Made by a program: the position numbers and the translations under genes
The notes under the pieces: generated by a model
Databases searched by the model: none
The model's input: only the letters and a program-made list of their open reading frames with translations
What the model was told of the DNA's origin: nothing
Part shown: positions 1-64,000 of the stretch, in pieces
How the letters are laid out: each line of letters starts with the position of its first letter
Position numbering within the stretch: position 1 is the stretch's first letter
NCBI RefSeq assembly: GCF_009389715.1
Contig: NC_052399.1
Span: forward strand, 15,193,646-15,257,645
Length of the DNA stretch: 64,000 bases
Direction of reading: 5' to 3'
From: Phoenix dactylifera
Lineage: Eukaryota > Streptophyta > Magnoliopsida > Arecales > Arecaceae

Positions 1-751
1 AATAGAATTTGAAGAAAAACATAGCAGAGAGGTGAAATTTTAGATCGTTAGGTCTTTACACACGAACAGAACACAGGTTGTTGCTTCATTTTTCTCTAGG
101 AAGCAACTACTTTGCTGTGTAAAACTGGGAAAAAAGGGCTGTGATCATTTCATTTGTAATACAAAAGTTTCTTATGGTGTTAAGAATTTGAAGTCATGGT
201 TCCTGTTCGTTATTGTTCAGTACCTTGTCTCCATGTCAGATCTCCAGTTTCTCCATTTGAATGAGGGATAGCGTGCAGGCTGATGGCTTTTTTCTCTCTT
301 TCTTTACATGCTTAGGCAAGTTCTCAAGCTTTTCACTGGAATATAAAACCATGGAAAAGAACGTGGGATTGGTTAGATCCGCGCCATCTATTGGACTTAA
401 TGGAGTGGATTCTTCCCCAAACTATTGTTATATAAATCCCAGTGGCGATAGAATTGTCTTTTAGTCTCTTAATTTGTTGCTCCATATAGGCTTCAAGATG
501 GGACCGGTAAGCTTCAAAATTAACGTTTTTTCCTTTGTTTTTAACGAGCTGAATGCGTCAGGGGCCGGCTTTTTGTTGCATAAATTATTCACGCACACCT
601 CGATTCCGCTGGCTGCATGTTCTTTCTTCCAAGTTCCGGCAAGCACTAAGTCAAACATACGGTGGCCCGGCTCCACTCACACAGCCGGTAGAAAAAGCCC
701 AACGCAATTAAAATATTTTGACCACAGAAGCTTCCGCAGCTCCAGCTTTGT

Positions 752-1561
752 TTGTTTGTTTTTTTTTTTTGTTTTTTTTTTTATTTTTTTTTTTGTGCTG
801 AAACGAATATTTCATACATCACGGATACGAATATACCCAATAGAATCGGCAAACAAAAGGTTCCGAAATGCAACAGACATCTCACCCTCTCCAACCCACA
901 GGGTGCCTCCTAAGTAGCTCGTTACATATGCCGCAACCTAATCCGCCGCTCTGTTAGCCTCATGATATACATGCATAGCCTGAAATATAATGCCCTTCCT
1001 CACCATCAACCAAATATCACGGTGCAGGAGATGAACATCTCCATTTCTACTTGTGTCCCGTTGGACCTAGCCGATCACCGTGGCCGAATCACGCTCCAAG
1101 AGGATGGAGGTTGCCTGAAGCACGTGCCGCACATAATGCAATCCCATCCAAGCCGTCTGTAACACTGTTCTGGAAATCGAGGTATCGAAGATCTGACATC
1201 CCCCGCTGTGACCACACTCGAACTCGGGCCCTTGATGACAAACCCGACCCCTCCTACCCGACCCCTCCTATCCTACCTCCATCCAAAACAGAACCATCAA
1301 AATTGACCTTGAGGAAACTCGGAGGTGGAGGCTTCCAGGTGAAGAAAACCGTATGAGGAGTTGCCGAAGCAATGTGGGGGCACCAGGTATCCCGAGCTGT
1401 CAATAGTCTGTAGTCTAACCCTATCCGAAGAATCTCTGTTGTCTGTGCCTGAGTCCGCTCCATCACGAAACGTGAGGATGGACTAAGCCCGCCAGATACC
1501 CGAACGTTTCTGGCCATCCATACTTGATAAGCTATGCAAGCCGCCCTAATGGCCAGGTTTA
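752..1561 (-). mobile_element. 5'-truncated LINE (RNase H end) upstream of CYP72A copy 1
   Basis: This block interrupts sequence that is continuous in duplicate 2 (around 7410), so it is a post-duplication insertion. It starts with a poly-T tract (about 752-795), the poly-A tail of an element on the minus strand. The minus-strand frame near 1254-1517 reads WKPPPPSFLKVNFDGSV, the typical start of a plant LINE RNase H domain. Only the 3' end of the element is present. The flanking duplication is short and imperfect (TTTGTT versus TTTATT). The insertion ends about 195 bp before the start codon of CYP72A copy 1, inside its probable promoter. Confidence 0.8.
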
Positions 1562-1756
1562 TTCTCTAACTTGATTCCGAAGACAGAGCGTCCGATATAC
1601 GTCCAAAACCGTGGGCAGTTTCTCTTTGGACTTGCGGACAAGTCAAAGACGACGTTTGAGACTTCATGGCCGATAAAATGGCATTACCTACTGCTACTTC
1701 TTTACCCCTCGCACCTCCCAAGTTTGACCAAAAGATAAACAAGAGAAGAGAGAACC

Positions 1757-4700
1757 ATGGGAGAGTTCCTCCCTATTCTTCCGATAGCTTCTGTACTCGC
1801 GGTCCTGCTGTTCTGTGGGCTGAAGGCGTTCTACTCCCTATGGTGGAAGCCCAAAGCTCTGGAGAAGCAACTAAGGGAGCAAGGCGTCCGAGGCAATCCT
1901 TACAGGATCCTCTATGGGGACACGAAAGATGAGATACGAGCCGCGAAGGAAGCATGGTCCAAGCCTATCGCTCTCACCCATCATATTGCGCCACGGGTGG
2001 CACCGTTCGCTTATCAGACAGTTCAGAAATACGGTAAGAAAACTGCTGCTTGATTTGGATACCGTCATGATATACCGGCATCACTTGAAGATTTGATGCT
2101 TCTTCTTGGGTAATTTGGGAGCACAGGGAAGACATCCCTGGTGTGGTTTGGAACAACTCCGAGGGTGATTCTGTGGGACCCACAGACGATAAGGGAGGTG
2201 CTGTTGGATAAGCTGGGCCAGTTCAAGAAGCCACCGTTTAACCCTCTGATAAGGCTTCTAGCCAGGGGGGTCTCCAGTCTCGAAGGAGAGGAGTGGGCAA
2301 AGCGACGGAGGGTCATCACCCCGGCCTTTCACCTTGAAAAATTAAAGGTTTTGGAATCCTACTTCCTTTGCCTCCTAGTAAACAAGAGACCTAAATTGAT
2401 CCGATCGGAAAAAAAAAAAAAAATTTCCTTCAACTCAATCTCTCTTTAAAAAAAACTAGAAGAAGATGAAAGAATTGCGAAAGTAGAGTGTAATCTCCTT
2501 TTCTTTCGTTGATGTTCTTAAAAACTAACGTACATAGCCGTTACACAATTTAGGTTGAATTCATCTTTCTAGTTTTGTTGGGATTTTTTTTCTATCTGCT
2601 TTCGTCAGATTTCTCTTCCTAATCCTAGTAGGACTTTTTTTCTTAAAATAGATATTACTAGTAGAAATCTTTAAGAAAAAGCTAAAATTTTTGAGGAGGT
2701 AGTCTCGACTTCTAAATCAACTTTGCCTTTTATTGCTCTACATAATTCTTCTTGAATAGAGAGATACATTTAATCAAAATCTTATCTGAAAAGAAAACTT
2801 TCGGTTTGACCGGCCCATTTTGGGCTCCAAACGATAGAATTTGGACTTGATCGCTATGGGCCGCCCCCTAAAGGGCAGACATCATGTTGTATATCTCGAA
2901 AAACTGTCTGATTTTAAAAAAAAATCATCTCAATCGAACGTCGTACAACCAAGTTATGGCCTCCAGAAGTTTGGCCTGCAACTCAGCTTTCCGATGTGGC
3001 GAATCTTGCTCCTAAACCTTGTCTAGCCATGTTCGTAGTACCAAAATGTTTCATATCAATCTAGGGATCCTCTTGGATCATAAATATAGCATAAATGTAA
3101 CTTAACTTTCTAATGCTATTAATCGCTAGACTAAGCTAAGTAACCATGCATGGGATGGGATATAATACAATTACCATTCACCACTAGGAGTCTCGGAAGA
3201 AAAGCTTTTATCTTAACATCATTCGCAGTGTTGTCCTAAAACAAAGGCTTTCTTGACTTCTTTTTTGTTGACAATTTGCTAATCAAATTGCCAATAATAT
3301 AGATGGGACCAACTAAGAGTGGTAGAAAAAGTTTGTTATTTAGAGGAAAATTCATAGGAAATTGCAAAGTGGTGGTGCTTGTTCAAGCCATCAACTCCAA
3401 CAATGTTCTTATATTCATTATACTTGCTGACATTATAGATGAATGCAACAAACTTTAGTCAGAACTCTTTTTCTGCTGATTGAATGCATCCCCTTTTATA
3501 ACATTAATATTAAACGAGACTTAATAACTAAACTTGGATAACAAAAGATCTGCGGTGGAAAAATCCAGGCAACAGTGCTGTGCGTGTGCGTTTGTGTCTG
3601 TTAAATAGAATGTAGCGAGTAGTTCTTGCGTGACATTTGTTGGTTACAGGGAATGGTGCCTGCCTTTCTGATCAGCTGTGTTGATTTAATAAAAAGATGG
3701 CAGAACTTAACTAGCACTGAAGGATCTTGTGAGATAGACATTTGGCCTGAGTTTCAGAATCTGACAGGAGACGTGATCTCTCGAACAGCCTTTGGAAGCA
3801 GCTATGAGGAAGGAAAGAAAATATTTGAACTACAAAAGGAGCAAGCTGTCCTGGTCATAGAAGCTGCCCGAGTCCCCTATATATCAGGATTCAGGTGAAA
3901 TTATTATTATTATTATGATTGTATGATGCACGTGTATTCTCTGTTAATCAATAAGATAGATCTAAACACATAAGAGATCTAATAAACATAAATCCCAAGA
4001 CCTTCAACTATCATGCTTTTCACAAATATAAATATAAGGCTTAAGTAATTTAGAAGACATACCGGAATCCATGAGAGTAAGTCTTCTTCTTCTTGTTGAA
4101 ATCTTTAGAGTAGACACTATGATTTCTCTCACTTAGCCCTCAATTCATATACACCAAAATGATGGAGATAGTGTTCATTTATAGGGTAGAGAGAGGACCA
4201 CATTTCCAACCTTCTACATACCATAAGACTCTCCACCGTCCATCAAAGTACGAGTTCCAAGAGGAAATTAACTTCTCACAAATTTGACCATTAACACACT
4301 TTATGGGAAATTGAAAGAGCCAAGTAACTTAGGAGTCAAATAAACCAAAAGTCATTCAACATTTTGGTCATGTGGGACATAAAATATCTTACACTCTCTT
4401 CCATATTAGATGGTCTGGTTTACGTACTTAATTCAGATTCTTTTAGCATTCATTACGTACTCGGTGCAGATTCCTTCCTACTGCAAAGAATAAGAGGAGA
4501 ATGCACATAGACAGAGAGATCAAGACCATGCTAAGAAATATGATTGAAAAGAAGTTGAATTCCATGAAAATGGGAGGATCTCTCGGCTCCGACTTGCTTG
4601 ACTTGTTGCTGCAGTTCGGTAATAATAGTGATCAGAAGAACTATAGTATTACTATCGATGAGGTGATAGAAGAGTGCAAGCTCTTCTACTTTGCTGGTCA

Positions 4701-5380
4701 AGAGACAACCTCAGTGTGGCTAACATGGACGATGATTCTCCTGTCCATTCATCCAAATTGGCAACAAAGAGCAAGGGAAGAAGTTCTGAAAATCTGTGGG
4801 AAGAATACACCTGATTTTGAATCACTAGGACACTTTAAAATCGTGAGCATCAGCGCTTCACTGTTGCTATCCAGATATCTGTTTCACTTCTAATAGGCTA
4901 AAGTCACACTTCTTTCTGTCTATTTACACTTGCTATCTTCAATTACAGGTAACCATGATACTTTATGAAGTTCTAAGATTGTATCCACCCCTGACCTCTC
5001 TCTTTCGACGGGCAATTAAGGAAACAAAGCTAGGAGAGTTCTCTGTCCCTGCTGGCACCGATATCTGGCTACCCACAATCCTCATCCACCATGATCGAGA
5101 ATTTTGGGGCGAAGATGCCAATGAGTTCAATCCAGAGAGATTTTCAGAAGGGGTTTCAAAGGCATCAAAAGTTCAAAATGCATTCTTTCCTTTTGGATGG
5201 GGACCAAGGATATGTTTGGGCCAGAGTTTCGCAATAATAGAAGCAAAGATGGCTTTGGCTACTATTCTCCAACACTTTTCCTTGGAGCTGTCACCTTCCT
5301 ATGCTCATGCTCCTTATACAGTTCTTACTCTTCAGCCACAATTTGGAGCTCATATCATCCTTCATCAACTTTTATACTAG
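1757..5380 (+). CDS. CYP72A-family cytochrome P450, copy 1 (five exons, 515 aa)
   Basis: Exons are 1757-2033, 2127-2347, 3650-3894, 4470-4842 and 4949-5380. Every junction has GT/AG ends and the phases agree (1, 0, 2, 0), giving 1548 nt. The protein has an N-terminal hydrophobic anchor (residues 5-25) followed by a WWKPKALE hinge. It also has the I-helix oxygen-binding AGQETT (323-328), the K-helix EVLR (379-382), PERF (434-437) and the haem loop [12 protein letters not shown] with Cys461. Length and exon plan are those of plant CYP72A enzymes: ER-anchored monooxygenases that use NADPH-P450 reductase and act on terpenoids, gibberellins or xenobiotics. The substrate cannot be told from sequence. 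The gene lies in a tandem cluster with three relatives. Intron 3 contains a solo LTR and the upstream region a LINE, both absent from copy 2. No lesion is seen. Confidence 0.93.
3942..4393 (-). mobile_element. Solo LTR in intron 3 of CYP72A copy 1
   Basis: The copy 1 intron has 452 bp that copy 2 lacks. The block begins TGTTAATC and ends ATCTTACA (TG...CA ends) and is flanked by TTCTC at 3937-3941 and CTCTC at 4394-4398, a 4/5 match to a 5-bp target duplication. On the minus strand it has a TATA-like CTATAAATGAACAC, which suggests that LTR orientation. No internal domain is present, so it is a solo LTR or a short non-coding LTR element. The family is not identified. Confidence 0.7.
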
Positions 5381-5919
5381 TAAAGGTTGTTAAAATTTCA
5401 GTGCAAGTGCTCTGTTTCAATTATTTTCTTGGTATTTGCAGTAATACTACTCTTACCATATGATCTTATATAACACCAACATATATGTAAAGGTAAAGGT
5501 GTGTCCTTGAAATGGATGGATTCAATCTTTCTTATTGGAGAGTGTTTGCAATCCCTATTTGTATTGGATGGATGATAGGAGCTCTAGTGCTGATACTCTA
5601 TTTCTGGTTCTGCATTAAACGAAAGCTAATCTTTATAACTAACATCTCCATCACAGCTTTCTCATTTTATAAAATGCATACCTGCAAGAATTGACTATTT
5701 GTAGGCTCATGAAGAGGAAAATGATGTTAAGAACCTCTCAGTTTCCATCATACTAGAGCAAAAGTCCTATTCCATAACCTTGAAGCCGAGTGGTTTAAGT
5801 GGGCAATGCCTGGAGCAAGAAGCATGGTTTGCTGTCATGTCTACCAGATTATTTGAGTAAACGGCAGTTGTATCTGGATAGATGAAGATATTGCCTTCTG
5901 TTCTTTTGACCGGAAAAAC
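5381..5919 (+). other. 3' flank of CYP72A copy 1
   Basis: This sequence is matched by 11160-11710 downstream of copy 2 with substitutions and small indels. It probably holds the 3' UTR. The open frame at 5512-5694 is broken in copy 2, so it is not treated as a gene. Confidence 0.5.
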
Positions 5920-6660
5920 TATAACAACCCAGGACCTCACCCAAAATGGCTAGCCGAAAGATATTATTTGGGTTCCTTGACCTTGTATAAGTATCGAAGA
6001 TCTACCCAGCGAATAACCGATATGGAACTAAACACACGCTCGCACGGGTCCTTCCATATTCCCTCCGTTCAAGCCTTAACGTCCTCGTCAAACTAAGGGT
6101 TCAAATCCATTCAAATCTAATCACAAACACCACAATCGGTTCATAGTTAGCCCCAATAGATCCGTGCTGCAGTGTCCCCTAGTCCACATAGATTATGAGC
6201 TGGGTCTGCTCTGATACCATATGTAACAACCTAGGACCTCACCCAAAATGGCTAGCCGGAAGGTATTATTTGGGTTCCTTGATCCTGTTTAACTACCCAA
6301 GATCTACCCAATGAATAACTGATGTAGGACTAAACACACGCCCGCACGGGTCCTCACATACTCCCTCCGTTCAAGCCCTGACGTCCTCGTCAGGCTAAAG
6401 GTTCAAATCTATTCAAATCTAATCACAAACACCACGATTGACCCGTGGTCAGCCCCAATGGATCCGTACTGCAGTATCACCTAGTCCACATAGGTTATGG
6501 GTCAGGTCCGCTCCGATACCATTTGTAACAACCCAGGACCTCATCCAAAATGGCTAGCCGGAAGGTATTATTTGGGTTCCTTGATCCTGTATAAATACCC
6601 AAGATCTACCTTGCGAATAACTGATGTAGGACTAAACACACGCCCGCACAGGTCCTCACA
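5920..6660 (-). mobile_element. TRIM family A: triple-LTR array downstream of CYP72A copy 1
   Basis: Three direct LTR-like repeats of about 137 bp start at 5920, 6222 and 6524, separated by two internal segments of about 165 bp. The ends are TATAACAACC (other copies TGTAACAACC) and GGTCCTCACA. The element is flanked by a perfect 5-bp duplication, AAAAC (5915-5919 and 6661-6665), and copy 2 has an uninterrupted site. Each internal segment ends next to an LTR with GATACCAT, the complement of the tRNA-iMet primer site ATGGTATC, so the element reads on the minus strand. There is no coding capacity. LTR-internal-LTR-internal-LTR is a known product of recombination between TRIMs. Confidence 0.88.
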
Positions 6661-7580
6661 AAAACGGAATTAAAAGTAATTCTATACTTGGAACTTTGTT
6701 TATGGATTCTACTTTTCGCTCTTTATTGTTGTAATGTCTGTATCAGTGCTCCATTGTTAATGAGGTGAAATTTTAGATCGTTAGGTCTTTACACACGAAC
6801 AGAGCACAGGTGGTTGCTTCATGTTTCTCTAGGAAGCAACTAGTTGCTGTGTAAAACAGGGAAAAAAGGGTTGTGATCATTTCATTTGTAATAGCAAATT
6901 TTCTTATGGTGCTAAGAATTTGAAGTCATGGTTCCTATTCGTTATTGATCAGTACCTTGTCTCCATGTCAGATCTCCAGTTTCTCCATTTAAATGAGGGA
7001 TAGCGTGCAGGCTGATGGCTTTTTTCTCTCTATCTATACATGCTTACGAAAGTTCTCAAGCTTTTCACTGGAATTTAAAACCATGGAAAAGAACGTGGGA
7101 TTTGTTAGATCTGCGCCATCTATTGAGCTTAATGGAGTCTTTTAATCTCTTTCTTGCTCCGTATAGGCTTCAAGATGGGCCCAGTAAGCTTCATAATTAA
7201 CCTTTTTTTTTTTTTAATGAGCTGAATGCGTCCTGGGCCGGCTTTTTGTTGCATAAATTATTCACGCACACCTCGATTCCGCTGGCTGCATGTTCTTTCT
7301 TCCAAGTTCGGACAAGCACAAAGTCAACTCCACTCACACAGCCAGTAGAAGCAGCCCAACGCCATTAAAATATTTTAACCACAGAAGCTTCCGCAGCTCC
7401 AGCTTTGTTCTCTAACTTGATTCCCAAGGCAGAGCACTTTCTTTGGACTTGCGGACAAGTCAAAGACGAAGTTTGATACTTCATGGCCGATAAAATGGCA
7501 TTACCTACTGCTACTTCCTTACCCCTCGCAACTTCCAAGTTCCAAGTTTCAACTAAAGATAAACAAGAGAAGAGAGAACC

Positions 7581-10500
7581 ATGGGAGAGTTCCTCCCTCT
7601 TCTTCCGTTAGCTTCTGTACTCGCTGTCCTGCTGTTCTGTGGGCTGAAGGCGTTCTACTCCCTATGGTGGAAGCCCAAAGCTCTGGAGAAGCAACTAAGG
7701 GAGCAAGGTGTCCGAGGCAATCCTTACAGGATCCTCTATGGGGACATGAAAGATGAGATGCAAGCCGTAAAGGAAGCATGGTCCAAGCCCATCGCTCTCA
7801 CCCATCAGATTGTGCCACGAGTCGCGCCATTCGCTTATCAGACAGTTCAGAAATACGGTAAGAAAACTGCCGCTTGATTTGGATACCGTCATGATATTCC
7901 GGCATCACTTGAAGATTTGATGCTTCTTCTTGGGTAATTTGGGAGCACAGGGAAGACATCTCTGGTGTGGATTGGAACAACTCCGAGGGTGATTCTGTGG
8001 GACCCACAGACGATGAGGGAGGTGCTGTTGGATAAGCTGGGCCAGTTCCAGAAACCACCATTTAACCCTCTCGTAAGGCTTCTAGCCAGGGGGGTCGCCA
8101 GTCTCGAAGGCGAGGAGTGGGCTAAGCGAAGGAGGGTCATCACCCCGGCCTTTCACCTTGAAAAATTGAAGGTTTTGAAATCCTACTTCCTTTGCCTCAT
8201 AGTAAAGAAGAGACCTAAATTAATCCGGTCGGGAAAAAAAAAAAAATTTCTTTCAACTTCGAATCTCTCACAAAAAAGTTAAAAGAAGATAGAAAAATTG
8301 TGAAAGTAGAGTTTAAATCTACTTTTCTTTCATTGGTGATCTTAAAAACTAAGCTACACAGCTGTTATTTATAACAGTAAGGTCCACCCTTACATAATTT
8401 AGGTTGAATTCGTCTTCCTAATTCTAGTGGGATTCTATTTCTGTTCGCTCATTCTAATTCTAGTAGGACTCTCTTTTCTAAAATAGATACCACTAGTAGA
8501 AATCTTCTAGAAAAAGCTAAAATTCTTGAGAAGGTAGATGTCGACTTCTACATCAACTCTGCCTTTTGTCGCTCAATATAATTCTTTTCTGATAGAGAGA
8601 TACATTCGGTCAAAATCTTACCTCAAAAGAAAACTTTCGGTTTGATCGATCCGTTTCAGGCCCAAATAATAGAATTTGGCCTCGATCGCTAAGGGTTGCC
8701 CCCTAAATGGCGGGGCATCACATTGTATGTCTCGAAAAACTAACTAAGTAAAAAAAAAATTATCTCAATTGAACGTCATATGACCAAGTTATGGCCTTCA
8801 AAAATTTGGTCTGTGACTCAGCTTCCTGATGTGGCGGATCTTGCTCCTGAATCCTGTCTAGCCCTATTCATAGTAGCCAAAATGGTTTATATCGATCTAG
8901 GAATCCTCTTGGATCATAAATATAGCATAAATATAACTTATTTCTAATGCTATTAATCATCCAACTAAGCTAACTAATCATGTATGGGATGGGATATAAT
9001 ACAATTACCATTCACCACTAGAAGTCTCAGAAGAAAAGCTTTTATCTTAACATCATTCGCAGTGTTGTCCTAAAACGAAGGCTTTCTTGACTTCTTTGAT
9101 GTTGATTAGTTGCTAATCAAATTGCAAATAATATAGATGGTAGGAGTGGTAGAAAAAGTCCGTTTTTTATAGTGAAATGTAGAAGATACCTCATAATGAC
9201 TTGTAGATTAGAGGAAAAGTCATAGGAAATTGCAAAGTGTTAGTGCTTGTTCAAGCCATCATCTCCAACAATGTTCTTATATTCAATATACTTGTTGACA
9301 TTATAGATGAATGCAACAAACTTTAAGCCTGAAAGTCAGAACTTTTTTTCTGTTGATTGAATGCATCCCCTTTTATAACATTAATATTAAACGAGACCTA
9401 ATAACTAAGCTTGGATAACAATAGATCTGCAGTGGAAAAATCCACGCAACAGTGCTGTGCGTGCGTGTTTGTGTCTGTTAAATAGAACGTAGCGGGTAGT
9501 TCTTACGTGACATTTGTTGGTTACAGGGAATGGTGCCTGCCTTTCTGATCAGCTGTGTTGATTTAATAAAAAGATGGCAGAACTTAACTAGCGCTGAGGG
9601 ATCTTGTGAGATAGACGTTTGGCCTGAGTTTCAGAATCTGACAGGAGACGTGATCTCTCGAACAGCCTTTGGAAGCAGCTATGAGGAAGGAACGAAAATA
9701 TTTGAACTGCAAAAGGAGCAAGCTGTCCTGGTCATAGAAGCTGCCCGAGTCCCCTATATACCAGGATTCAGGTGAAATTATTATTATTATTATTATTATG
9801 ATTGTATGATGCACATCTGTTCTCTTCATATTAGATAGTGTGGTTTAGGTACTTAATTCAGATTCTTTTAGCATTCATTACGCATTTGGTGCAGATTCCT
9901 CCCTACTGCAAAGAATAAGAGGAGAATGCACATAGACAGAGAGATCAAGACCATGCTAAGAAATATGATCGAAAAGAAGTTGAATTCCATGAAAATGGGA
10001 GGATCTCTCGGCACCGACTTGCTTGGCTTGTTGCTGCAGTTCAGTAACAATAATGATCAGAAGAACTATAGTATTACGATCGATGAGGTGATAGAAGAGT
10101 GCAAGCTCTTCTACTTTGCTGGTCAAGAGACAACCTCAGTGTGGCTAACATGGACGATGATTCTCCTGTCCTTTCATCCAAATTGGCAACAAAGAGCGAG
10201 GGAAGAAGTTCTGAAAATCTGTGGGAAGAATACACCTGATTTTGAGTCAGTAGGACACTTGAAAATTGTGAGCATCAGCCCTTCATTGTTGCTATCCAGA
10301 TATCTGTTGTCATGCCCTCGCCTGCACGGAGCACGTGAGGCACCCAGTGCCCACGTGGGGGCCACATGAGGGGGGAACATAGGGCTCCCCTGCCCGAAAC
10401 GCGTCTACAGGATTTGGAGACACCCGCCTCATATGCCTAGGCTCTAGAACGAGTCTTTCCGATGTGGGACTATTGGGCCTCATACCCTTCCCATTATCGG

Positions 10501-11159
10501 ACAAGAGCCGTCCTCGCCTCTGATACCAAATGTCATGCCCCCGCCTGCGCGGGGCACGTGAGGCACCTAGTGCTCACGTGGGGGCCACATGAGGGGGGAA
10601 CACAGGGCTCCTCTGCCAGATATTGTCCGGTTCCGGAGCTTCACGCAAACGTCACACCTGTTTCACTTCTAATAGGCTAGAGTCACACTTCTTTCTGTCT
10701 ATTTACACTTGCTAACTTCAATTACAGGTAACCATGATACTTTATGAGGTTTTGAGATTGTATCCACCCGCAACCTCTCTCTTTCGACGTGCAATCAAGG
10801 AAACAAAGCTAGGAGATTTCTCTGTCCCTGCTGGCACCGATATCTGGCTACCCACAATCCTCATCCACCATGATCGAGAATTTTGGGGCGAAGATGCCAA
10901 TGAGTTCAATCCAGAGAGATTTTCAGAAGGGATTGCAAAGGCATCAAAAGTTCAAAATGCATTCTTTCCTTTTGGATGGGGACCAAGGATATGTTTGGGT
11001 CAGAGTTTTGCAACGATAGAAGCAAAGATGGCTTTGGCTACTATTCTCCAACACTTTTCCTTTGAGCTGTCACCTTCCTATGCTCATGCTCCTTATACCG
11101 TTATTACTCTTCAGCCACAATTTGGAGCTCATATCATCCTTCATCAACTTTTATACTAG
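7581..11159 (+). CDS. CYP72A-family cytochrome P450, copy 2 (five exons, 515 aa)
   Basis: Exons are 7581-7857, 7951-8171, 9527-9771, 9895-10267 and 10728-11159, the same lengths as copy 1 exon by exon. The frame is open throughout, with AGQETT in the I helix, EVLR, PERF and the [12 protein letters not shown] haem loop. The protein differs from copy 1 at scattered positions (for example WIGTTP versus WFGTTP, QFQKPP versus QFKKPP). Its promoter lacks the copy 1 LINE, so regulation of the two paralogs may differ. Intron 4 carries a 349-bp TRIM-like insert. Expected role is an ER P450 monooxygenase with unknown substrate. Confidence 0.93.
10308..10656 (-). mobile_element. Small TRIM-like element in intron 4 of CYP72A copy 2
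   Basis: This 349-bp insert is absent from copy 1. It starts TGTCATGCCC and ends ACGTCACA, flanked by TCTGT (10303-10307) and CCTGT (10657-10661), a near-perfect 5-bp duplication. A second TGTCATGCCC at 10531 begins a copy of the first roughly 95 bp, and just before it is TCTGATACCAAA, the complement of a TTTGGTATCAGA primer site. The block is much more GC-rich than the intron around it. The two terminal repeats differ in their distal halves, so one has probably been rearranged. Confidence 0.75.
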
Positions 11160-11812
11160 TAAAGGTTGTTAAAACTTCAGTACAAGTGCTATGTTTCAAT
11201 TATTTTCTTGGTATTTGCAGTAATATTCTTACTATATGATCTTATCTAACACCAACATATAATGGTGCTTAATCTTCATCATTAAGGTAAAGGTGGGTCC
11301 TTGAAATGGATGGACTCAATCTTTCTTATTGGAGAGTGTATGCAATACCTATTTGTATTGAATGGATGATAGGAGCTCTAGTGCTGAGACTCTATTTCTG
11401 GTTCTGCATTAAATGAAAGCTAATCTTTATAATTAACATCTCCATCACAGCTTTCTCATTTTATAAAATACATACCTGCAAGAATTGACTACTTGTAGGC
11501 TCATGAAGAGGAAAATGATGTTAAGAACCTCTCAGTTTCCGTCATACAAGAGCAAAAGTCCTATTCCATAACCTTAAAACCTTGACTGGTTTAAGTGGGC
11601 AATGCCTGGAGCAAGAAGCATGGTTTGCTGTCATGTCTACCAGATTATTTGAGTAAACGGCAGTTGTATCTGGGTAGATGAAGATACTGCCTTCTGTTCT
11701 TCGATTAGAGAAACGGAGTTAAAAGTAATTCTATACTTAAAACTTTGTTTCTGGATTCTACTTTTCGCGCTTTATTGTTGTAATGTATATATCAGTGCTT
11801 CATTGTTAATGA

Positions 11813-14382
11813 TGTAATACCCTTAAAAAATAAAAAAAAATAAAAAAATAAAAAAAAAAGAAAGGGATAACGGGCCGGCCCGAAAAGACCGGGCCCGTCT
11901 CCCTTTTATGATTGTGCCCTAGGCACGATCGTGGAAGGAGGGCGCTTGAGGGGAGGGGGCGGCGGCGTTGGAGAGGCCGATCGCCGGAGGGGTTTGAGCG
12001 CCGGAGCCGAGAACCGGCCGGCCGTGGAGGAAGCCGGAAAGCTTTTCCTCCCTTCAAGGAGATCCCCACAAATCGGTGAAGCCTTGGACCCGTGCGTGAA
12101 AAATCCGAGTTTCCTCTCCGATTTCGTCGCCGGAAAGGCCGTCGGAGCACGCCCATCGGACTAAGGTAAGCCCCTTGCGCTTCATTGCTTGGTTTTTGGG
12201 TCGTGTGGGTGGGATTTTGGCCGGCGGATCGTCGGGGAAGAGTCCGAAACAGGGTACCCCTGTTTCGGCTCCTCTCCTCCGGATCCTGCCGCCGCCGGCC
12301 GTCGGGTTGGTCGGGATCCATGGCGGTGGGGCTGGTCGGGTTCGTGTGAAGGCCGAAGAGGGTTTGCTAGGCTGTGTATGTGATGAGGAAGGGTGGATCC
12401 GAGGTCTTCTTCCTCGGGATCCCATCCCCTCTTCCTCTTCCCCTCGTCGGTTGGCCACCGGCGGCGACGACGGCGGCTGGGTGCCGTCGGGTGGGGGGGC
12501 CGAGCCACCATGAGGAGGGCCTCCGACTGATGAAGGGAGAAGAGGGGAGGACTTCGGTTGACAATGGAGGAAGGGGGAGGAGGCAGTGTTGGTTTGGGGG
12601 AAGAAGAAGAAACAGGAGAAGAAAATTCTTCTCTCCCTCTCTTGGTCGGCCACCATCGCTGGTGACAGCAACAGTGGCGGCCAGCGACGGTCCGACCAGT
12701 GGTGGCCGAGGGTTGGGCAGGTGGCGGCTGCTGCCCTTGGACCAAAGAAAATGGAAAAGGGGAGATGTATTCCCAACCATGAAGAGAGAGAAATCATCCC
12801 TTTATGTTGGTCTCTTCATCGGGACCGGCCATCGTCGCCGACATGGCTGTGGCCACGGCTGGCGACGACATAGGCCGATGGTGCAAGGTGGGAGTCAGGC
12901 CACCCCGACTGTCCTAGATCTGGAGGGATTGAGATGTTTGGGAACCTGGTGATGGACCCATAGTAGATGTGAATTATGGTTTAGAATATTTAAATATTAA
13001 ATAATTTAGTTTGTGATTTATAATTGATGTTGTAGGGGAAGAGTCAGCGGTGCCAGGAGGTTTTGATCAGGGGACTCAGCACCCCAGCTCGTAGGTTGTG
13101 ATCCAGATCTGTATTTGAGTCTGTCTACAATTTCTGTAAGAATCCTTGTACGCCAATCCTACATGATATACATATTTTTGCACTATATATGTTTGATATG
13201 CTATGACCCAAACAAAGCAAAAATGGTTTATATTAAATTATATTTTGGTCGTGTTGGCTTGTGATTGGAATTATGATGGATGCATGTATGTGTATAACCT
13301 ATATCTGCATAATTGGATTTATGGATGTGGTGGCATGGACTAACCATGTTATATTGATTGCCCTGTCACGGGCTGGAAACGTGACCATGGTTAGACTAGG
13401 TCGGAAATAAAGTGGAAAAGGGAATGGATGTGTGTTTGTGAATTGATTAAATGAACAGGGACTTTGGGCTTATCTCGTTATTATTGGTTGCCCCATCACA
13501 GGCTGGAAATGTGATATTATCGATTGCCCCGTCACAGGCTGGAAATGTGATACTATGGATTGCCCCATCACAGGCTGGAAATGTGATATTATCGATTGCC
13601 CCGTCACAGGCTGGAAATGTGATACTATCGATTGCCCCATCACAGGCCGGAAATGTGATACTATTGATTGCCCCGTCACAGGCTAGAAATGTGACACTAT
13701 CGATTGCCCCATCACAGGCTGGAAATGTGATACTATCGATTGCCCCGTCACGGGCCGGAAACGTGACCGGGATGTAGCCCAAAGTCGGAAAGATAATTGA
13801 TCCGGATCAAGTTAATATAGAATGGAAAGAAAAAGCATTGAAAATATTAATGAAGATTTATGAGCTATCGTATGCTATATCATTCTTGCGTGGTTGGACT
13901 TTCATTGATATTTGACGTGCATACTTATATTGATTATTTGAGCCTTTTGATAGTCGGTTTATGATTTCATGAAATGTGCATCGATTTATCGTGGCTTTCA
14001 AATTCATATTATTATTGTGTTGGTTCGGAAGTGTAGGGATTCTTACTGGGCTGTAAAGCTCACCCCCTTTTTCTTCTTTTTCTTTACCAGAGTTGCAGGA
14101 TGCATAGATTTGGATGGGATGGGCGCCGAGTGCGAGTACCCGAGTTATTAGTTAGTTAGTTTGTTTATCCTTCTTTTATGTCGATGAACATTTGAAGACT
14201 TTGTAATTGAACCAATTTGTTTATTTGGACATGTCGGATTTGTCTATTTGAATTATTAAATTAGTTGTGGATTTATTGGAATTTTTGTTAATCATAGGCC
14301 TTGCATGATCTTTAGGGCACTGCTCTAGGGCTCATGCGGCCGGTCGCGTACCGAACCCGGGTGCTGGGTTCGGGGCGTGACA
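11813..14382 (+). repeat. 5' LTR of the LARD
   Basis: It begins TGTAATACCC followed by an A-rich stretch, then about 1.1 kb of very GC-rich sequence (11870-12960), an AT-rich part, a 36-bp tandem array (13486-13771) and the end GGGGCGTGACA. The long open frames on both strands in the GC-rich part overlap and shift between the two LTRs, so none is called as a gene. ACTAAGGTAAGCC near 12162 looks like a splice donor, and a pyrimidine tract plus ACCAG near 14090 like an acceptor. Confidence 0.9.
13486..13771 (+). repeat. 36-bp hairpin minisatellite in the 5' LTR
   Basis: Eight units of 36 bp contain GATTGCCCC(A/G)TCACAGG followed by CTGGAAATGTGAT. The base after CCCC alternates strictly A, G, A, G, making a 72-bp higher-order repeat. 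Each unit has a short inverted repeat (ATCACA...TGTGAT). A lone diverged unit lies upstream at about 13359-13388, where the arms are GTCACG...CGTGAC. Confidence 0.9.
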
Positions 14383-14385
14383 GAG

Positions 14386-14401
14386 TGGTATCAGAGCCAG
14401 G
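14386..14401 (+). promoter_or_regulatory. Primer binding site (tRNA-iMet) of the LARD
   Basis: TGGTATCAGAGCCAGG starts three bases after the 5' LTR. It complements the 3' end of initiator methionine tRNA, the usual primer for plant LTR retrotransposons. Confidence 0.9.
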
Positions 14402-16480
14402 TTAAGGTATCCTAAGGTTTAGGTTCAGATGAGTGTGAGTGGGAAATTATGATAGAAAAACTATCAGAGCCTTGGTTTATAAGCACTTGAGATTGTAACA
14501 GAAATGATATTATAATCTAAGGTTTAAGACCACTAAGGATTGTGGCCTTAGTGGCATTAAAGTTTGACGTTTAAGATAATTGGGGATAGTGACAAATCGA
14601 AATCTGAGTATATGTTTAAGATCACTAGGTATTGTGACAGAGATATATCATAGCTTAAGGTTCTGATCACTTGGAACATGACAATTAAATTCAGTGCTTA
14701 AGATGTAAGATCACTGGGCATTGTGATAAAATGTATGCATCGGATTTGGTTTTTGATGAGTGTGGAAGGAAAGTATAAATTGTCTTTGATCATGATAAGA
14801 GGGGTTTGACCTAAGATAAGTATAGGAAGGTCAACAATGGCATATCGGTTATACCATGCTCATATATTATTTAAATGACTTGAAAGTTCAAACTTGATAT
14901 AGGTTTTGATGTGATTGTACTTTTGATTTTGTTGCTAATTATTAGAGTGAGATTTGTACGTAGATCTTCCATAGTATTGAAGTGAGCTAAGAAGATTTCA
15001 TAATATTGAAAGGAATGTTCTTCGAAGTTGAATATGTATGTGGTATTGGCATGTTTGGATATTACAAATAGGTCTATTTTCTATTGATATATTTGATTTT
15101 ATTTTGAGGCTATTGAGTTGGCATATTGATGGGGGAATTCTAATTATTTGAATCCTCATGTTCGGATTGGGCTACTGGATTTTACTTATAATTGTAGAAG
15201 ACTATTTGATGTGTTAAATTTAAAACTCAAGCCTAGGTTTAAGATTTGAGCAGGATCTTTTGTCATTGTTGATAAAGCTACTAATAAATGTCATATTGAG
15301 TAGAGACTTTGGTCATGAGATGCTTATATGAATTATAATATATAGCATTGCTGATGGATGTTAAGAATCTTAGTGAAGAAAGATCTGGAGATCGATAGAG
15401 TTAATTTATAATCATAGTGTATTGGCTCAATGACTTCTAACCCATTGAATTTGAAGTAAATCTTTTTGGAAAGAAGATCAATGTAGATTGTCTAATCGAA
15501 TTACTGAGGAAAACCAAGGTTAACTTATTTTAAATTAAGCCTAGATATTTTGGATTCTAAGTTATGGAGATCATGTAGTGACCTTAAACATGACTAATGG
15601 CTTAAGAGTTAGTTATGGTAAGTATACTCTACATAAATTGAGGATAGAGAGATCTGGAGGTTCTACTCAATTAAAGTTTCGAAATTTGGATTTTCTTACT
15701 CCTAGTGCAAGTGATATTTCGGTCATAAATCATTTAGAGGCTTTAGAGTATTTAATGGATTAAATCAGAGTGCGCAGCGGAAGTGTGGTGGTTTGAGTTA
15801 TTTTGAAACTGGTTAAGGACATTAATATTTGACCTAAAAGGTATTATGATGGAACACTTGAGTTAGTTTCTAGTAGAGGAGAATGTTGTTGATTCTATGG
15901 ATGATCTAGAGGTAGCTATGTAACTTTTACCAATGGGTTCTTCTTTTGTTGACAACCTTTGGAAGAAACTTGGGCATCTTAAATTTAGTGTTACCGGTTG
16001 ATGATTCCTTGGTTGGTCTTAGACTTGGAATGTTTTAACATGAATCTCCTACTCCTAGCTCTAACATTGTTAATCTACCAATTTGAAAAGGTTTGAGGTT
16101 TTCCTAAAACAAAGGTTGATCATTAAATCATGAGTGAAGTTAAGAGAAGAAGGAGGATTATAGATTATGAAGAGCATTCGATGCTAAAGCCTTCTCTTAT
16201 TTATGTTTAGCCGATTATGATCTCTGTGTGGAATTAATCAAGAGCAATTAAATCCTTGGGCAAAGAACTATGGCATGTTAATCCAATGTTGGGATGTTAG
16301 TCTTCTTTTAGAAGAGATCAACAAGTGAATTCAATAAGTATTGTGAATTCAATAAGCGTTCAAATCTTGTGAGCGGGAATTCTGAGAGAGAGATTGTTTA
16401 CGAGCTTGAGGATGATATGGTAGTTGCATACTTTTAATGTTTGAGACTTCAAGAAAGTTAATTTCGAGGACGAAATTTTC
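14402..16480 (+). other. Non-coding internal region of the LARD
   Basis: About 2.1 kb of AT-rich DNA. I find no gag, protease, reverse transcriptase, RNase H or integrase motif in any frame, and the longest frame is about 60 codons. A run of short blocks with recurring wording (around GATCACT-like and TTAAGAT-like strings, 14500-14720) gives a loosely repetitive texture. Confidence 0.7.
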
Positions 16481-16496
16481 TTTTTGGGGGGAAGTA

Positions 16497-19065
16497 TGTA
16501 ATACCCCTAAAAAATAAAAAAAATAAAAAAATAAAAAAAAGAAAGGGATAACGGGCCTGCCCGAAAAGACCGGGCCCGTCTCCCTTTTATGATTGTGCCC
16601 TAGGCACGATCATGGAAGGAGGGCGCTTGAGGGGAGGGGGCGGCGGCATTGGAGAGGCCGATCGCCGGAGGGGTTTGAGCGCCGGAGCCGAGAACCGGCC
16701 GGCCGTGGAGGAAGCCGGAAAGCTTTTCCTCCCTTCAAGGAGATCCCCACAAATCGGTGAAGCCTTGGACCCGTGCGTGAAAAATCCGAGTTTCCTCTCC
16801 GATTTCGTCGCCGGAAAGGCCGTCGGAGCACGCCCATCGGACTAAGGTAAGCCCCTTGCGCTTCATTGCTTGGTTTTTGGGTCGTGTGGGTGGGATTTTG
16901 GCCGGCGGATCGTCGGGGAAGAGTCCGAAACAGGGTACCCCTGTTTCGGCTCCTCTCCTCCGGATCCTGCCGCCGCCGGCCGTCGGGTTGGTCGGGATCC
17001 ATGGCGGTGGGGCTGGTCGGGTTCGTGTGAAGGCCGAAGAGGGTTTGCTAGGCTGTGTATGTGATGAGGAAGGGTGGATCCGAGGTCTTCTTCCTCGGGA
17101 TCCCATCCCCTCTTCCTCTTCCCCTCGTCGGTTGGCCACCGGCGGCGACGACGGCGGCTGGGTACCGTCGGGTGGGGGGGGGCCGAGCCACCATGAGGAG
17201 GGCCTCCGACTGATGAAGGGAGAAGAGGGGAGGACTTCGGTTGACAATGGAGGAAGGGGGAGGAGGCAGTGTTGGTTTGGGGGAAGAAGAAGAAACAGGA
17301 GAAGAAAATTCTTCTCTCCCTCTCTTGGTCGGCCACCATCGCCGGTGACAGCAACAGTGGCGGCCAGCGACGGTCCGACCAGTGGTGGCCGAGGGTTGGG
17401 CAGGTGGCGGCTGCTGCCCATGGACCAAAGAAAATGGAAAAGGGGAGATGTATTCCCAACCATGAAGAGAGAGAAATCATCTCTTTATGTTGGTCTCTTC
17501 ATCGGGACCGGCCATCGTCGCCGGCATGGCTGCGGCCACGGCTGGCGACGACATAGGCCGATGGTGCAAGGTGGGAGTCAGGCCACCCCGACTGTCCTAG
17601 ATCTGGAGGGATTGAGATGTTTGGGAACCTGGTGATGGACCCATAGTAGATGTGAATTATGGTTTAGAATATTTAAATATTAAATAATTTAGTTTGTGAT
17701 TTATAATTGATGTTGTAGGGGAAGAGTCAGCGGTGCCAGGAGGTTTTGATCAGGGGACTCAGCACCCCAGCTCGTAGGTTGTGATCCAGATCTGTATTTG
17801 AGTCTGTCTACAATTTCTGTAAGAATCCTTGTACGCCAATCCTACATGATATACATATTTTTGCACTATATATGTTTGATATGCTATGACCCAGACAAAG
17901 CAAAAATAGTTTATATTAAATTATATTTTAGTCGTGTTGGCTTGTGATTGGAATTATGATGGATGCATGTATGTGTATAACCTATATCTGCATAATTGGA
18001 TTTATGGATGTGGTGGCATGGACTAACCATGTTATATTGATTGCCCTGTCACGGGCTGGAAACGTGACCATGGTTAGACTAGGTCGGAAATAAAGTGGAA
18101 AAGGGAATGGATGTGTGTTTGTGAATTGATTAAATGAACAGGGACTTTGGGCTTATCTCGTTATTATTGGTTGCCCCATCACAGGCTGGAAATGTGATAT
18201 TATCGATTGCCCCGTCACAGGCTGGAAATGTGATACTATGGATTGCCCCATCACAGGCTGGAAATGTGATATTATCGATTGCCCCGTCACAGGCTGGAAA
18301 TGTGATACTATCGATTGCCCCATCACAGGTCGGAAATGTGATACTATTGATTGCCCCGTCACAGGCTGGAAATGTGACACTATCGATTGCCCCATCACAG
18401 GCTGGAAATGTGATACTATCGATTGCCCCGTCACGGGCCGGAAACGTGACCGGGATATAGCCCAAAGTCGGAAAGATAATTGATCCGGATCAAGTTAATA
18501 TAGAATGGAAAGAAAAAGCATTGAAAACATTAATGAAGATTTATGAGCTATCGTATGCTATATCATTCTTGCGTGGTTGGACTTTCATTGATATTTGACG
18601 TGCATACTTATATTGATTATTTGAGCCTTTTGATAGTCGGTTTATGATTTCATGAAATGTGCATCGATTTATCGTGGCTTTCAAATTCATATTATTATTG
18701 TGTTGGTTCGGAAGTGTAGGGATTCTTACTGGGCTGTAAAGCTCACCCCCTTTTTCTTCTTTTTCTTTACCAGAGTTGCAGGATGCATAGATTTGGATGG
18801 GATGGGCGCCGAGTGCGAGTACCCGAGTTATTAGTTAGTTAGTTTGTTTATCTTTCTTTTATGTCGATGAACATTTGAAGACTTTGTAATTGAACCAATT
18901 TGTTTATTTGGACATGTCGGATTTGTCTATTTGAATTATTAAATTAGTTGTGGATTTATTGGAATTTTTGTTAATCATAGGCCTTGCATGATCTTTAGGG
19001 CACTGCTCTAGGGCTCATGCGGCCGGTCGCGTACCGGACCCGGGTGCTGGGTTCGGGGCGTGACA
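16497..19065 (+). repeat. 3' LTR of the LARD
   Basis: Nearly identical copy of 11813-14382, one base shorter overall, with single-base differences and small A-run or G-run indels. Its 36-bp array is at 18169-18454 and keeps the same A/G alternation. The right end CGTGACA is followed by the AATGA target duplication. Confidence 0.92.
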
Positions 19066-19070
19066 AATGA

Positions 19071-21060
19071 GGTCTTAAGTCGTAAGCTTTTTAGTTTTTA
19101 TGTGAAGCACTGTTTAAACTGAGGCAATGTTTTCCTCTGCATGGCCAGTCAAATGCTCCCGAATTCCTTTAAATCTTTGCCACTCATGTAAGGCTTCCTC
19201 AAAATCTAAATAGTCTCTTGGTATTGAGTATATGGCTCTCAACTGCTTGTGTATAACATGTTATGGGCACAGTTCCTGAAAAAAATCCATTTCACTCTGT
19301 TCCCGAAAGATTTAATAGTAGGCAGAATTTTGCAATTGGTTGTTGGGACTGTGGACTCCAGCTCATACATCTAATGGAACTGGTTTAGCCTTCGAAGTTC
19401 CACAGTTTTTTTTTTTTTTCCAGTTCAATAGAGAGAACTAACATGGAAATATCAAGACTGTAATCATGATTAAGGTTTTAGTTTTTTTTTTCTCATAGAA
19501 GAAAATTGTCATGGCTAGGCTTGGTCAGACTCTTTAAGAAAAGAATGGGCGTCCACCAGAGCATTTCATTCCGTTGTCTCAACACTGTATTATCTTTGTG
19601 GAGGATTTCAACCCCCCAAACCCCCCTGCCGGGAAAAAAAATTGCATAGAAGCTAGCAAGAGATGCTACAAACGGCCACACAAGAGCAATAGCAGTACCT
19701 TAGCCTGGGATTGGAGCGTGGGCTAAAAGTTTGGAGCATCGCTAAAAGTTTGGGATTTTCTACAATATTTGAAGCCTATAGTTGATGTTTCCTGCTTACT
19801 TTTTATATTCTCTGCTTTCGTCCAAGTTGTCTTGGAAAAGAGTTTTTGTTACAAACAAGCCACACCTGAAGAAGAAGAAGTTATGCCTCAATAAAAGAGT
19901 ATACTCCAATCGAAACTTTAGTTCACTCTCATGCATCCGAATCTTTCATAGTTTACATATAGCTATCTGTTATTTTTTTCTGTGGACAATATCCATGAAA
20001 ATATCTCTATTTTTTCAGTCCTATATTAAATTAATGAAAGAGGTGCCATGTGGGTTTATTAACCTATATCAGTCCTCCTAATTGCTGAAGTTTTTAGATT
20101 GTTAGGCTGAGACAAGTAGTATCAAAGCCAGATCCATTGCGCGTCATAACTTTTATCAACCATGTAGATGCTTCACTGAGGGAAACCAGGATTGAGGAGG
20201 ATCTGATAGGATTAAGTAAGATCTGCGCTATGAGTGGACCCCTCTCTCTTAAGCAGGAGTTAAACTGTAATGAGGGCATCATAGTCCCACATTGATGAAT
20301 AAAAAAGGTACCACATAAGCTTATTAGCATGCGCCAGTTTTTCTCCCAATAACTTCAGCTTTTTAGCTGTTGTAACCTGATAGATTGTATCTTATTCCAG
20401 GCTGCTGTGCTTATGAGAGCAAGATATGCATTCATAAAAGAAGGGAGTAACCGGAAAATAAAACATACCTCAGGGAAGTAACTAGGAAGAAGGATATGGT
20501 AATGACAATTCTAAAATATAAGTCAATAAATAAATAACTTGGCACGAGGTCACATCACCATAAGATTACTTGTTTTGTAGTAGCAGAGACTTCTTTCTCT
20601 TGGTGAACAAGCATTCAATCAGAAACGACTCGCGTAGCATCACAAACTAGAAACAAACTTATCTCTGTGAAACCAAGCTTAGGAGGTGATTAGTAGACCC
20701 ACCGCCACCTTCGGAACTCAGCCTTTCAAATTCGCCCAGAGTTCTTTCCCCCACAAGCTAGCATCCTGTCCCATGCTTCATAGCATTTATTGTCGGCAAA
20801 CCATCAGCCGTGAAGGGAGTTGCGGGCTTAGGCGCGAAGTCGTCACGCTCATGACCCCAAAAGTCAGAGCAGAAGGTTGCAAGAGCCTCGGCTTCACGTC
20901 CCTGTTCCCAGTTTAACTTGATCCAAAAGACACAACTTCCAATTTCTTTTACTAAAATGAGCACAAAGTCTTCTTTGCCAAAGAAGAGATTAGGGAGTAT
21001 AGACTTTGTGGCATTTAAATAGGCATCGCCCTCTATCTTTATCCCTCAATAACAAAAGTG
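19071..21060. other. AT-rich spacer between LARD and CYP72A copy 3
   Basis: No gene is recognised. It contains poly-T runs (19404-19420, 19482-19490) and a degenerate TRIM (20030-20365). TTTAAATA near 21014, about 60 bp before the copy 3 start codon, could be its TATA box. Confidence 0.5.
20030..20365 (+). mobile_element. Degenerate TRIM with tRNA-iMet-like primer site
   Basis: Two diverged direct repeats (about 20033-20100 and 20282-20360), each containing a form of AGGT(G/A)CCA and ending near TTTTTAG, bracket about 180 bp. The first repeat is followed by AGTATCAAAGCCAGA, a degenerate GGTATCAGAGCCAGA primer site. No coding sequence is present. Confidence 0.5.
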
Positions 21061-21428
21061 AATAAGAGAGAACATAATGGAAGAGTTCTTTCCTCTTCTT
21101 CTGATAGCTTCTCCGCTCGCTGTGTTACTGTACTGTGGGCTGAGAGCGTTCTACTCCCTGTGGTGGAAACCCAAAGCCTTGGAGAAACAACTAAGGCTGC
21201 AAGGCATCAGAGGCAGCGCATACAACCTCCTTCATGGGGACAGTAAGGCGGAGATACAGGCAGCAAAGGAAGCATGATCCAAGCCCATCAATCTGACCCA
21301 CAAGATCGTGACGCGTGTCGTTCCATTCGCTTATCAGACGGTGCAGAGATATGGTACTATGCCATCATGATTTGAGCTTTATTTACAAGATACTGGTGTT
21401 TGTTCTTTGATCATTTAATGTTATGCTC

Positions 21429-21955
21429 GTTTTTTTTTTTTTTTTGCTAGACCGAATGATCTATACAACACGTGTACGGATGCACCCAATAAAGTCGGAA
21501 AACAAAATATCACGGAGCTCCCGAGGCAGCTCCCCATCCACTGCCTATAGGGTACTATTGGTATGGTTAGCCACATACGTGGCCACCCAATCCACAGCCC
21601 CATTAGCTTCTTTAAACATATGCTTCGCCTGGACCACCCCTCCGTCTCTCATCATCATCTAGATATCGCGGATCAAGGGATGGTTGGTAGCACCGACCCT
21701 CTGACCCCCCTAGATCCAACTAATAACTGTAGTGGAGTCATCCTTCAAAATGACTGAACTAGCTGAGAGCACACGCTGAGCGTGTCGAAGACCCGCCTAG
21801 GCAGCTCTCAGCTCCGCTCCAGGAACCGTGCAGTTAAATAACTGACAGCCTCCCGCCGCCACGATTCTGGAGTTCGGGTCCCTAATGACGAAACCCGCTC
21901 TACCCTTTATGCCACCATCCAGCACTGACCCATCAAAATTGACCTTAATGCTTGT
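21429..21955 (-). mobile_element. 5'-truncated LINE (RNase H) in intron 1 of CYP72A copy 3
   Basis: A poly-T run at 21430-21445 marks the 3' end of a minus-strand LINE. The minus-strand translation contains KVNFDGSVLDGG followed by FVIRDPNSRIVAAGG and ELRAA, the RNase H core, with a stop after ELRAA. It is homologous to the element at 752-1561. TTAATG-like sequence occurs on both sides (about 21414 and 21948), probably the target duplication. The insertion ends only about 20 bp before the exon 2 acceptor. Confidence 0.8.
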
Positions 21956-22564
21956 GAGTTCTCACAGGGAAGACTTCGTTTATATGGAATGGAGAAACTC
22001 CGAGGGTGATCATATGCGACTCGGAGATGGTGGAGGCGCTGCTGGACAAGCTGGGCCGGTTTCAGAAGCCACCAGTGAACCCTCTGATAAAGCTTCTAGC
22101 CATGGGGCTCACAGGCCTTGAAGGAGAGGAATATGGGCTAAACGGAGGAGGGTGACCTCCCCTGCTTTCCACTTGAGAAATTGAAGGTTTGCAGATCTAC
22201 ATCCATAGGCTCATTTTTACTCCATACGAATGAAGGATAATTTTTGACGTTATTAATCACCAAACAAGGCCCGACCAATTAGTTTTATGATCGAACATAA
22301 TCACTGCACCAAGTTTTTTACTTAACGTTCAGTCTTTCTACTTGCTAGTGTATATTGGATCTTTAGACAAATTAAGATGGATTCCTACTTAAACGATAAA
22401 ACTAAGAAAAACACTTCATATCCCACAATAAACCACGATGGTGGTTCCATCTTATTGACTTTGTCGGCATTATACAGGTGCAGCAGACTTTAATACCTCA
22501 CATTTGCTTCAAAAAATAACTATAAAATTTTAAATAACTACAAAGAACTTTTAGGGGGATTATG

Positions 22565-22707
22565 TGTATGAGGATCTGTACAGGCGTATGTTTAGTCTCA
22601 CATCGATTATTCACCAGAGAGATCTTGGATATTTATATAAGACTAAGAAATTCTAAAATACCTTCCGACTAATCTTTTGTTTTTAGATAAGGTCTTGAGT
22701 TGTTACA
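22565..22707 (+). mobile_element. Solo LTR of TRIM family A in intron 2 of copy 3
   Basis: GAGGATCTGTACAGGCG through GAGTTGTTACA matches the reverse complement of the 137-bp LTR at 6524-6660. It is followed by AGTGGTAT, a truncated primer site. No second LTR is present. Confidence 0.65.
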
Positions 22708-24309
22708 AGTGGTATATGTGAGGATCCGTGAATTAAGGAACCCAAAAAATATTTTCTGAACCCTCTGAGTTGCATCAATTTTATTTCTTCTCAAACAGAA
22801 AGTCACATCACTTTCATAACTAGAACAAGCTAACATTCAGTAAGCAAAATAAGAACAAATCTCCAGCCAGCAAATCCGGGTAAGAGTACGAGAATTATTC
22901 CAAATAACTCAATACAGTATACAGTATACTGATTGTGTTAAGTGCGCAGTCCTCATTTTAGCTTCACAATTTTCATTCACAGGGAATGATGCCTGCCTTT
23001 TATACTAGTTGCAGTGATTTGATAAAAAGATGGCAGAACTTAACTAGCACTGAAGCCTGAAGGATCTTGTGAGGCAAATGTTTGGCCAGAATTTGAGGGT
23101 CTAACAGGTGATGCTATCTCCCGGGCAGCATTTGGAAGCAGCTTTGCAGAAGGCAAGAAAATATTTGAACTGGAAAAGGAGCAATCCGTCCTAGTGATCG
23201 AAGCCGCATGGGCTCCTTACATACCAGGCTTCAGGTGAATTCATGGCTGTCATTTCTGTCCACATCTTCTCTTTGACTTATATTTTCTGGAGAAATAAGT
23301 AATTCAGATTTATTCCACTGAAGTTATGTATTTTTATATCTTGCTTCAATAGACAACCCTAGGACAAATGCAAGAAGAGAGGAAGATTGATAGGCTAAAT
23401 CTTTACTATTAATTTTGGTACAGGTTCTTACCTACTGCAAAAAATAAGAGGAGAATGTGTATAGACAGAGAGATCAAAACCATGATAAAAGAGATGATCA
23501 ACAGGAAGTTGAATTCCATGAAAGTGGACAAATCTAGTGGCGATGACTTGCTTGGCTTGTTGCTCCAATTCAGTCACAATAACAATCAGGACTATGGAAT
23601 CACAATAGATGACGTGATAGAGGAATGCAAGCTATTCTACTTCACCGGCCAGGAGACAACCTCTGCATGGCTAGTATGGACACTGCTTCTCCTAGCCATG
23701 CATCCCAGCTGGCAACAGAGAGCAAGGGAAGAAGTTCTGAACATCTGTGGGAAGAATACACCAGATTTCGAATCCCTGAGCCACCTTAAGATTGTGAGTA
23801 CCATAACTTTCACCTTTCTCTCTTAAGAGGATATCATCACACTTCTTTCTGACTATTTTGCACTTGGGAAACTTGGATTGCAGGTAACCATGATACTGCA
23901 TGAGGTTTTGAGGTTATATCCACCTGTGGTCTCTCTGTATCGACACACCATCAAGAAAACAAAATTATGAAATTTCTCCTTCCCTGCTGGTGTTGGTCTC
24001 TTGCTACCCACAATCCTCATCCACCATGATCAAGAGTTTTGGGGTGAAGATGCTGAAGAGTTCAAGCCAGAGAGATTTTCAGAAGGGGTTGCAAAGGCAT
24101 CAAAAGTTCAGAATGCATTCCTTCCCTTCGGTTGGGGACCAAGGACATGTTTGGGCCAGAATTTTGCAATAATAGAGGCAAAGATAGCTCTAGCTACTAT
24201 CCTCCAACATTTTTCTTTTGAGCTGTCACCCTCCTATTCTCATGCTCCTTATACTGTCATAACTCTTCAGCCACAATATGGAGCTCATATCATACTTCAT
24301 CAACTCTGA

Positions 24310-25374
24310 GACTATAGTAAAGGATGTTAATGCTTTGGAGCATGTCCTACCTTGCAAGTTTTCTCACATAAAAGGTGTTTTCTTATAGTTAGTTTTGGCA
24401 TTTGTAGTAGTGTCCAGTAAATAATGATGCTTAATCATTATTATGAAGGTGAAGGAGAGGTTGGATAAGCTAGCTGCCTTTATTATTATAAGAGTGTGAG
24501 TAATCATTATTTATATGGAATGAATGATGAGAGCTTGTATGAATACCCTTGTTCTGATCTGCAATAAAGTGCCTTCATACAGAAGGTGATGATGTAATGC
24601 CTTCATGGCCCTTCTTTTAGGGTAATTATTTTTCTGTGCACCCATTGAAGAATTATATTAAATTAAAAAGGTTTCTTGTCTGTTTTTGTTAGATTCATGC
24701 ATCTTCGTTGAAATAGTGTACTTAATAGCTATCTATTTTCATATCATTTTTTAAGTATTTTATATTTATTAAAAAATTTATTATTAAAAAAAAGGCCTCA
24801 TTTATTGGATTCGCCTTAGGCCCCCAAATGTATTGGGCCGCCCCTGTGTGTGAATGATATCCCTCTACTGCAGATTGATAAGTTTCATAGGTATGATAGA
24901 TTCTCAAAGGCACACAAGAATTCCTAAGTTACTGTCCAGAAGTAAGCTAGATATTTCAGAGCATTTGATTGCTTGGTAAGACTAAAGCTGATAGGAACAT
25001 TGCCATGATATGCTGTACCGGCCCGAATTGGACGGTACAAAGTGTACCGTACCATAAAATTCAGTACCGGTACTCGGTATGGGTGGCGTACCGACATTCG
25101 ATACGCCAAAAAAATTCAGTATCGTACCGTACTAATACTGTGCCAGTTTAGCACCGATACGGAGTCCGATACCAAGACGGCGAACCTTAAATATTACAAG
25201 TCTTGTTATAGCATGATGACTGAAACAAAGTACCTCAAGAGTTGCTGGATAGAAGTGTTTCGTTCCGGAAACGTTCATCATGTATACAGCTATGGCAATG
25301 GTGTTCTCATGACAATAAAAGTAACAGGATCATGCGAATAAGCCAGTATACATTACAATCGGGACTCCGTCATC
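24310..25374. other. Convergent intergenic region between CYP72A copies 3 and 4
   Basis: The 3' flank of the copy 3 pseudogene resembles the tails of copies 1 and 2 for about 300 bp. An AT-rich stretch follows, then a GTACC-rich repeat (25004-25190). No gene is seen. Confidence 0.5.
25004..25190 (+). repeat. GTACC-rich dispersed repeat, copy a
   Basis: A block of about 185 bp dense in GTACC/GGTAC words, with landmarks ACGCCAAAAAAATTCAGTAT and GACGGCGAACCTT. Related copies lie at 29880-30305 (split), 30640-30712, 37640-37839 and 61097-61304 (opposite strand). There is no coding sequence, and neither TIRs nor a poly-A tail is obvious, so class is uncertain (MITE or SINE-like). Confidence 0.65.
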
Positions 25375-28300
25375 TTAGACTTTGCGGAGTATGATCTGAG
25401 CTCCATGTTGTGGTTGAACGGTAAGAAGATAGTAAGGAGAGTGAATATAGGTGGGTGAGAGCTCAAATGAGAAGTGCTGCAAGATCATTGACAGAGCAAG
25501 CTTTGCTTCTATAAGGGCAAAGTTCTGGCCCACACAGGCTTTTGGCCCCCAGCCAAATGGGAAGAATGCCGCTTGCTTCTTTGAAGCGTTTGAGACGCCC
25601 CTGGAAAACCTCTGTGGTTTGAACTCTTCAGCATCTGTGCCCCAGATCTCAGGATCATGGTTGACAAGAAGTGTAGGCAGCAAAAGGTTCGCACCTGCAG
25701 GGAGAGAGACCCCTCCGATCTTTGATCTTCTATATGTATACCGGTATTGAATGGGCACCGATGGATATAATCTTAAAATTTCATGTAGTATTATGTTTAT
25801 CTGTGGAAACAATTTGCAGTTGTAGCTAAGAAGCATGTCCGGTCAGTTATATACATCTCGATATCATTATTGGTTCTCAGTCCCTTTGAAAATAAATATT
25901 CTGATGAATGAAAACATTACTTTAGACTAGAAACTATGATTGATTCTTCAAGGTATCTTGAAATAAATTTATCAGAAGCCAAATTCATGAGGATAATTTG
26001 ACAAGATGGATGAACCTGATCACCGTGCATAACTTAAATTCTACAGCAATTCTAGACAACATGAGGACTAAACCATGATGGAAAAAGAGAAAGGTAAAAC
26101 TTCAATATAGACAATCTTTGGAGGTTTCCGTGTCAGGTCAAATATACTCCATGAGTTAAAGCAGATCCATGGGAAAAAGAAGTGGGTGAAATTTATTTAT
26201 TTGTTCTTTGCCACAAGCAATCAGCAGAAAAGATGGTGAACAGTTTTGCAGGATAGAGATAATTATTTTGGAGTACCCCAAGTTATGTTGATCACTCAGC
26301 CTCTAGCCTTGAAAGTGAATGGGTTATGAGAACATCAAAGCTAAACATTTAAAAGCATTTCAAGAATGCGCAGATGGAATAAGATCCTGAGTTTTTTTCA
26401 GTCAAATTGCAAGGTGAGGGAAGCCTCCTTATGAAGTGAGATCATGTCATGTTTGAATGATCTGATTCATCAAGATCGGGAAGATAAGAAGATCTTGTAT
26501 ACAGAAAGTTAAGCAACTAAATAGCTCGGTTCCTCGCCAATCATAGCCTTGAAGGCTTGTAGCCTCATCTTATCGTTTGCTGTCAGACCTGACTTGATGT
26601 CGGATCCAAAGCAAAGGCAAATACAATCTGTTCAAGGAAACGGTCATAGTTGTATGTTTATTTTTTTCTTTGCAAACCCCCCTCAAAATAAAAAGGGAAA
26701 AAGAAAAAGAAAACATTCTTTGCAGACAAGATTCAAATTGCATAGTTATTAACTGATATGCCTCAAGTCAATCCCCATCCAGTTTAATCCATAGATGAGC
26801 AAAAAGAAACTACTAACAACTCCATTATTCATTAGAAATGAGAAAAATTAAATGCTGCATAAAACACTTACAATCTTAAGTTCGCCTATGCTTTCAAAGT
26901 TTGGTGCACTTCTCCCTAATATCTTTAGAACCTCTTCCCGTGCTCTGTCTTGCCATATTGGATTCATAGCAAGGAGAACCATTGTCCACGTGAGCAAGAC
27001 AGAGGTAGATTCATGTCCAACAAAATAGAAAAGCTTGCATTCCTCCATCACCTCTTCAGTTGTCAAACCTTTGAATCTTGAATCATTAACATGTGTTTGC
27101 TGATCACTACAGTTGGATTGCAACATCAAGCCCAACAGATCATCAATTCTGCAGTCTCGCATTCTAATAGCTAGTTCTTTCTTTTTGATCAAATCTCTCA
27201 GCAAGGCTTTGATTTGTACGTCCAAATGCTTTACATGCTTATTCTTTTTCGTCGGTAAAAATCTACAAAAGAACACAAGTATCACTTTACAAGGTCCACT
27301 GAATTTATTAAGTTTTTTTTGTCATACTAGCAGAATTTTTTTCATTCATACAACTAGCAAATCTCCACCTATTTGTTTTTTTTTGTATATAGTTTACTTT
27401 TTTGTGGGTGTAAGAGAGTATATCTGACCCAGGAGGAAAATTTGTGAAAAGATCTGCAGCAATACCAAGACTGAAGATTAACTCTTCCTAATGAATGAAA
27501 ATTTTCTTACTAGGATCCTAGCATCAAAATTTTCTTATTCATCTTTTGCCAATATTATACTTACTAGGATATCCTAATTATGATCTTGTTATCAATAACT
27601 GCAAGTTCTAGGAGTGTTTCTTACCTCCATCCCAATAGTAGTCATTGGAGTTGGCTAGTGAGGTAGAGTCTTGTTCTTTTTGTTTCCCTCCATTTTTAAG
27701 TATAATTAGAAGGGGAGCATACATGATTTAGATATAAAGGAACTTATCATATACTTGGGCCCCAAAAAGCAATGCCAACAAAGAAAAGAAATTAAACATT
27801 AGTATGCTTTTTTTAAAATTTTCTAAAAAGGAGGTGATGGAACTTAAAAAGGAAGAAGCTTTCACTGCATTGGGTGAAAATGGAACTCTAAAAATACAAA
27901 TCAGTCAGTTTGAAGGTAGATCTGGAAGTTATCCGAGCAAGCAAAAACGTTCTTAAAATTCTGAATCCAGAGACATGACTTTTCTTCTTAAAAATTGATT
28001 TTTATAATTCATGACCAAACAAGTCCTAGATGTAGCAGTGTTATCCAACTAATGATGCTTCTCCACTGCATCGTCAGTAGAAGCTTGATGGAGTTTTGAC
28101 AATGTAAATGATAAACCATCAAAAATCACATAGTTGACAGTAAACTGAAATTCAGTGAATAATATAAGGGAAAATGTCCAATTACACAGCGTAGGAAATT
28201 GGAATGCACCTAAATCCTGGAATATATGGCATTTGCGATAATTCAAGGATCAATGCGATCTGTTCCCTTTGAAGCTGGAATATTCTTTGGCCTTCTATGT

Positions 28301-29724
28301 AATTGCTACCAAGGGCTGTTCTAGATATGATATCTCCAGTAAGTTCTTGGAGCTCTGGCCATACATCGATTTCATACGATACACGATCACCAATAAACAT
28401 CTCCCATTTCTTGATCATCTCCGTACAACTAACCAAAAATGCTGGTATCATTGCCTGCATTAGTATATCTTAATTAGCACAGATATCCTCATCACCCGGG
28501 AGGCAAAATGTTTCAAATAAAGGGAACATGAGCTAAAGAATTCTAATGCAACACAGATATAATATCTTGTCATGGACTCAAATTGGCTGTCATTCAAGAT
28601 AACTAGGGTGATCCATAAGCTCCTAATCCTTAGGCAGAAGGCTGATCTATTTTGATATTATTTAGATGATTTCCATGTTTCATATACTTTTTTTTTTTCA
28701 GTCCTTGCTTTCTCTTTCCATGCAGCATGTACTGTTCATTTTGCATGGTTTCAGAAATGACCTTCAACTTCTCGAGGTGAAAAGCAGGATTGATGATGCT
28801 CCTGTGCTGAGCCCATTTCTCCCCGTCAAGGATGGTAACCCCTTGCGGCAACATCTTCATATAAGGATTTGGTGGCGGCGGAATCCGAAAGTGGCCCGAT
28901 TTGTTTGACAGGATCTCCTTCATGAGGTCCAGATCCCATATGACCAGTCCTGGTGTTGTCCCGACCCAGATGGCCGACATCTTGCCTGAGCTTCCCAACA
29001 AAAGAATACACAGAAAGCAACAGTTTAAAAATAGTCAGTTGATGCTGGAAAAATATGTGGAATTCCAGAAAGGACGCAGTTTATGAAAGCTCCAAGAACA
29101 ACAGTACAGCATGGTAAACACATTTCAGCAAGGAAGAGTAGGAAATAAAACTGAGAACTTACAGTGAACCTATGTTTAATCCCTGCACAGAGTTGCATCT
29201 GTTTCTATACACAGTTTTTCTTTTTCTCTTTTTATTCCGAGAAAACAGTTTGTATGCAGAGTTATACTTCTTAAAACACATTTTTGTATGCACTAGATAT
29301 TAAATTACAGAGTATCATCAAAACCAAGGATCGGACATGAAATTTTAGATTAATAGAAATTACATATAAAATGACAGTCAATCAAGAAGGGTGGAGGACC
29401 TTGATTTCCCCCAAGCTGGTTAGCTTATTCGGTGGGTTTTCGCATACCGTAATCCTGCACAGTTTGATGAATGAAGGGGAGGACACGTGGCACAATGCTG
29501 TGAGTCAGATTCATGGGCTTGGACCAGGCGTCCGCCATGGACTTCCCCTCCGCTAATCTGTCGCCCAGCAGGAGCTTGTAGGGCCGGCATCTGATCCCTT
29601 GCTGCCTCAACTCTCTCTCCAGAGCCTTGGGTCTCCACCACACCGAATAGAACACCCTTAGAACAAGCCAGAGAAAGAGGGTCATAGAGACCGTCGCCAT
29701 TGCCGAGAGGAAGAGATCGTCCAT
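25375..29724 (-). CDS. CYP72A-family cytochrome P450, copy 4 (five exons, 520 aa)
   Basis: Minus-strand exons are 29724-29448, 28985-28762, 28454-28210, 27262-26872 and 25800-25375, with GT/AG ends and the same phases as copies 1 and 2, totalling 1563 nt. The protein has an N-terminal membrane anchor (about 8-25), WWRPKALE, a PPPP insertion in exon 2, VGHEST in the I helix (330-335), EILR (386-389), PQRF in place of PERF (441-444) and FPFGWGPKACVG with Cys468. It is clearly more divergent from copies 1-3 than they are from each other. No lesion is visible. It lies tail to tail with pseudogene copy 3. Likely an ER monooxygenase; substrate unknown. Confidence 0.9.
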
Positions 29725-29789
29725 TTTGTCCTGGGCGAAGGGCTAGGAATCAACCAAACGGTTCCAAGAGTCTTACAACTACTTGTGCT

Positions 29790-29880
29790 TATATGCATGG
29801 TAAGCTATACTGATTTGAGCAGTATGTGCTTATATGCATGGTAAGCTATACTGATTCGAGCACCGTACTATACTGATTTG
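29790..29880. repeat. Short tandem duplication upstream of CYP72A copy 4
   Basis: A unit of about 40 bp containing GCTTATATGCATGGTAAGC and CTATACTGATTTGAG is present twice in a row (from about 29788 and 29828). It lies within about 150 bp of the copy 4 start codon on its promoter side. Confidence 0.7.
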
Positions 29881-30990
29881 ATGCCGATATAAATGGAGTA
29901 ACCCAAAAATCTCCGTATCGTACCGTACCAACACTATGCTAGTAATCGATGTGGGACTAAACACACGCCCGAACGGATCCTCACATACTCCTCCCATTTA
30001 AGTCCTGACATCCTTGTCAGGCTAAGGGTTCAAATCTATTCAAATCTAATCACCAACACCACGATTGGCCCGTGGTCAGCCCCAATGGATCCGTGCTGCA
30101 GTGTTTTCTAGTCCACATAAATTATCGGCCGGATCCGCTCTGATACCATTTGTAACAACCCAAGACCTCATCCAAAATGGCTAATTGGAAGGTATTATTT
30201 AGGTTCCTTAATCCTATATAAGTACCCAAGATCTACCCAGCGAATAACCGATATGGGACTAAACACACATCCGCACAGGTCCTCACAATACTGAGATGGC
30301 GAACTTTGTTTTTATATATAACATTAGTTGCTACATATTTTAGAGCTATAGAAGTCCAGCAACGCAGATAGCAGCTTATTTATAAACGTGATAAATGTGA
30401 TGGCAAGTTGGCACCAAGCCCAAGTAACTTGGTTATACGCATGATGCACTTGCTATGTGAAAAGGTAATGCTATAATATCTCAATCAAAAAGCTTTCATC
30501 AAAGAAACCTTTAATGAACAATAGAAAGGTGCGGAAAAGAGGGTCGAGAGAGTTGGGGAGTGGGTGCCTTCCGGTGAGAAGAACTATTTCATGGAGAGCT
30601 AGGCTTCCATGAGAGGGACGTGGGGTGGCATAACCAAAAAATCTTCATATCGTACCATATTGATATTGTGCTAATATGGCACCATAATAAAATTCAGTAT
30701 CAAGATGAAGAACCTTAATTGTATATATAATATTAGTATTTCAGAATTACATAAGTCCAACAACATAGGCAGCAGTTTATTTATAAATGTAATAAATGTG
30801 ATGGCAAGTTGGCAACAACCCTAGGTAACTTAGTTATAAGCATGATGCGCTTGCTATGTGAAAAGGGCATGCTATGCTTTCTCAATCAAAAAGCTTTGAT
30901 CAAAGAAACCTTTTGTGAACAATAGAAAGGTTTGGAAAAGAGGGTCGAGGGAGCTGGGGAGTGGGTGCCTTCCAGTGAGAGGAACTGTTT
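29880..30990. repeat. Tandem pair of about 345 bp, first member interrupted by a TRIM
   Basis: DNA at 30295-30600 is repeated at about 30690-30990 (shared landmarks GTGATGGCAAGTTGGCA, CATGATGC and GGGGAGTGGGTGCCTTCC). Both members begin with a piece of the GTACC repeat (29880-29941 joined to 30288-30305, and 30640-30712). The first member is split by the family A TRIM at 29942-30287. Confidence 0.7.
29942..30287 (-). mobile_element. TRIM family A, left-truncated copy
   Basis: Left LTR remnant 29942 to about 29993, internal segment with GCTCTGATACCATT at its right end, then a full 137-bp LTR 30151-30287 (TGTAACAACC...CCTCACA). Same family and orientation as 5920-6660. It splits a GTACC-rich repeat. 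Confidence 0.8.
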
Positions 30991-31359
30991 GAGGCCTAGG
31001 ACGAGCGACGTGGAGAACTGTGCTACCGTGAGAGGGAGACGCGGGGTGGCATCACCTCCCTTTCAATCAAAAAAAAGAGAGGGACGTGGGTCACCTTTTA
31101 AGGAGTGCAACGGACTGGGGAACTGGGAAGGGAAATGTTACATCGTGTTTGCGCGTGAACGGCTTAGATTTTCATGGACGTCTTGTCCTTTAGACTTTTG
31201 AGTACCTACGTTTTCTTTTCCCTTTTTTTTTTTTTTTGCTTTTAATCCCGTGCATCACAGGATTGGCAACTCTTAGGTGGAATTTTTTTTTAATTTATTC
31301 GTTCAGGATCATACATATATTCTAAATGAAATGTTGCTGTTGAAATGAAAGCTGAGAGA

Positions 31360-32162
31360 CTTTGCTCGGAGATATGTTATGGCGGAGAGAGGAGTGACAT
31401 GGGCATATGTGGCATATCATATTTGGCTAGACAGGAATGTGAGAATCTTTGAGGGCAGAGGGTTCTACCTGAGATCAGTGGTGGATAGAGCCTTAGCACA
31501 TGCAGCCGAGTTGATGAGCACTGCAGTTGTGAGCCCACCTGAAGGTGACAGGGACATCTGGAGTTTCTCTTTGACTCCTTCTGCGTCTAGGTACGCAACG
31601 ATACCAATGGTATCCTAGGAGCCCCTACCCCTCGGTTTCTTCAAGGTGAATTGATGGTAGCATCTCGGAGGGCGGGAGCAGATGCGGCGTGAGTTTTGCA
31701 ATCAGAGACCACGACTCCAGACTGATTACAGTAGAAGGACAGTGTATCTTTGATGAGTCTGTCCCAGTAGTGGAGCTGCGAGCAGCATGGAAGAACCTCG
31801 TTCAGACTAGAGTGCACCTGAATGCTCGGCGAGTCCTACTAAAGAGAGACTCGGTCATAGTGGTCGACTGGATTCGGAGCAGATGTATCAGGCCAGACCT
31901 GCACCCTCTTGTTTATGATATCTGCTATCTTGTGGAAGAGCTGAACTCGTTCCGAGTTGCGCACGTCTTTCGAAAGGCACAGTGCGGCAGACTGTATCAC
32001 CTCTTTTGCAGCACACCATTCTGAAGGTGTCCTCTAAAAGGGATTGGAGCACGTGCCGGTGGCACAAGAGCGTGTTTTGTATTGTGATCACTCAGGCGTA
32101 CTCACGGCTGATGTAGTGAGTCGTCGGTATACACACACAAAAAAAAAAAAAAAAAAAAAAGC
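31360..32162 (+). mobile_element. 5'-truncated LINE, RNase H end with poly-A tail
   Basis: The plus strand encodes a reverse-transcriptase tail (AYHIWLDRNVRIFEG, 31379-31618) and then an RNase H region in another frame (VSFAIRDHDSRLITVEG, VELRAAW; 31689-32024). It ends in an A-run at 32140-32160. A frameshift separates the two parts, so it is a dead relic. Confidence 0.8.
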
Positions 32163-33070
32163 CATTGTTTGACTTTGTACTATTCATCAATTACAACAAT
32201 ATCATTTAAAAAATTTAAATCTCTGCATTAATTTTAAAAATATTTATTCTTTGAACAGTGGAGCAATCAAATGTTCTGACTATTTCCCATAACAATAGAC
32301 AATGAAGGCCACTGTAACAGTGCTTATTTTTTTTTTATCTATTCTGCCAAAAAATCCAGCCGAAAGCTAAACTGCGCTTAAGCGGTTGCTTTCATTATAG
32401 GAGCGTATAACAATTTCTAAGAGCGGTTCTCCATAGTTGGATACAGATTACCAGAATAAATGAGCATGAACAAATAACTGATGAATGAGTTTTTGCGAGG
32501 CATTGAGAAGCTAGCATGTTTACTTAAAGACTTTGAAGCAAAATAAAGTTCTTAAGCCCCACTAGCTCAATTAGTTTAAGAGTACTTCCTTCTAGGTTGC
32601 CTTCACTTGTGCCACCCAACTTACAGTATCAGAGAAAACAAGGCTGTTCTACATGATATATATGTATATGTATATGTATCTCTGTGTGTGTGTGTGTGAC
32701 CATCAAAGAACAAAACTCAGAAGAGCTGCTCTTTACAACCAATAAAAAATGACTGGTGATTACAATCAAAGAAGAAAAAGTAGTATTTTAGATGCTGAAA
32801 CATTCATCTCTTTCACCGAACAGAAAATCTGACATATTAAATGCACAATCTACAAATCTTTTATACAAGCATCATTTTCGTAATGGTAAGTCACATAAGT
32901 CTGGCAGAACAGATTACAAGCTGCATAATGGGGAGAGCATGCTAAATTCCATCTACATACAGTTGTCAGACAACTATAAAACACCAAATAAGAAGCTTAC
33001 ATTTCATGCAGTCAGGACAGAAAGTGAATGAATACACATCACTTCAGTATCCATTACATACACATGGCTT
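32163..33070. other. AT-rich intergenic DNA
   Basis: No gene seen. It contains a short (TATG)n/(TG)n microsatellite at about 32660-32698. Confidence 0.5.
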
Positions 33071-33076
33071 GAAAGA

Positions 33077-36000
33077 TCACCAGAAAATATGAAAGTTAAA
33101 AGCCTGAAGAATTATAGGAAATAATGTCAGAACCGCCTGCAAAAAGAAAAATAGAATCATCAACAAACGTTGCAGATAGTACCCAAAAACTATGCATTAT
33201 GGACTCGTCGAGAGAACTATCAAATGATTGCTATCACACAAAACATAGTTAAAAATCATTGCACCGACGTTCAATATCAGCAACAAAAAGAAAAATCAGA
33301 GGTTGATGCACACTGCACAGATGTCCATTGAAGTACATGCGCAGCCCCATATCCCAAGCGTTGAAAACATCACTATTCTGATATTTGGCGTTTTCAAGCA
33401 TTAAAGACTTGATCCATGAAGCCAGATTCATGATGCACAAGGGTATAACTCATGTTACTATAAATGACTCGAATATCGTTTGTACTGCACAAATATAAAT
33501 TTTACAGGAAATACAGATAGAGCACTAGGCATGAAAAGAAGGGTTACACAAAGCAAATTAACCTCCTTCTTGGATGGGTCAAGACCAAAGAAGAGAGTGA
33601 GTTTAATGAGTACCTGGAAGCAGATCCCATAAAAGAAAATAAATTTAAAAAAAAAACTCGTATGATCTTTATATCATGCTGTCTTATTAAATTCTTCTTA
33701 TAGATTTTGAATTTGATACGTATAAAGAACAAATGAGTACTGAAAACATGATATAACCTTGATGATGGGACAAGACCCAGTAAAAATGACAGTACTGACA
33801 AACACAAGACTCGATATATTGTTATTAGAATTACAAATCCATAGAGTTTACGCAATTGTTTACACTTAAACAAAGTGGGAGCAAGAATTACCAATTAAAA
33901 TGACAAGTTCTGACAAATAGATAGACTCCATATATTGTTATCAAAATTACAAACCCATAGAGATTAAGCAATTTGCATTTAAATAAAGCAAGAGCAAGAT
34001 TTTAATTGCTGCTTTGTGCTGGTCACGCTGAACTGGACCAGGATAGTGCCAGCAAGACACATGTATGTGCGCATTGGTACCCTGTGCATCACAGGTTATT
34101 GAATCATGCCAGTTCAGGATGGGTCAATACATCTCATTAATACTGGATTGGCATGCCCTGTGCCACCAGCACTTAAATCCTTGAGTGAGAGTACCAACGT
34201 CGGAAACCATTTTATGAATAACAGCATCATCCAATGAATAGAACAAATCAACATACCAAAAACATTAGCCAATAAATCTTAAGTATCAAATTCAGATGTG
34301 AGATGGATACTTGCCGCAACTGTACATGCAACCAGCCCTGGCTTCTCTCTGTAGTCTAAAGCAACAAACAGTAGAATGAAAACGCCAACATACCATGGAA
34401 TTGCAGCAAGAAAAAAACCAGATAGGAACCTTACATAGAACAAGAACAACTTGTGTCAGCATATTCACTAGAAATTTGAGATTGACAACATATATACAAT
34501 ACGCTAGATGTCGGTATAAATGTCAAAATAAGCATGCACGCATGCACATATGCAGTATGAAGTAAATCACAATGCGATTATGTGGATGCTTGGTCTTTTT
34601 CTATAAGTGACATGCAACATCATTATCCAATTACTTATATGCTAAGGCAAAGTTTGAATATAAATGACATTAACAAGTGAAACCAAGACTTATCATAATG
34701 GTAGTTGTGATATGTCATAAGTTGTATTGAGATGAGTAGGTCATCCCATTAAAACAGCGTATTGCAACCACAGCAGGTCGAAATGGACTAGCTTTAAATT
34801 GAATACATAGAACAAATTGTATGATAGTAGTTGTTGCTTATAATATTGATATGAATTTGCGTACATGTACATGTAGACATTTTTGTTTATTTATATAGAT
34901 TTACGACTAGACATAGAGGAAGGAGAGAAAAAAAATGCAATATAAGGCACGAGCATGCATCATCAACTAGCAACAAGTTTATAAATTCTTACTAAAACAG
35001 TAAAAGAATGAAGATGGCAGGAGGGAAGAAGGGGAGGGGGGGGAGGGAGGGAAGGGGGAGGGGGGAAGAGAGAGAGAGTTGTGATAGCAAGCAACTATTT
35101 TTATTATAAAAACATCTGCAATCTAAGTGTTGATAACAACAATTTTTTCATCAACAGAAGAAAAGGTCATGCTCAACTCTATCATGATTGCATTTGCTGT
35201 TGAAATTTAGATGACCTATGAAGCAAGATAAGATGAATATCTTCCATCATGAATGCCTGCTTTACCAGAAAATTAGTAAGAAGCCTAGTGTAAAAATTAT
35301 CTCATCCAAGGTTTATTTTAGCACGGGTGAGCAATCAATTCAAAGTTTCAAACTTTTAAGCATTATAAATAATCCAACCACCGAGGAGAAAAAAAGAATG
35401 ACACGTTACAAGCATATATTACAAAGCATGCTGCAAAATAGGGACTTCCATAATGAGGAAAAGGCATTCTTTTTGAAGATTGTTCATGTATATCCTGATA
35501 TCAACTTCAAAATGAAAATATTTTACTTTGCTTATTTGATAAGCTCTCATATAAATACTGACGTTAGACAGGCATACTTACAGAAACACAACCCACCAGG
35601 CATGCTAATGGTCCAGGCCATTCATTGACCAAAAAGCCTTAGGACCTATCTCCGTCCAGTTCATTTGAAGACCTAAATTTTAGGTCCTAAATTATTAAAG
35701 AAGTGCATGGGCTACCCTTGATTAGCCCAAGCATGGCTTGGAGCCTAGATAATGAATAAATGATTATATGCATCTGTATATTTTATATATAAATGCATAT
35801 ATATATATGGTTTGTATATGTACACACATAGATACCAAAATGTAAGTGGGTTAAAAGGATGAAATGGATCAAAACAAAAGATATCATGTCTTCTAATTGA
35901 AACCGTTCATCTAGTGATCACCTGAGGCATAGATAAAACACCCCCTATATTTCTTTTCTTGTAAACTTTGTGCATTTTAATTGATTGAAATCATAAAGAC

Positions 36001-39000
36001 AGCAGATCATCAATTTTGATGCCGAAACAATTATGCCTTGGGAAAAAACATGAATATGTTAGTTATCCCTGGTACCATTCAAGTAATTCTATGATCCTTT
36101 ATATGTACAAACATGTCATACAAAGTACTGATAATCCATTGTAGGTGTGATAAGAAGCCCTATACATCACTATCAAAAGCAAGGAAAACAATGATTTAAT
36201 ACTCCACTTAAAGATCACAAGAACTTCGTACCATAAATACTAAATCATGGTTTAGTTTAGTTTCACAACCTAAAAATGTATAGCATCAAGGCCAAGATGA
36301 GAATAATGAATTCTGTTTTGATCTCAGAATAGATTCAAGCAATATTCAACTCATGGGTGACAAGACACAATAATTGCTATTAACCAGGCACTCTCCACAT
36401 CCCAACAGCATTGTCAAAAGAGTTGTTGCACAATCATGTTGTTGCATTCAATGGAACCAGATAAATGCCTTTACCTTCAAAGTTGAGCATCCCTTTCCTT
36501 TCACCTTCCACAATAGGATTTCTTTTTCTACTACTTACACCAAGTCACTGTTGCCGATCAATTTGGCAGCAACTATGGCAAGTTTTAAATGCACAGCTTA
36601 AGTTGCATTTTATTTGCAAAAGCAATAACTTTCTGTCAACATTGTTAGTTATGGAGATCTTCTATTAGGATGTTTGAATTTAAATTCTATGGGAAACTCC
36701 TTTCTTGCCATTGTAACATTTTCCATTTATCACCAGTGGTTTCCACAATTTATGTTTATCAGAGTTAATTTCCACCATCAGTTGAATATCAATTTCCATT
36801 GAAAATCCTCATGCACCTTGGCTTCATTTATATTGATTGGAAGAACCACTGGTAGGACAGTACCCAGCTTGTTTTAGAAACCTTGGACCATAAATGCTGA
36901 TTTCCACAGCAGAAATAAGTCATATGCTGTGCAGGACACTGGACGTTATTTGCTAAACAGCGAATTAGGGGTTCCAAAGCTTGTGGGAAGTTATAAGGGC
37001 CACAAAAAGGAAGGAAACAAGCTGGAAACTATAAAAATGTGACAAGCTTCCCGTGGGTTCTCTCCATAATCAGCAAAATGTCTTGAGTTTCACACGATTT
37101 TTTGTGGGCTGACCACACAGTAAAAGTCAGATTCCTTGATAGATTGCTACAAAGGATTCCTTGACTGACTTGCACTCTCTAAAGTAAGAAAAGTACAAAT
37201 TAAAACATGGAAAGGTCTTCCTAACCTCAAATAGGCACTTGTGGCAAACTACAAAACTGCACTGCAGATCTCTATTCAAGATAACACGATGGGTCTCAAG
37301 TACTTGTCTATTAATGGGGTAGCAAGCTAAACCTAAGGGCCGCAAGCTAACAACCCACGTCAGTGCCGCCTCCAAAGAAAGCCAGTCGGAAGCAGAAAAC
37401 AGCCAGGCAGCTAGAGAGTTCCAAAGATCAAGACAAGAAAGAGAGAGTGAGATGCTATATTTGTGGTAGATTAGGGCATATTTCTCAAACATCTCCTCAG
37501 AAAAAGATGACATCAACAGAAAGAAATCCTGAGGATGTAGAATCCTTTCAGAGTCATGTTGTACAAAAGCAACAACCAAATCACATAAACTATTGTTTAG
37601 CATCTTTAAGATACAGATGCATGGTAAAGAAAGCTATGTGATATGGTATGCCGTACGGGCCAAACCCGACGATACAGAGCATGCCGTACCATTTTGGTTC
37701 GGTACCGGTATTCAATATGGATGGCGCATCGACACTTGGTACGCCAAAAAAATTTCATATCATACCATACCGACACTATACTAGCGTGGCACCGGTATGG
37801 GGACCAGCATGGAGTCCGGTACCGAGACGGCGAAACTTGCTCTATGATATTATTATAGATAGGGGAACACAAAAAATTCATTTTTCACCAAGCTGGTTGA
37901 GAAGTTAGATCTGAAAATAGAGCAAGAATGAGCACTCATATCAAATCTTGCTTCCTTACACTTCAATTGCTTTTCTTTGTTATTATTTATTGTTAGTAGA
38001 AAAGAAAGATCTAGATCAGCCTAAATAAATTATATGCAGCCTTTCCGTGTCATTTTGGTTTTAGAGTAAGAAATCCGGACTCCAATTGATCGGACATTCC
38101 AAAGCGCTTGTGAAGGGGCGCATCAAAAATTGTGTCAATTTCTATGACATCTCGTAACTGGATTATGGTAGCAGTGATTTGAGTACATATAGAGAAAGAT
38201 AATGAGAAGGAGGGCAAGTGCGAGGCATGAGAAAGGGATTCAATAAAAGATGTGATTATTGTTGGTGCACCTAATGCTTTGGTACAGAGGCTCTATGAAG
38301 CGATTCTACAAGATCCAAGTCAAACACTCCAAATAAGCATATGGAGGCCGTAGGAAGCAAAACCTACTGATTGAATATGAGATAGAGATTGCAATGAGGA
38401 TTCAGGGAAAAAGACACATCAGTTTGCCACGTATACGACTAACATACGGAACATAGCATCCGAATTGAATATGAATAACGTGAACGCTATACACATCAAA
38501 AAGGCATAGGTTTTAGTCATTAAATTATGTTATACACTTTTGTTTTCTATGACAAAACGTTACTCGTTTTCTTTTGTTATTAGCTTTGGAGGCATAACGG
38601 GGTTCATATAACTCCAAGGATGGAGCTTTTCCGTTTTCAATGGTTGTATCATATGGTGATGTCTAATGAATAGAATTTTACCTCAACACTAGTATCATAT
38701 CAAGCATCCACACAGAGTTCGTCTAAGAAAAACAAGTTGGATTGTTGGATCTAAATCATTAGTACCTAGGAACGAGTACAGAAGAAGCGTATGCAACTCC
38801 CTGAAGATCATTCTCACAAACGGTAATTGAATCAAGTGATGAACAAGAAGCATTACAGCGATCACTTGTGAGTCCAAAATTACAAAGAAAAAAAGAAGTT
38901 TGAAGAGAAGAGTTAGAGAATTCTAACTCACAATGCCCAGCCGATGCCGATGCCGCAGAAAGGCAGCGGCGGCTCCCTCATGGGGATGCCATCCACCAGC

Positions 39001-39364
39001 GCCTGATAGGGCTGCGTCTGATACCCAACTGAAACATATATTCCCAAGGAGACGAAACAAAAGGGACGCCAGAATTAGAACAGAATATTTGAATTCAAAG
39101 ACAAAAAAATAGGAACGGGTCGTGCGAGATCCAAGGAAAGATGAGAAATTGGGGAGGGAGACGCCAACCTTGGATCGCGTGATAGGTGGCCGGCTGCTGC
39201 GGGTTGTGATAGTAGGTAAGAGGAGGAGGATATTGAGGTTGAGGAAGGAGAGGCGCGGACGATGACGGCGGCGGAGGTGGCGGGAAGGTGCCGTAGCGAG
39301 GAGGATGCTCGACGGAGATCTTTGTCGGATCGCCCTCCCCATCTTTTCCGCCCATCATTGCCAT
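33077..39364 (-). CDS. L18a-like (RPL18ae-family) small membrane protein, 155 aa, four exons
   Basis: Minus-strand exons are 39364-39169, 39028-38932, 34429-34315 and 33136-33077, totalling 468 nt with agreeing phases. The N-terminus has HPPRYGTF followed by a Pro-rich stretch. It continues with GYQTQPYQALVDGIPMREPP, LPFCGIGIGW, the hydrophobic FFLAAIPWYVGVF, DYREKPGLVACTVA and a C-terminal hydrophobic tail ending in Trp. These are the landmarks of plant '60S ribosomal protein L18a-like' proteins of about 150 aa. Despite the name they are predicted membrane proteins without a proven ribosomal role. Intron 2 is 4.5 kb and intron 3 appears to be a GC-AG intron. The start is the first ATG; MAMM gives a second ATG two codons later. 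Confidence 0.87.
35018..35080 (+). repeat. Purine-rich (GGGA)n tract in L18a-like intron 2
   Basis: A run of about 60 bases made almost only of G and A (GGGGAGGGGGG-type words, then GAGAGAGA). Confidence 0.8.
37360..37920 (+). mobile_element. Ty3/gypsy gag-protease relic in L18a-like intron 2
   Basis: The frame at 37363-37641 is Lys-rich and then reads CYICGRLGHISQTSP, a CCHC zinc knuckle whose last Cys has become Ser. After an interruption, 37855-37920 read with one frame correction resembles a retroelement aspartic protease start (IDRGT where IDSGT is usual, followed by TKLVEKLDLKIE). Stops, the lost Cys and Ser to Arg in the protease motif show it is dead. The break coincides with a GTACC-rich repeat. 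Confidence 0.65.
37640..37839 (+). repeat. GTACC-rich repeat, copy b, nested in the gypsy relic
   Basis: Same family as 25004-25190 (landmarks ACGCCAAAAAAATTTCATAT and GAGACGGCGAA). It separates the gag and protease parts of the gypsy relic, so it was inserted after it. Confidence 0.7.
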
Positions 39365-39714
39365 CTCTCTTTCGGAGGGAGGGAGGGAGGACGGTGTATT
39401 ATTGGTGCGGGACTATTTTGGGCACTTCTAGATCAACGGCAGGAGAAAGACGGGACGCGATGGAGATGGACGCAGTTTCTCCATCGCATTTTACCTGCAC
39501 GCTGTTAACGCCGGGGAAAGCAAAATCTGACGCTCGTCAAGAAATCCGCACCGCCCGCTGGTATACGGGAGGACGCGGTTTGCTTCTCCTGATACGCGTC
39601 AACGTGGCTCATAAGAGCCGCTGGTTCGCCGTACAGTTAGCTGGCCGGGTTCACATGAAGCGCGCTCGGATCCGGTTAAAAGGCATCATGGGTCATTTCT
39701 TCACTGCCCTAAGG

Positions 39715-40590
39715 TAAGGCTGTTGGGTTGACCCATGACTCGATTCAACTCAACCTACTTAAATTCAATTCGACCTATTTTGAAGGACTCATAGTGCCAT
39801 TTCGAATTCTAAAATTGGATCCGTTCCATTTTTCGGATTGGGTCTGGATTTACTGAATTAGATCCAAGCCGACCTGATCCGTCGGAATTTTAGGCAATTT
39901 TGGATTTCCAAAAAGACCCGACCCTATCCGAACCAAACCTGAAAAACCATTTGGATCTGAAATAGTCTGAAATTGTGTTATTCTCTAAGTTATGCCTTAT
40001 GATTGATGTGCATGTTCTTTATATGAGCAGTATTTTGTATCTTAAGTTTATAGCTCTAATTCAAAATATAAAATGATTTATGCAGTTTCATTGCTTGGGT
40101 TTCAAGATTTATTAAAGAATAATAGACATTTGTGGCAATAAAATAACAATTGGGGCTCAAAAAGGCTTGAGTATGAAGATATGGGCCATTCCCCAGATAA
40201 TCTGATTTGATGAGTATTGCATATTATTTTTTAGCCATTCAACTTTATCTCGTTTGCAGTTTTTTGTCCTTCAATACCAAAAGAAAAGTCATTGAGGCTA
40301 CTTTCTACTTTACAGACACAGTCATACTCTTTTAGATACATTTGGCCCGACACGAGCATAAATCAGACCTGAGCCGAATCCAAATTTTTTGGATTAGAAC
40401 CGAGTTATATATAGACCCGACCCGAATGACCCGTTGGGTCAGAAATTTTAGCAATAGACTTTACCCGACCCAATCCAACCCGATCTTCTATTGGATTGGA
40501 TCTAAGTTCGACATTAAGACCTAAACAAAGAACCGAGTTAGGTTGGGGTTCACTCATGATCTAGTCCGACCCAACCTATTTGTACCCCTA
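39715..40590. mobile_element. Possible non-autonomous hAT-like element
   Basis: The left end AAGGCTGTTGGGTTGACCC and the right end, read from the other strand as TAGGGGTACAAATAGGTTGG, plus internal CCCGACCC-rich stretches near both ends, resemble plant hAT elements with subterminal GGGTCGGG repeats. No transposase and no clear 8-bp duplication was found. Tentative. Confidence 0.35.
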
Positions 40591-41640
40591 TACTAAAGTG
40601 TGGCCATTGATGACCTAAATAGGTTTAATATGATGATCTTACATTATGGACAATACATATCTAGAACTAATCTAATCTTTGATGATCTAACATCACTGTA
40701 TTTGACACACTATATTTCAATAATTAAAGATTCCCAAATAACTATGAGTAATCTATTTGGTATTTTATGAGAATTCAAAGTTATTGATCATATAATTCCA
40801 AAACCATCTACAATATATTTAATAAAATTATATTTTATTAATTATATAAATTATAGAATTAAAATTTTATTTATACTTATCATATATTATTATTTTAGTA
40901 CTAATATTTGTTTTGAATAGTAAAATAAGTCAAATAGAAGTAACCTATTAAATAGAAGTGCAAGTAATTAGCAATCACCACCATATAGGATCACCATAGT
41001 GAAATAAAATATGGCGATCTCGTTACTGCCACCCAAATCATTCTTAATCTGGAGCTCATCACCTCATACCAAACACTACTTAAGGGTATCATCAAGAGGT
41101 AGATTTTGTCAAAATACTAAAGTATCCGACAAGCACCCCAGATCAATGGATGCTTCTAGGCTTGAAGCTCGATTCTGACTGTGTTTCCGCTAAAATGCTC
41201 TAAGTAATGCTAGTAGTCTAATAATTTTTTTTCTTTGAACTCGAACTTTTCCCGTTAGTCAAACTGCATCGTCGGCTAAGAAGAGGTTTTGGATTCATAC
41301 CATATTACCATGTGTACTAATTCCAAATATTTAAAACTGAATAATTATAACAATTATAATATGAACGATTTTTTTTCTCAAAAATAATTATTTTTAAAAA
41401 AATAATAAATAATTTTTGAAAAATATACAGAGATATCCTTTGGGCCAATTCTACTTAAATCCTAAAAGTTTAAAAAATTTTAATTAACCACCGAAATTTC
41501 ATCTTCGTCGCAATATGGCCTAACCATTTATATGGATTCTAGCATCGTTAACGGAACAAGAAAAAAAGATCAAAATATCCTTGATTTAGAGAGGATGGAT
41601 CATGACTTTCACGCGATCTGAAAGTGCTCCATTTTTTATA
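40590..41640. other. AT-rich intergenic DNA
   Basis: No coding sequence or recognisable element seen. Confidence 0.5.
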
Positions 41641-42535
41641 ATTCATCCACTTACATAAATTTTACAGCACTCTGTTCTCGATCATTCATTCACATGCACA
41701 GATTTTAAAGTATTCCATCCTCTATCATCCATCTGCTTGTATAGAGCTCAAAGCACTCTATCTATTCACATTCATCAACCTGCACACATCTCAAAGCACG
41801 TTGTCCATTATATGTTCACCTATGCAAATCTCAAAGCGCACCATCCTCCATCATCCATCCGCTTGCACAGACCTTAAGCAAGCTATCCTCTGTCACACAG
41901 ATATTAAAGTACTTCTCTATCATCCATTCATCTGCATAGATCTCAAAGCGCTCCATTCTCTCTCATTCATCCACCTACATAGGTTTTAAAACACTCTATC
42001 ATATATCATTCGCCCACTTGCACAGATCTCAAAGTGCTCTATCCTTTATCATCTATGCATTTACATAGATCTCAAAGTGCTCTATTCTTGTCAATCATCC
42101 ATCTACATAGATCTCAAAGCACTCCATCCTATATCATTCACTCATGTGCACATATTTCAAAGTGTTCAATCTTTTATCATCCATACGTCTGTATAGATCT
42201 CAAAGTGCTCCATCTTTGTCAGCCATCCACCTATATAGATCTCAAAGCACTCATTTTGTCATCCATCTACTCGCACAGATCTCAAAGTGCTCTATCCTTT
42301 TTCATCTATATGCAAGATCTCAAAGTGCTCAATCTTATGTCATTCATCTGCCTGCACAAATCTCAAAGTGTTATGCTCTATCTTTATCATCCATCCGCCT
42401 ACATAGATCTCAAAGCACTCCATCTACCTACATAGATCTCAAAGCATTTCATCCTCTATCATTCATTTGCTTGCACAGATCTCAAAGTCCTCCACCTTTT
42501 GTCATTCATCCACCTACACATATATCAAAGCACTT
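41640..42535 (+). repeat. Degenerate minisatellite, unit about 45-50 bp
   Basis: About 18-20 imperfect units built around CATAGATCTCAAAG(C/T)(A/G)CTC and CATCCAT(C/T)(C/T)(G/A)CCT. Long open frames here (for example 42034-42435 and 42144-42572) are a by-product of the repeat. Confidence 0.85.
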
Positions 42536-42840
42536 CCTTTTAATTCATGCTAAAACAAGAGTCTCTTGCTAAGTTAATGAGAAGGGTAGTTTCGAAATTT
42601 TATAAAAGTTAAGTCAACAAGTGACCCTCACCTAATAACATTTTGTTATGGAGATGGATTAGTGCGCCAATTGCAACAAATTTGAAGTTATGGTGGCTAA
42701 GGGGTACTTTTTAAACTTTTGTATATAAATGGCCCAAACTTGAGTAAAGATTGCAATTTACTCTCCCATCAGGTAGCCAACCTGATCCAACCCAAATAAG
42801 GTGGATATGGGTAATAGTAAAACTTGCCCCAAACTCGACC

Positions 42841-42952
<112 letters not shown>

Positions 42953-42959
42953 CAAATCC

Positions 42960-45470
42960 CCTCCCTAAGATTAAAAAAAATTAATTTGTATTAAAAAAAA
43001 ATTGATTTTTATAACTTTACCCAACGATCGGTCCAACTCACTTTATTTAACTATACTTACCCCGCCTCGCCCCCATACTCTATTTGCCCTAAGGCAAGTA
43101 CATGGAATGGCCTACCTAACTCATAATCCGTTGCCATTCCTAACTTGAAGAGGTATTTTTCTAAAAAATTTTAAAGAATAGATCTACACTTGAAAGCATC
43201 TAAATTTTGCTCTTTTAGTGTTGACTTATCATTGCTCTTCAAAATTATTTTTATAAAAAAAATAGAATCAAGCTAATTTTGAAATACCAAGCATAATCTT
43301 CATGTATAATTAATTTAACATTCTTTGTATTTTTAAGTCTAGGGTTTCTCGCATTCTTAACAATGATTAGAACTTCGACTCCTTACTTGTTATTTATTTA
43401 ATAAGCAATGTGGAGCAACTCATAGAATTCCTTTTTTCGGTCTTTGTCTAGAGTAATTAAAATTACTTATAAATATTTGATTTACTTGTACATGGTACAT
43501 TTAACTTCTTTAATTACTACATGCTCTTCTTTTAATGAAGAGTTGAGTCCATTAGTATGTTAAATAAGATATGTATGTCTTAGATAATAAGTGCATATGA
43601 CATTCAAGCGTACTAGTCTTATCAAGTATATAAAATGTTCCCTAACTAAATTATTTAAAATGTATATAGTTGGTTTGCTCATGCATCTTGCTTGTATGGT
43701 AGGAACAATCATAATCCAATCAAATATTAATGATGATTAAGAAAATGTACGACTTAATGTTGTTCATGTCAATCGTATTCCAACAAATTTTCTTGAAAGA
43801 GATGTTCTGGTTACCTATTGTTTTATGGATTCGATTGTTCCATGGCACATATTATCTATTTAATATAACAAAATAAACCAAATCAAACATCAAGGTTTAC
43901 CCTATTAATATTTCGCTTGATGAATTAAAGCGTGACGAATCAAGGTTTCAATTTAAAGTAAACCCTCAAATACCCAGTTAAGGAAGCCATCAAAACTCTC
44001 AAAGGGCTGTGATATTTCCAGGAAAAGTTTTCCCATTTCTAAATCCATAAGCTATAGATCGCCTATAGCATTTGAAAGTGTAGTAGAAGGCATAACACTC
44101 ATTTTAGATAATTCATTTCGCCTCTGGTTTTGAACTAACTTGTCCATACTTCTTAATTCTTAATCAAATTAAGTATAGGACAAAACTTGCCATAACTACT
44201 AGAAAAATTAGTTTATCCATTTGATTTCAACTCATGTCAATTTAATATATTATGTTGATTTATATTTTTAAAATAAATATACAAAATTATTATTGTTATT
44301 GTTATTATTTTGATAGGGAGAAGCCTTGCTCAAATTACAAATGTTCAAAAGTAAACTATTTGGACATAGTCTACAATACTTCTACTAAGAAAACAATGGA
44401 TACCAGCCTACTCAAAATTTGAGTTTCCCTATGTGCAAGCTATTCCGCTACTTGATCTCGTTGTTTACCAACACTTGCTTACAAAATGCCCAAGTTTTCA
44501 ATCAATATTGTCTACTTGACATTGCTTGGATCATAATACCCTCAATGTGTTGACAGCTAGATCACATATTGTGCAGTAACGACATGGCATTTTGCTTAAT
44601 GCGAACACTATTAATTATTAAAAAGGACAACTCTAAATGCTGGGACTGATTTGTAATTTTTAATATCTTCTGGAAGTGTTTTGTTTAGGTTGTCATGGCA
44701 AATGCTTTGTCCCGGATTATTCTTCAGCTGACCCACTTAAATCGGACAATGGATTCATATCAAATTCAGTAAAAAAATATTAGGCTGAATAAGTTCTTAA
44801 TTCATCGACTTAACCATATGAAACTTGGTTTACATTGGCTCATTAACTTTAAATAGTGCAAAATAAAAACTTTGAGCATAATGAATCATAAATTATGATT
44901 CATAATAGACATCAGAAAACACAAAAGGAATATAATCATGCCTGCATTGATCTTTTGGATCTAAGAGCACCTAAGTTCTGGAATCATGTCTTTGGAGCTA
45001 TATAAAACGTTAGATAAAAGGAATCATGTATGATGTCCACTTCCCGTTCAGGAATGCCAATCAAGTATCTTTTAAAGAGGATGTAATGGAAAAAATATCT
45101 TAAGTTTTGAGTGAAGAAGAATATATTATGATGAAAAAGTTTGGGGTGCTTGGACTTAGCTGTGTGTGTTGGCACCCACTAGGAGTGGCATCAAATTATC
45201 CAATTGAGGGCATTCCCACCCTTTATTTCTTACAAAATTTTTTTATAAATCATATGAAATAGTGGGCAGGGTTGGACCCAAGCCCGGGTTCAGTGTCCAG
45301 GATCAAAACCTCAAGCCCAAGAGCCCTACTGTTTTCTTCGTTTTTTCTCCTTTATCAAAACTTGGACCTGACCCGGTCTAATCCGGTCTGAGCTCATTGA
45401 GAACCCTAACAAAGTAACAACACTCTCTTCTGCAAAGCAACCAATTACACCTTGGTAGTTTCTCTCTTAT
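42960..45470. other. AT-rich intergenic DNA
   Basis: No gene is recognised in 2.5 kb. The only frames are short and interrupted. Confidence 0.5.
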
Positions 45471-45476
45471 TATCCA

Positions 45477-45755
45477 TATTGAAAGCACCACTTATCCCAA
45501 AAACTTAAGCTGGTAGAATGAGATAAATTTATTTATATATTTTATATTTTTTTACACTCTCCCTCATATATGGGCCGGATTTTTTTTTAATGGGTAAGTC
45601 CAACATGTAAAATTTTTAATAATAGGGTTAAAGAGTGTGCAGACATAATTTGAAAGGATCTCTGCTATGATACCATATTGAAATCATCACTTATCCCAAA
45701 AGCTTAAGCTGATAGGATGAGATAGATTTATTTACATATTTTATATTTTTTTACA
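45477..45755 (-). mobile_element. TRIM family B (80-bp LTRs)
   Basis: Two direct 80-bp repeats (45477-45556 and 45676-45755), each starting TATTGAAA and ending TTTTTTTACA, flank 119 bp. The internal part ends with TCTGCTATGATACCA, the complement of a TGGTATCATAGCAGA primer site, so it reads on the minus strand. It is non-coding. Confidence 0.75.
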
Positions 45756-46134
45756 ATCCGCGTGTGAGTTCTTTAGAACCGGAAGAGATTTGAGAAGCCT
45801 ATCGACCATCGAGATTAGGCGTGAACATAAGATGCCACCTGAGGGAGAAAAAGGGATTCTTTTGCCCCATCACCGGCCCCGCTGGCCCCATGCAGCATAT
45901 ACTTATCAGAACGCTCCAGTTCACATGCTCTTATCAACAATGGTCCCTTCTCATGTAGACCTCAAGCATAAGCAAACACTGGGGACTTAGATGCTGGTAG
46001 AAGCAAGATAACGATGCTTTGCTAAATTATAGATAAGCCTTGAACGGTCATAGGTTTTTTTCTGAATATTTTTTTTTTTTTTATTTCCAAACTTGGATGT
46101 TAGTGAAAAAAATGATTCATAAGTTTTATGAATT

Positions 46135-46550
46135 GTAGGATCCATGCTGGTATGTGATTAGTCTCGCATCAACTATATATCAGATAGATTTTAGGTACTT
46201 ATACAGGGTCAAAAAATCTAAAATAATACTTTATGGCTAGCTTTTCTGGATAAAATTCTAGATTGTGATAAATGGTATTAGAGCAGATCCGGCTTATGGC
46301 CTACGTGGAATAAGAAACATTGCAACACATGCTTATTAGGGCCGACCACAAGTCGATTGTGATATTGTGATTAGATTTGAATGAATTTGAATCTCTAGTT
46401 TAGCAATAACGTCGAGGATTAAATAAAAAAAGCATGTGAGGATTTAAACATATGTTTAATTCTACAGCAGCTATGCATTGGATACTTATACTGGGCCAAA
46501 AATTTAAAATAGTATCTCTGTTTTTTTTTTGAATAAAATTTTATAATGTC
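46135..46550 (+). mobile_element. TRIM family A, complete diverged copy
   Basis: LTR about 46135-46277, primer site TGGTATTAGAGCAGATCC starting at about 46275, internal segment, then a second LTR about 46430-46550 (GTGAGGATTTAAACATATG...). It is the reverse orientation of 5920-6660 and more diverged. Confidence 0.65.
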
Positions 46551-47159
46551 ACATGAATTGTTCACAAATTTTTCACAAACTCTTAATGTTCGAGTATCTT
46601 ATGTCATCTTCAATGCTATTGTTGGTGCTCGGTACCTATTTTATGAAGGTTGCTGAGATGTTATGGTAAATATACAGATAAATAAACAGTGGCAAAAGAG
46701 TGGACATTGTAGGCAGCACCGCAATCGAGCCCGTGCCTTTTTCTCTTAATGCAACTACTCGCATATTAATCTCATTTATCATGAGTCAATTGTAAATGCT
46801 ACCTAACACTGTGAACTCTACCAAAAAAAAAAATATTCTACTTATCTTTAAAACAAATCTTGGGCAAAAACCAACGGCTAACCCCATCTCAGTCTCTTTC
46901 CCATAATCTATAGCCATTCTGAAATTTGACTGTCCCGTCATCATATTTCTTCTGCCTCACAGATCCTTTTTCCTGAGCCAATTACTCATGATTCCGAGAC
47001 TTTGTGATCATGGCGTTACAGGGGTGGGTACAATAATCACTGCCCTTAGCCAGTCCAGCAGGAAGAACAGTGAAGCTAATGGCACTTATTTTTCTCCCTC
47101 CTGTCAAGAAAAATGAGAACCATCCTCGCTGGAAACCAGGAAATGATACCCAATGTAGC

Positions 47160-48266
47160 CATGGAATAGACCCATCAATCCGGGCGCTTGGTTACTATAA
47201 ACGGAAGTGGCCGCGCGTGCTATGCCTCTACGCTAGCTGTCGCTCCGTATCCACACCCCGGTGGTCCCCCCATTCTCCTCTACACGACTACATCCATGAT
47301 GATCATGATGGCCACTCTCTCTCCGACAGCCGCACATGAGCCAGGGCTCGCCACGTTCCGCCTGTCCCCCCAGATCCGCCGGGCCCCACCCCGGGATCTA
47401 GTAGCACGCGCGCTGGATCCGACGGCTGTCCTCCCACCCGCGATCGACGGAGATCCCGCTTCCCGAGGGCCCCATCCAACGGTCGGCATCCGAAGGGAAG
47501 CCCGCGGCGGGCTTCCCTATATACTCGCTGGTGGCTTCGGGGCACGCCTTCCCAGGCCCATCCATTCCTCCCCCTTCCCACGCCACGCCTCATTTATTAC
47601 TGCTTCCATACCATTTAAATAAACCCTCTGTGAAAAGAAGCAGCGGGCAACAACAGGATTTATACTACTAGCGTCTTTGTTGTTGCGCCCTCGGCCTCGG
47701 TATCTCAGTTTTGGAGCTCCACCGCTTGTCCCCTGGAGAAACCCCCTGTTCTCTCTTGCATCTCAACACCTCCCGTTCGTCCCGAAGTGGAGTCAATCCA
47801 AACTCGCTTCGCTCCGTTCTGCTTCCAGGTTGGGGGTTTTTTTGGGGATTTCATTCCGATGCTGATTTTTGTATTTCGGTTTCATGTTCCGTGGGTTTCT
47901 TTTTAAAACTTTCTTTATCTGATTTAAGTTTATGTTGGATCACAGAAGAGGAGCTGAAATCGGACAGTATGCCGTGGGTGTCGTGGACGGCCAACTGTTT
48001 CGCCAAGTCCGTGCGTCTGGTCGTCTTCTTCCGCGTCATTCTGTATGATCCCCTGCTCTCTTTCTTTCAATTTCGATCGAGTTCTTTAAATCCATATCAC
48101 ATCTCGAATAGAAGCACCTTGGATTATCTGCTTTCATGTGCGGCGTTTTGGGAGAAGGATGGAAGTTTATGGAGTTATATCTTGTGCGCAGTTGACTTCG
48201 TGGATTTTGATCATCGGGAGTTCTCTGTTCGCCGAATTTTGATTATATTGAGTTGAGGAAGTTAGA
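47160..48266 (+). promoter_or_regulatory. Putative promoter and 5' leader of the SAC51-type bHLH gene
   Basis: GC-rich DNA upstream of a bHLH gene with a long leader. TATATACT at about 47518 and TTTAAATA at about 47610 are possible TATA elements. A plausible upstream ORF or exon starts at 47969 (MPWVSWTANCFAKS) and meets a GT at 48043. Exact transcription start and leader exons are not determined. Confidence 0.45.
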
Positions 48267-49331
48267 ATGTACGTTGCGGTCAATCTGAAGATAAATCGGA
48301 TAGTGAAGAAGGCTGGAGACGTTATAATGAGCGTTGGAATTATTGCTTATTATCAGTTGATGCAAGTTTGTCAGGTGAACTATGCGAGGTTTATTATCAG
48401 TTTAATTGAACACATCATTTCCTTTTTGATATAACTATGTTTCTGGTGTTATGCTTTTATACTGTAGAAAAATTTGTCATTCTGTCCTGAAGTGTCTAAC
48501 CTGTAACTCCATATGTGTATGGGTTTGGTGGTTAGTCCACCGTTTTGCTCAAAAAAAAAAAAAAACTCCATATGTTTAGGTTCATTTTAATCTTAAGTGC
48601 ACAGTATCAACAAGCAATTAGATTGTCTTTGCTACCTCCATCTATGGCCTCTTTAGTCATCTCCGTCCTCTTTGATAGCCAGTGGACATACGTTATATTC
48701 CGTTTCTTATCACGGCTGCTTTTGGGCTGCAGCCACAAGAGAAAAGCATTCGTGTGGGCATACAGAAAGTTCTCAATAGAGTGAATCCTAAGCAGGCATG
48801 TTTTCTTCTTTTTCTCCACTAACTAATCAGTCAACTTTTGTTGAATTTTTCCTTTTCTCCACTAACCAACCAGTCGACTTTTGTTGCATTTTTTTCTTTT
48901 CCTCCACTAACGAACCAATCAACTTTTGGTTATGATCCAGTTGGTATATCTTTAGCTGTTGTATTTTTCATAGGCTGATGAAGTGGACACTGTGCACTTT
49001 GTTGTCAGTGATGTGGATAGCTCTAAACCATGAGTTTCCAGAATTCCCATAGGGTGCTGCTCTACTTCACTGCTGAATTAATTTGTTTTATATAGGGGAA
49101 TCTTTTGCAGCTAATATCTAGGTTGTAGACATTTTATTTTATTTAATCCATAATAATGCTGAAATCTATGTGTTCTTTTTTGTCAGTTATATATGCAATT
49201 TTTGATTTTCTTTCTGTGTGAATTCTTCTTTATGATTGTTGTCTAAGCCTGAAAGCTGCAGTAGCCTGACAACTTTCTATGCCAAATGGTAGGCTGAGTA
49301 CTTCCGCCAGTTGCTTAAGCCTGTCACGTAG
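48267..49331 (+). CDS. Spliced conserved-type uORF of the SAC51 family (48 codons)
   Basis: Exon part 1 is 48267-48374 (starts MYVAVN, ends LMQVCQ at CAG followed by GTGAAC). Part 2 is 49293-49331, after a TAG acceptor, and reads AEYFRQLLKPVT then stop; both parts are phase 0. The C-terminal CQAEYFRQLLKPVT is the hallmark of the conserved uORF in SAC51/SACL bHLH mRNAs, which represses main-ORF translation and is relieved by thermospermine. The N-terminal half matches the consensus only loosely. The in-frame TAG right before part 2 supports the splice. Confidence 0.75.
48690..49032 (+). other. Two exon-like blocks inside the leader intron
   Basis: 48690-48795 is open (IPFLITAAFGLQPQEK, then VGIQKVLNRVNPKQ) and could join 48975-49032 (ADEVDTVHFVVSDVDSSKP, stop) through a GCATGT donor and a CATAG acceptor. 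I do not recognise the protein. It may be an exonised or captured gene fragment, or chance. Confidence 0.3.
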
Positions 49332-49648
49332 ATTGAACTAGTAGGTTGATCGTAAGTTGATCCGCAGCACCTTCTTGTTCCTTCATTACTCGATCCATCT
49401 CAAAGAAATTTTTGGTGAAATCAAATCAGGAAGAGAACCAACTCATGAAAGATAAGCTCTTCTGCACTTGTTAGACTCAAATGGCTACGCTGACAGAGAT
49501 GTTTGATTGAAGAATTTCAACATTTCCAACTTAGTACTTTCAGATCACTCTTGTTAGCAGCGGCTAAATCCGGCCAAGGTTTACATACAGGTCAGATCGC
49601 TCCCATTAATAGCAGCGTGGTAGTCTGATAAAAAGTCAGTAGAGACCT

Positions 49649-50389
49649 ATGCAGAGAGACCGAAGATTCTTTTCTAAGAAGGCTTCCCGATCTCGTGGTT
49701 ATGAAGCGGGCAGCTGTGCTCTTGACTCTCCTGCTGGTGCTTGTGATACTGATGCTTCTGCCGCTGCACCTTCCTTTGGGGAAGCTCTCACAGGCATGAA
49801 GCATCATGAATTCCCTGTTCCGCTTAATGGAGTTGAGTTCCAGCCCTCTGAAACCTGTCCTAAGAACTTTGTCATCTTCGACCAGACATATAACAAAAGC
49901 CGGGTCATGTTCCACCCTTCGTTAGCCCACAATTTTGGCTCTTCGAGCTTTGGCGTCCATGGAGCTCATGCCCATGAAGCTGGCAAAAGTACGGTTGGAG
50001 ATTACTACAACGCAGGAGAATATTCCTCGCCTCACATAGAGGATGCAGAAGATATCGATGCATTGCTGAGTTCAGAAGAAGATGATGATGTGGTCAGCAC
50101 TGGCCGGACTCCGGGCAATTGGGGCGGCGGCAGTTCGCCAGATTCTTCATGTTCATTTTCGGATGGAATGAGATCTAGCAAGTTGAAGTTCAATTCTACT
50201 AATGCCGGCAGCGGCAGCGGTAGTGAGAGGAAAAGGGAGAAAATGAAGAAGATGGTTAAAACACTCAGGGGAATCATTCCCGGTGGAGACCGGATGGATA
50301 CACCTGCTGTTCTGGACGAGGCTGTTAAGTACCTGAAATCCCTCAAGGTGGAAGTGAAGAAGCTTGGAGTGCAGAATCTTGACAGCTGA
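49649..50389 (+). CDS. SAC51-type atypical bHLH transcription factor, 246 aa
   Basis: One coding exon. The C-terminus (about 190-240) is a bHLH: SERKREKMKKMVKTLRGIIP, then PAVLDEAVKYLKSLKVEVKKLG. The basic part lacks the residues needed for E-box contact, as in the SAC51/SACL group, which acts with thermospermine to limit xylem differentiation. Upstream are the FPVPLNGVEFQPSETCPKNF block, an acidic DAEDIDALLSSEEDDD stretch typical of the group, and a Ser/Gly-rich linker. The spliced uORF in the leader predicts translational control. The start is the first ATG of the long frame, with several short uORFs in between. Confidence 0.88.
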   Translation: MQRDRRFFSKKASRSRGYEAGSCALDSPAGACDTDASAAAPSFGEALTGMKHHEFPVPLNGVEFQPSETCPKNFVIFDQTYNKSRVMFHPSLAHNFGSSSFGVHGAHAHEAGKSTVGDYYNAGEYSSPHIEDAEDIDALLSSEEDDDVVSTGRTPGNWGGGSSPDSSCSFSDGMRSSKLKFNSTNAGSGSGSERKREKMKKMVKTLRGIIPGGDRMDTPAVLDEAVKYLKSLKVEVKKLGVQNLDS

Positions 50390-52090
50390 AATGGCGGGCA
50401 TTGTGGTAGTCTCACTAAACTTAAAAGCACCAAATGGGAGCTGCATCCTTATCTAAAAGCATAAACTATCATGATGCTGTATGTTGCTTGTGTTATTTAT
50501 GCCCCACATACGCTAGCTTTATGCTCCATGATGAGAGCATGGAAGGAAGCTCTGCGTGCCTACTGGATTGGATGGAGGCATTAGGGGGCAAAAGAAGCAA
50601 AGGAGTGGAGGTGCACACCTTTTCTTGGTGGTGGGTCTTGGTTATTGCCCACGGTTTTTGGATGCTTATAGTGTGTGGTTTTGTTCTTACAAGGCTATGC
50701 CTTTTCTTCTTGCCTCTTCTTTTCTTACAATGGTGTAGTGCTTAAGATCATGTGGGATCTTTCTGTTATGTTATGTTGGCCAAACCACAACCTTTATAAG
50801 CTCGACATCCTTTTGGTGGTCATTCTAGTATGAAATTCTCTGCCTCGGTTACATCTGTCTGCCTTTTGGTATCTTATGTCTATGTTCACTGGGTTCTTAT
50901 TAGTGTTATTTAACTTGTAGCCGTGTGTTGTCTTATGGTGCTGCTGTTGTTTTAAGGTGCTGTTATTTGTTAGTTAATTTGTGGCAGAATAGACCTGCCT
51001 TTTCCTTTCTGGACAAGCAAGTCAGTCCTCGCGGAGAAACACTAATAATGGTAGATGACCAGGTAGCACCCACGCCTGGCTCTTTTCTCTCTTTGATGTT
51101 CAGAGTCTGGAAAAGAAGCAAGCAAAAGCTGGTATACGAGACAGTTGAACTGAGAGCAATGATGGACGTGGCGTCCTTTTGGTCAAGCCCTTGGAACCCC
51201 ATGTGATGGGGCTTTATCAGAGTTTCCCTAGTAGGTTTTTGGTGTACTCCAAGCTTGGATAAAGCCCTGCCATTTCTTGAGAGGCCTTGTCCCCTTGTAC
51301 TTGATAGTCTGTTGCTTCTCTCTCTCTCTCTCTCTCTCTTGTGTCATTCTTATTGAGATTGTAAGCAGTGTACCTGGAGAAGCTGCAAGGGAATTGGTCT
51401 TAGAAATGGCCTCCTTTTTCATGTATTGTAGCTGGTGCAGATTTGTTCATTTCTTGCTCTAGTTTGAGATTTCTACACGCTGTCATGTTGCTTCTTTTTT
51501 GAGATGACATTGGCTTCATTCAAATGATATAAGCTTTGTGCAGGGGCTTCCTTCTCTCAGTTTTCTTCGCGAGTGGCTTTTGATTTTAGCTTGTCTTCTC
51601 TTTTTTGTTTTTCAGAAATTTCCTTAGAATTTGACTCCACCAGGTAATTCTAGTGAGGGGCCGATTAACGATAAAAAGGCTGCAAATCTAAGCTAAAATT
51701 CTGTGTCGGACAAACCGAGGTCAAATCGCTAGTCATGCTTGTATGTACGCTAATTATCTACTCGTTTATGATGCCGTCGCATTTTCTGCATGACAAGGCC
51801 GTGTGGGCTCATCGCATATAACCCCTGATTACTATTAAATAAATGAGTCGCTGTTAGTATTGGCGGCTGGGAACTCCGAAGTCTTTTAGAGAAGCAACTT
51901 CTGTTAACAAAATGGCAGCTGTCTCAACTTGAGTAAACACCCATCATAAACTCGAATTCCCATATTCAAACCATTTTTCTTGTTTGTGCACGGAACTTTG
52001 TAAAAATAAAAATCAAGTCTTATACCATTAGTAATGGTGAACAAATTGGCAATCTCCTGTGCTACCAAAGAGAATTCTATGATAATGAAG
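50390..52090 (+). other. 3' UTR and downstream DNA of the bHLH gene
   Basis: Probable 3' UTR in the first 500 bp. The frame at 50925-51206 has no recognisable domain. A (CT)n tract lies at 51317-51340. Confidence 0.45.
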
Positions 52091-52095
52091 GTCGA

Positions 52096-52409
52096 AAATG
52101 TAAACACACGTCAGTACAGATCATCACATATTTTTTCATTTAAGTCCTGACGTCTTCATCAGACTAAAGATTTAAATCCATTCAAATCTAATCACATGCA
52201 CCACAATAGGCCAGTGGTCAGCTTCCATTAATTCGTATTGCAGTGTCTTCTAATTCAGATAAGCTATAGGCCGAGTTCGCTATGATATCATCTGTAACAA
52301 GTCAAAATCTCACTCAAAATAGCTAGCCAGAAGGTATTATTTGGGTTTCCAAAATTTTCTCGGAAAATAACCGATGTTGGACTAAACACGCGTCTGCACA
52401 ATTTTCACA
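52096..52409 (-). mobile_element. TRIM family A, left-truncated diverged copy
   Basis: Left LTR remnant (about 52096-52129), internal segment ending CTATGATATCATC, then LTR 52293-52409 (TGTAACAAGTC...TTTTCACA). Same family and orientation as 5920-6660, with more mutations. Confidence 0.7.
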
Positions 52410-52851
52410 GTTAAAATCAAAAAAAAAATTTTGTTGCCTGATTTAAGGTCAGTCAAAGAACCAGTTTTTTTACGTGTGCTTAAGTATCCCGCTGGTTGAA
52501 ACAACAGGAAATCGCCTGTTACTTTAAAGATCGGCATGGAGCACGTGATGTGGGACATGAAAATTGTTTCCTCTGTATTCCTAGCGTACTCATTAAGTAA
52601 GCTTACATCAATTAGAGATCCCTTCAATATTTTTTTCACTGTAACTGATAGAATACATACCCTCATTATTACATGCTTGCGCAGGTTTAGTTGCGTGACC
52701 TCATCAAAGTTGACATTAAGTTTTTGTACAGCTCATCTTGTCACCGTCATCAGCCAAAACCTGCTCCTAGGCTTAGAGCCGGGAGCCTTGTGATGATTGG
52801 GTTTCATGTCATTTTCCCTTGCAGTTTATACGGGGTGGCTAACTCATCACA

Positions 52852-53473
52852 GGGTAGTTCTAAATACACCCCCCCCCCCCCCCCCCCGATTGCTCAGGAC
52901 ACCCCCCAAAAACAAAAAAAAAAATTACCCAAACTAACCTTTAGTGTAATTACCATTTTACCCTTAAAATTTTCTCAGTACACCCCCCTTCCTCCTCCTC
53001 CGTCTCCTCCTCCGTTTCGTTTTCAAAAGAAAAAAAAAAAACACCCTCAAATCCCCCTTAAACCCCTCGATCCATTTACATCGTTTAGGCGATCTTTGAA
53101 GGAGATTTAAGCCCCATTCGAAGCATGGACAAGCAACTAGTGATTTGGGACGAAGAATCGGCCGCAAAGGTACGTGTTCCACCTTGTTTCGAAAGTTTTT
53201 TTTTTTCACGGTTCGTGCTCCGTTCGGCACTGGATCGCCGAACAGAAGGCTTCTGTTCGGCTGCATAGTGCCGAACAGAAGCCTTCTGTTCGGCAACCCT
53301 CAGCCGAACAGAAGCCTTCTGTTCGGCTGCACAGTGCCGAACATAAGGCTTCTGTCCGGCACACTGCAGCCGAACAGAAGGCTTCTGTTCGGCACTCTGC
53401 AGCCGAACAGAAGGCTTCTGTTCGGCACTCTGCAGCCGAACATAAGCCTTCTCGTGCCAAATCGCGTGCCGTG
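52852..53473 (+). repeat. Left terminal inverted repeat of the MULE
   Basis: Outer 50 bp and inner part (about 53215-53473) are inverted copies of the right end. The middle (52960-53210) does not align to the right TIR and contains the first transposase exon. A C-run of about 20 bp is at 52870-52887. Confidence 0.85.
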
Positions 53474-53877
53474 AATTTTGTGCCGAACAGATCCTCTGAT
53501 TCATTAATTCTTGGTGATAAATTATTTTATATAGGTGCAAAATTACGAGGTATTATAATATATTGTGCAATTTTGTATTAGTTTAGCGAGCTATTTTTAC
53601 AACTGTGTACTTACATAAATTGTTTAATGTATAGATCTTCAAGAGTAGAGAGGACTTGTGTAATTGGTGTCGTGAAGCTGGGAGGCGAAATGGTTTTGTT
53701 GTTGTAATCAAATCATCCGATGCAGGTACCATTTCTAAGAAACCCAGAATTACGTTAGGTTGTGAGAGGGGTGGGACGTACCGAACCACAAAAGAAAAGC
53801 GAATAAAGACTGCCTGTGGGACAAAGAAGTGTGGATGCAGTAGAGTTACAATTAGCGAGACAGTAGAGTTAGATTGA
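53125..53877 (+). pseudogene. MULE transposase N-terminal remnant (FAR1-type zinc finger)
   Basis: A possible first exon at 53125-53169 (MDKQLVIWDEESAAK, then GTACGT) and second exon 53635-53877 after ATAG (IFKSREDLCNWCREAGRRNG, FVVVIKSSD, PRITLGCERGGTYR, GTKKCGC). This is the WRKY-GCM1/FAR1-type zinc-finger start of MULE transposases. It ends shortly after GTKKCGC and never reaches the DDE domain. Its last codons and stop lie in the 66-bp direct repeat that borders the captured segment. The 33-bp palindrome array falls inside the intron. Confidence 0.75.
53237..53459. repeat. Left palindrome array, seven 33-bp units
   Basis: Units start at 53237, 53270, 53303, 53336, 53369, 53402 and 53435. 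Each is a 25-bp near-palindrome (GCCGAACAGAAG, a central G or C, then CTTCTGTTCGGC) plus an 8-bp spacer such as TGCATAGT or ACTCTGCA. The last unit is degraded. Open frames across it are repeat by-products. Confidence 0.95.
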
Positions 53878-53930
53878 TTGTTTATATATGTACAATTTTT
53901 TAAAGTTGTAAATTTTTTTGGGCTCTTAGA
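53865..53930 (+). repeat. 66-bp direct repeat, left copy, bordering captured segment
   Basis: Starts AGAGTTAGATTGATTG and ends GGCTCTTAGA. Equal-length copy at 54452-54517 with two or three mismatches. The pair brackets 521 bp of captured sequence. Confidence 0.92.
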
Positions 53931-54147
53931 CCTTTCTGATGTACAAGAACTTAACGGTGACAAGCTTGAGCAGATGATTAACACATTTGGTGGGTTTGAT
54001 CTGGTTATTGGTGGAAGTCCATGTAATAATCTTTCAGGTAGCAACCGCTATAGTCGTGATGGGCTGGAGGGTAAACATTCATCTCTTTTTTATGATTATT
54101 TTCGCATCTTACACCTTGTGAAATGTATCATGGGGAAGAACTTCTGA
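53931..54147 (+). pseudogene. Captured fragment of a DRM-type DNA methyltransferase
   Basis: The frame gives LSDVQELNGDKLEQM, FGGFDLVIGGSPCNNLSGSN, RDGLEGKHSSLFYDYFRIL and VKCIM, then a stop. This is the C-terminal catalytic part of the DRM (domains rearranged methyltransferase) family, including the Pro-Cys catalytic motif in GGSPCNNL. DRM2 is the de novo methyltransferase of RNA-directed DNA methylation. Only about 72 codons are present, with no S-adenosylmethionine-binding N-terminal half and no UBA domains, so it is not an enzyme. It could be expressed as RNA with the rest of the element. Confidence 0.85.
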
Positions 54148-54244
54148 TTGCACCATCTCACTTTCTTGTTGAGCAGGCATCATCATTTCTGAAGGAAAAG
54201 TTGAGCAGGCATTATCATTTCTTTTGTTGGAAAAGAGGGCTCTG

Positions 54245-54456
54245 TGATGTCCTTGGTTAAGAGGTTAATCGGCTGCCCTCTCCTTGCAAGGCCAGGTCTT
54301 GCCACTGGCACCCTCTTAGGCTTTGCTGCCTTTTTTGGAGGGGAACTTTGTCCAGGGTCAGCTTTGATTGGAACAACATTTGGAGGTACCTCAGAGGGAG
54401 GTGGAGGCAGAACATCAGTCGTATCAGATTCAGGGTCAAACCCCCCACGGGAGAGT
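54245..54456 (-). pseudogene. Captured fragment of an AGO4-clade Argonaute N-terminus (antisense to the DRM fragment)
   Basis: The minus strand reads GFDPESDTTDVLPPPPSEV, PPNVVPIKAD, PKRVPVARPGLARRGQPI and NLLTKDI. The order LPPPP, PPNVVPIKA, RVP-A-R-G, RGQ-I-LLT is the N-terminal entry of plant AGO4-clade Argonautes just before the N domain. Usual LLTNH is changed to LLTKD, after which the similarity stops. It lacks PAZ, MID and PIWI, so it cannot act as an Argonaute. AGO4 binds 24-nt siRNAs in RNA-directed DNA methylation. Confidence 0.8.
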
Positions 54457-54517
54457 TAGATTGATTGTTTATATATGTACAATTTTTGAAAGTTGTAAAT
54501 TTTTTTGGCCTCTTAGA
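54452..54517 (+). repeat. 66-bp direct repeat, right copy
   Basis: Partner of 53865-53930. The DNA after it (54518-54717) is AT-rich and leads to the 3' end of the plant mobile domain gene. Confidence 0.92.
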
Positions 54518-54717
54518 GTCATGTACTGTGAAACTCCATCATCAATATAAATCAAAAAATATCTGTATTCGCATTGTTAGATTGATTGTTATGTGCACTG
54601 TTGTATTTTCGTAAAATAGAACGGGCCAGGCCTTACAAAGATTACACGTAAATGTACCAAAAATATATATTTTTCATTAATATCAAAGGCTTTACAAAGA
54701 TTACAAAGGCTCCATCA

Positions 54718-56632
54718 TCAATCCCTATGACGCCATCGTCGACGCGTGTACTGCTGTACGTCCGAATGAGAGGGTCCTGGATCCGAATGAGAGGGTGCTG
54801 TACTCGGGCCAGGCTCATCACCCAGAAGTACCTGATGCATCTGAGAAATAGCATCATATAGGTGCCCGGCACCTAGTGACGTAGCCTCTGGGCGACCCAT
54901 CCGTACAATGTCGGTACTGATACCGACTGCATCTGCAATACGCCGCCGGTGCATGTCAGCATCATCATGACCTCCCCTAGCTCCAGAATGAGTACTCGAG
55001 CGCAGATGAGGAGGCTGAACTGCAACGTGCGTGATACGGAGATACCACTCCATATATCCCGGTACGCTGTCTGATGGCCGGGTAACTGGGTGGCTCCTGC
55101 TCGCCTGGCTCAGCACGTGGTCCTCCCACCGCTCCCAAAGCTGATCCATATAGGAGTAATGTATCCGGTACGAGCCTGCTGTGGAACCTCTGTTGGCTCG
55201 CGTAGGGGCTAGTGGCGCTCGAGGGATGGTCTGAATACGACCAAACTGTCTAAGAACCCTTTCTGGATGATAGGGTTCTACGATATCAAGGCACTTGATG
55301 GAGCCAGTAAAAAATGCGACGGGTATATATGGGCGATCTCCCCGAAGCCGATGATGGGGATCCCAAATAACCTGCAAAACAAAAGGTACATTTCAGTTTT
55401 ATACTATATCGCATATTAAAAGTACTGACAAACACAAGCAAATGGTAATATGATACGTACCTCATCGATGCTCAAAAGGTCCAAGTACTCACGTAGAACC
55501 ACTAAATGGTCCATCGTGGTACGGGATGGAGTGCCGGGCATCCAGCGGTGCACGCGGGGACTGGCATCAGTATACTCGAGCGACGGGTGAGGACTGAGTG
55601 CAGGAAAATGCTCATAAATCCATGCCTGCAGAAGCGTCATATAACCACTGATCTGTCTCACTGATGACCTCGACGCAATCCCCAACTGCCGATACAAATA
55701 TGCTAAGGCAGCTGTACCCCAGGCATATGTGCTCACCCTATCCAGATCCCGCAGTAAACACAGATACGCTATAGGCACCCTGGTCCCACTCTTATCAGCA
55801 AAGAGTGTGCAGCCTAACAAAAATAACAAATAGGCTCGTGCTGCACACTCTATCCTCTGCTGGCTGTCTCTATCAGATACAGAGTGAAACTGAGTCCTCA
55901 GCCACTCCATCCTCACAGACTGACCGCGCGATGACAGTACCTCCTGACGCGCGTCTCCAGCTGACACCCCCAACAACTCCACAAGTAGCTCCTCAGCATC
56001 CCGATCACTCATCCTCTCAGGAGAAACTGATACTGAGGAACCTGCGACTGGAATCCCTAAAATGGCGGATACATCATCCAACGTGATAGTGATCTCGCCA
56101 AATGGTATATGGAAGGTGTTCGTCTCGGGCTGCCATCTCTCTACGAAGCCCGAAATCAGAATCTTATCGATGAATCGATAAGAGCACTGCACTAACTCTA
56201 CGAGGCCCGACTGCCTCAATAGTGCTCTGAACCTGGTATTTGGTTGGTTTGAAGACCACCACTTCCATTCACCAACCTTGGCAGTATGGTTCATGCACTT
56301 GAGTGGAGCTCGTTCCTGTAATATAAATGTATAATTACTACTACTTTATAAAACATCAATAAACAAAATATAATGCTATAACAAATAAACAATACCTGTT
56401 GCCTCCAGATGGAAGCTGCTATATGCGTCCTGAAACTGATCAGGACGGACTCATCCTCTGGACCTCCTGGACATGGTCCAACGGGCTCATCGTCTTCGCC
56501 CCTAGCGGGCATATCATCATGCTCTGACTCAGGAGAGTCCGATGGCATATGAGCAGGCTCGGGAGAAGCAATCCTAGCACGACGTCTCCTAGCTGACGCC
56601 GTAGGTCTAACTCTGGCGGGACGGGGATCCAT
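54718..56632 (-). CDS. Plant mobile domain protein (MAIN/MAIL1-like), 581 aa, three exons
   Basis: Minus-strand exons are 56632-56396, 56315-55461 and 55371-54718, with GT/AG ends, all phase 0, 1746 nt. Residues 1-75 are disordered and Arg/Pro/acidic. From about 80 it reads ERAPLKCMNHTAKVGEW, then VERWQPETNTFHIPFGE, TITLDDVSAILGIPVAG, ECAARAYLLFLLGCTLFADK, YAWGTAALAYLYRQL and RWEDHVLS: the plant mobile domain (PMD-C; aminotransferase-like) in full. Cellular members MAIN and MAIL1 form a complex with the phosphatase PP7L and help silence transposons. Transposon-borne PMD genes are known in MULEs. The frame is uninterrupted and starts 57 bp inside the right TIR. Confidence 0.9.
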
Positions 56633-56688
56633 GTCTGAAAATATAGAAATTCAATGTTAGGCTACATCAAAGAAAATAATTCAATTGG

Positions 56689-57453
56689 CACGGCACGCGA
56701 TTTGGCACCGGAACCCTTCTGTTCGGCTGCTCAGAGCCGAACAGAAGGATTCTGTTCGGCTGCTCAGAGCCGGACAGAACCATTCTGTTCGGCACTGTGC
56801 AGCCGAACAGAAGGCTTCTGTTCGGCACCGTGCAGCCGAACAGAAGGCTTCTGTTCGGTTGAGTGTTGCCGAACAGAGGGCTTCTGTTCGGCACTGTTCA
56901 GCCGAACAGAAGGGTTCTGTTCGGCGATCCAGTGCCGAACGGAGCACTGGAGGCAGGGGGGTGGAGCTACCTCGACGTGGTCGTGGAGGCGCCGGCGAGG
57001 TGCTCGTTGCTCGGGAGATGGCCGGGGAGGTGGTTCCGGGAGAATGCCGGCGACGAGAGGGAGAAGGGGAGAATGCCGGCGACGAGAGGGAGAAGGGGGA
57101 ACGGGGGGGTTTTGGGCGTTGGCGAGGTGCACTGCACCGACCGGCGACGAGAGGAAGAAGGGGGAGACGGAGGGGGTTTGGAGGGGCTTGAGGTGCTTGA
57201 GGCGAAGTTTTTTGGGCGGAAGGGAGAAGCCGGCTGGAGTGGTGTTTTGGAGGGGAAGAGCGGGGTGGGGGGGGGGTTTGGGGGGTGTAGAGAGCAATTT
57301 AGGTGAGGGGGTGGGGAGGGTGAAGGGTAATTTAGGATTTTTCAATTTTTTAGGGGTGTCCTTAGCAAATGGGGGGGTGTAGAGAGTATTTAATTTTTTT
57401 TTAATTTTTGGGGGGTGTCCTGAGCAATCGGGGGGGTGTATTTAGAACTACCC
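56689..57453 (-). repeat. Right terminal inverted repeat of the MULE
   Basis: Inner part mirrors 53215-53473, outer 50 bp mirrors 52852-52910. The middle (56950-57360) is a G-rich insert with no left counterpart. It contains a 28-bp tandem duplication built on GAGAATGCCGGCGACGAGAG (about 57041 and 57069) and may be another captured genic fragment. Confidence 0.85.
56703..56925. repeat. Right palindrome array, seven 33-bp units
   Basis: Units at 56703, 56736, 56769, 56802, 56835, 56868 and 56901, with the same 25-bp near-palindrome and 8-bp spacers (TGCTCAGA, ACTGTGCA and others). The count equals the left array, but centres and spacers differ. Confidence 0.95.
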
Positions 57454-57462
57454 CTCATCACA

Positions 57463-58734
57463 GTATGGTGCGTGCTATATAACAGTTGGAAAATAAGTGG
57501 AGGTAGCGACGTGAATTCAATAATGACCAGCCTGACGATAGCTTTACGCAAATGCGGAATGGTATGACCTAACCTCCACTTGTCACTGTCGGTCATGGAG
57601 CTATGTTATAGTTGAGCTGCTTTCTGCCTTGGTGCCGAAGTCCTGGCTGATAAGGTTTTATATTGGCTGATGATATTCACAGGAAAATACGTCTTGGACT
57701 CCGAAGTCATAGTTGGGTCCTACCCTGTAACCTAAGCCTATTTATTTACCAATGGTAACATTGAATCCCATGCATCAGTAGCATACTAAAGATAAATGCT
57801 CCTCTCGTTTCCCCCACGACAGATAATATGGTGGTAAACATATCCTTTGCTACCAAATGCTATCCAACCCCAGCTCAACAACTCATGCACTTGCAATGAA
57901 AGCACCGCTGTATCGCTGGGAGTATAGCCTGGACGGCTGGACATCAAGAGCCTCTAACCAGAACACCAAAATCCTAAGCTCAAATTACAAACCATTGGAT
58001 CTCAGTGTTGTAATGACTAGATATAGAGTCTAGGTTTGAGAACATTTGAAAGCCGTGGAACATGGCTGAGCCCATTCTATACTCTAGACTATACCTAATC
58101 TGTCTATTTGTGAAATGGTGGTATCAAGTTTTGTGGGGCAACCTGGAACACATAATTTAAATAGCTGTCAAGTTCTTTAGAACACAGAATGGCAAAGACC
58201 AGGCACATGCCTTGTTGCAACTAGATCTGATTCTCTAGCTCTTGAATTCAAGGTTATAAACAGCAAAGTGGATTTGTTCAAGAGGATCCCTAAGTCGTTT
58301 ATACATCTTTTACAATTGTCTAGTACAAATAAGTTATAACAACTTGTAATCTCTTGATTGAGCATGCTCAGAGGAATTTGCTTCATTCAACTCAACGAAA
58401 ACAGATTTTTCCAATTCTAAGTGCAGTATTATGCAGTATATATACCATGTTTCCTTCAGTAAGCATATTAGTGTAGGCTAAATGAATCGGTAAATTGTTG
58501 TGCCTTTCATCTTATAAACATCCTCGCATAAAGGCTGCCATCATGATTTCCAAGTAAGATCAGCAAAGTACATATTTTTACAATTAATAAAAACTCATGT
58601 CCAAGGCTAATTCAGAAAACCTTCAGCATCTGACAAGCAAAAAACCATGCGCATCAGAGGCTGGCAATGTCACATTCTCTGGGATGAGCTGTATAGACTA
58701 GTTACTGGATGAACTTTTCTTTTAAACTATAGAA
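57463..58734. other. AT-rich DNA beyond the MULE
   Basis: No gene or element recognised. Confidence 0.5.
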
Positions 58735-59744
58735 TCTGATTGCAGGGTGCAATTGGTGGCCTGGGATAATCGTATGGAGTTCCTGAAGGCTCAAGCAACA
58801 TCATGTTGTTAAGGTATAGTATCTGATCGCCACAGCATAATCAAAGATCTTATGAGAGGAATAAAGGTTCTTCAAGCAAATGGTCTCTGATTGCAGCAAA
58901 GGAACCTTGTCACGAAGTGTAAATTCTTGTTAGAAACAATATTATGCTCTGCATGCTGGAGACAGAAAAGTCATAAATACCTTGAAATCCTTTAGTCTTT
59001 TTCCAATCATGTTGGTAATGCGGCACTATCAATGGACATGATGAGCTGTAAGATCTGACCTGGTGTTGAAGTAATATCCATTCAATGCAATGCAAATTGA
59101 ATGTTAGAGAATGCTTGTAAGCTATGAAATGAATATATATTGCCACTATCAGAACAAAAATCATAATCAAGAAGCACCACAATTCCTATCAGTGCCTATC
59201 CATGCATGCCTTGCTAATAAAATATCGATATCAATAATCGGTTTGATGGTTAAGAACACCCACAACTTTTGCCTAAAACCTCAGCCAGAAACCTAGTCTA
59301 ACCTATCCTGGTATAATTTACAAAGTATTTTTTCATCACATTCTATCCGAAAATAGTATGTTCCACGCAAGTTGCTTCAACCCATATCCAACAGCACTTG
59401 GGCTGTCATTGTAAACATGAACAAAGCACTATAACCCATTTCTTTTTACTATACCATAGATGCAACTCCTGAATTTCTCTGATGGAAGTCAACTCTAGTT
59501 CATTATATGATTTAAACTTGCATTATCTTATTATGGCAGTCTTCTGTTTAAATTCTCTCTATAACCCAACACAATGCCTTAATGTCTGGTTTTGTTTCTT
59601 CCTAGAATACCAACAATAGAAACAACAACACGTATACGTTGACATGATAATTACACGACTGGTTTTATCATGGAGCACTCTGTTTGCTACAATAGGGTTT
59701 AACAACAATGACAATGATGAGGGCTTTAAAGCTCTTATCTCTCA

Positions 59745-59835
59745 ACCTCTGTCCCCCTCCCTCCTTCTCCCTTCTCCCTTCTCCCTCCTCCCTCCTTATC
59801 CCTCTCTCCCTCCCTCTCCGTCTCTCCCTATTTTG
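59745..59835 (+). repeat. CT-rich (CCCTCCCT)n tract
   Basis: About 90 bases of pyrimidine-rich simple sequence. Confidence 0.85.
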
Positions 59836-61096
59836 GTATGCCCCAAAACAGCATGGTATGGACTATATTGTGCCGAACCTGTCTCCGGCTGGTACACCCT
59901 CAGCAAACCTTGCCATCACTTTTTGATTCTTTGTCCACTTATCACAGTAAGATCAATAGAAGAAACCATTATACAGAAATAGTGGGGAAAAAAGATGCTG
60001 CCATTATGGAGAAATGGACTACTTTGGATGGTGCCATCATGGTGCTCTAGTATTCTGCCATAACATTTCTTGATTATTAATATAGTTTACAAGAACTATG
60101 TACAAAAAGCGCTATATTAAATGTAAATAAACCAGAAGATACTGAAGCATTGGCTTTTGAATCAATTAGTTTTGCAAATAGAATATTTCAGCAGTCATAT
60201 AAAAATGACATTAGTCTTCACTTGGCTTACATAACTTTATTATAATTTTGGAACCTCCTAATTTTTTGACTATCACTATATCAAACCTTTCAATAAAACT
60301 TGGGCTTTCGCATTCAATACATCTTTGGTGATCTAGCCTTGCAGAATGCAGACAAACTTGTCCAATGCAGCCAGACATGTCTTCTAGATGTTCTTGCCCA
60401 TCCTCTAGTTCCTGCCGATGTTGCCTTCGAGCTAAATGATTGTCAGGCTAATTTAATGCAACCTTCATGATGTGATACCCATCAGATAAAGGCATGGGGT
60501 CTTTGGTTCAGTAATCTAACTAGAATTCTTGAACTATATGCCAGATATAATTTTTCTTGCACCCTCTGAAATATAACTCTCAAATCTAACTGATTTAGCA
60601 AGTTGCCACTTGCCGCTAATGCATGTAGACAGAGCACAAATAAGTAGGCAATGACTGCCAATCTGAAAACCTTGAGAAACTAGCAATCAGGCATGTGCGA
60701 TGCATGCTTAAGAGAAGAGAGACTGATAGAATCTGGTTGAGAGTTGAATCTGAAAGCCCATTCTGTTTGGGAGTCTTATTAGAGAGAGATAGAGTCCAAC
60801 TTGTTTGGGAGATTTATGAAAGAGGTCATTGGGAAAGGAGGAGAGAGTCCGTGTGGTACTTAAAGGTCAGAAAACTAGTAGGGAAATTAATGTATTTTTA
60901 AGATAAACTGGAGGGATATTCTTGGTATCAAAATTGATAGATGGACAAGATTATTCCCTGATTTTGAAACTGTTATTTTTATATACTGTACAGGCTAGTC
61001 TCTAATTGATTTCCTCTTAATCATATGACGGTGATCAAGTAACTACTTCACAATGAAAAGTATTAGAACACTTGACAAATGATATGTTTCATAACT

Positions 61097-61304
61097 TTAG
61101 GTTGTATCTTGGGCAAGGTTCGCAATCTCGGCACTGGGCCCCTTAGAAGTATCATGCTGATATAGTGTCAGTATGCCTAGTACAGAGGTTGGTTCCACAT
61201 ATTGAGACTTGGTACGCCTTGTACCAGGTCTCGCTTCGGTACCAATACAATAAGATACACTCGGTGCAGGACAATACGCACTAGTACGTGAACCTTGATC
61301 TTGG
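61097..61304 (-). repeat. GTACC-rich repeat, copy c, opposite orientation
   Basis: Minus-strand landmarks GGTACCGAAGC, GTACCAAGTCTC and GAGATTGCGAACCTT match the family at 25004-25190, with strong divergence. Confidence 0.5.
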
Positions 61305-62944
61305 GTATTCAACTATGAAACATAAAGTTGTATTGCTATTTTTTTTGAATATAATAACTTCTTCTGGAAATGTCTCTACATGAAAAATTGTATCAGGATG
61401 CACAGGAGCTACCAAAGTTATTGTCCAAGGAGCATTATATTTCAGGATGCACAGGAGCATCAATTGATGATATGCAGTATCTGCAGTAAGCTTACCTTCA
61501 CGCACATATGGTCATGACTTGTCTGACAGTCTTATGAGGGACTTGGTATGAATTCAATGTCACCTACAGCATTCCCCTTTAAGAAGAAAAATGTTCAAGT
61601 AGCCATCTAAAGTCATTTATTCTGCCACAGTCTAATATTACTTAAACATGTTTCTCATGTTACAAGGTATTGATCTTATATTCAAAGGTCTCCAATCAGC
61701 AAATTATCTTCGAAGATCCTAATTCTCTAGCCAAAGACAGTGTTTAATGCATCTGACTAGACATGGGAAGAACTGCTTGATAGGATGCAAATGCATAAAG
61801 AATGTCATATTAGCATTTCAGATGACTATAGAATTAATTAAGCACTGATCCATGACCTCGTTTGTACTTCCAAAAGTTTTTCTTTATTGTTTTTTTGCAA
61901 ATGCTTCTTATGAAAGGCAATTATTTTAAAATTAAAATCTCGACAAGATATTTGAATAGCAGCTTCTAAGAGATTTAAAATTCTGCTGCTTTGTGCTGGT
62001 TATATGCTGATAAAGATTGGATTCCCAAATAAATCCAAACATTGCATATTCAAAGGAGACAACTTCTACAAAATCCTCTGGTAGGGCACTAGAGTATAAG
62101 TTTCTGCTGACAGATATCGCGCCCTTAATCCATCGTATAAACTTTCTTATGACTCCACTTGAACTATTTGTCTCAATTTTTAACAAAATCAATGGCTAGG
62201 ATAATTACATGAACATGATTAGGTAACTTTAACGAAAAGAACTCATTATAGAATTCATATTGAACATGGACAAACTAATGAACAAGGAAAAAAAAAGATA
62301 TATCCACAAATATCAACAACTTGATTAACAACTCAGAAAGCATGTGCTACTTGTACATCATTCTCAACTTACCTGCATGGGCAAAAGTTTTTGCATAATT
62401 TGGAGATCACTGCACTAGCAGCCAATCGAATTTCATGCCATGCATCATCTACAACTGACTCTTCACAAAGCAGAATCTGCAGATTGTGCTCTGGAACAAA
62501 AATGGTACATCCATTTTCAGAAATGTAACTATTTTACAACTACTAGAAACTTATATTTTCATGCATGTATTCTATCAAAAATCAGGGTTCACCGGTCAAT
62601 GATTCACAAGAAACTTATGCATCACTAGTTATTCAAGTGGGCAACACGTAATCATCAAATAGTGACAACCACTTGTTAGTGATAGACCACAACCAACATG
62701 TAAACAAATGTTGGTAAAACAGGTAGGCTTTTTTCAAAAAACTATAGACGAAATGCTATGTGACATCAATTCATGGAATATTTTGTCATCCCATTATTTG
62801 AACTCCAGATACCAATAAAAGAGTCAACTGAAAGTTTGAAGGACCTGAAAATCTCCTTACACAGCGTATTTGACACTTTCTATGCAACCCAACATGCCAT
62901 CCAGTTCCGGTTTCTAAAATCATGTTTACGAAGAAAATCCGTTC

Positions 62945-63047
62945 ATGTATACATACATGCATACATACATATAAATACATGCATATATACATATATACAT
63001 ACATACACATACATAAATAAATATATACATAAATATACATACATATA
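62945..63047 (+). repeat. (ATAC)n microsatellite
   Basis: About 100 bp of imperfect ATAC/ATAT tetranucleotides. Confidence 0.95.
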
Positions 63048-63273
63048 GTATAGATGAGCTTTTTTCTTTGATTTTTTACTTCCTATGTTTTTCCCCTCAA
63101 ACTCATGATGCGAAAAATATATGGGTTTTGACTGTCATCTGAAGCAGGTTGAACTTAATTTACCGACCAAAACAATTGGTGTTTTAAAGATGTGGATAAG
63201 GTGTGATCAACTTTTAGAAGCAGCAGTTGTCTCAAGCTAGAATGGTTGGAAGCTTCGAAAGCCCATGAATTTG

Positions 63274-63388
63274 CATACAAGTATCAGGTAAACTGTTATC
63301 ACATATGGTTGTTGCACCATTGTTCCCCTAAATTTACATACAGGTATCAGGTAAACTGTTATTACATATGGTTGATGCACCATTGTTG
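63274..63388 (+). repeat. Short tandem duplication, unit about 63 bp
   Basis: GTATCAGGTAAACTGTTAT and CACATATGGTTG...GCACCATTGTT occur at 63280-63325 and 63343-63388 with a few changes. Confidence 0.85.
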
Positions 63389-63389
63389 T

Positions 63390-64000
63390 ACAGCAGTTTG
63401 GTCTTGTGAGTCTGCAGAGAAACAAAATTACCAGGTCAGAAGTAAACTGAGAAAATTTTGCTATTTTTTAGGATCTTTGTGGCCGTCTTTTACCATGGCC
63501 ATTGTATAACTTTTGTTAATGAATTTGGGTTTATTACTTGATCTTATTGTTACCAAATTTTACATCATGTAGATTATGGTATGAGGTGAAAACCATATAA
63601 GAATTAGAAGTTAAATTTGTATAAGATCTGTCAAGAAAATATGCCTACGGCTATTTAGTTGTTGTCAAAAATATACTTCATTTTGAAATTTCTTCAAGCT
63701 TTTATTGGGGATTCAAGGGGCATCCCCAAGAAGTAAAGTGCCAGCATTGTGCCAGCACATGTGCCCACCATGCCAAATTGAAAAAAGAACTTAACACCTT
63801 TTCTATAATTAAAAAATATTTTAAAAAATAATTAATAGGGGATGTGCCAAGTTGCGATGGATGATGCTACTAGCCCATTTTGGGCAGGCACTTGATACTT
63901 TAGCACCCTTATAGATAAGAAGGTTTTGCTGTTCCATGAAAATGATGTATGCTTTTTAGTTTTCCTTAGATTCCACTTAGTTAGCTGAACACTTGTTATG
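63390..64000. other. AT-rich DNA at window end
   Basis: No feature recognised. Confidence 0.5.

Follow-up and report, generated by a model that had tools for sequence, protein, structure and literature searches.

Can a transposon capture the silencing genes of its host as weapons, and what role do transposon-encoded plant mobile domain (PMD) proteins play? Both questions arise at a locus of the date palm (Phoenix dactylifera), analysed here in a window of 64 kb (the whole stretch of DNA under study), where the initial annotation saw a single Mutator-like element (MULE) holding three captured genes of the silencing machinery as a possible counter-defence. Our analysis suggests that this element belongs to a family which may be fighting the plant's defences: pieces of two silencing genes have been spread to dozens of places, and its PMD protein has a predicted fold matching that of a known anti-silencing protein.

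Outline of the element and its transposase

The boundaries of the element and its perfect target duplication were confirmed as first described:

52843 to 52851, no strand: left 9-bp target-site duplication, CTCATCACA
52852 to 57453, no strand: whole element, 4602 bp, a probable internally deleted MULE copy
52852 to 52927, plus strand: left terminal inverted repeat, including a C run
57391 to 57453, minus strand: right terminal inverted repeat
57454 to 57462, no strand: right 9-bp target-site duplication

The perfect 9-bp duplication falls within the 8-11 bp typical of MULEs, and its sequence occurs just twice on the plus strand of the window, both times flanking the element. The 21-bp end of the terminal inverted repeats, another MULE hallmark, is likewise found twice in 64 kb (with up to 3 mismatches) versus 0 expected by chance. 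Among 13 other complete elements, 12 are bordered by perfect 9-bp duplications and the remaining one by a duplication with 8/9 matching bases. The initial annotation overlooked what remains, at 53125-53877, of the FAR1-type transposase of the element itself; a 66-bp repeat is also present in two copies:

53125 to 53169, plus strand: predicted transposase exon 1, with a GT-AG splice pattern; the same piece is found in relatives
53635 to 53877, plus strand: truncated transposase exon 2, in which a deletion has joined a FAR1-like start to the C-terminal end of the transposase (ISETVELD, stop)
53865 to 53930, plus strand: first copy of a 66-bp repeat, transposase 3' end and 3' UTR
54452 to 54517, plus strand: second copy of the 66-bp repeat, 64/66 identical

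Pfam alone gives no match in the window copy for the FAR1-like part, the sole part of the transposase retained. The MULE domain of the transposase is found in relatives, one of which (L018) scores 94.5 bits for MULE (cut-off 27.6) and 28.2 bits for FAR1 (cut-off 28.1). This relative and two others (L013 and L017) possess both a 394-aa transposase exon and the cassette of host sequences described below, 7.3-kb copies with the FAR1-MULE transposase exon also containing the DRM2 and AGO4B pieces. The PMD gene and the transposase exon co-occur in 9/14 complete elements. The explanation that we favour, and to which we give somewhat better than even chances as a whole, is that the window element is a copy, shortened by internal deletion, of a MULE with two genes; in the longer members of this family, a FAR1-MULE transposase gene would lie on one strand, with a PMD gene facing it. 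Having lost its transposase gene for the most part and containing host gene fragments, the window copy matches Pack-MULEs as defined in passages of PMC6446971. It differs from them by retaining an intact accessory gene, PMD, and by sharing its two host pieces with relatives that retain the transposase exon.

The DRM2 and AGO4B pieces and their spread

The cassette of the window copy is made of three segments:

53927 to 54170, plus strand: host DRM2-like 3' piece, with C-terminal residues, stop codon (54145-54147) and start of the 3' UTR
54171 to 54252, no strand: sequence joining the DRM2 and AGO4B pieces
54253 to 54452, minus strand: part of exon 1 of host AGO4B, spanning codons 3 to 68 and a further 2 nt

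Both fragments had been correctly recognized as those of a DRM-type methyltransferase and an AGO4-type Argonaute. The DRM2-like piece, whose first 4 bases are shared with the 66-bp repeat, exhibits 98.4% identity over 244 nt, finds plant DRMs as best matches in the PDB (E 3.5e-32) and is identical to a P. dactylifera DRM2-like protein at 70/71 residues. The AGO4B piece is identical at 64/65 residues to a P. dactylifera AGO4B-like protein and at 198/200 nt to the gene in its own genome. The host donors lie at C1:6.486 Mb (DRM2) and C1:27.569 Mb (AGO4B exon 1). The two pieces are arranged head-on, a feature absent from the initial annotation, with the AGO4B piece antisense to the DRM2 piece and the whole cassette sited between the convergent transposase and PMD genes.

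Far from being single, the element is a member of a multicopy family, and the genome search suggested at the outset did reveal related elements carrying the DRM2/AGO4 cargo. The assembly contains 71 DRM2-fragment loci outside the DRM genes and at least 49 AGO4B-fragment loci, the latter mostly adjoining DRM2 fragments. The sequences show that the family's cassette unites the 3' end of a host DRM2-like gene with a portion of exon 1 of host AGO4B, and that it has multiplied together with the element. A single DRM2 capture is the source of all cassettes, so the 71 loci do not represent 71 independent events; the simplest order places DRM2 earlier and AGO4B later.

This single origin is one of several observations consistent with passive cargo, an explanation in which gap repair would by chance have copied the two pieces, in two events, into a successful MULE whose PMD serves transposition, not anti-silencing; the pieces would owe their multiplication solely to that of the element. 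Gene-fragment capture is usual for MULEs according to passages of PMC6446971, and the DRM2 frame decays, the stop N513* being common to 15/33 copies. Since the cassette is absent from 9/18 loci selected by their terminal inverted repeats, it is not needed for spreading. We see even odds for passive cargo. Against it stand two captures made one after the other, each from an RdDM gene, and the absence of any extra DNA of at least 50 bp besides the cassette when 12 complete elements are compared with two that lack it. The cassette might also act against its bearer, its siRNAs recruiting silencing to the family and possibly methylating the donor genes too, which would amount to an epigenetic conflict; alternatively, it might shield the element through its likeness to essential genes. 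A 2026 review portrays, in passages of PMC13317346, captured fragments as siRNA reservoirs silencing related TEs and donor genes and mentions possible camouflage, and 146/499 24-mers match AGO4B exon 1 perfectly. However, multiplication has brought the cassette to at least 49 loci, and we regard harm or shielding as improbable.

The plant mobile domain gene and its predicted fold

The third gene is accompanied by palindromic arrays:

56396 to 56632, minus strand: PMD gene exon 1
55461 to 56315, minus strand: PMD gene exon 2, with a VANC21-like predicted fold
54718 to 55371, minus strand: PMD gene exon 3
53237 to 53426, no strand: left array of six 25-bp palindromes repeating every 33 bp, within the predicted intron 1 of the transposase
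56736 to 56925, no strand: right array of six 25-bp palindromes repeating every 33 bp, located upstream of the start codon of PMD

The gene is intact, as had been reported: three exons with GT-AG introns encode 581 aa without internal stops, and the protein matches profile positions 1-346 of 347 of the Pfam PMD (E 1.6e-73; 248.3 bits, above the cut-off of 34.9). Its listing as a third capture beside DRM2 and AGO4 probably does not stand. Most likely the MULE family carries PMD as a standing accessory gene, leaving two captures instead of three: its best protein match is 55% identical, while the two captures reach about 98%; the 120 matches listed (4 of them nameless) include no named palm protein; and, according to passages of PMC6446971, most MUDR-group MULEs have an antisense PMD. 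A recent capture from host MAIN or MAIL1, with the product competing with the host protein as first proposed, is highly improbable. MAIN and MAIL1 do belong to the PMD proteins, and a host origin of MULE PMDs was proposed by Ikeda et al. 2017 (passages of PMC5418596), but the distant best match, the lack of a named palm protein in that list and the presence of PMD alongside the transposase exon argue against it.

Within the family, 12 copies of PMD differ by 34 nonsynonymous and 10 synonymous changes and 3 stop codons, for a neutral expectation of 2.49 to 1. These changes look neutral at the sequence level, as passive cargo would have it; the frame is intact in 10/12 copies.

Compared with solved structures, the predicted PMD fold matches just one significantly: VANC21 bound to DNA (9lnj), the anti-silencing protein of another MULE, VANDAL21 or Hiun (PMC5735166). 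This fold, which the PMD protein is predicted to share with VANC, counts against passive cargo. A PDB search with a profile of 54 PMDs, which covered VANC21 as present there, gave no match even at E 10; besides this lack of a sequence match, the date palm family differs from VANDAL21 by having terminal inverted repeats. A shared predicted fold alone is not proof of shared function, and DNA binding and methylation loss by the date palm PMD are predictions from the fold. Anti-silencing by the PMD protein is nonetheless plausible, and such a role for MULE PMDs was already speculated upon by Ikeda et al. 2017 (passages of PMC5418596). The fold match to VANC21 also suggests that MAIN and MAIL1, which have the same domain, may bind specific DNA.

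Possible counter-defence and known systems

The tandem palindromic arrays are present in 14/14 complete elements. In the explanation that we favour, the PMD protein would act like VANC21: it would bind these arrays, one in transposase intron 1 and the other upstream of the PMD start codon, and would relieve family members of silencing in trans. Judging from the modelled fold, this part could equally prove right or wrong, and the arrays may instead be transposase sites. RNA traversing the cassette from the transposase side would carry DRM2 in sense and AGO4B in antisense, and RNA from the PMD side the reverse; once double-stranded, it could yield siRNAs lowering host DRM2 and AGO4B. We advance this second part only tentatively; otherwise the cassette would be a mere passenger. 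Silencing of DRM2 and AGO4B by the cassette is possible and unproven because the DRM2 frame is not conserved, no special hairpin was found in the DRM2/AGO4B block (z -0.71, 4/20 shuffles folding equally well or better) and half of the sampled loci lack the cassette. Of the counter-defence first proposed, the PMD part gains support from the modelled VANC21 match while the part of the two pieces stays unproven. A counter-defence in two layers, with a VANC-fold PMD stripping silencing via the arrays and cassette siRNAs aimed at the RdDM methyltransferase and Argonaute, seems unlikely.

In rice, the CACTA transposons bearing miR820 (Nosaka et al. 2012, PMC3459959) are likewise DNA transposons that multiply a piece apparently from host DRM2. 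Their fold-back precursor was shown to lower OsDRM2, whereas the date palm block, read from its sequence alone, does not form such a precursor from its DRM2-derived piece and adds an AGO4 piece. MUDR-group and related plant MULEs with PMD, often antisense (passages of Dupeyron et al. 2019, PMC6446971, and Ikeda et al. 2017, PMC5418596), share with the date palm family the 9-bp duplication, the terminal inverted repeats and a PMD facing the transposase (the latter in the relatives of the window copy). The date palm family differs by the host DRM2 and AGO4B pieces between its two genes, and what it adds is the modelled match of its PMD to VANC21, although the publication of the VANC21 structure may already describe a PMD-VANC link. 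No MULE with DRM2 and AGO4 cargo was reported in the literature titles searched. As far as we searched and to our knowledge, no transposon aimed at both the RdDM methyltransferase and Argonaute has been described. Cassette-bearing and cassette-free siblings, whose PMD genes are 99% alike, coexist in one genome in which both donor genes were located; both questions raised at the outset can thus be tested within one family.

Architecture of the element and its relatives

The Mutator-like element (MULE) under study is delimited by its terminal inverted repeats (TIRs) and by the perfect 9-bp target-site duplication (TSD) claimed in the initial annotation, which is present at both flanks:

52852-57453: MULE copy, 4,602 bp, perfect 9-bp TSD and TIRs

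Its 21-bp TIR end has no further occurrence within the 64-kb window. From the left, a predicted transposase exon 1 is followed by an intron that contains the left of two arrays, a truncated exon 2 that matches the FAR1-MULE transposase P0126 at 59 of 60 residues ahead of the break, and the transposase C-terminal end. Rightward of these lie the DRM2 piece, the inverted AGO4B piece and, on the opposite strand, the plant mobile domain (PMD) gene, which is intact as first described, with three exons encoding 581 aa. A 25-bp palindrome with a 33-bp period forms two arrays, one by each end. The left array (53200-53480), folded alone as RNA, would form a hairpin of very high stability (-199.5 kcal/mol, z -22) that, if transcribed, would be a possible Dicer substrate.

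A genome search with the TIR end returned at least 42 matches; the family is larger than this, since 40 of 903 candidates were scored. Sampling of 17 further TIR-match regions (rows 2 to 16 of the match list and two lower rows), a choice biased toward copies resembling the window element, yielded 13 complete elements, or 14 with the window copy. TSDs of the 13 others are perfect and all different in 12, and agree at 8 of 9 bases in one. The cassette, i.e., the DRM2 3' piece and the antisense AGO4B exon-1 piece, is present in seven of the 14 (window, L009, L010, L013, L015, L017, L018) and absent from seven (L011, L014, L020, L021, L023, L024, L025); all 18 TIR-selected loci divide into nine with and nine without it. 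Three 7.3-kb elements (L013, L017, L018) each carry an open 394-aa predicted transposase exon, with FAR1 and MULE domains confirmed in L018. Of their PMD genes, those of L013 and L018 keep an open frame, and that of L017 is broken.

Two further observations concern single loci. A 251-aa ORF located 3' of the MULE exon in L018 (contig C33, element nt 3049-3804), with equivalents in L011, L013 and L024, reads ADGNCGFRAIADLLGFGEDD, which we take to resemble an OTU protease motif; the L018 ORF has no Pfam match at E 0.01. Near nt 580 of locus L016 (C261:230300-239300), two family ends meet head to head, perhaps through a nested or back-to-back insertion.

Donor genes and capture history

The nearest proteins to both captured pieces are from Phoenix dactylifera, and the host genes are:

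C1:6486385-6487533: DRM2-like gene
C1:27569048-27572654: AGO4B gene

The two donors thus share contig C1, 21 Mb apart, which has a roughly 5% chance from contig size alone.

A DRM2 protein search of the assembly gave at least 75 matches (74 of 91 candidates scored). Excluding the gene itself, C3:6150138 (47%) and C16:3540815 (65%), treated as divergent DRM2 matches, and the second C322 row of one locus, 71 DRM2-piece loci stand among the matches listed, window copy counted; the piece extends to the C-terminus at 31 of them and is shorter, around residues 465-543, at the other 40. AGO4B exon 1 occurs outside AGO genes at 43 or more loci (53 of 175 candidates scored), and at 49 or more with six window-type copies absent from that listing. 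The related elements with a DRM/AGO4 block for which the initial annotation proposed a genome search are indeed many: 38 of the 43 AGO4B loci adjoin a DRM2 locus listed in the protein search and two more adjoin a DRM2 piece among the retrieved loci described next, with C23:2102749, C778 and C91 left outside this tally. Among 30 DRM2-match loci retrieved, one is the DRM2 gene and the other 29 have family sequence adjoining the DRM2 piece; the remaining DRM2/AGO4B loci probably also sit inside family elements.

The window DRM2 piece is 98.4% identical to the host gene over 244 nt, and the AGO4B piece at 198 of 200 nt. In longer copies the AGO4B match spans 211 nt, from 5 nt upstream of the start codon to just beyond codon 68, with one silent site different from the host in L012, L017, L018 and L030 and two sites in L013. 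Of the 499 24-mers in the cassette block, 137 match DRM2 perfectly and 146 match AGO4B. Residue differences mark both captures as recent relative to palm divergence: the AGO4B piece differs from date palm at 1 of 65 residues (8 of 65 from Cocos) and the DRM2 piece at 1 of 71 (6 of 71 from Elaeis).

DRM2 was most likely captured once, since the silent differences S507S, L544L and F591F are common to 33 of 33 copies at every spanned site. The midpoint-rooted PMD exon 3 tree, built from the 36 usable loci out of 43 and given without supports, places the 19 DRM2-only copies in one clade and the 17 copies with both pieces or none in the other. DRM2-only copies retain more DRM2 sequence, and locus L044 (C1:10480410), perhaps the nearest to the original capture, has the DRM2 3' end and much 3' flank, in a gapped match about 1.5 kb beyond the stop, to the end of the host stretch compared. 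The simplest order, its direction being our reading, would be DRM2 first and AGO4B afterwards into a DRM2-bearing element. DRM2-only copies also contain much of the sequence joining the two pieces (54171-54252), where it belongs to an insertion near host nt 1751.

Possible effects on host silencing

The cassette is flanked by the 3' ends of the transposase and PMD genes; read from the transposase side, DRM2 is sense and AGO4B antisense, and the opposite holds from the PMD side. Given these opposed orientations, convergent transcription through the cassette could yield double-stranded RNA. Rice miR820 is a precedent for a DRM2-derived transposon weapon and needs a fold-back (Nosaka et al. 2012, PMC3459959), whereas the cassette block is without one, and no special RNA fold was found in it (z -0.71).

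When 12 complete elements were compared with cassette-free L024 and L021, a comparison blind to host DNA common to both references, the cassette was the sole stretch of at least 50 bp missing from both. RdDM genes number roughly a few per thousand plant genes; a second RdDM capture in one MULE lineage is therefore unlikely by chance, but the pattern was noticed post hoc. The DRM2 frame is decaying, with stop N513* in 15 of 33 copies, and cassette-free copies have spread as well. We consider it doubtful that the cassette lowers DRM2 or AGO4B.

For the PMD protein, a role like that of VANC21, the anti-silencing protein of another MULE, is an even prospect; that it acts so and the cassette also lowers DRM2 or AGO4B is unlikelier than either. 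Across 12 copies, 34 nonsynonymous and 10 synonymous PMD changes were counted, with no purifying selection found within this young family; the frame is intact in 10 of the 12.

Elsewhere in the window, about 2.5 kb left of the MULE insertion, a possible SAC51-type bHLH coding exon has Pfam matches under the cut-offs, and a P450 exon lies farther left:

49649-50389: possible SAC51-type bHLH coding exon
25375-25836, minus strand: cytochrome P450 C-terminal exon
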